The notes below the pieces were generated by a model, which did no database searches, was not told where the DNA came from, and worked only from the letters and a program-made list of their open reading frames with translations. From NCBI GenBank assembly GCA_902580765.1, contig CACHLW010000013.1, positions 1-32,669 on the forward strand: a stretch of DNA of 32,669 bases, read 5' to 3'. The translations under genes and the position numbers were made by a program. Positions 1 through 32,669 of the stretch are shown here, in pieces (the stretch's first letter is position 1; the number at the start of each line of letters is the position of its first letter). The DNA is from an uncultured Alphaproteobacteria bacterium. Lineage in GTDB: Bacteria; Pseudomonadota; Alphaproteobacteria; HIMB59; GCA-002718135.

Positions 1-975
1 AATCAAATACAACCATCAAGTATAGATTTGTCATTGAGTGAAGAATGTTATCAGGTAAAGCATAGTTTTTTATCATACAATTCGAAAGTAAGAGATAAAT
101 TAAAAGATCTAACTATTAGAAAAATAAATTTAAATAAAAAATTTATATTTAGAAAAAATAAAACTTATATTGTTAGACTTAACGAGTGTCTAAATTTACA
201 AAATAATATATTTGGGCACTGTAATCCTAAAAGTAGTACTGGAAGATTAGATATTTTTTGTAGATCTCTTGTTGACTATGCTGAAGAGTATGAAAAAATA
301 CCTAATAATTATAAAGGTGAAATTTTTTTAGAAGTTACATCAAGATCTTTTGATGTAGCACTAGAAAAAAATAATTGTTTAAATCAATTAAGACTGGTCA
401 GTAAAAAACATAATTATATGACCGATAGACAACTAATTAATATTAATAGAAGTCAAAAAATATCTAATCAAATTAAAAATAATATTGATAGTGGATTAAA
501 GTTATCAGTAGATTTAGCTGGATCAAAAATTATTGCTTATGTTGCAAAAAAAAATACTCCTATTCTAGATTTTTCTAGAATTAAATCACATAAAATCAAT
601 GATTTTTGGAATAAAATTTCAAACAAGCATAAAAAATTAATTATAGAAAAAAATAAGTTTTATATTTTAAAATCAAAAGAGAAAGTTATTATACCTCCAA
701 ATTTAGCTGGTGAAATGATACCATATGATACGGGTATTGGAGATTTCAGAGCACATTATGCAGGTTTTTTTGATCCAGGTTTTGGTTTGTCTAATGGCTC
801 ATATGCTGTATTAGAAGTCAAAACAAATGAAGTACCTTTTTTATTAGAAGATGGTCAAACTATAGCTAGAATTAAATATGAAAAGTTGAACAAAAATAGT
901 AATGTTGTATACGGAAAAAAAATTAAATCAAACTATCAAAATCAAGGTTTAAAATTAAGTAAACATTTTAAATAA
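1..975 (+). CDS. dcd: dCTP deaminase, long alphaproteobacterial two-domain form (5' end outside window)
   Basis: Deaminates dCTP to dUTP, feeding dTMP synthesis. The frame is open from base 1, and the residues before the first possible start (TTG at 28) read QPSSIDLSL, matching the QPxSxDL stretch near the start of this family, so the gene begins upstream and this copy is partial. Visible motifs are KSSTGRLDIF and a first-half fold, then PPNLAGEMIPYDTGIGDFR and HYAGFFDPGFG in the second half; the duplicated arrangement and these motifs fit the roughly 360-residue alphaproteobacterial deaminase rather than the short E. coli Dcd. It is followed one base later by aroQ, so it probably heads or joins the aroQ-accB-accC-aat operon. 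Family assignment is firm; activity is inferred. Confidence 0.9.
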   Translation, partial: NQIQPSSIDLSLSEECYQVKHSFLSYNSKVRDKLKDLTIRKINLNKKFIFRKNKTYIVRLNECLNLQNNIFGHCNPKSSTGRLDIFCRSLVDYAEEYEKIPNNYKGEIFLEVTSRSFDVALEKNNCLNQLRLVSKKHNYMTDRQLININRSQKISNQIKNNIDSGLKLSVDLAGSKIIAYVAKKNTPILDFSRIKSHKINDFWNKISNKHKKLIIEKNKFYILKSKEKVIIPPNLAGEMIPYDTGIGDFRAHYAGFFDPGFGLSNGSYAVLEVKTNEVPFLLEDGQTIARIKYEKLNKNSNVVYGKKIKSNYQNQGLKLSKHFK

Positions 976-976
976 A

Positions 977-1414
977 ATGAAAAAAATATTAATTATTAAT
1001 GGCCCTAACCTAAATCTTTTAGGAAATAGAGAAGACGATATTTATGGAAAAGACAGTTTAGATAAAATTAAATCTGATTGTGAAAAAAAAGGTATAGAGA
1101 AGAAATTGGAAATTATTTTTTTTCAATCTAATAATGAAGGAGAAATAATTGATAAGATTCATGAAGTGAATGATAAATTTGATGGTTTGATTATTAATCC
1201 AGCAGCATTTACTCATTCATCAATTGCCATTCTAGATTCATTAAGAGCAATAAATAAACCTAAGATAGAAATTCATCTCTCAAATATTTATTCAAGAGAA
1301 GAATATAGAAAAAAGAGCATTACTTCTGAAGGAGTACATGGATTAATTTGTGGATTTGGTGGAAATAGTTATCTTCTAGGAATTGAAGCAATACACAAAT
1401 TAATTTATAAATAA
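977..1414 (+). CDS. aroQ: Type II 3-dehydroquinate dehydratase
   Basis: Converts 3-dehydroquinate to 3-dehydroshikimate in the shikimate pathway (cytosolic dodecamer in this family). The 145-residue length is standard for type II enzymes. The N-terminal INGPNLNLLGNRE motif, the catalytic tyrosine (Y23, in IYG), the NPAAFTHSS loop (N74) and the EIHLSN segment with catalytic H100 are all present. The ATG lies one base after the dcd stop with no Shine-Dalgarno sequence, so translation is probably coupled. aroQ directly upstream of accB-accC is a common alphaproteobacterial arrangement. Confidence 0.96.
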   Translation: MKKILIINGPNLNLLGNREDDIYGKDSLDKIKSDCEKKGIEKKLEIIFFQSNNEGEIIDKIHEVNDKFDGLIINPAAFTHSSIAILDSLRAINKPKIEIHLSNIYSREEYRKKSITSEGVHGLICGFGGNSYLLGIEAIHKLIYK

Positions 1415-1416
1415 GT

Positions 1417-1863
1417 ATGACAAAAATTGAAAAAACAGATTTAGAGAATATTAAATTAATCGTTAAAGAAGCAAACATCAATAATGTTGCTAAAATAAAA
1501 ATAAAAAAAAATGATTATGAAATTGAGATTACCTCAAATGACTTCGTTGAAAACAATGTTTCCGTTCAAAGAATAGAAAAAAATACTGAAGTTAAAGAGG
1601 TTGAAAATACAAATGAAGTTGTAAATGAAGATAATTTAGTTAAATCTCCAATGGTAGGAGTTGCTTATCTTTCTGCTGATCCAAATTCGCAACCTTATGT
1701 TAAAGTTGGTCAACATGTTAAAGCAGGTGATACTTTATTGTTAATCGAAGCAATGAAAACTTTTAATGAAATCAAAGCTCCTAGATCTGGTATTATCAAA
1801 AAAATAGTTACGTTGAATAGCCAGCCCGTTGAATATGGTGATACTCTTATAATTTTTGAATAA
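1417..1863 (+). CDS. accB: Biotin carboxyl carrier protein of acetyl-CoA carboxylase
   Basis: Carries the biotin that shuttles CO2 between AccC and the carboxyltransferase in the first step of fatty acid synthesis. At 148 residues it is of usual length: an N-terminal segment, an acidic linker rich in V, E and N (about residues 45-75), and a C-terminal biotinyl domain (about 76-148). The biotinylation motif is EAMK (111-114, K114), here followed by TFNEI where many homologues have MMN. It starts two bases after aroQ, and its TAA stop overlaps the accC ATG by one base (TAATG), implying coupled synthesis of the two partners. Confidence 0.96.
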   Translation: MTKIEKTDLENIKLIVKEANINNVAKIKIKKNDYEIEITSNDFVENNVSVQRIEKNTEVKEVENTNEVVNEDNLVKSPMVGVAYLSADPNSQPYVKVGQHVKAGDTLLLIEAMKTFNEIKAPRSGIIKKIVTLNSQPVEYGDTLIIFE

Positions 1864-3194
1864 TGTTCAAAAAAATACTGATTGCTAATAGAGGCGAAAT
1901 TGCTTTACGTGTTCTTAGAGCTTGCAGAGAATTAGGAATAAAAACTGTAGCAATTCACTCTGATGTTGATGAAAGTGCAATGCATGTAAGAATGGCAGAT
2001 GAAAGTATTTGTGTCGGACCAGCCTCTGCACAATCTAGTTATTTAAATATACCTGCAATTATAACTGCTGCAACATTAACTGATGTAGATGCAATTCATC
2101 CTGGATATGGTTTTTTAAGTGAAAATCAAAGGTTTGCTGAAATTATTGAAGAACACAATATTAAATTTATTGGGCCAAGATCAGAACATATCAAAATGAT
2201 GGGTAACAAAATTGATGCAAAAAAAATAATGGATGAAACTGGGGTGCCAACAGTAAAAGGTATAAATGACTTAAGCGATAAAAATATAATTGAAGAATTT
2301 ATAAAAAAAGTAAAATATCCAATTATAGTAAAAGCAGCGAGTGGTGGTGGTGGAAAAGGAATGAGAATTGTCACAGAAGAAGATGATTTGAATAAAGCTA
2401 TAAATGAAGCAAAAATAGAAGCAAAAAAATCATTTAATGATGAAAATGTTTATTTAGAAAAATTTTTAACATCTCCTAAACATATTGAAATTCAAGTTCT
2501 TTGTGATTCATTTGGAAATGTTGTTACTCTTGGAGAAAGAGATTGCTCAATTCAAAGGAAGCATCAAAAACTTATTGAAGAAAGTCCAAGTTCAGTTCTA
2601 ACAAATGAAAATAGAGAAAAAATTTCTGAACTTTGTAGAAAATCTATGAAAGAAATAGGATATGAAGGAGTTGGTACATTAGAATTTCTATATGAAAATA
2701 ATGAATTTTATTTTATGGAGATGAATACACGATTACAAGTTGAACACCCAGTAACAGAAATGGTTACCGGAATAGATCTTGTTAAGGAGCAAATTCTCGT
2801 TGCTAATGGTCAAAAACTTACAATAAAACAGGAAGATATAAAACTTATAGGTAGTTCAATTGAATGTCGAATTAATGCTGAACATCCAGAGAGTTTTATA
2901 CCATCACCTGGTAAGATAACACAATATCATCAACCAGGAGGACTTGGTATTCGAGTAGACTCAGCTGTTTACGATGGATACTCAATTCCATCCCATTATG
3001 ATAGTATGATTGGGAAGCTAATTACCTACGGCGCAACAAGATCAGAAGCTTTAAAAAAAATGAATAGAGCATTAGAAGAATATGTAATTATGGGAATAAA
3101 TACGAATATTCAACTACATCAAAAAATTATTCAAACTGATGAGTTTAAAAGAGGAAGTTACAACATTAATTTTATGTCAAATTTAATTGAGTAA
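1863..3194 (+). CDS. accC: Biotin carboxylase subunit of acetyl-CoA carboxylase
   Basis: ATP-dependent carboxylation of the biotin on AccB. The 443-residue protein has the biotin carboxylase N-domain (KKILIANRGEIALRV at 3-17), the ATP-grasp glycine loop GGGGKGM (161-167) with K157 just before it, the RDCSIQRKHQK stretch, and the EMNTRLQVEHPVTE active-site segment, followed by a complete C-domain (SIECRINAE onward). It overlaps accB by one base upstream and aat by 8 bases downstream. No anomalies are visible. Confidence 0.97.
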   Translation: MFKKILIANRGEIALRVLRACRELGIKTVAIHSDVDESAMHVRMADESICVGPASAQSSYLNIPAIITAATLTDVDAIHPGYGFLSENQRFAEIIEEHNIKFIGPRSEHIKMMGNKIDAKKIMDETGVPTVKGINDLSDKNIIEEFIKKVKYPIIVKAASGGGGKGMRIVTEEDDLNKAINEAKIEAKKSFNDENVYLEKFLTSPKHIEIQVLCDSFGNVVTLGERDCSIQRKHQKLIEESPSSVLTNENREKISELCRKSMKEIGYEGVGTLEFLYENNEFYFMEMNTRLQVEHPVTEMVTGIDLVKEQILVANGQKLTIKQEDIKLIGSSIECRINAEHPESFIPSPGKITQYHQPGGLGIRVDSAVYDGYSIPSHYDSMIGKLITYGATRSEALKKMNRALEEYVIMGINTNIQLHQKIIQTDEFKRGSYNINFMSNLIE

Positions 3195-3840
3195 AATAAT
3201 TGATTTAAACAGCTTAATAGAATTTTATAAAAAAGCTTACTTTCCGATGGCTGATAGTAAGCATTCTAAAGAAATAAAATTTTATAAACCCAAATTAAGA
3301 TTTATCATTCCAATTTCAAACTTTCATTATCCAAAGAAACTTTTTAGTGAGTTTAAAAAAACAAAATATAATTTTAAAATTGATCAAAATTTTGCAAAAG
3401 TTATAGAGTTATGCAAAGATATCAAAAGAAAAGATCAAGATACTTGGATTAATGAAATTATTTTGGATACATATATTGAATTACATAAAATTGGTAAATG
3501 TCACAGTGTAGAATGTTATGAAGACGAGAATCTAATTGGTGGTTTATATGGTTTACATATAGGATCATGTTTTTTTGGTGAAAGCATGTTTAGTTTAAAG
3601 ACCAATACAAGTAAGTTTTGTCTACTTTATTTATTGGCAATATTGAAAAAAAATAATTTTTCCATTTTAGATTCACAGTTTTTCAATCCTCATTTAGTTC
3701 AGTTTGGAGCATATGAGATAGAAACTGAAATTTATGAAAATAAACTAAAAGATAGTTTAGAGATTGAAAGTTTTTTTAGGGAAATTAATAATTTTCAAGA
3801 AGTCTTATCGTTACTACAATCAACTAACCAAAGATCATAA
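3187..3840 (+). CDS. aat: Leucyl/phenylalanyl-tRNA--protein transferase
   Basis: Adds Leu or Phe to N-terminal Lys/Arg of proteins, marking them for ClpS/ClpAP degradation. Family signatures are FPMADS near the N-terminus (about 20-25), TWINEI, CHSVECY, LIGGLYGLHIG, FFGESMFS and LDSQFFNPHLVQFGAYEI, in the expected order. The TTG start at 3187 overlaps accC by 8 bases; the first in-frame ATG is inside the conserved FPMADS motif, so the TTG start is preferred. The usual family Trp in the LFW/FYWW-like stretch appears as FYKPK, a mild deviation. The 3' end runs 46 bases into the convergent DUF2155 gene. The aat-DUF2155-NDUFA12 neighbourhood is typical of alphaproteobacteria. Confidence 0.93.
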   Translation: MSKIIDLNSLIEFYKKAYFPMADSKHSKEIKFYKPKLRFIIPISNFHYPKKLFSEFKKTKYNFKIDQNFAKVIELCKDIKRKDQDTWINEIILDTYIELHKIGKCHSVECYEDENLIGGLYGLHIGSCFFGESMFSLKTNTSKFCLLYLLAILKKNNFSILDSQFFNPHLVQFGAYEIETEIYENKLKDSLEIESFFREINNFQEVLSLLQSTNQRS

Positions 3841-4199
3841 ATAGGATTTTCTAATGGAGTAACATCGGGGGAAGAAGAAATCATCCAGCCTTTATAGATA
3901 TTAATATTTTCATTATTGATAGTATCGTAGACATCTAACAAAACATAATCTTCAGGAATTTCAGTTGGAGGAGTACTACCGCAATACAAAACTTCAATAT
4001 TTAAAGTTTCCCATGATATTTTTGAACTTACCAAAATATCTTTTGTAGAAACTTTATTAGTGGTTTTATTTAATAACTTTAAAGAAGCATATTTTTTTTC
4101 AATAGTCTCAGCAGAAACAGTTAATGGTAAGAGAAAAAAAAATGTTACTCTAATTAGGAGTCCAAGATTTATATTCTTCTTCTTTTTTTTCTGGGTCAT
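3795..4199 (-). CDS. DUF2155-family exported protein
   Basis: Function unknown. The C-terminal half carries the DUF2155 pattern: a Cys in LYCGSTPP, the central KGWMISSSPDVTPLENPIYD stretch and a closing LWLVDC. The N-terminus is a Lys-rich tract and a hydrophobic stretch ending TVSA, a likely Sec signal peptide, so the protein is probably periplasmic with a possible disulfide between the two conserved cysteines. I chose the ATG at 4199 (134 aa); a GTG at 4241 would add 14 residues and weaken the signal peptide. The start lies inside the NDUFA12 gene in another frame (50-base overlap), and the stop overlaps aat on the opposite strand. Confidence 0.85.
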   Translation of the reverse strand: MTQKKKKKNINLGLLIRVTFFFLLPLTVSAETIEKKYASLKLLNKTTNKVSTKDILVSSKISWETLNIEVLYCGSTPPTEIPEDYVLLDVYDTINNENINIYKGWMISSSPDVTPLENPIYDLWLVDCSNDKTS

Positions 4200-4506
4200 A
4201 ATTTTTTGAAAGAGGATGAGATGATGGGAAATATGCATCACTAGTACCAGTCATATTTGGTTTATGATTTTTTTGCCATTTGTATTTATGTGAATAGTCA
4301 ATTGGAGGATTATCAATAGATTTGTGCAGCCAAGCATGCCAGTGCGGTGGTACATTTGATGCCTCTATTTCATCTTTAAAAATTACCCATCTTTTTGCTT
4401 TTAAATCTTTAAAATCTTTGGAGCTAGAGTAATATTTATTCCCTAAATCATCACTACCAACTAAGTTTCCCTTAAGCCAAGTATAGATTTTTGTTCCTAA
4501 TGACAT
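4150..4506 (-). CDS. NDUFA12-family NADH:ubiquinone oxidoreductase subunit
   Basis: Homologue of the 17.2-kDa (B17.2/NDUFA12) accessory subunit of complex I, found in mitochondria and alphaproteobacteria. At 118 residues it has the family features LVGSDDLGNKYY, KRWVIF, EASNVPPHWHAWLH, PPIDY and a short Asp/Pro-rich tail. The ATG at 4506 sits 17 bases after the pyrC stop and begins at the family's usual N-terminus; a TTG at 4542 would overlap pyrC and is less likely. The rest of complex I is not in this window. Its last 50 bases also encode the start of the DUF2155 protein. Confidence 0.92.
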   Translation of the reverse strand: MSLGTKIYTWLKGNLVGSDDLGNKYYSSSKDFKDLKAKRWVIFKDEIEASNVPPHWHAWLHKSIDNPPIDYSHKYKWQKNHKPNMTGTSDAYFPSSHPLSKNYDPEKKEEEYKSWTPN

Positions 4507-4523
4507 TAATATTTCTATAAAGA

Positions 4524-5558
4524 TTAATGGACTACTTTCCAATTAATTTTTTTGTTAGCATAAAAATTCTTAACCTGAATATCATTATAACTAGATAATT
4601 CTGACATAATCCATTCTTTTTTTTCTAATTTAATTTTTTTATCATTGATTGGAAAACTATAATGTTTTGCACCATTAATTGAACAAAATATCTCTAACTT
4701 ATCAATTGCATTTTCTTGGTCAAAAATTTCTGCATATAATTCTATTGAGCAAGGAGATGAAAATATTCCTGGCTTAGATGACATATCTGGTTTTTTTTCT
4801 TGAATTGGATGTGGTGCTGAGTCCGTACCTAAAAAAAATTTGGAATTATTGTGACATGCAGCTTTTCTTAATTCTATTAAATCTGTTTCGTTTTTAACAA
4901 CTGGCATACAAAAATGATGAGGATTAATAGAATCATCATGAAATACATCTTTTTTTGTTAAAAGCATGTGGTGGGGTGTAATTGTTCCTGCAATATTTTT
5001 ATTTTCTTTCACATAATTAACTCCATATGAAGTTGATACATGTTCAAGTGTGATTTTTAAAAGGGGAAATTTTTTTCTAATAATGCTTAATTCATCATCT
5101 ATAAAATATTTTTCTCTATCAAAAATATCTATATCTTCAGCTACTTTTTCACCGTGTATTAGTAATGGACTTTTTTCTTCTTCTAGGATCTCTAAAAATT
5201 TAAAGATTTTTGAAATGTCACTCACTCCATGACTTGAGTTTGTAGTTGCATTTGAAGGATAAAGCTTAGACCCAAAGAAAACTTTATTTTGCATACCTTT
5301 TCTGAAATCTTCCAAATCTAAATTTTCATTCAAATAACAAGGTATAAGTGGTTCAAAATTATTACTAGATGCTTTATTTAAAAGCTTTTTATAAGCAGAG
5401 GCTTTATTAGTATCTGTTATGGGAATTTCTGTATTTGGCATTGCCACACATCTTTTATTTATTCTTGAGGAGAAATTAGTAACCATTTCTAACATGTCAC
5501 CTTCTCTAAAATGCACATGCCAATCATCAGGCTGAATTATTTCAATATTTTTATTCAC
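4524..5558 (-). CDS. pyrC: Dihydroorotase (E. coli PyrC type)
   Basis: Cyclises N-carbamoyl-aspartate to dihydroorotate in pyrimidine synthesis. The 344-residue protein shows the binuclear zinc site of class II dihydroorotases: HxH (H14, H16) in DWHVHFR, the carbamylated lysine K98 in KLYPSNATTN, H135 in LLIHGE, H173 in LEHVST, and catalytic D246 in GTDSAPH. Spacing matches E. coli PyrC with a constant offset of a few residues. The start is GTG and overlaps the upstream glycosyltransferase stop by 8 bases, so it is translationally coupled to a lipopolysaccharide-type gene. Confidence 0.96.
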   Translation of the reverse strand: MNKNIEIIQPDDWHVHFREGDMLEMVTNFSSRINKRCVAMPNTEIPITDTNKASAYKKLLNKASSNNFEPLIPCYLNENLDLEDFRKGMQNKVFFGSKLYPSNATTNSSHGVSDISKIFKFLEILEEEKSPLLIHGEKVAEDIDIFDREKYFIDDELSIIRKKFPLLKITLEHVSTSYGVNYVKENKNIAGTITPHHMLLTKKDVFHDDSINPHHFCMPVVKNETDLIELRKAACHNNSKFFLGTDSAPHPIQEKKPDMSSKPGIFSSPCSIELYAEIFDQENAIDKLEIFCSINGAKHYSFPINDKKIKLEKKEWIMSELSSYNDIQVKNFYANKKINWKVVH

Positions 5559-6474
5559 AATAATTATTTTTTTGTAATGTAAAATAAATCTTTTCTACGC
5601 TTATAGAGTCCATATAGGACTTTGTTTTATCAATAATTATACTTTTAAAATAGTCATAGCTTTCATTTGTTCTGATAACTTGTGAATTTTGCATAAATGG
5701 ACCGTAAATTACATCATTTGTTGGACCAAATAATACTATAGACTTTAATTTTGTAGCTGAAGCCATATGTGATAATCCTGAATCATTTCCAATAAATAAT
5801 TTTGATTTCTTCATATAAGCAGCAGTTTGAGTCAATGATGCACCAAATAAATTAATTATCTTATTACTATCAATATTTTTTGTTATTTCATTTAAATAAT
5901 TTTCTTCTTCTGACTTTGAACCAACTAAAATAAATTTAATATTTTTATTTTGAGATAAAATTTTGATTAATAGTGAATTATAATTTTTAATACTCCAAAT
6001 TTTTGGTTTCCAATTTCCACCTGGGAATATAACAAAATATTTAAAATCATTGGACAAATGTTTTGTAACTATTTCTTCTTCTTCTGTATTTGTCTCAATA
6101 AACAAATCTGAACAATCAAATTTAAAGTAATTAGATAATTGCTGTATATGGTTTAGATTAGATTTTTTTTTAAAAATAAATTTTTGCTTATGTTTTAAAA
6201 AATATGATAACAACGAACTTCTAAAATCAATAATTATATCCCACTTCTTTCCATAACAATTAGAAATAATATCTAACCAATGCATATTGTATCTTTTTTT
6301 TGAAACAGTAATTATGGTTTCTACAGATTTAAAGTTTTTGAAAATTGATTTAGCAGATGGACCAATTACAAATGTAAATTTAGTTTCTGGATATTTTTTA
6401 CTAAAATAATTTATTACTCCAGTTGATAGAATTGTATCTCCAATAAGATTTGATGAAATAACAAGAATTTTCAC
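5551..6474 (-). CDS. Glycosyltransferase family 9 (heptosyltransferase-like)
   Basis: GT-B fold enzyme resembling ADP-heptose:LPS heptosyltransferases, expected to add a sugar to lipopolysaccharide core on the cytoplasmic face. Visible are the N-terminal ISSNLIGDTILSTGVI segment, the interdomain FPGGNW motif, FILVGSKSE, and the C-terminal donor-site stretch FIGNDSGLSHMASATK followed by LFGPTN. At 307 residues it is slightly short but complete. The start codon is GTG (6474). The donor sugar cannot be read from the sequence, so no symbol is given. It lies 45 bp from the divergent ygfZ and is coupled to pyrC downstream. Confidence 0.88.
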   Translation of the reverse strand: MKILVISSNLIGDTILSTGVINYFSKKYPETKFTFVIGPSAKSIFKNFKSVETIITVSKKRYNMHWLDIISNCYGKKWDIIIDFRSSLLSYFLKHKQKFIFKKKSNLNHIQQLSNYFKFDCSDLFIETNTEEEEIVTKHLSNDFKYFVIFPGGNWKPKIWSIKNYNSLLIKILSQNKNIKFILVGSKSEEENYLNEITKNIDSNKIINLFGASLTQTAAYMKKSKLFIGNDSGLSHMASATKLKSIVLFGPTNDVIYGPFMQNSQVIRTNESYDYFKSIIIDKTKSYMDSISVEKIYFTLQKNNYCE

Positions 6475-6519
6475 AGAAATATTACACTTTTAATATATTC
6501 AATATATATTTAGATAATT
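6475..6519. promoter_or_regulatory. 45-bp divergent intergenic region (glycosyltransferase / ygfZ)
   Basis: The only space available for promoters reading both ways into the GT9 gene (minus) and ygfZ (plus). It is almost pure A/T with overlapping TATA-type hexamers (for example TATATT and TATATA) but no convincing -35 element and no Shine-Dalgarno sequence before either start. Promoter elements probably extend into the opposing coding regions, or the transcripts are nearly leaderless. Confidence 0.3.
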
Positions 6520-7350
6520 ATGAAAGATAAATACTTTTTTCATCATCTGAATTCAAGATTTTTTAAGATTTCTGGAAAAGATAGTAAATCATTTATTCAA
6601 AATTTAATTACTAATGACATTGAAAAATGTAACGATGGATCAATTATTTATTCGTGTCTATTAACACCTCAGGGTAAATTTTTAGCAGATTTTTTTATAT
6701 TCAATATAAATGAAAACTTTATTTTTGAAACCAATGATAAATTTTATAATAATTTATTAGGACGATTAAAAATTTATAAACTTCGCTCTGATATAGAAAT
6801 TAATGAAATTAATAATCTAAATTCTTATTCATTATTTAATATAGATTATGAAGGTGATTATAATGCTTATTTAAATGATCCTAGAAATATAAACTTAGGT
6901 AAAAAACTTATAACGGATAAAAAAATTTTAATTGAAAAAGACAGATTGAAAGAAATTAATGAAACAGAATATCATGAAATTTTAATTAATCATACGATAC
7001 CCTATTCACCATTTGATATTTTAGAAAATAAATCTTTATTATTAGAAAATAATTTTGATAATTTAAATGCTATTGATTGGAATAAGGGATGCTATGTGGG
7101 TCAAGAAATTACTGCAAGAATGAAATACCGTGGATTACTTAAGAAAAAACTTTACGCTTTAAAAATAAAAAGTGGAGATGTGCTTGAGGGAGATGAGTTA
7201 ATAGTAGATAATAAAAAAATAGGTACAATTGTATCAAAAGCAAATTCAAATATTTTTGCAGCATTAAATATTAATTTTGTTAATGAAATAAAAAATAAAA
7301 ATCAAAATTTAGTAATTAATGATTCATTATCTTTTGATTTTTTAAACTGA
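6520..7350 (+). CDS. ygfZ: YgfZ-type folate-binding Fe-S cluster maturation protein
   Basis: Tetrahydrofolate-binding protein related to the GcvT aminomethyltransferase fold, needed for maintenance of certain Fe-S enzymes. The diagnostic motif KGCYVGQE (189-196, with C191) is followed by ITARMKYRG. N-terminal features (FFKISGKDSKSFIQNLITND, CLLTPQGKFLADFFI) match the family. The 276-residue length is normal. It stands alone on the plus strand between two minus-strand genes and overlaps the convergent MFS gene by 9 bases at the stop. Confidence 0.93.
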   Translation: MKDKYFFHHLNSRFFKISGKDSKSFIQNLITNDIEKCNDGSIIYSCLLTPQGKFLADFFIFNINENFIFETNDKFYNNLLGRLKIYKLRSDIEINEINNLNSYSLFNIDYEGDYNAYLNDPRNINLGKKLITDKKILIEKDRLKEINETEYHEILINHTIPYSPFDILENKSLLLENNFDNLNAIDWNKGCYVGQEITARMKYRGLLKKKLYALKIKSGDVLEGDELIVDNKKIGTIVSKANSNIFAALNINFVNEIKNKNQNLVINDSLSFDFLN

Positions 7351-8490
7351 AAATTTTTTTCTATAAAAACTTACTGGAATTATTAAAATCATAAAAATTA
7401 TTAGCATTGGAATAAAAATATTATTAATTCCATAGTTGTTTGCAATAAATCCTAATGAAGCTGGAGCCCCTATAAATGTTCCGTAAACTGCAATTGAAAT
7501 TATTGTTATCCCTACTCCACTATCAATTCCCTCAATTTTTCCAGCTAAACTATATGCGATAGGAACAATTGAGGATGCTCCGATACCTAATAATGAAAAA
7601 CCAATAATAGCTGCATAAATACTGCTGAAATTAGATAAAATTATTAAACTTATAATCGTCGATAAAAATAAAAAGAAAATCAAAAGAAAAACTCCGATTT
7701 TATCTCTTACCCAATCACCACTAAATCTTCCGATAACCATAAAAATATTAAAACTTAGAGTTGCTAAGCCGATATAGAAACCATCAACTTGAATAAAATC
7801 TCTCATATAGAGAGCTCCCCATGCGTCAACACTTCCTTCCGTTAGAGCGTTTGCCATTGCAATTAATGCTAATAAAAAAATAAGTAAGGGCCAAATAAAA
7901 AATATATTTTTTTTACTGGAGTCTTCTGATTTTGTTTCAACTTGTGACTCTAAACAAAGTACAAAATACAAACTCAAAGGAAGAAGAATGATGACATACA
8001 AAAGTATATTAAAAATAAATGAATAATTCCACTCTAGTAAAAAGCTTGTAATTAGAGATCCAAATAAAACTCCAAGACTCCAAAATGCATGAAACCCTGA
8101 CATCATTGATTTTTTTTCTCTAACTTCTAAATTTGATGCATAAACGTTGCATGCGATTTCAAATGCACCATAACTCATACCAAAAACAAATGAGAAAACC
8201 ATAAAAAGCCATAACTCTTGAATGAAAGGTACTGGCAACCACAAACAACCTTCGGCAATTAAGGTAAATGTTAAAATAGATTTTGTAGAAGTTTTAAGAA
8301 TAAGAGCATTTGCAAAAATCATTGCAACAATTGAACCAATTGCAAATGATAACATAATATATCCAACACCAACATAATCAGTTTGAAGTTGATCCTTTAT
8401 GGTAGGTATCCTAATAGCCCATAAACCTACATAACAAGCAGTTATAAAAAATATAATTTTTATTGCATGAATATCATTAATTTTTTTCAT
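7342..8490 (-). CDS. MFS transporter (YbjJ-like), substrate unknown
   Basis: An inner-membrane protein of 382 residues with about 12 predicted hydrophobic segments arranged as two halves. The half-1 features (WAIRIPTIKDQL, then FVFGMSYGAFEIACNVYASNLE and SGFHAFWSLGVLFGS) resemble the YbjJ-type major facilitator group. There is no substrate-defining motif that I recognise. It follows glyS by 9 bases and is probably the last gene of the sppA-small ORF-glyS operon. Its 3' end overlaps ygfZ. Confidence 0.85.
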   Translation of the reverse strand: MKKINDIHAIKIIFFITACYVGLWAIRIPTIKDQLQTDYVGVGYIMLSFAIGSIVAMIFANALILKTSTKSILTFTLIAEGCLWLPVPFIQELWLFMVFSFVFGMSYGAFEIACNVYASNLEVREKKSMMSGFHAFWSLGVLFGSLITSFLLEWNYSFIFNILLYVIILLPLSLYFVLCLESQVETKSEDSSKKNIFFIWPLLIFLLALIAMANALTEGSVDAWGALYMRDFIQVDGFYIGLATLSFNIFMVIGRFSGDWVRDKIGVFLLIFFLFLSTIISLIILSNFSSIYAAIIGFSLLGIGASSIVPIAYSLAGKIEGIDSGVGITIISIAVYGTFIGAPASLGFIANNYGINNIFIPMLIIFMILIIPVSFYRKKFSV

Positions 8491-8499
8491 ACAATTTTA

Positions 8500-9861
8500 T
8501 TAATTAAAATATTTTTTGTAATATTCAGATAAATTTTCGATAGAAACTCTTTCCTGTTTCATAGTATCTCTATCCCTAACAGTAACACTTTTATCTTCTA
8601 GAGTTTCAAAATCTACAGTTAAACAAATTGGTGTTCCTATTTCATCATGTCTTCTATAATTCTTACCAATGTTTCCTGAATTTTCTAAAACAACTCTCCC
8701 CAATCCCAATTTCTGTAGATTAGATTTTATTTCTTTAGATAAATTAACTAATTCCTCATTATTCTTTTTGAGAGGAATAACTGCAGCTTTGATAGGTGAG
8801 AGATGAGGTTTTAGAGATAAAAGAATTCTTTTATTATCTTTATCTACATTTTCTTCACGATAAGCTTCATTTAACAAAGCAAGAACTCCTCTATCAACAC
8901 CAGCCGATGGCTCAATTACGTAAGGAATATACCATTTTTTTTCTTCTAAATCTTGAACAGCTAATTTTGTAGTTGAAGAGGAGTTTTTCATAACCTCTGA
9001 TGTAATTTTAAAATCATTTTGATTTTTAGTATGAGAACCTAAGTCAAAGTCAGTTCTATTGGCCACCCCTTCTAGTTCCTCTTCACCGTGGGGAAACACA
9101 TAATTTATATCAACAGTTCTTTTTGAGTAGTGAGCTAATTCATTTTTTTCTACTTCAATTTTTTTTAAATTTTCTTTTTTTATTCCTTGATTAACCCACC
9201 ATTCTATTCTTTTATTTATCCAATATTCATGCCATTCATCATCAGTACCTGGTTTAACAAAAAACTCTAATTCCATTTGTTCAAACTCTCTAACTCTAAA
9301 GATAAAATTACGAGGTGTTATTTCATTTCTAAATGCTTTTCCCATTTGTGCGATACCAAAAGGAACAGTTCTTGAAGTTGAATCTAATATATTTTTAAAA
9401 TTAGTAAAAATTTGCTGACACGTTTCTGGTCTTAAATATGCAAATGACGAACCATCATCTACTGGCCCAATTGCAGTTTTAAACATTAAATTAAAAGGTC
9501 TTGGCTCAGTAAGATCTTCCGATTTACAATTTGGGCATTTATTATTTTCTAATAATTGATCTGCTCTCCACCTTGATTTACATGCGCGACAATCAACTAA
9601 AGGATCAGTAAAAGTATCTTCATGACCTGAATGTTTTAAAACTACTGGAGAACTTAAAATTGAGGCATCTAAACCTTCGGTATCATCTCGTTCATATACC
9701 ATTGATTTCCACCAAGCTTGTTTAAGATTATTTTTGAATTCAACGCCCATTGGCCCATAATCATATAACCCCTTAATACCACCATAGATGTCATTTGATT
9801 GAAATAGAAAACCTCTTCTTTTACAAAGAGAAACTAACTCTTCCATTGTTTTTGCAGTCAT
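8500..9861 (-). CDS. glyS: Glycyl-tRNA synthetase, single-chain (alpha2) type
   Basis: Class II synthetase charging tRNA-Gly. It is the eukaryote/Thermus/mycobacteria-like single-chain enzyme, not the bacterial GlyQ/GlyS heterotetramer. Motifs: start of the catalytic core at [13 protein letters not shown] (16-28), a zinc-ribbon-like CxxC...CxxC insertion (C91, C94, C109, C112), RPETCQ (144-149), class II motif 2 [20 protein letters not shown] (176-195), motif 3 around [10 protein letters not shown], and a C-terminal anticodon-binding domain ending near the stop. At 453 residues it is of family length. It starts 7 bases after the small membrane ORF. Since most alphaproteobacteria carry the two-subunit enzyme, the type is unusual for the context. 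Confidence 0.95.
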
Positions 9862-9868
9862 ATAACTC

Positions 9869-10030
9869 TTAATCTTTTGGTTTATATTCTTTCGTTCTTG
9901 GATCTTTCTCTAAATCGATTACTGAGTCATTATTTACTTTATTATTAGTGAATTTGTCTTGTTTTTTTTTCTTAAATCTTAAAAATAATAAAATAGAAGC
10001 TAAAATTACAACTAAAACTAGAAATTTCAT
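9869..10030 (-). CDS. 53-aa single-helix membrane protein
   Basis: Unrecognised small protein. Residues 1-18 are a hydrophobic segment ([17 protein letters not shown]) followed immediately by a Lys-rich cytoplasmic-type anchor (RFKKKK) and a charged tail ending [15 protein letters not shown], so it is probably a membrane-anchored peptide with a cytoplasmic tail. Its ATG overlaps the sppA-like stop by one base (TAATG) and it ends 7 bases before glyS, which supports it as a real translated gene. Small proteins with a DLExDPKT-like tail occur in alphaproteobacteria as far as I recall, but no function is known to me. Confidence 0.75.
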
Positions 10031-10845
10031 TACAAACCAAACCTAGAAAACATAATTCGCTCTTCAATTTTATTTAAAATCTCATCAGAATTAAATATTG
10101 AAGAAGAAAACCTACGTTGTAAAAATGATTTTTTTTGACTGATTATTTTAATTTTAATTTTTTTTCCAAACTTCTCTTCTAAAATTGGTTTTATTGCACC
10201 AATACCATCAGCTAAACCTAAATCGATAGCTTTATTACCAACCCAAAATAAACCAGAAAAAATGTCATCTAATTTATTCTGATCTAGTTTTGAACCTCTT
10301 CTATCTTTTACATAATTAATAAAATTATCATGAATTTGTTCTTGAATATTTTTTAATCTATCAATGTCTTCCTGTTTTTCTTCTTTGAAAGGGTCAAGAA
10401 AACTTTTACTTTTTCCAGATGTATACACTCTTCTTTCAATTCCAACTTTTTTTAAAAGATCAACAAAACCAAAACCAGGTGAAATAACACCTATTGACCC
10501 TATAACAGAGTTTTGATCAATATATATTTCATCAGCAGCACATGCTAACCAATAACCACCAGAAGCTGCAACATCTTCAACGAATGCTAAAACTTTTTTG
10601 TTTTTTTCCTTAGCCAGATCAATGATCCTTTTTGCTATTAAAGAGGATTGTGTAGGAGAACCTCCAGGTGAATTAATGACCAAACCTACAACAGGAGATT
10701 TTTTATCAGCAAATAACTTATCAATTAACTTTTCTAAATTATTGATTGCTAAACCAGAACCTGTTAGGCCAGACTGTGATGATATAATGCCAGATAAACG
10801 TAAAACTGGTATTGTAGTACTCTTTGAAAATAACCTTTTAAACAT
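10030..10845 (-). CDS. Signal peptide peptidase-like protease (S49, SppA/SohB family)
   Basis: Serine protease of family S49 with a Ser/Lys dyad, expected to degrade cleaved signal peptides or misfolded membrane proteins. In the 271-residue form (ATG at 10845) the family landmarks are INSPGGSP (about 58-65), the nucleophile S95 in VAASGGYWLACAADEIY, GSIGVISPGFG, and the general-base lysine within YTSGKSKSF (K145 or K147). The alternative start at 10860 is TTG and adds five residues. There is no clear N-terminal transmembrane anchor, which resembles the short alphaproteobacterial members rather than E. coli SppA. The stop overlaps the next small gene. Confidence 0.9.
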   Translation of the reverse strand: MFKRLFSKSTTIPVLRLSGIISSQSGLTGSGLAINNLEKLIDKLFADKKSPVVGLVINSPGGSPTQSSLIAKRIIDLAKEKNKKVLAFVEDVAASGGYWLACAADEIYIDQNSVIGSIGVISPGFGFVDLLKKVGIERRVYTSGKSKSFLDPFKEEKQEDIDRLKNIQEQIHDNFINYVKDRRGSKLDQNKLDDIFSGLFWVGNKAIDLGLADGIGAIKPILEEKFGKKIKIKIISQKKSFLQRRFSSSIFNSDEILNKIEERIMFSRFGL

Positions 10846-10974
10846 AATATCTAATAACAAATGTTAATCTTTTCTTAAAGCGTTATGTAGCATTTGTTTG
10901 TAATTTTGGTAATTTGAGTTTAAGTGCGTCAATTAAGTTAATGAATTAACATAATATTCTAATAGTTAAACAAT
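10846..10974. promoter_or_regulatory. Divergent intergenic region, sppA-like / polyprenyl synthase
   Basis: 129 bp between two divergent starts, the second-largest non-coding gap in the window. It holds a near-palindrome, GTTAATGAATTAAC (10937-10950), and TATA-like hexamers such as ATAATA, but no -35/-10 pair that I would defend and no Shine-Dalgarno sequence next to the plus-strand ATG at 10975. It must hold promoters for both directions. Confidence 0.35.
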
Positions 10975-12012
10975 ATGGATAATGTTCTTCCACTTATAAA
11001 AAAAGATTTTTCATTTGAAGATGAAATCAGAGAATTAACAGATCTATGCAAAGAAGATTTAGTATCCGTAAACACCATAATTCTTGATAAATTAGATAGT
11101 AATGTACCTTTAGTTCATGAAGTTGGAAAATACCTTATCTTATCAGGTGGTAAAAGATTACGACCTCTTTTAACTGTTTCAAGTTTTCATATGACAAGAA
11201 ATGGAACTAGTGAAATTGAAAATAAAATGAATCATATCGGTCTATCTGCAGCAGTAGAATTTATTCACACAGCAACACTATTACATGATGATGTAATAGA
11301 TGAGAGTAAACAAAGACGAGGAAAACCTACAGCAAATGAGAAATGGAAAAATAAAACAAGTGTATTAGTTGGTGATTTTTTATTCAGTAGAGCTTTTCAA
11401 CTAATGACAAAATATGGAAATACTGAAACCTTAAAAATATTAGCAGATACTAGTGTTGTAATTTCTGAAGGAGAAGTTTTAGAACTTGTTAATGATAAAA
11501 ATTTAGAAATAAATGAAAATATTTATTTTGAAGTTGTAAATGCAAAGACTGCTTCTTTATTTAGTGCGGCATGCCAAGTTGGATCAATAAGCGCTCTTGG
11601 AACAGAAGCCGAGGTTAATGCATTAAAAGCATTTGGAACAAACTTTGGCATGACTTTTCAATTAATTGACGATGCTATTGATTATTCCTCAAACAAAAAA
11701 ATATTAGGAAAGAATACTGGAGATGATTTTAAAGAAGGTAAAATTACTCTTCCAATAATATTAGCATACGGAAGATCAAATGATAAAGAGAAAAAATTTT
11801 GGGAAAGAACAATATCTGATCTTAACCAAAATGATGGTGATTTTGAAATGGCATTAGAAATAATTAATAAATATCAATGTATTGAAGATACTCTTACAAG
11901 AGCAAATCACTTTTCAAATGTAGCTGTAGACTCAGTTGATATATTCAAAGATAACATTTACAAAGAAAAATTAGTATCTCTTGTTTCAAAAAGTGTCTCG
12001 AGAATTTATTAA
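10975..12012 (+). CDS. ispB: Trans-polyprenyl diphosphate synthase (octaprenyl type)
   Basis: Builds a long-chain all-trans prenyl diphosphate for the ubiquinone side chain. The 345-residue protein contains GGKRLRP (58-64), the first Asp-rich motif DDVID (105-109) with HDD, the GDFLFS segment, and the second Asp-rich motif DDAID (232-236), the last followed by lysine-containing GKNTGDDFKEGKITLP. The chain length made (octa-, nona- or decaprenyl) cannot be told from this reading; ispB is used in the broad sense. The stop abuts the stop of the convergent DUF6165 gene with no bases between them. Confidence 0.92.
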   Translation: MDNVLPLIKKDFSFEDEIRELTDLCKEDLVSVNTIILDKLDSNVPLVHEVGKYLILSGGKRLRPLLTVSSFHMTRNGTSEIENKMNHIGLSAAVEFIHTATLLHDDVIDESKQRRGKPTANEKWKNKTSVLVGDFLFSRAFQLMTKYGNTETLKILADTSVVISEGEVLELVNDKNLEINENIYFEVVNAKTASLFSAACQVGSISALGTEAEVNALKAFGTNFGMTFQLIDDAIDYSSNKKILGKNTGDDFKEGKITLPIILAYGRSNDKEKKFWERTISDLNQNDGDFEMALEIINKYQCIEDTLTRANHFSNVAVDSVDIFKDNIYKEKLVSLVSKSVSRIY

Positions 12013-12396
12013 TTAATATTCCTCATAAGATTTTACCTCCACTAATTCAGATCCAAAGGTTTTATTTATATTATTTTTTACTTTTGCTCTTTCATCATTG
12101 GTAAAATAGACACTTCTAGCTAGATCAATAAATGTTTGATCAAATAATTTTTTTCTTTCACATTCTCTAATATCGTCTTCTATATTCCAAAGTTTAGAAT
12201 TAATATTTATCAAATTTTCTAAATAATTATTTATTTCTTCTTGTTGAACATAATTCATTAATATTTTTTGGAGAAAATCTAATTCTTTTTTGACATGATC
12301 AAGCTTAGTTTCATCAGTTATATTTTTCTGTTTAATAATTAATATAGAAATTTTATCTACAAGTTCACCAAGCGAAATAGGAGTATTAATAAGCAT
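12013..12396 (-). CDS. DUF6165-family protein
   Basis: Function unknown. The 127-residue protein opens with the family pattern PISLGELVDKISILIIK and is then mostly helical and charged (KLDHVKKELDFLQK, LWNIEDDIRECERK), ending in a FTNDERAKVKNNIN segment. No signal peptide or membrane segment is seen. Such proteins are often found near glycosyltransferase or surface-polysaccharide genes; here the partner is a sugar-phosphate isomerase-type cupin, to which it is coupled by a one-base TAATG overlap, so a role in sugar or envelope metabolism is a reasonable guess. Confidence 0.8.
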   Translation of the reverse strand: MLINTPISLGELVDKISILIIKQKNITDETKLDHVKKELDFLQKILMNYVQQEEINNYLENLININSKLWNIEDDIRECERKKLFDQTFIDLARSVYFTNDERAKVKNNINKTFGSELVEVKSYEEY

Positions 12397-12740
12397 TAAA
12401 TTCTTTCATAAATATCTTCGTATCTTTTAATATCATTTTCATCAAGATTATCACCGTACCACATTTCTATAATAACTAAATCACGATCTTTTATATTAGC
12501 CATTCTATGAATTGCCCCTTTAGGAATAAAAATGTTCTCATTTTCTTTTAAAATAATTACTTTTTTGTCAATTGTGACTTCAGCCTCACCTTCGGCTACA
12601 ATCCAATGCTCAGATCTATGTTCATGACTTTGAAGAGATAAAACTCCTCCAGGTTTTACAAAAATTTTTTTTACTAGGAATTTTTTACCTGACTTTAGTA
12701 TCTCAAATGATCCCCAAGGTTTTTCTGTGATAGAATTCAT
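12396..12740 (-). CDS. Cupin, mannose-6-phosphate isomerase type II / ManC C-terminal-like
   Basis: A stand-alone single-domain cupin of 114 residues. It begins with KPWGSFEIL, the hallmark at the start of the phosphomannose isomerase domain of bifunctional ManC proteins, and carries the metal-binding cupin motif 1 as LQSHEHRSEHWIVAEGEAEV and motif 2 as IPKGAIHRMAN. The guanylyltransferase half of ManC is absent, so it could be a separate mannose-6-phosphate isomerase or another sugar-phosphate isomerase. It is the first gene of a two-gene unit with DUF6165 and sits 38 bp from the divergent rpe. Confidence 0.88.
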   Translation of the reverse strand: MNSITEKPWGSFEILKSGKKFLVKKIFVKPGGVLSLQSHEHRSEHWIVAEGEAEVTIDKKVIILKENENIFIPKGAIHRMANIKDRDLVIIEMWYGDNLDENDIKRYEDIYERI

Positions 12741-12778
12741 TATGAATGTTTATTTATATATTATATATCTCTTTATAA
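12741..12778. promoter_or_regulatory. 38-bp divergent intergenic region (cupin / rpe)
   Basis: The shortest divergent spacer in the window. It is nearly all A/T (TATATATTATATATC core) with overlapping TATA-type hexamers on both strands and no Shine-Dalgarno sequence beside the rpe ATG. Two complete promoters with leaders cannot fit, so the -35 regions must lie in the neighbouring coding sequence, or the mRNAs are leaderless. Confidence 0.3.
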
Positions 12779-13426
12779 ATGATAAAAATATCGCCATCAA
12801 TATTATCAGCAAATATTCTTAAATTAGAAGAAGAGGTTAGATCTTTAGACTTCAATGGCGCTGATTATATTCATATAGATATCATGGACGGCCACTATGT
12901 CCCCAATATTACCTTTGGACCAAATATAGTTAAATCATTAAGAAAGGTTACCTCTAAAGTTTTAGATGTGCATCTTATGATTAAACCAGTAAAGCAATAT
13001 ATTAATGAATTTGTAGAAGCGGGCTCAGATATCATTACTTTTCATCCTGAGGCTGATGATAAACCAGAAGAAATTATTAAAATGATAAGTGATGCTGAAA
13101 TTAAAGCAGGAATTGCCATTCACCCTAAGGTAAATATTACAGATATTGATCATTTATTTAGTAAAGTCCAACAAATAATAGTTATGACAGTCACACCTGG
13201 TTTTGGTGGTCAAAAATTTATGCATGATCAAGTGCAAAAAATTAAAGATTTAGATGAAATTAGAAAAAATAATAATTATAACTATGAGATAGCTGTTGAT
13301 GGTGGAGTAAATAATGAAAATGCAAAAATATGTAAAGATAATGGAGCAAATGTGTTAGCAGTCGGATCTTATTTATTAAGTCAAAATCAAGATAACTATA
13401 ATGAAATTATAAATTCTTTAAGATAA
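12779..13426 (+). CDS. rpe: Ribulose-phosphate 3-epimerase
   Basis: Interconverts ribulose-5-phosphate and xylulose-5-phosphate in the pentose phosphate pathway. The TIM-barrel protein has 215 residues with SPSILSAN (5-12), metal ligands H32 and D34 in IHIDIMDG, H65 in VHLMI, catalytic D174 in VDGGV, and the phosphate-loop motif PGFGGQKF (140-147). Its TAA stop overlaps the ATG of a LysR-type regulator by one base. Confidence 0.96.
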   Translation: MIKISPSILSANILKLEEEVRSLDFNGADYIHIDIMDGHYVPNITFGPNIVKSLRKVTSKVLDVHLMIKPVKQYINEFVEAGSDIITFHPEADDKPEEIIKMISDAEIKAGIAIHPKVNITDIDHLFSKVQQIIVMTVTPGFGGQKFMHDQVQKIKDLDEIRKNNNYNYEIAVDGGVNNENAKICKDNGANVLAVGSYLLSQNQDNYNEIINSLR

Positions 13427-14313
13427 TGGACTGGGATAAATTAAAGTCATTTTACGAAATTGCAATCTCGAGGAGTATTTCTAAAGCAAGTGCAAAACTT
13501 AATATAAGTCAATCTGCGCTTAGTAGGCAAATACAAGATCTTGAATACGATTTAAAAACGCCTTTATTTATAAGACATCAAAAAGGTGTCAGGTTAACAG
13601 AGCAAGGTGAAAATTTATTTAATACTGTAAATCAAATTAATTTTTCAATTTCTGATTTTGAAAAAAAATTATTAGATAAAAAAACTAAACCAGTAGGTAA
13701 ATTAACAGTTAGTACAACTGTTGGTTTTGGATCTGCATGGCTAACGCCAAGAATAACCAAATTTGCTAATCAATACCCAGAGATAGATGTAAATTTAATC
13801 ATGAGTGATGAGGAAGTTGATTTATCTGCAAGAGTTGCCGATGTTGCAGTTAGAGTAAAGAAACCAACGCAAGCAAATTTAATTTTTAAAAAATTTGTTA
13901 ATTTTCATAACCATATTTATGGTTCTTCAGATTACTTACAGAAAAGTGGAATACCAAGAAATGTAAATGATTTAGATAAACATGATTTAATTTGCTTTGG
14001 AGCTGGGTTGCCTTCTCCTGTTTCTAATATTGATTGGATATTAAAAATTGGAAAAGAAGGAACAAAAAGACGACCTAAATTTAGAGTAAATAGTATTTAC
14101 GCGATGTCACTTGCAATTGAAAAAGGTGGTGGTTTAGCATCTTTGCCTGATTACATGGTTGCTGACAAACCTCAGCTTGTACGCGTTCTACCAAACTTAG
14201 AAGGGCCGTCTTATCAAACATACTTTGTTTATTCTGAATCTTTTAAAAACGATAGAAGACTTGAAGTTTTTAGGGATTTTTTATTTAATGAAGCTAAAGA
14301 TTGGCATTATTAG
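13426..14313 (+). CDS. LysR-family transcriptional regulator
   Basis: A DNA-binding regulator of 295 residues. The N-terminal winged helix-turn-helix is clear (SISKASAKLNISQSALSRQI, about 17-36, then LEYDLKTPLFIRHQKGVRLT), followed by a linker and a periplasmic-binding-protein-like effector domain from about residue 90 (GKLTVSTTVGFGSAWLTPRI). Target and effector are unknown. LysR genes usually lie divergent from their targets; this one is joined to rpe by a one-base overlap, so it may be autoregulated only through that operon or may control a distant gene. A separate promoter-like sequence follows its stop. Confidence 0.93.
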   Translation: MDWDKLKSFYEIAISRSISKASAKLNISQSALSRQIQDLEYDLKTPLFIRHQKGVRLTEQGENLFNTVNQINFSISDFEKKLLDKKTKPVGKLTVSTTVGFGSAWLTPRITKFANQYPEIDVNLIMSDEEVDLSARVADVAVRVKKPTQANLIFKKFVNFHNHIYGSSDYLQKSGIPRNVNDLDKHDLICFGAGLPSPVSNIDWILKIGKEGTKRRPKFRVNSIYAMSLAIEKGGGLASLPDYMVADKPQLVRVLPNLEGPSYQTYFVYSESFKNDRRLEVFRDFLFNEAKDWHY

Positions 14314-14316
14314 TCT

Positions 14317-14344
14317 TTGACTTAATTTTTTATTTTTGTATACC
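14317..14344 (+). promoter_or_regulatory. Candidate sigma-70 promoter for the 27-aa peptide gene
   Basis: TTGACT (14317-14322) matches the -35 consensus at five of six positions; 16 bases later TATACC (14339-14344) matches -10 at four positions including the first four. A start site about 7 bases downstream would fall near 14351, only some five bases before the ATG at 14356, giving an almost leaderless transcript. Alternatively the same promoter drives the downstream transporter and fxsA. Confidence 0.4.
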
Positions 14345-14355
14345 GTATCTAGATT

Positions 14356-14439
14356 ATGGGATATCCAAAAAAACATAGAGGTAGACGCAAAAGAGGCTCT
14401 AAATATAGAAGAAATAAAAGGCGTCAAAAGAAGAAATAA
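14356..14439 (+). CDS. 27-aa highly basic peptide, possible tiny ribosome-associated protein
   Basis: An ATG-to-TAA frame with an in-frame TAG just upstream (14350), so it cannot be extended. It encodes a peptide with 8 Lys, 8 Arg and one His in 27 residues, beginning MGYPKKHRGRRKRG and ending RRQKKK, plus two Tyr and two Gly near the middle. Composition and size resemble very small ribosomal proteins such as bTHX, mycobacterial bS22 or bL37, but I see no alignment good enough to name one. It lies in the 177-bp gap between the LysR gene and the transporter, behind a promoter-like sequence and without a Shine-Dalgarno sequence. Such a run of Arg/Lys codons is not expected by chance in noncoding A/T-rich DNA. 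Function unknown. Confidence 0.65.
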   Translation: MGYPKKHRGRRKRGSKYRRNKRRQKKK

Positions 14440-14490
14440 TTAATACTTACAGCTTCTTTCTTAAATAATAATTCAGTCTATATATACTAA

Positions 14491-15492
14491 ATGTTTAAAT
14501 TTTTCACCGAACCAAAATGGTACATATGGGCTTATGTAGGCTCAATAGTGATACTTACTTCCATATGGGTTCAAGTTCAGATTGATGTTCAGATCAACGA
14601 ATGGTTTGGTGAATTTTATGACATGATCCAAAAGGCTCTGGGAACACCAAATGCCATAACTATGCAAGAATATATGGGTGCGTTATTTAGTTTTGCCCAA
14701 CTTGCTGCTATTTCAATTGCATTAGGGCTAGCAATTTCATTCCTAACTTCACATTTTCTTTTTAGATGGAGAACAGCAATGGTTGAGTGGTACCATAGTG
14801 TTTATGATCAAGCGAGAACTATCGAAGGTGCAAGTCAAAGGGTTCAGGAGGATACCATAAAGTTTAGTAGAATTATGGAAGGTCTTGGAACCAGTTTAAT
14901 TGAATCTGTTTTAGTATTAGTAGAGTTCTTCCCTCTCTTAATGACTCTATCAGTTGGTATACCAATCTTGTGGTTTGGTGATTGGCAGTACGGTTTAGTG
15001 TCTGGAGCATTTATATGGGCTGTCGGTGGTACAATTTTAATGATTGTACTAGCATGGTTACTAAGACTAGTTGGTATTGAATATGATCTTCAAAAAAAAG
15101 AAGCTGCTTATAGAAAAATTTTAGTTATTGCAGAAGATGATGGAAGTATTAGACCAAAATCATTAGAAGAACTTTTTGAAGGCGTTAGAGAAATTCACTT
15201 TAAGAGTTATTTGTATTATCTCTATTTTAGTATTGGAAGATTAGCTTATCTTCAAGCTAACGTTCTTGCAGCGTATATTTTTTTAGCACCAGCAATTGTC
15301 GCTGGAGTAATGACACTTGGTGTTATGCAACAAATTATAAGAGCTTTTGGAAGAGTAGAAGGATCACTACAATATTTATTCAGAGCATGGCCTACAATTA
15401 TAGAACTTGCAAGTGTCTATAAAAGATTAAGAGAATTTGAGAATAAAATAGAAAAAAACATTCAGGATGAAAAAACTGGTATAGTACGTTAG
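14491..15492 (+). CDS. SbmA/BacA-like inner-membrane transporter, N-terminally short
   Basis: Related to SbmA/BacA, which import peptide antibiotics, cobalamin and other substrates using the proton gradient. Clear matches run from INEWFGEFYDMIQKAL (early) through FLFRWRTAMVEWY, IEGASQRVQEDTIKFSRIMEGLG, KEAAYRK, EDD, HFKSYLYYLYFSIGRLAYLQ, GVMTLGVMQQI and SVYKRLREFE at the C-terminus. At 333 residues it lacks about 70 to 75 N-terminal residues of the E. coli protein, including its first membrane segment. The ATG at 14491 has no Shine-Dalgarno sequence and sits just after TATATACT, so a leaderless message is possible. The TAG stop overlaps the GTG of fxsA. Confidence 0.88.
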   Translation: MFKFFTEPKWYIWAYVGSIVILTSIWVQVQIDVQINEWFGEFYDMIQKALGTPNAITMQEYMGALFSFAQLAAISIALGLAISFLTSHFLFRWRTAMVEWYHSVYDQARTIEGASQRVQEDTIKFSRIMEGLGTSLIESVLVLVEFFPLLMTLSVGIPILWFGDWQYGLVSGAFIWAVGGTILMIVLAWLLRLVGIEYDLQKKEAAYRKILVIAEDDGSIRPKSLEELFEGVREIHFKSYLYYLYFSIGRLAYLQANVLAAYIFLAPAIVAGVMTLGVMQQIIRAFGRVEGSLQYLFRAWPTIIELASVYKRLREFENKIEKNIQDEKTGIVR

Positions 15493-15851
15493 TGATTTTT
15501 CTAGCGTTTATTATTATTCCAATAATTGAAATAAGCATTTTTATAACAATCGGTTCCAATATTGGAATTTTAAATACTATTGCAATTATACTAACCACTG
15601 CTTTAGTGGGAATATTTCTTGTTCGTAGACAAGGGATCAAGTTGTTATTTGATGCACAACGAAACTTATCACAAGGTGTAATGCCCACCGAAGAAATTAA
15701 AGGGGGTATTTTTCTATTAGTATCAGGATTATTATTGATTACTCCTGGCTTCTTTACTGATTGTATTGGTTTTGCTGTCTTTTTAAAACCTGTCCAAAAT
15801 TTAGTTGCTACTCAAGCAAAAAAATATTTTAACTCACGTATTCGCTATTAA
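15492..15851 (+). CDS. fxsA: FxsA-family membrane protein
   Basis: A 119-residue cytoplasmic-membrane protein with four hydrophobic stretches: an N-terminal pair (IFLAFIIIPIIEISIFITIG and IGILNTIAIILTTALVGIFLV), then RRQGIKLL, and a second pair with the typical LLLITPGFFTDCIGF motif. In E. coli FxsA relieves phage T7 exclusion by the F plasmid; its normal role is unclear. The start is GTG, overlapping the upstream transporter by one base. The last 18 bases overlap the convergent DapA-family gene. Confidence 0.9.
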   Translation: MIFLAFIIIPIIEISIFITIGSNIGILNTIAIILTTALVGIFLVRRQGIKLLFDAQRNLSQGVMPTEEIKGGIFLLVSGLLLITPGFFTDCIGFAVFLKPVQNLVATQAKKYFNSRIRY

Positions 15852-16763
15852 CGGATCTATTTTTTTTACCAACTCTTTTAATATTAAAACAAGTTTATGA
15901 TTTTCGGGATCATCAATTTTTTTTAATGGTGGTAATACATTATTCCATTCAGAAATATTATCTACAATGGAAAAATAAGCTTTCATTAAACTAATAGGTT
16001 CATGTGTTGTAATTACCTGTCTTATTTTTTCTAAAAGACTTTGTAATTCATTAAAATTTTTAATTGAATTTTCATTTTTATAATTTTTCAAAATAAAGCT
16101 AAGTAATTTTCCACACACATTTGTACCAGCAGTAATTGCTCCAGCACCTCCCCTTTTGCTTATACTTAAAGCTAAACTATCATGACCACAAAATACTGAA
16201 AAATTATTAAAATATTTTATAACCTTCATCATACGTTCACCGTCACCACTTGAATCTTTTAAACCGACAATATTATTTGGATACAATTTTAATAGTGTTT
16301 CAATAGTTTTGAAACTTATGGGAACATAAGTGTTTTGCGGTATGTGATACAAAACATAGTGCAGTTCACTATCACCAACATTTTCAATTAAATGACGATA
16401 GTAGTTTATCACACCTTCATCTGTTACATTCTTATAATAGAATGGTGGTAGTAAAAGGACTGCTCTTACTTTATGAGAGGAAGCATGCTTTGTCATATCA
16501 ATTGCTTCTTTCAATGAAGATGAACCTGTACCTGGCATAAGAATTTTGGGATCTATTCGATTTGAAATCAAAAAATCTATATGATCTTTTTTTTCTTGAA
16601 CAGAAAAACTATTTGCTTCACCTGTTGTGCCAAAAATAGCAAGACCATCGTGCCCTTCTCTCATTAAATACTGACAATGACGAAGGTAGAGGTCTTTATT
16701 TATTGATAAATCACTTTTTACCGGTGTTAGAGCAGCGCTAAAGACTCCAGATATTTTATGCAT
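15834..16763 (-). CDS. DapA-family aldolase/lyase (N-acetylneuraminate lyase superfamily)
   Basis: A TIM-barrel class I aldolase of 309 residues. It has the pyruvate-binding GTTGE (45-49), catalytic Tyr139 in YHIPQNTYVP, and Schiff-base Lys169 in GLKDSSGD. The region after the Tyr reads YHIPQ rather than the YNVPGRT of true dihydrodipicolinate synthases, where the Arg contacts aspartate semialdehyde, so DapA itself is unlikely; a keto-deoxy sugar acid aldolase or similar is more probable. It overlaps uppP by 8 bases and is the last gene of the long minus-strand block; the stop overlaps fxsA. Confidence 0.82.
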   Translation of the reverse strand: MHKISGVFSAALTPVKSDLSINKDLYLRHCQYLMREGHDGLAIFGTTGEANSFSVQEKKDHIDFLISNRIDPKILMPGTGSSSLKEAIDMTKHASSHKVRAVLLLPPFYYKNVTDEGVINYYRHLIENVGDSELHYVLYHIPQNTYVPISFKTIETLLKLYPNNIVGLKDSSGDGERMMKVIKYFNNFSVFCGHDSLALSISKRGGAGAITAGTNVCGKLLSFILKNYKNENSIKNFNELQSLLEKIRQVITTHEPISLMKAYFSIVDNISEWNNVLPPLKKIDDPENHKLVLILKELVKKIDPLIANT

Positions 16764-17541
16764 AAAAATATAATAAGATAAATCCTAGTAAAACTCTATA
16801 AATAATAAAAATGTTAAAGGTTGAACTTTGTATAATTCTCATCATGATGTTAATTGAAAGTAGAGCGGTAATACAAGCGACAAATGCTGCAAATAAAGAT
16901 TTGTATAAATTTATATTTATCTCAGAGCTACTTATTAAATCTAAACTTGTTAAAACTAAAGATGCTAAAATAAGGGGTATAGATAAAAGCATAGAAAATG
17001 TTGCTGCAGATGATCTATCAAAACCCAGAAAACGTGCCCCAGTAATTGTAACACCTGCTCTACTTGCCCCGGGTATAAATGCTAATACTTGAAATGCACC
17101 AATGATAAAGGCCTGAAGATAACTCATATTTTCCCAGGAAGATATTTTCATTTTAAAATGATCTGCTGCAAATAATAAAGCAGCAAAAACAACACTTGTG
17201 ACTGCAACAACTTTGATATCGCGGAAATATAATTGAACAAAATCAAAAATAAAAAATCCAACTATAACCGCAGGTATTGTTGCAATAATAATTTTAATTA
17301 AATTATCATTTTGAGTTAGCTGAAAAGAAAAAAAATTCTTAGTTAGAGCTATTATATGTGATCTTAAATAAATTATAACTGCTAATAATGTCCCAACATG
17401 AACGGCAACATCAGTAAAAAGACCTTGATCTTGCCAACTGGTTAATTGTGACACAAGAACTAAATGCCCAGAAGAACTAACTGGTAAAAATTCAGTAAAG
17501 CCTTGGACAATACCAATAATAAAATATTGAAGTTCAAACAT
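16756..17541 (-). CDS. uppP: Undecaprenyl-diphosphate phosphatase
   Basis: Integral membrane phosphatase that recycles undecaprenyl pyrophosphate, the carrier for peptidoglycan and O-antigen precursors. The family signatures are present: GFTEFLPVSSSGH (14-26, with acid residue E17 and H26) and PGASRAGVTITGARFLG (157-173, with R161), plus about eight hydrophobic segments over 261 residues. It was formerly called bacA, but it is unrelated to the SbmA/BacA-like transporter at 14491-15492. It overlaps the sbcB stop by one base (TAATG) upstream and the DapA-family gene downstream. Confidence 0.95.
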   Translation of the reverse strand: MFELQYFIIGIVQGFTEFLPVSSSGHLVLVSQLTSWQDQGLFTDVAVHVGTLLAVIIYLRSHIIALTKNFFSFQLTQNDNLIKIIIATIPAVIVGFFIFDFVQLYFRDIKVVAVTSVVFAALLFAADHFKMKISSWENMSYLQAFIIGAFQVLAFIPGASRAGVTITGARFLGFDRSSAATFSMLLSIPLILASLVLTSLDLISSSEININLYKSLFAAFVACITALLSINIMMRIIQSSTFNIFIIYRVLLGFILLYFYA

Positions 17542-19052
17542 TAACCAAAGATTATTTTGCTCAATTCTTTGCCACTTGGAAGAGGTTCAGCATTTTTATT
17601 AGAAAAATATTTCTCCATAAAATTCAAATAAACATTGTAATCTTTTAAAATTTGCATTTTTTGAGCTTTATTTTCATCATCACTTTCTTCCATTTTAACT
17701 AATTCCGTATCAGTTTGAGACATTGCTTCTGGTATCGTTGTAAAAGGTCTTTCTTGGTTAATAACTAACCTTTCATGTAACTCTCTGTGAATTATTTTAA
17801 AATCTTCTTTTGATAAAGTTTTTGGACTTTCATCAAATATAAGTCTTTTTAAAATAAAGTTTGCTCTTGGCTCTTTAATTGAAAGAGCAATTTTATATTT
17901 TTCATTCCAGTCATTGTGTTCATGAAATTTAGCAATTTCTGTTGATTGTTTAAAATCAAGAAAGGCATTTGCTGAGCTTTCAGGAAATACATTATCTTGT
18001 GATTTTTCATCTTCTTTTTCAATACGTCTATCAATTTCCATAAGTTTAAATTTGTCTGCTAAATCTTTATTTTTGAACACTATTTTAGCTCTTTCATTAA
18101 GAACATCTGAACCAATTTCATCGTAAGGCTCGTAATTAGCAGCAATCTTGCCTGGTAGAATAATAGGATGCTGATTAGTAATAACGTATCTATTTTTTCT
18201 TTTGATCAGTTTTTTAAATTCTTCCGAGTTAGCTTCAAGTAATGGTGTCGGATCATGAGCTAAATCAATTGTGTGAAACCAACCATTATATTGTGACTCA
18301 CATACCATCGACAATGCTTGAAGTTTAATTCTTCCCCCAAAACTTGTCATAAAACAAAAACCTTTATTTTTATTGATATATTCAATGGTATCTTCTTTAC
18401 TCATTGTCATTTGAAGTTGACTCCAATTAGTTGTGTCTGCTTCGTTAATATATTTTGTCAGAGCAATTGATGTCTTAACATCTGAAAATGCATCGTGAGC
18501 AAACTCAACAGGTAAATTATTCATCTCTGCAATTTTTTCTAATTTGAAACTAGGATTACCTCTTTCTGTTAAAGGTGTTTTTATGCTTGAAGGGTTGATG
18601 GCATATAAACCTCTCGCTAAATTTAATGTATCACCCCTACTCTTTCTTGTTACATAAGGATAAAACATATGACTAAACAAATTGTATTCGAGAACTGATT
18701 CATCAAACTCTATTATGTTGTGTCCTATAAAAGTAGAACTTGGATCATCTTTTTTCCATTCATCAAAAGTTTGATTAATTTTTTTCATTAATTCGTAAGA
18801 TGATTGATGGGCATCAAGTGCCTCTCTCATACCTTTGAGTGTTGTTATTAATGCACCTGGTTGAGAAATCACCGATGTTCTAGGTCTACAAAACTCATTC
18901 ATATTTTGATTTGTTTGATTAAATTTCGAGTCAGTAACTATTGCAGCAATTTGCATTATCTGCTCCCATTTAGGAGTAGTGCCAAAAGCAGTTGGATATT
19001 CTTTCTTCCCTCTTCCTGATGTTTCTAAATCGTAAAATATATATTTTGACAC
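17541..19052 (-). CDS. sbcB: Exodeoxyribonuclease I
   Basis: A 3'-to-5' single-strand DNA exonuclease of the DEDDh class, acting in recombination and mismatch repair. The 503-residue protein has Exo I motif D8-x-E10 in FYDLETSG, the PTAFG stretch, GHNIIEFDE (110-118, with D117), and the HxxxxD pair H186/D191 in AHDAFSD. The downstream SH3-like and helical domains are also represented (MTSFGGRIKLQALSMV; LIFDESPKTL). The start is GTG at 19052. Exonuclease I is best known from gammaproteobacteria, so its presence here deserves a phylogenetic check. It is followed by uppP. Confidence 0.93.
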   Translation of the reverse strand: MSKYIFYDLETSGRGKKEYPTAFGTTPKWEQIMQIAAIVTDSKFNQTNQNMNEFCRPRTSVISQPGALITTLKGMREALDAHQSSYELMKKINQTFDEWKKDDPSSTFIGHNIIEFDESVLEYNLFSHMFYPYVTRKSRGDTLNLARGLYAINPSSIKTPLTERGNPSFKLEKIAEMNNLPVEFAHDAFSDVKTSIALTKYINEADTTNWSQLQMTMSKEDTIEYINKNKGFCFMTSFGGRIKLQALSMVCESQYNGWFHTIDLAHDPTPLLEANSEEFKKLIKRKNRYVITNQHPIILPGKIAANYEPYDEIGSDVLNERAKIVFKNKDLADKFKLMEIDRRIEKEDEKSQDNVFPESSANAFLDFKQSTEIAKFHEHNDWNEKYKIALSIKEPRANFILKRLIFDESPKTLSKEDFKIIHRELHERLVINQERPFTTIPEAMSQTDTELVKMEESDDENKAQKMQILKDYNVYLNFMEKYFSNKNAEPLPSGKELSKIIFG

Positions 19053-19084
19053 TGATAAATAACCTTATTGGTATTTATAGACTA

Positions 19085-19264
19085 TTAATTATCTCTTTTG
19101 GACCAATAAAAATGATAGAAAAGAGTAGCTGCGATAGCAACAAAAAGAGAGATAAAGGCTACGTAAATTATAGTTGCGATTGCCCAGTAAGCTACGGCTA
19201 TTAAAAGACCAATAGCTGTAATACCAGCCCAAAAATAGATCAGTCTTTCTAAAAATAATTGCAT
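19085..19264 (-). CDS. 59-aa two-helix membrane protein
   Basis: Unrecognised. Starting from ATG 19264 it encodes two adjacent hydrophobic helices (YFWAGITAIGLLIAVAYWAI and IIYVAFISLFVAIAATLFYH) ending in a basic tail (YWSKRDN). An alternative TTG start at 19282 adds six residues. It sits 32 bases before sbcB and 21 bases after the ribokinase gene in the same direction, consistent with membership of the long operon. No function can be inferred beyond a small inner-membrane protein. Confidence 0.7.
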   Translation of the reverse strand: MQLFLERLIYFWAGITAIGLLIAVAYWAIATIIYVAFISLFVAIAATLFYHFYWSKRDN

Positions 19265-19285
19265 AATGGTTCTATTATACAATAA

Positions 19286-20200
19286 TTATAGAAGTTTATC
19301 AATTTCCTCACGAGAAGGCATAGAATTTGCCGTACCAATTTTAGTCGTTGATAAGCCAGCTGTAGCACTAGCAAATTTTAGAGCATCTTTAATATTTTGA
19401 CCCTCAGTAAGTGCTGCAGCAAAACCTGCATTGAAAGCATCGCCAGCACCGGTTGTATCGACTACTGGATTTGAAAGATTAGCTATAGGTAAAGAAAATT
19501 TTTCTTCACTATTAGCAAAGAAAGCACCTTTTTCTCCAAGAGTAATAACAACATTTTTAATTCCTTTTTCTAATAATTGCATTGCAGCTTTTTCAGCATC
19601 CTCATGAGTTTCAACATTGTGATCCACATAAAAACTTGCTTCTGTTTCATTTGGTGTAAAATAATCAATCATAGGAAATAAGGATTCATCTATTTCAGCT
19701 GCTGGCGCAGGATTTAAAATTGTTTTAACATTTAAACTATGTGCTTTTTTTAATGCATAGGTAACAACATCCTTTGGCGCCTCTAATTGTGTAAGAAATA
19801 TACTTGAGTTTTTAATTGCTTCTTCTGCTTTATCTATATCTTCAATAGTAATTGCACCTGCTGCACCAGGAAAAACATTTATAGCATTAGCTCCTGTTCC
19901 TTCATTAACAAGTATGCCAGCTGCACCGGTTGAATAATCTTTTGAAATAATTACATTACTATAATCAACACCAGAATTTTCATAAATCTCTGTTGCCATA
20001 GAGCCAAATTGATCATCACCAATCTTTGAAATAAAATAAGTTTTTGCACCTGCCTTAGCCGCAGCTACAGCTTGGTTTGATCCTTTTCCGCCAGGACCAA
20101 TAACAAAATTTTTACCAAGAATAGTTTCACCCTCAACGGGAATTTTTTCTCCAAAAAAAACGAGATCAGCAACAAAAATACCAAGAATACTAATCGACAT
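19286..20200 (-). CDS. rbsK: Ribokinase (PfkB family)
   Basis: Phosphorylates ribose, or a related pentose, at C5. The 304-residue PfkB-fold protein shows the substrate loop GPGGKGSNQAVAAAKAG (35-51), FPGAAGAIT, NPAPA (163-167) and the ATP/anion-hole motif DTTGAGDAFNAGF (248-260) with catalytic base D254. Given deoC and an aldehyde dehydrogenase in the same operon, 2-deoxyribose could be a substrate as well as ribose; sequence alone does not decide. It follows the RbsD/FucU gene by 2 bases. Confidence 0.92.
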   Translation of the reverse strand: MSISILGIFVADLVFFGEKIPVEGETILGKNFVIGPGGKGSNQAVAAAKAGAKTYFISKIGDDQFGSMATEIYENSGVDYSNVIISKDYSTGAAGILVNEGTGANAINVFPGAAGAITIEDIDKAEEAIKNSSIFLTQLEAPKDVVTYALKKAHSLNVKTILNPAPAAEIDESLFPMIDYFTPNETEASFYVDHNVETHEDAEKAAMQLLEKGIKNVVITLGEKGAFFANSEEKFSLPIANLSNPVVDTTGAGDAFNAGFAAALTEGQNIKDALKFASATAGLSTTKIGTANSMPSREEIDKLL

Positions 20201-20202
20201 AA

Positions 20203-20661
20203 TTATTTATCGATTATCCAAACAGTTCCATCTGGTTTAATAACACCTTTTGTTAAAATAAAATTACAGTAAGGTCGTCTTTCACTTGTCGTAATATATG
20301 CATAGGTTGATCTTGATTGCTTATAAAATTCTTGTCTTTCGTATGAACCTATTTTCCAATGATCTCCTGATACTTCCTTAATTGCATCAATTACTTCTTT
20401 GTTCGCATCATTAATTTCATCTGGTTGATTATCAACTTCCATTCGGTGAACAGCTGAATCTACGAAACTATCCAATGGAAAAACAGATAAAACAGCTCTC
20501 ATTACAGTTGTCATATCAAGTCCATCTAATCGGTGAACTCTATTGTGGTTCGAATGAGCAGGATAATTAATATCGGATATAACGAGTCTATCACCATGAC
20601 CCATTTCACGTAATGTTTTTAATATATCAGGACTTAAAATAGGATCTACGTTAATTAACAT
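20203..20661 (-). CDS. RbsD/FucU-family sugar mutarotase
   Basis: Interconverts sugar anomers or ring forms, preparing free sugar for kinases. Of 152 residues, it has ILKTLREMGHGDRLVISD near the N-terminus with the catalytic His (H22) and Asp (D24), and the YAYITTSERRPYCNFILTKGVI C-terminal stretch. The length and the late KGVI element place it nearer to the FucU-like branch than to short RbsD proteins. It lies between the aldehyde dehydrogenase and ribokinase, which argues for a pentose substrate. Confidence 0.9.
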   Translation of the reverse strand: MLINVDPILSPDILKTLREMGHGDRLVISDINYPAHSNHNRVHRLDGLDMTTVMRAVLSVFPLDSFVDSAVHRMEVDNQPDEINDANKEVIDAIKEVSGDHWKIGSYERQEFYKQSRSTYAYITTSERRPYCNFILTKGVIKPDGTVWIIDK

Positions 20662-20673
20662 ATTTTTAGTATA

Positions 20674-23034
20674 TCACTCTCCGTAAGGGATCCAAATATT
20701 TTTTACTTGTGTACTTTGATATAAAAACTCTTCTAAGAAATCTTCTTCTTTGGAAGACCAATCAAGATTTTTTGATTGTGGACACCAAGTTCTTTTCAAA
20801 TTTGATGTTGTGCTTTGGATAACCTTCAGACGCTCATTATTATTTTCACTAAAAAACCAAATACCATCAATATTTTCATGCTCAGATAAGATTTTATTCA
20901 AACTATTTTGTTTAGTTGTAAGGATATTGATATACCCAGCTGGAACATCAGAAGTTTCAAGTAGTTGATATAATTCTGTTGCTAAAAGAGATGTCTTTTG
21001 ACCTGGAACAATAATACTAGCATTTCCAGTTGCAAAATTTGATCCTAATGTAGTTATTAAACTTAATAGTGGATAATCATCATTTAAAATATTTGCAACA
21101 ACTCCTATCGGTTCTTTAACAGCTAGTGTTAAACCTCTTATAGGAGGATTATGAATAGAGCCTTCAAACTTATCAGCCATAGCACCGTAATAAAATAATC
21201 TTTCAATTGATTGATCAAATTCTTTTTCGGAATCTTTATGTGAAATACCAATTAGAGATGATAGTAAATTAGAAAAGGTATTTTTTCGATCTTGTAAATT
21301 TTCAGCTAAGTAATAAAGAATTTGCGCTCTATTAAAATTAGTGGAAGATTTGCTAACTGCTTTAGATGCAACCTCAACGGTATCTCTTACATCTTTGCGA
21401 TTTGCGTTTGGAACATCACAAATAAAATTATTTTGAGCATCATAAGAAGAAAAGGAATAACCACTATCAGGTCTCTTTTGTTTACCTCCAATATATAATT
21501 TTGGAGTTCTATCGATAGAATTAGATGATTGACCTTTAGATGATTTTTTTCCTCTTTTTGACTTAGAAAGAGGAAGTGGTAATTTTGAATATGCTCTAAT
21601 ACCCTCCGAACCACCTTCTCTTCCAAAACCACTTTCTTTGTATCCCCCAAAACCACACGCAGCATCAAATAAGTTTGTAGAATTTATCCAGATGACTCCA
21701 GCTTTTACTTTTGGAGCAATATCTAATGCTAAATTAATATTTTCTGACCAAATACTTGCCGCAAGTCCGTAAGGCGTATTGTTAGCAATGGATACAGCTT
21801 CACTAGGCGTTCTAAATGTCATTGTTGTTAAAACTGGCCCAAATATTTCCACTTGAGCAATAAAAGATGAGGGTGTTACATTTGTAAATAAAGATGGAGG
21901 ATAAAATAAACCATTTGTTGGACATGACCAGGAAGGTTGCCATAATTTATTTCCATCCTTTTGTGCTTTATTTACTAAAGAATTAATTTTTTTAAGTTGG
22001 ACAGGTGCAACTATAGCACCAATATCAATAGACTTATCTAATGGATCACCTACACGAAGTTTTTCCATTCTTTTTTTAAGATTTTGGATAAATTTTTTCT
22101 CAATACTTTCTTGTACTAAGAGTCTTGATCCTGCACAACATACTTGGCCTTGATTAAACCAAATCGCATCAACAACACCTTCCACAGCACTATCTAAATC
22201 TGCATCTTCAAAAACAATAAAAGGTGATTTACCGCCAAGTTCCATTGTCATTTTTTTATCTGGATTAGTATTTGTTTGAATTATTTTCTTTCCAACTTCA
22301 GTTGATCCTGTAAAGGCAATTTTTTTTATATCTTTATGTGATGTTATATGTTCGCCAGTAGAACCATCTCCCGTAATAATATTAATTACACCTTGTGGAA
22401 TTTTAGCTTTTTCACAAAGTTCAGCAAAATAAAGCGCTGTTAAAGAAGTATATTCTGCGGGCTTTAAGACTACTGTATTTCCAAGAGCAATTGCAGGAGC
22501 AATTTTCCACGCTAACATTAATAATGGAAAGTTCCACGGTATAATTTGTCCTACAACACCAATAGAGTTATCAGAATTATTTGTATTCCTTGCAGCCCAT
22601 CCGGCATGATAATAGAAATGTCTTGCAACTAGTGGAATATCTATATCTCTTGTTTCTCTTATTGGTTTACCATTATCAATGGTTTCTAAAACAGAAATAA
22701 ACCTAGAATTTTTTTGTATGAGACGTGCGAGGGCATATAAATATTTTGATCGATCAAAAGATGAAAGTTTTGACCATTTGATATGAGCTTTTTTAGCAGC
22801 ACTAACAGCAGCATTTACATCTTTTTTTGAAGCAACAGATAATGTTGCTATTTTTTTATTTGTGGAAGGGTTAATTATATTTAATTTTTTTGAGCTAGAT
22901 GATTTTACAAACTTACCATTAATAAATTGATTATTTGGATTTTTTAAATTTTTTATCCAACTATTAACTTCTTTACTGTCTTCTGGTGCTGGTCCATAAG
23001 TTATATTTTGAAAATTTTTAATAACTTTATCCAT
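20674..23034 (-). CDS. Double aldehyde dehydrogenase, C-terminal half without catalytic motifs
   Basis: A 786-residue fusion of two aldehyde dehydrogenase units. The N-terminal unit (about 35-485) is complete: PWNFP with N169, K191 in VVLKPAEYTS, GSTEVGKKI, general base E265 in MELGGK, and nucleophile C299 in NQGQVCCAGSR. A Lys/Ser-rich linker (about 489-510) leads to a second unit of about 275 residues that keeps only the NAD-fold part (LYIGGKQ, IGVVANILNDDYPLLSL) and ends QVKNIWIPYGE, with no catalytic Cys or Glu. Double enzymes of this size next to deoC are, as far as I recall, found in other alphaproteobacteria. Acetaldehyde from DeoC is the likely substrate. It begins one base after the deoC stop. 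Confidence 0.88.
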   Translation of the reverse strand: MDKVIKNFQNITYGPAPEDSKEVNSWIKNLKNPNNQFINGKFVKSSSSKKLNIINPSTNKKIATLSVASKKDVNAAVSAAKKAHIKWSKLSSFDRSKYLYALARLIQKNSRFISVLETIDNGKPIRETRDIDIPLVARHFYYHAGWAARNTNNSDNSIGVVGQIIPWNFPLLMLAWKIAPAIALGNTVVLKPAEYTSLTALYFAELCEKAKIPQGVINIITGDGSTGEHITSHKDIKKIAFTGSTEVGKKIIQTNTNPDKKMTMELGGKSPFIVFEDADLDSAVEGVVDAIWFNQGQVCCAGSRLLVQESIEKKFIQNLKKRMEKLRVGDPLDKSIDIGAIVAPVQLKKINSLVNKAQKDGNKLWQPSWSCPTNGLFYPPSLFTNVTPSSFIAQVEIFGPVLTTMTFRTPSEAVSIANNTPYGLAASIWSENINLALDIAPKVKAGVIWINSTNLFDAACGFGGYKESGFGREGGSEGIRAYSKLPLPLSKSKRGKKSSKGQSSNSIDRTPKLYIGGKQKRPDSGYSFSSYDAQNNFICDVPNANRKDVRDTVEVASKAVSKSSTNFNRAQILYYLAENLQDRKNTFSNLLSSLIGISHKDSEKEFDQSIERLFYYGAMADKFEGSIHNPPIRGLTLAVKEPIGVVANILNDDYPLLSLITTLGSNFATGNASIIVPGQKTSLLATELYQLLETSDVPAGYINILTTKQNSLNKILSEHENIDGIWFFSENNNERLKVIQSTTSNLKRTWCPQSKNLDWSSKEEDFLEEFLYQSTQVKNIWIPYGE

Positions 23035-23035
23035 A

Positions 23036-23980
23036 TTATCCTATTGCAAGTTTCTCTTTGTTTGCATACCTGCCACTAGTGTAGTGATAGAGTTGTCTTT
23101 CTATATCAATTAATAAACTAGAAGCACCAATTCGCAATAATTTAGGATTAACCCATTCAAATCCTAGTTCTTCAGCAACCAATATTAAAAATTCTAAAAC
23201 AGATTTGGCCGTTGATATTCCACCTGCAGGTTTAAAACCAATCTTTTTTCCAGTTTTTGTATAAAAATCTCTAATCATTCTCAACATAACAAGACTATTA
23301 TTAAGATTTGCATTTATACTTTCTTTTCCAGTTGATGTTTTAATAAAATCAGCACCAGCCATCATACAAACTAAAGATGCTTTAGCTACATTGCGAAGAG
23401 TTTCAAGATCACCAACACCAAGAATAGCTTTAATTTTTGTTTTACCTGCAGTTTCTTTAAAACTACGAACCTCATCATATAATTTTTTCCAATTATTTTG
23501 GAGAACGTATCCTCTATTAATAACAATATCGATTTCATCAGCACCATCTTTAATAGAGTCAGAAATTTCTTTTTTTCTAGTCATGTAAGATGATAAACCT
23601 GCAGGAAAACCAGTAGAAACTGCTGCAATTGGGATTTTGTTTTGAATTAGTTTTGTACAATCTTTTATTAGATGGTGATATACACACACAGCTCCTACTC
23701 TTACTGCATTATTTTCTAGTCCTAAATCTTGAAGAATATAATCATCAATGGGATTAAGAGCTTTATTACAGAGTCTTTCAACTTTTCCAAAAGTGTCGTC
23801 ACCACTTAGTGTAGTAAGATCAATCAAAGTAATAGCTTTTAACAACCATGCAACTTGAAATTCCTTTTTTACAGTTCTTCTTTTAGTTAAGGTAGCTGTT
23901 CGACGTTCTACAGCACTCAAATTAATTTTTGTATTGTTCACCCAGCTTGTATCTAAGTTATAAAACGTTTTCTTTGTCAT
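23036..23980 (-). CDS. deoC: Deoxyribose-phosphate aldolase (long form)
   Basis: Splits 2-deoxyribose-5-phosphate into glyceraldehyde-3-phosphate and acetaldehyde. The 314-residue protein carries LIDLTTLSG (52-60), EIDIVIN (149-155), the Schiff-base lysine K214 in DFIKTSTGK, and K250 in GFKPAGGI. It is longer than E. coli DeoC because of an N-terminal extension (about 35 residues) and a C-terminal extension, as in the long bacterial/eukaryotic branch. It is followed by the double aldehyde dehydrogenase that can oxidise its acetaldehyde product, and starts 4 bases after the gpsA stop. Confidence 0.94.
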   Translation of the reverse strand: MTKKTFYNLDTSWVNNTKINLSAVERRTATLTKRRTVKKEFQVAWLLKAITLIDLTTLSGDDTFGKVERLCNKALNPIDDYILQDLGLENNAVRVGAVCVYHHLIKDCTKLIQNKIPIAAVSTGFPAGLSSYMTRKKEISDSIKDGADEIDIVINRGYVLQNNWKKLYDEVRSFKETAGKTKIKAILGVGDLETLRNVAKASLVCMMAGADFIKTSTGKESINANLNNSLVMLRMIRDFYTKTGKKIGFKPAGGISTAKSVLEFLILVAEELGFEWVNPKLLRIGASSLLIDIERQLYHYTSGRYANKEKLAIG

Positions 23981-23984
23981 CGAA

Positions 23985-24965
23985 TTAAATTTTTTCTTCT
24001 GTTATTGGTCTACTCAGTAAATTACTTATTTCTTCTTTTAAATCATGTTGCTTATAAAGTATATTGTATACAGACTCCATAATTGGCATATCAATATTTT
24101 TTTTTTGTGAAATATTATAAACTGCTTTAACAGTATAATAACCCTCTGTTACTTCTTGCGATTTTAAAAGATCTAAAAAATTATCATATTTTGAAGAAGC
24201 TAATTTAATACCAAACTGTGTATTACGAGAATTTTTAGAGCTGCATGTTAAAATAAGATCACCAAGCCCAGATAAGCCAAATAATGTACTTTTATCAGCT
24301 TTAAATTTTTTTGCGTATCGTGTCATTTCTGCAAAAGATCTAGATATGAGTGCACTTTTAGCATTTTCACCTAAATTCAATCCCTCTGCAACACCGGCTG
24401 CTATCGCATATATATTCTTTAACGCACCACCTATTTGCGTTCCAATTAAATCATTTGAATAATAAATTCTAAATTCTTTGTTAGGTATAAGTTTAGAAAT
24501 GTTCTCAAAATCTTTTTTATCTTTTGTTGCAAGCGTGACTGCAGTTGGTAAACTTTGAGATACTTCATTTGAAAAAGATGGGCCTGATAAAATACTAATT
24601 GATTTAAACGGCATCATTTCTTGAAATACATCTGTTAAAAATTTTGATGATGATATTTCAATGCCTTTAGAACATATAACAATATGATGATTTTTATTAT
24701 GTAATGATGAATCCTTAACTACCTCCCTAATATTTTGTGCCGGCAAAGTTATAAATAAAAATTTAACATTTCTAATTTCTTTTAAAGAGGTAGTAGCAGT
24801 GACATTTTCATTAAATGAACTGTATTTTAATTTTGGATTAATTTTATGTTCATTTATTGATTTAACAATTTTTTCATCTCGAGCATAAATTATAACTTTA
24901 TTATTACTTAATACTCGGGCAAGTGCACTACCCCATACTCCTCCACCTAAAATTCCAATTGTCAT
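23985..24965 (-). CDS. gpsA: NAD(P)-dependent glycerol-3-phosphate dehydrogenase
   Basis: Reduces dihydroxyacetone phosphate to sn-glycerol-3-phosphate for phospholipid synthesis. From ATG 24965 (326 aa) it has the Rossmann motif GILGGGVWGSALA, ICSKGIE, SGPSFSNEV, the catalytic lysine in GGALKNIYAIAAGVAEGL, and the LSGLGDLILTCSSKNSRNTQFG signature. An upstream TTG at 24992 would add nine residues. It is the first gene of the long minus-strand block leading to deoC, and sits divergent to livJ across about 150 bp. Confidence 0.95.
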   Translation of the reverse strand: MTIGILGGGVWGSALARVLSNNKVIIYARDEKIVKSINEHKINPKLKYSSFNENVTATTSLKEIRNVKFLFITLPAQNIREVVKDSSLHNKNHHIVICSKGIEISSSKFLTDVFQEMMPFKSISILSGPSFSNEVSQSLPTAVTLATKDKKDFENISKLIPNKEFRIYYSNDLIGTQIGGALKNIYAIAAGVAEGLNLGENAKSALISRSFAEMTRYAKKFKADKSTLFGLSGLGDLILTCSSKNSRNTQFGIKLASSKYDNFLDLLKSQEVTEGYYTVKAVYNISQKKNIDMPIMESVYNILYKQHDLKEEISNLLSRPITEEKI

Positions 24966-25060
24966 ACGTTTGATCTTTATCCGGTGAGGCAAATGAAGTC
25001 AATTTATGGTTTTTGGCTAAAATCTTGGGTATTTTTATTAAAAAACTGCATGATTGATTT

Positions 25061-25090
25061 TTGGAACTAGTATATGAGGTACAATATATA
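25061..25090 (+). promoter_or_regulatory. Candidate livJ promoter
   Basis: In the 150-bp gap between gpsA and livJ, TTGGAA (25061-25066) is an acceptable -35 and TATATA (25085-25090) a -10 at 18-base spacing; TACAAT at 25080-25085 is a rival -10 without a good -35. The leader would be about 20 bases and would contain the strong ribosome binding site. The assignment is tentative in such A/T-rich DNA. Confidence 0.4.
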
Positions 25091-25106
25091 AAAAGTATAC
25101 TTTTTT

Positions 25107-25111
25107 GGAGG
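25107..25111 (+). promoter_or_regulatory. Strong ribosome binding site of livJ
   Basis: GGAGG four bases before the livJ ATG at 25116. It is a consensus Shine-Dalgarno sequence, whereas most genes in the window lack one; this fits a highly translated periplasmic binding protein. Confidence 0.8.
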
Positions 25112-25115
25112 AAAT

Positions 25116-26297
25116 ATGAAAAAATTACTTCTAGCTGTTATTGTAAGTTTGTCGACTGTAACGACTGCTGCATTAGCAGAAATTAAAGTAGGAATTATTC
25201 TTGGTTTTACAGGACCAATTGAATCTTTAACTCCTGCTATGAGAGATGGTGCGAGAATGGCATTCGATGAAGCATCAAACTCTGGAAATCTTTTAGGTGG
25301 TGAATCCATTACTATCTTAGAAGCTGACTCAACTTGTGTAGACTCTGCTGCTGCAACTGCTGCTGCTGAGGATCTAGTTGCACAAGGTGTAACTGCTATT
25401 ATGGGTGCTGACTGTTCAGGTGTAACAGGTGCGATTAATGCAAACGTTGCGGTACCAAATGGTATTCTGATGGTATCTCCATCTGCAACCTCACCAGGTC
25501 TAAGTAAAGTTCCTGATAATGGAACTTTCTGGCGTACTGCTCCATCTGATGCAAAGGGTGGTCAAGTATTAGCTAAACTTGCTTTAAGCAGAGGAATTGA
25601 AAGTATAGCTGTAACGTATACTAACAATGACTACGGAAAAGGCTTAGCTGAAGTATTTGAAGCTTCATTTGCTCGTGGTGGCGGAACTATTACTGCATCT
25701 GCTGCGCACGAAGATGGTAAAGCAGATTATTCATCAGAAGTTGGTGTTCTTGCATCAGCTGGTGGAGACGCACTACTAGTAATTGGTTATATCGATGATG
25801 GTGGAAAAGGAATGATCGAAGCATCTTTAGATTCAGGTGCGTTTGACACTTTTGTTCTTTCTGATGGTATGATTGGTCAATCAATTGTTGATAATATCGG
25901 TGCTGATCTTGAAGGATCATTTGGTTCTATGCCAGGTGCAATTTCAAAAGGTTCAGCTAAGTTTGGCGAACTAGCAGCTGCAAATGGCATGGATGGTAGT
26001 GCTCCATATGTTGGGGAATCTTATGATGCTGCAGCAATTATTGCTCTTGCAATTCAAGCTGGTGGATCTGCTGATAAGCAATCAATCCTAAACAATATTG
26101 CTAAAGTATCTAACGCTCCAGGTATTGTAATTAACCCTGGTCAATTATCATACGGCTTACAAATGTTAGCTGCTGGTAAGGATATTGATTATCAAGGTGC
26201 AACAGACGTAGAATTTAATGCGTTTGGTGATGCCGCTGGTGCGTTTAAAGAACTAGAAGTTAGTGGCGGCGAGTTCGTTACTGTTGGCGCTCTTTAA
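25116..26297 (+). CDS. Periplasmic substrate-binding protein of a branched-chain (liv-type) amino acid ABC importer
   Basis: Binds amino acids in the periplasm and delivers them to the LivHM permease. The 393-residue protein has a classic Sec signal peptide (residues 1-21, ending ALA before EIKVG), then the type I binding-protein fold (EIKVGIILGFTGPIESLTP; YTNNDYGKGLAEVF). C74 and C100 probably form the usual disulfide. Sampled lines of the gene are about 40-50% GC, well above neighbours, with many GCT, GGT and GAA codons, which fits high expression rather than foreign origin. It faces the rest of the transporter genes, which are on the minus strand. Substrate range (Leu/Ile/Val or others) cannot be read. 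Confidence 0.93.
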   Translation: MKKLLLAVIVSLSTVTTAALAEIKVGIILGFTGPIESLTPAMRDGARMAFDEASNSGNLLGGESITILEADSTCVDSAAATAAAEDLVAQGVTAIMGADCSGVTGAINANVAVPNGILMVSPSATSPGLSKVPDNGTFWRTAPSDAKGGQVLAKLALSRGIESIAVTYTNNDYGKGLAEVFEASFARGGGTITASAAHEDGKADYSSEVGVLASAGGDALLVIGYIDDGGKGMIEASLDSGAFDTFVLSDGMIGQSIVDNIGADLEGSFGSMPGAISKGSAKFGELAAANGMDGSAPYVGESYDAAAIIALAIQAGGSADKQSILNNIAKVSNAPGIVINPGQLSYGLQMLAAGKDIDYQGATDVEFNAFGDAAGAFKELEVSGGEFVTVGAL

Positions 26298-26318
26298 TAC
26301 TTAAAAATATTTTTATTT

Positions 26319-26346
26319 AACCCCAGCTTTTAGCTGGGGTTTTTTT
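26319..26346 (+). terminator. Rho-independent terminator after livJ
   Basis: ACCCCAGCT (26320-26328), a TTT loop and AGCTGGGGT (26332-26340) form a perfect 9-bp stem, extended by an A-T pair and followed by an unbroken T tract through 26346. It starts about 22 bases after the livJ stop and ends at the livM stop, so on the minus strand the same hairpin is followed by A/T-rich DNA (TTAAATAAAAAT) and may terminate the liv operon weakly. Confidence 0.93.
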
Positions 26347-27718
26347 ATGAGTGTCTTACTTTCTCTGGTATAATTCCTTTAGGTCTATAGCGTAAAATTA
26401 ATAATAAAATTAAACCCATAAATAAATATCTAAAGTAAGGAACGCTATCTAGTAAATGTAATTTTAAAGCATTAGTTGGCTCTAATCCTATTGTTAGTTG
26501 ATTAATAATAAATGTTGTAAGTGGTGCTGCCTCAATCCAAGAAAACCAAATAACAAAACCACCAAATATAGCACCTAAATTATTTCCACTACCGCCTACA
26601 ATAACCATAATCCAAATAATAAAAGTAAAACGAAGTGGTCGATATCCTGAAGGAGTAAATAAACCATCCAATGTAACAAGCATTGCACCCGCCACACCTA
26701 CAATTGCAGCTCCTATGACAAAAATAATTAAATGTTGTTTTACAACATCTTTACCCATTGCATTTGCGGCTGTTTCATTATCTCTGATAGCTCTCATCAT
26801 CCTGCCCCATGGAGATAATTGAGCTTTGTTTGCAAAATAAAAAATTATCAACATAACAATTAGAAATAAAATGGCGTAAGATAATTTTACAAATATTCCT
26901 GAGCCATCAATAATAAGGTTGTTTAATACTTGTTGTCTATCACTTACATCAATAATGTTATTTAACTTTGATGAATTGATATATGTAACTAAATTTATAA
27001 ACCAATCTGCGTTTTGTAAATCAATTTCATAAGGAACTGGTCTCTTTAAACCAATTACATTTTTTACCCCTCTAGATAACCATTCTTCATGTTTTAAAAC
27101 ACTAACAACTATTTCTGAAATACCAAGAGTAACAATAGCGAGATAATCTGATCGTAATCCAAGAGCTACTTTACCAATTACGAATGCAACACCTGCAGCA
27201 AATAAACCTCCTACTATCCAAGAGAAAATTATTGGTAGTCCAAGACCACCTAAAAAACCTGCTATTGCTGGATTAACATCTTCAATATTATGTGTAGCAT
27301 TTAAATAAAAGTGTCTGATAATTAAAATACCAAAAAAAATTATGAGGAAATTGAAAATATATCTATTTCTTTTTTGGATTACCGTTTTATTAATATACAT
27401 TACAGCAATTACCAATACGACAAGTAAAGCAAAACTAATACTTAGTCCCCTACCTCCGACCTGCCATGACTCGGCAATGGGAGGGTAAGAAACAAGCACT
27501 GCTGCTAATCCACCCATGGCAAGAAAACCCATCACACCAAAATTAATTACTCCTGCATAACCCCATGAAATATTAACTCCCATTGTCATTATTGCTGAAA
27601 TAATACACATGTTTAAAATTACTAAACTAACTGACCACCCTTGAATGAAACCTACAAAAATAAAGAGAGAGATCATTATTGTAATAGCTACCCATTCATA
27701 TCTTTCAAACTTCATCAT
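26345..27718 (-). CDS. livM: Branched-chain amino acid ABC transporter permease LivM
   Basis: One of two inner-membrane permease subunits. The 457-residue protein has about ten hydrophobic segments and the LivM hallmarks MNISWGYAG-like VNISWGYAGVINFGVMGFLAMGG, LRSDYLAIVTLGISEI, the EAA-type loop LSPWGRMMRAIRDNETAANAMG, and the closing RYLFMGLILLLILRYRPKGIIPE. It is a little longer than E. coli LivM, with extra hydrophobic residues around 100-150 and a loop near 210-270. The ATG overlaps the livH stop by four bases (ATGA). It is the last gene of the block and ends on the terminator hairpin. Confidence 0.93.
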   Translation of the reverse strand: MMKFERYEWVAITIMISLFIFVGFIQGWSVSLVILNMCIISAIMTMGVNISWGYAGVINFGVMGFLAMGGLAAVLVSYPPIAESWQVGGRGLSISFALLVVLVIAVMYINKTVIQKRNRYIFNFLIIFFGILIIRHFYLNATHNIEDVNPAIAGFLGGLGLPIIFSWIVGGLFAAGVAFVIGKVALGLRSDYLAIVTLGISEIVVSVLKHEEWLSRGVKNVIGLKRPVPYEIDLQNADWFINLVTYINSSKLNNIIDVSDRQQVLNNLIIDGSGIFVKLSYAILFLIVMLIIFYFANKAQLSPWGRMMRAIRDNETAANAMGKDVVKQHLIIFVIGAAIVGVAGAMLVTLDGLFTPSGYRPLRFTFIIWIMVIVGGSGNNLGAIFGGFVIWFSWIEAAPLTTFIINQLTIGLEPTNALKLHLLDSVPYFRYLFMGLILLLILRYRPKGIIPEKVRHS

Positions 27719-28728
27719 AAGACTTTTCCCTTAAATATACCTGATGGTCTAATCAATAAAACGATGACTAAAATTGAAAATGATACAGCAAATTTATAAT
27801 CTGTTGAAAGTAATTGTACTAGACCTGTTGGCTCTATAGAACTTGGAAGTATGTATACAAAGAATTTCTTATAAGCATACGTGACCATAATTTCTGAAAA
27901 CGCGATGACATAACCGCCTACTACAGCTCCAAAAGGACTTCCAATTCCTCCAACAATTGCCGATGCAAATATTGGCAAAACTAAATTAAGATAAATTATA
28001 GGTTTATAACTTTTATCTAAACCATAAAGTGTTCCAGCGACACATGCCAAGATGCCTACAATAATCCATGTAGTAAAGACTACTCTATCAGGATTAATAC
28101 CAGACAATAATGCTAAATCTTCATTATCAGAAAATGCTCTCATTGATTTTCCAGTTTTAGTTTTTTGCAAAAACCAAAAAGTAAAAGTTAAAAGTAAAAT
28201 AGTAATTAATATTGTAATAACTTGGGATGATTTTAATGCTAATCCTTCATTTAAACCTGTCATTACTTTAAACTGTTTCGCTTTCATTATAAATTTCTGT
28301 CCATCAGAAAATTTTATAGTTTCTGTTCCAATTATAATTCTTATTATTGCATTTATTACAAACATAACTCCTATTGAAACCATTGCTAAAACAACAGGAA
28401 CACTTTTTTGGTATCTGTAATATTGAAAAACAAATTTATCAGAAATAAAGCATAAAATAATTGTTGCTATTATTCCTATAGGTAAAGCTAACAAGGCAGT
28501 TGGCAGAATTCCTAAACCAATATTTTGTGATTGAAAAAACCACGTAAATAAAATTGTTATCATTGCTCCAAATGACATAATTTCACCATGTGCAAAATTT
28601 GCAAATCGAAGTATGGCATAAACGAATGTAACCCCAAGTGCTCCAAGTGCAAGTTGAGAGCCATAAGAAATGCCTGGAATGATAATAAAATTTAGAAGTA
28701 CGATTATAGAATTTAGAAAATCAATCAT
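27715..28728 (-). CDS. livH: Branched-chain amino acid ABC transporter permease LivH
   Basis: The second permease subunit, 337 residues, eight or so membrane segments. Family features are GISYGSQLALGALGVTFVYAILRFANFAHGEIMSFGA at the N-terminus, TKTGKSMRAFSDNEDLALLSGINPDRV (EAA loop) and FASAIVGGIGSPFGAVVGGY near the end. A consensus ribosome binding site lies inside the end of livF. It overlaps livM by four bases. Confidence 0.95.
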   Translation of the reverse strand: MIDFLNSIIVLLNFIIIPGISYGSQLALGALGVTFVYAILRFANFAHGEIMSFGAMITILFTWFFQSQNIGLGILPTALLALPIGIIATIILCFISDKFVFQYYRYQKSVPVVLAMVSIGVMFVINAIIRIIIGTETIKFSDGQKFIMKAKQFKVMTGLNEGLALKSSQVITILITILLLTFTFWFLQKTKTGKSMRAFSDNEDLALLSGINPDRVVFTTWIIVGILACVAGTLYGLDKSYKPIIYLNLVLPIFASAIVGGIGSPFGAVVGGYVIAFSEIMVTYAYKKFFVYILPSSIEPTGLVQLLSTDYKFAVSFSILVIVLLIRPSGIFKGKVL

Positions 28729-28729
28729 T

Positions 28730-29434
28730 TTAACCTCCTAAAAATGACTTTCTAACTTCTGGATTATTTAATAATTCTTCACCTGAGCCTTCTCTACTAT
28801 TTTTTCCATTAACTAATACGTATCCTCTATCAGCAATACCAAGTGCTTGTTTTGCATTTTGTTCAACCATTAGTATGCCAACACCAGTTTTACGAACTTC
28901 TATGATTCTTGAAAATAACTCATCCATTACTATCGGTGATACTCCTGCAGTTGGTTCATCTAACATTAAAATCTTCGGTTTAGTCATAAGTGCTCTCCCA
29001 AAAGCTACTTGTTGTCTTTGACCTCCTGATAATTCTCCTGCACTTTGATTTCTTTTTTCTTTTAAAATAGGAAAAAGATCGTAAACATCATTAATGGTAT
29101 GCATAATGTCATCCTCTCTTAAAAACCCTCCCATTTCTAGATTTTCTTCTACTGTCATACCAGTAAACACATTGTTTGTTTGAGGAACAAAAGCGAGTCC
29201 TAAATTAATTCTATTTTGAGGTAACATTGAAGAAATTTCCTTATTTGAATATTCAACAGAACCTGAAGTTAAGCTTAACATGCCCAGCAATGCTTTCATT
29301 GCTGTTGATTTCCCTGCTCCGTTTGGACCAACGATAACAACAATTTCACCCTCATTAACTTCTAGATTAATATCTTTAATTATATCAACTCCTCCATATC
29401 CAGCTGTTAAATCTTTACCAATTAAATTATTCAT
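28730..29434 (-). CDS. livF: Branched-chain amino acid ABC transporter ATPase LivF
   Basis: One of the two ATPases driving import. Walker A GPNGAGKST (36-44), Q-loop in FVPQTNNVF (82-90), ABC signature LSGGQ (135-139), Walker B ILMLDEPTAG (155-164) and the H-loop position as VEQNAK (Gln in place of the usual His, as is common in LivF). The 234-residue length is standard. It lies 6 bases after livG. Its C-terminus reads FLGG, and the last two glycine codons supply the Shine-Dalgarno sequence of livH. Confidence 0.96.
   Translation of the reverse strand: MNNLIGKDLTAGYGGVDIIKDINLEVNEGEIVVIVGPNGAGKSTAMKALLGMLSLTSGSVEYSNKEISSMLPQNRINLGLAFVPQTNNVFTGMTVEENLEMGGFLREDDIMHTINDVYDLFPILKEKRNQSAGELSGGQRQQVAFGRALMTKPKILMLDEPTAGVSPIVMDELFSRIIEVRKTGVGILMVEQNAKQALGIADRGYVLVNGKNSREGSGEELLNNPEVRKSFLGG
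28734..28739 (-). promoter_or_regulatory. livH ribosome binding site embedded in the livF stop region
   Basis: Read on the minus strand this is AGGAGG, five bases before the livH ATG and overlapping the last sense codons of livF (Leu-Gly-Gly). It is a consensus Shine-Dalgarno sequence, so livH translation is likely efficient and not dependent on coupling alone. Confidence 0.75.
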
Positions 29435-29440
29435 AAAATT

Positions 29441-30208
29441 TTAATTCTTTGTAATACCTTTTCCTAAATAAGCTTCTATAACTGTATCGTTATTTTTTAC
29501 TTCATTAAAATTTCCTTTAAATAAAACTGAACCTTCTGCCATTACAATTACAGGATCACAAATTTTTTCTATTAGCTCCATATCATGTTCAATTACGAAA
29601 AATGTATAATTCTTTTCTTTATTTAATCTTAATATTGCATCTGTAATTTCATTAAGAAGTGTTCTATTAACTCCAGCTCCTACTTCATCAAGTAAAACTA
29701 TTTGAGGGTCAACCATCATGGTTCTTCCTAACTCAAGTAATTTCTTTTGACCACCAGATAAATTACCTGCAAGTTCTTGAGTAAGGTGACTTAAATTTAA
29801 AAAATTTATTACTTCGATAGCTTTTTGTCTTATTTCTTCTTCCTGTTGTTTTACTTTAGCATTACTTAATAAAGCGTATGATAATTTTTCACCAAATTGA
29901 TTTGGTGGTACCATCATTAAATTTTCAAGAACAGTTAAAGTTGAAAATTCATGTGCAATTTGAAAAGTTCTTAGCACTCCTTTCGCAAATAATTCGTGAG
30001 GTTTTAAAAAAGAAATATCTTCATTATTAAGAATTATATTTCCCTCATCTGGATCATATAATCCTGCAATGGTATTAAATAACGTTGTTTTTCCTGCGCC
30101 ATTTGGACCTATTAAACCTGTAATTGTACCCATTTCAACCTTCATTGATGCGTTGTAGACAGCTTTCAATCCTCCAAAAAATTTATTAACATTATTTATT
30201 TCAAGCAT
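29441..30208 (-). CDS. livG: Branched-chain amino acid ABC transporter ATPase LivG
   Basis: The partner ATPase, 255 residues. It has Walker A GPNGAGKTT (34-42), GVLRTFQIAHEFSTLTVLENLM (the Q-loop region typical of LivG), ABC signature LSGGQ (150-154), Walker B VLLDE followed by VGAGV (171-180; PAAG is more usual) and VIEHDME with the switch His. Its ATG lies 8 bases inside the 3' end of rodA, so the transporter operon is coupled to the cell-elongation genes upstream. Confidence 0.96.
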   Translation of the reverse strand: MLEINNVNKFFGGLKAVYNASMKVEMGTITGLIGPNGAGKTTLFNTIAGLYDPDEGNIILNNEDISFLKPHELFAKGVLRTFQIAHEFSTLTVLENLMMVPPNQFGEKLSYALLSNAKVKQQEEEIRQKAIEVINFLNLSHLTQELAGNLSGGQKKLLELGRTMMVDPQIVLLDEVGAGVNRTLLNEITDAILRLNKEKNYTFFVIEHDMELIEKICDPVIVMAEGSVLFKGNFNEVKNNDTVIEAYLGKGITKN

Positions 30209-31298
30209 TATGCAATTTTTTTAAATTTCCATTTAATTCTGCATTAAGAACTAATCCTAGCGATATAATTATAGCAAGCATTGCTGAACCCCCATAAGAA
30301 ACTAAGGGTAGCGGTATTCCAACAACAGGCATTAATCCAGATACCATAGATATGTTCATTATGACATATATAAATAAATTACTGCCAACACCTATAGAAA
30401 GAATTCTACCAAAAATATGATTTGATTTAATACTTATATAAAAACATACTGATATTAATAATAGAAAAAGTAAAATTATAAACATAGTACCAATAAAACC
30501 AAATTCTTCTCCAATTAACGTAAAGATAAAATCAGTTTGTTTTTCAGGTAAATACTGCAGATAAGCTTGAGATCCCTCTAAAAAACCTTTGCCAGTTAGA
30601 CCACCAGAGCCTAAAGCAATTTTAGATTGTATGAGTTGATATCCTCTTCCAAGAGCATCTGCTTCAGGATTTAAAAAAGAAAAAATTCTATCTTTTTGAT
30701 ATGGCTGTAAGTAATTTAATGACAAAGGTATTGATAAAATTAGGATAAAAAATCCTAATACAAACTTCCAAATTCTTATTCCACTTGCAAATAGAATCAA
30801 AATTCCAAGCATTGCTATACTTAGAGCAGTACCAAGATCTGGTTGTATAACGACTAAAGCAAAGGGTAAAAATAAAATCAATATTGGAAAAAATAAGTTT
30901 TTTATTCGCTTAATTTCATCAAATTTTAAATCATGATAAAATCTTGCTAAAGCTAGTATTATAGTTATTTTTATTAATTCTGATGGTTGGATGCTAAAAC
31001 CAAAAAGATTTATCCATCTAGTTGCACCTTTACCAAAAACACCAATTAATTCGACTGAAAGTAGAAGTAATAATGATAAAATAAAAAAGATATAAGCAAA
31101 CTGATATATAAATTTAATATTTATTAAAGCTAAGACAATTGCTAGAAACATAAAAACTAGTAATCTAATTAAATGTCTTGATGCCCAGGGACTGTATGAT
31201 CCTCCCGCAGCAGAATATAAACCTGCAGCACCAATAAGAGAAATTAAGATTATTAGAAAAATTAATAAGTAATTAATGTTTTGAAATTTATTTAACAT
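30201..31298 (-). CDS. mrdB: Rod shape-determining peptidoglycan polymerase RodA
   Basis: SEDS-family lipid II polymerase that works with PBP2 in lateral wall synthesis. The 365-residue membrane protein shows GATRWINLFGFSIQPSELIK, VVIQPDLGTALSI, KIALGSGGLTGKGFLEGSQ, LPEKQTDFIFTLIGEEFGF and GIPLPLVSYGGSAML, the last being the SEDS C-terminal signature. The ATG overlaps the PBP2 stop by one base (TAATG). The gene is also called rodA. Confidence 0.95.
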   Translation of the reverse strand: MLNKFQNINYLLIFLIILISLIGAAGLYSAAGGSYSPWASRHLIRLLVFMFLAIVLALINIKFIYQFAYIFFILSLLLLLSVELIGVFGKGATRWINLFGFSIQPSELIKITIILALARFYHDLKFDEIKRIKNLFFPILILFLPFALVVIQPDLGTALSIAMLGILILFASGIRIWKFVLGFFILILSIPLSLNYLQPYQKDRIFSFLNPEADALGRGYQLIQSKIALGSGGLTGKGFLEGSQAYLQYLPEKQTDFIFTLIGEEFGFIGTMFIILLFLLLISVCFYISIKSNHIFGRILSIGVGSNLFIYVIMNISMVSGLMPVVGIPLPLVSYGGSAMLAIIISLGLVLNAELNGNLKKLHNA

Positions 31299-32669
31299 TA
31301 TATTTCTAAATTTTTTGCAAATTGAAAGATTTCTTTTGCTATAGGTGCTGCAGTTGATGCACCTGAACCTCCATGTTCAATAACAACAGAAACAGCATAT
31401 TTAGGATTTTCGACTGGCATATATCCAACAAATAAAGCGTGATCTCTTTTTTTCCATTCTACTTCTTTTTTTCTAAAATCATCACTTTCTCTTTCAGCAA
31501 CAGTTATCCTTCTAACTTGTGAAGTACCTGTCTTCCCTGAAAAAGGTGCAAACTCAGATCTTGAATTATATGCTGTACCTTTATTTTCATTTACTACTTT
31601 AAACATTGAATTTTTAATAATTTTAATAGAATTTTGATATTTTGCTAATTTTTCAAATTCAATGTCTTTTTTTTGTTTTATTATATTTGGTATTATTTTT
31701 TTTCCATTAGATGCAATAATAGATGTCATTACAGCAAGTTGTAATGGATTAGTTAATACAAAACCTTGGCCAATTGCTGAGATTAAAGTTTCTCCAGGAT
31801 ACCAACTTTCATCATATTTTTTCTTTTTCCAATCGCGTGAAGGAATAATTCCTTTTTTTTGATTAAGTAAAGGGATATCATAAATTTTTCCTAAACCAAA
31901 ATCTTCAGCAACAATTGCAATTTTATCTATCCCAATTTTTTTTGATATTTCATAAAAAAAAACATCGCATGACTCTTTAATAGCATCACTTACATTCATA
32001 GATCCATGACCATTATTTTTCCAACAATGATAAAGTCTATCACCTAAACTAATTTTTCCATTACAAAAATGTTTTGTATTTGTATCAATTACCCCATTCA
32101 CTAATCCTGCTATCGCAACAATCATTTTAAAAGTTGAGCCTGGAGCATATAAACCTTGAATACATCTGTAAGTAAGTGGTGAAAGTTCGTTCTGCAAAAT
32201 TGAATTCCAATATTCCTTATTTGGTTTTTGTATAATTTTATTAGGATTATAGGATGGAGTGGAAACCATACATAAAATATTACCATTGTTAACATCCATA
32301 AGTACTGCAGACCCTGCTTTGTGTTCTTTTAACAAGTTTAGAGCATATTGTTGAATTCTAAGATCGATAGTAAGTTGAATGTCATTACCTTTTTGACTAT
32401 CTTGCCTTGATATTTCTCTAATTACTCTTCCGTAAGAATTGACTTCAATCTCTCTTTGCCCGGATTTACCTATTAAATTGGGATTAAAACTTTTTTCAAT
32501 ACCATCTTTGCCTATCTCTAGATTAGGCATATTTGCAATAAATGGTAATTCAACTTCTTCTCGATTGGGTTTATTTGTATAACCGATTAAATGTGAAACT
32601 GTATTACTAAATTTGTAAGTTCTCATATAATCTTGAGAAATAAATATACCTTCAATATTAAGTTTATTT
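31298..32669 (-). CDS. mrdA: Penicillin-binding protein 2, transpeptidase (5' end outside window)
   Basis: Class B PBP cross-linking peptidoglycan during elongation, partner of RodA. The frame stays open to the right edge; the 14 residues before the first internal Met read through GIFISQDY, matching the pedestal domain of PBP2, so the N-terminus, including the membrane anchor, is missing from the window. Counting from that internal Met (32626): pedestal residues to about 80, then the transpeptidase domain with nucleophile motif STFK (164-167), second motif SCD in IKESCDVFFYE (Cys in place of Ala or similar, Asp in place of Asn as in many PBP2), and KTG in FSGKTGTSQV. It starts the block that continues with mrdB and livGFHM. 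Confidence 0.95.
   Translation of the reverse strand, partial: NKLNIEGIFISQDYMRTYKFSNTVSHLIGYTNKPNREEVELPFIANMPNLEIGKDGIEKSFNPNLIGKSGQREIEVNSYGRVIREISRQDSQKGNDIQLTIDLRIQQYALNLLKEHKAGSAVLMDVNNGNILCMVSTPSYNPNKIIQKPNKEYWNSILQNELSPLTYRCIQGLYAPGSTFKMIVAIAGLVNGVIDTNTKHFCNGKISLGDRLYHCWKNNGHGSMNVSDAIKESCDVFFYEISKKIGIDKIAIVAEDFGLGKIYDIPLLNQKKGIIPSRDWKKKKYDESWYPGETLISAIGQGFVLTNPLQLAVMTSIIASNGKKIIPNIIKQKKDIEFEKLAKYQNSIKIIKNSMFKVVNENKGTAYNSRSEFAPFSGKTGTSQVRRITVAERESDDFRKKEVEWKKRDHALFVGYMPVENPKYAVSVVIEHGGSGASTAAPIAKEIFQFAKNLEI

Follow-up and report, generated by a model that had tools for sequence, protein, structure and literature searches.

A conserved 27-residue basic protein of bacteria and phages, a candidate ribosome- or RNA-binding micro-protein

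Described small basic proteins and the new family

The closest described systems are very small basic proteins of the ribosome. bTHX (30S ribosomal protein Thx) is a very basic protein of 27 residues that starts with MG. bS22 is basic, has 33 residues, contains a KKHR string and is lineage-specific; a paper on the Borrelia ribosome describes it as 61% Lys/Arg and as seated in an rRNA pocket (PMC10618245). bL37 and eL41 are basic proteins of 24-25 residues, and eL41 is one helix. Aquatic phages also carry a small ribosomal protein, bS21, in host-like form (PMC6375957). Here we describe a gene for a basic protein of 27 residues (MGYPKKHRGRRKRGSKYRRNKRRQKKK), of which 16 are Lys or Arg. It was found in the window, by which we mean the whole stretch of 32,669 nucleotides that was analysed. 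The protein shares length, MG start and strong basicity with bTHX and resembles bS22 without a profile match. Like bS21 it has host-like copies in phages, but the sequence differs. It has no sequence match to bL37 or eL41.

An earlier note on this DNA had compared the protein to bTHX, bS22, and bL37. The comparison holds for tiny size and basic composition, but not for descent from a named ribosomal family, as profiles, PDB searches and shuffled alignments all failed to connect them. Searches of Pfam, NCBIfam, PHROGs, and PADLOC gave no match to the 27-aa family, and an HMMER search of PDB returned no match at E values up to 10. The controls behaved as they should: Thx and bS22 were recognised by Pfam, and Thx, bS22, and bL37 were recognised by NCBIfam and PDB. 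The protein did not match the bTHX profiles PF17070 and TIGR04560 (Thermus Thx, 6.2e-18 and 8.1e-15), and the p value of the local alignment against shuffles was 0.25-0.97. When 60 genomes from the window's order were searched with PF17070, no match exceeded the cut-off. Identity with bS22/mS38/COX24_C was rejected in the same way (no match to PF08213 or NF047430; p = 0.42-0.82), while mycobacterial bS22 scored 4.2e-12 and 2.7e-17. For bL37, no match to NF047428 was found (p = 0.39-0.95); the control bL37 matched this profile at 6.5e-14, and Pfam had no usable bL37 match. No relation was found to eL41 (p = 0.07-0.93 over five members) or to phage bS21 (p = 0.15-0.62), and the alignment to the N-terminus of uL16 was no better than those of shuffles. 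An antiphage defence protein was also considered and rejected, since 0 of 3 peptides matched the PADLOC defence profiles, a search that had no positive control.

The string KKHRGRRK was not found in the literature searched, and searches on small or ribosomal proteins of SAR11 gave no report of the peptide among the matches listed. A 2009 study of the intergenic regions of P. ubique has a supplement that lists misannotated coding regions (PMC2704228), and the 27-aa gene may already be flagged there.

Gene, promoter and genomic neighbours

The coding sequence is on the forward strand at 14356-14439, from an ATG at 14356 to a TAA at 14437-14439, and an in-frame TAG lies upstream at 14350-14352. 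The frame, its composition and its upstream stop are therefore as the earlier note had given them. No other ATG ORF of 20-60 codons in the window reaches a K/R content of 16/27, and 100 dinucleotide-preserving shuffles of the window produced no ORF of this length that was as basic. The synonymous bias expected of a real coding sequence was found: pN/pS was 0.070 in the window's family (41 distinct coding sequences), where changes are mostly silent, 0.078 in the sister family (13), 0.067 in the order of genome G182 (6), and 0.105 in SAR11 (113), with pS near saturation in this comparison. In the window's family, mean pairwise identity was 0.93 at first, 0.98 at second, and 0.74 at third codon positions; the flanks, compared ungapped, gave 0.68 for the 60 nt before the gene and 0.44 after it. 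The ORF is short and the family libraries searched gave no match, as for a frame that arose by chance, but the presence of the gene across genomes, the low pN/pS and the shuffles without an equivalent ORF refute this explanation, to which we give practically no credence. The 27-aa frame is a real gene, and its protein is under purifying selection.

The gene is preceded on the same strand by a -35 element, TTGACT (14317-14322), and, after a spacer of 16, by a -10 element, TATACC (14339-14344), which is 11 nt before the ATG. Among the distinct upstream sequences of the window's family, all 36 contain TTGAC-15..19-TATA, in line with the promoter of its own that had been proposed for this gene. 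In all 36 sequences the -10 element ends only 10-14 nt ahead of the ATG. The transcript is therefore probably leaderless, or its leader spans very few bases. An automatic promoter scan omitted TTGACT-16-TATACC, because its rule requires T at position 6 of the -10 element, and listed a weaker site at 14440-14469 instead. As a control, we counted -10-like boxes at 4-16 nt ahead of long ORFs in the host loci and found them at 160 of 288. Since such boxes are common, the evidence for the promoter is the conserved pair of -35 and -10 elements and not the box alone. The frequencies in SAR11 copies (70/97) and in a third order (4/6) were not clearly over the control, and thus a conserved promoter is claimed for the window's family only. 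A Shine-Dalgarno core was found in 87 of 97 SAR11 copies and in none of the 36 sequences of the window's family. Its absence from this family is not unusual, because only 19 of the 288 long ORFs of the host loci have one.

In the sister family (loci L060-L073), the 15 bases before the ATG contain a GC-rich stretch after the -10 element (for example, CGCCGTC or GCCTCGCT). It contrasts with the 33% GC over 400 kb of genome G037 and recalls stringently controlled promoters. The idea of a stringent promoter with a GC-rich discriminator was dropped, as the parser gave four tRNAs in these 400 kb. An Rfam search of 140 kb of the same genome gave no match.

In the window, the gene lies between genes for a LysR regulator and an SbmA/BacA transporter (both by Pfam). 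LysR precedes it in 75 of 79 loci of the window's family, and SbmA directly follows it in 44 of 77; these and the other neighbour counts are of loci, not genomes, and some genomes were counted twice. With an SbmA/BacA importer as the next gene, the product might be a cationic antimicrobial or signalling peptide tied to that importer. We consider this very improbable: SbmA is the next gene in only a part of the loci of the window's own family and in 0/20, 0/4, and 0/123 loci of the other lineages, which largely refutes the link. Flanking genes elsewhere, identified by eye, include MFS and TPR, mnmA, and rpoH, and no translation gene was a consistent neighbour. Since gene order varies between lineages and the window's family has kept the promoter, the peptide gene looks like an independent transcription unit outside any peptide-import system. 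Elsewhere in the window, a protein of the unknown families DUF6165/DUF4254 (12013-12396) adjoins a cupin similar to mannose-6-phosphate isomerase.

Conservation and distribution in bacteria

The motif common to the host copies is [GAS]YP[KR]KHRGRRKxGSxxR. We compared 20 distinct host peptides from 78 loci. These loci came from profile or tblastn searches with no motif filter and were mostly the best-scoring ones of each search. The near-invariant core YPKKHRGRRKxGS (codons 3-15, 14362-14400, forward strand) is followed by a variable basic tail (codons 16-27, 14401-14436). Positions 3, 4, 6-12, 14, 15, and 18 were invariant, position 5 was K in 19 peptides and R in one, and position 2 was G, A, or S. 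Twenty additional loci, for the most part SAR11 matches of lower rank, all kept the core as well. Free copies are 27-40 aa long overall. Lys and Arg exchange freely in the tail of the 20 peptides; at core positions 5, 6, 8, 10, 11, and 12 there was one change in 120 K/R cells. We therefore argue for specific recognition rather than mere charge. In phage copies R8 is replaced by K in 11 of 37. AlphaFold2 modelled a 35-aa phage homologue as a single helix over residues 5-34 (mean pLDDT 85.9, pTM 0.44), a helix that includes the tail, and the peptide is probably a single helix.

A 177-bp DNA query found the region at E values of 1.5e-20 or better in 30 of the 61 genomes searched, the window's own included. 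With the peptide as query, the gene was present in 85 of 110 genomes of the window's family. In the window's order it was found in 126 of 162 genomes, including 20 of the 20 that are at least 90% complete, and so the real tiny basic protein that had been predicted is kept in relatives. Twenty of the genomes without a match were listed and are 53-88% complete; 16 more were unlisted. Peptide identity is 96-100% within the family and 81% in the sister family, where the usual form is MGYPKKHRGRRKIGSRKRRAKRRAKKK. A class-wide profile search of 386 genomes gave 28 matches, of which 11 were real (six from the window's order, four from family f89, and one from f23) and 17 were chance.

In the SAR11 order, 157 of 198 genomes have the gene, and 125 of the 149 that are at least 90% complete. 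Two SAR11 genomes that are both rated 99% complete (G553 and G558) gave no match. When the 25 genomes of family f160 are set aside, the count for the order is 157 of 173. Family f160 was found to have the gene in 0 of 53 genomes, although its sister family in the same order has the high count just given; three matches in f160 at E values of 0.24-0.30 were without the core and are chance. The third order, that of genome G182, has the gene in 6 of 6 genomes. The 27-aa gene is thus a core gene in the window's order, SAR11 and related lineages.

The earlier note had suspected a protein perhaps specific to one lineage. This part was overturned, since the gene is also present in SAR11, another order, a second phylum and phages. 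A Gemmatimonadales MAG carries MGYPKKHRGRRKIGSKRRRMRRKRRKGLRLRKK (pattern scan, among the matches listed), and members are sporadic in its phylum (6/298 genomes), several of them with a Shine-Dalgarno-like stretch by eye. Weak matches in 16 of 22 genomes (17 loci) of this phylum were chance. In a sample of 397 Pseudomonadota genomes, no member was found beyond the window's genome and G248, and the weak matches in 8 of 10 genomes (9 loci) were again chance. No core was found when the 46 weak-match loci were all read in six frames. The pattern scans of host and IMG/VR sequences demand most of the motif by construction; the loci were taken mostly from the best-ranked matches of each search, and one genome may give more than one locus.

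Phage copies, possible targets and evolution

Pattern scans of IMG/VR gave 26 contigs, and 37 in all with a looser pattern. All 37 copies are in frame: 32 start with ATG, two with GTG, and three are fused to a larger protein, so that 34 are free genes, in several phage types. When the 37 phage loci were compared with the host loci by BLASTN, all 320 matches fell within the peptide. Therefore, the phage loci are not disguised host contigs. In L297, L304, and L306, residues 2-25 are identical to one form of the window's family, and the DNA identity is 85%. A tblastn search with the 27-aa peptide against phages and with a 33-aa homologue against plasmids found no match; the low-complexity filter may mask such queries, so this negative does not argue for absence.

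In group A phages, the copy is inside a portal-GroES-capsid module (names by eye and from annotated relatives). The capsid proteins of Pelagibacter phages HTVC027P and HTVC023P share 65-67% identity with that of group A. The motif left no trace in the stretches read of the cultured relatives HTVC023P, HTVC027P, 023Pt_psg01, DSL-LC04, Pag-Yong1, and CRP-901. The head-gene module of group A type phages and their cultured relatives contains other short, very basic proteins (L293, 2617-2805 and 8534-8788; L320, at 2733 and 3569; L321, at 4026). The copies of groups B and C have an HNH nuclease, a DnaA-like protein, and an integrase as neighbours, all named by eye. In L311 it adjoins a DNA ligase, and in L295 it is near a dCMP-deaminase-like gene, as it is by eye in L308.

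The three fused copies (L329, L335, and L332) are all in a T4-like head-gene cluster, with the motif as the C-terminus of a protein of 380 aa, 374 aa, and a length cut by the locus end, respectively. PHROGs identified a head maturation protease and a major head protein in L329; the L335 counterparts are 94-95% identical to them, and the major head protein of L332 is 74% identical. L332 has a relative of the 380-aa protein too, but there the tail belongs to the protein encoded before that relative. The tail is thus on a different head-cluster protein than in L329, like a movable tag. Free and fused copies can be close: L308 2568-2657 (free) and L329 8203-9345 (fused), which come from one metagenome (3300005253), share 90% identity over 30 residues. 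Microcystis phage Mel-JY01 (L336) encodes a distant relative of the fusion-bearing 380-aa protein (31% identity over a quarter of the query), followed directly by bS21. This bS21 gene (3809-4036) is in a T4-like head-gene cluster, between the genes for the prohead protease and the capsid.

Glu-Gly stands directly ahead of YPKKH in all three fused copies, two of which are close relatives. T4-type maturation cleaves at Glu|Gly. The Glu-Gly sites of the fused copies do not seem to fit the strict T4 cleavage rule, so release of the peptide from the fused head-cluster proteins by such cleavage is speculation. Cleavage there would yield an N-terminus equal to that of the host peptide after Met removal.

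Two functions other than ribosome binding were considered. The first is a DNA-condensing protein, similar to protamine or to nucleoid proteins, that would act in the capsid of phages and on the chromosome of hosts. The group A copies in the portal-GroES-capsid module, the three tails on head-cluster proteins and the further short basic proteins of group A phages and their relatives would all fit. We nevertheless consider it unlikely, because exchanges between Lys and Arg are rare in the core, unlike in charge-only condensers, the copies of groups B and C are in a non-structural module, and the protein has just 27 aa in most hosts. The second is a specific RNA-binding peptide that acts outside the ribosome and is used by both host and phage. 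Its target might be RNA polymerase or the nascent transcript, as for arginine-rich antitermination peptides, or RNase P, tmRNA, or SRP RNA. The Arg-rich predicted helix with a fixed recognition segment is consistent with this possibility, as are the groups B and C copies near an HNH nuclease, a DnaA-like protein and an integrase and the L311 copy near DNA ligase. However, the loci point to no particular RNA and no Rfam family was found in the window. We regard this alternative as doubtful, although conceivable.

Our best guess is that the peptide is a new ribosome- or RNA-binding micro-protein that has been borrowed by phages. Nucleic-acid binding is suggested by the charge, and specificity by the fixed Lys/Arg pattern. 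The ribosome is proposed as the target because of the size, the composition, the conservation of the core, the carriage by phages, and the gene order of one phage, Mel-JY01. With moderate, about even, confidence we propose that this basic micro-protein, expressed from its own promoter, is most likely located in a specific rRNA pocket of the ribosome. We favour a ribosomal role because a core basic micro-protein of fixed sequence that is copied by phages resembles a small ribosomal protein. After loss of Met, the N-terminal segment [G/A/S]YPKKHRGRRKxGS would serve for recognition, and the peptide would be seated in a specific rRNA pocket, as are bTHX, bS22, bL37, or eL41. The host-like copies of phages, like phage bS21, may keep or bias translation during infection. 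Against a ribosomal role, the peptide has no sequence relation to any known ribosomal protein, and the head-gene module of group A and the three T4-like fusions fit a role in the virion or on DNA equally well. Moreover, the sporadic occurrence in the second phylum and the absence from all f160 genomes sampled indicate that ribosomes work without the peptide.

A bolder version, which seems to us rather improbable, is a new family of ribosome-modifying micro-proteins common to bacteria and phages, in which the head-cluster fusions would be cleaved at Glu|Gly and the freed peptide, packaged in the virion, would reach the ribosome as soon as infection starts. Within Pseudomonadota, the family may also be a shared derived character of SAR11 and HIMB59/AEGEAN-169 that unites them.

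SAR11, the HIMB59-like order, one further order and phages have the gene, and no member was found in the other Pseudomonadota sampled. Either one ancestral gain or transfer by phages could explain this distribution. The window's order is probably that of HIMB59/AEGEAN-169, whose placement with SAR11 is highly controversial (PMC10308909), and the 27-aa gene is a shared character with which this disputed placement can be tested. SAR11 is described as the group of marine microorganisms with the highest abundance (PMC10308909), and one of its core genes, shared with AEGEAN-169, seems to be outside every named family. The peptide is easy to miss, because it has 27 codons and yields no useful tryptic peptides. 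Should the peptide prove to be ribosomal, these bacteria would have a ribosome with an undescribed part, and phages would exploit that part.
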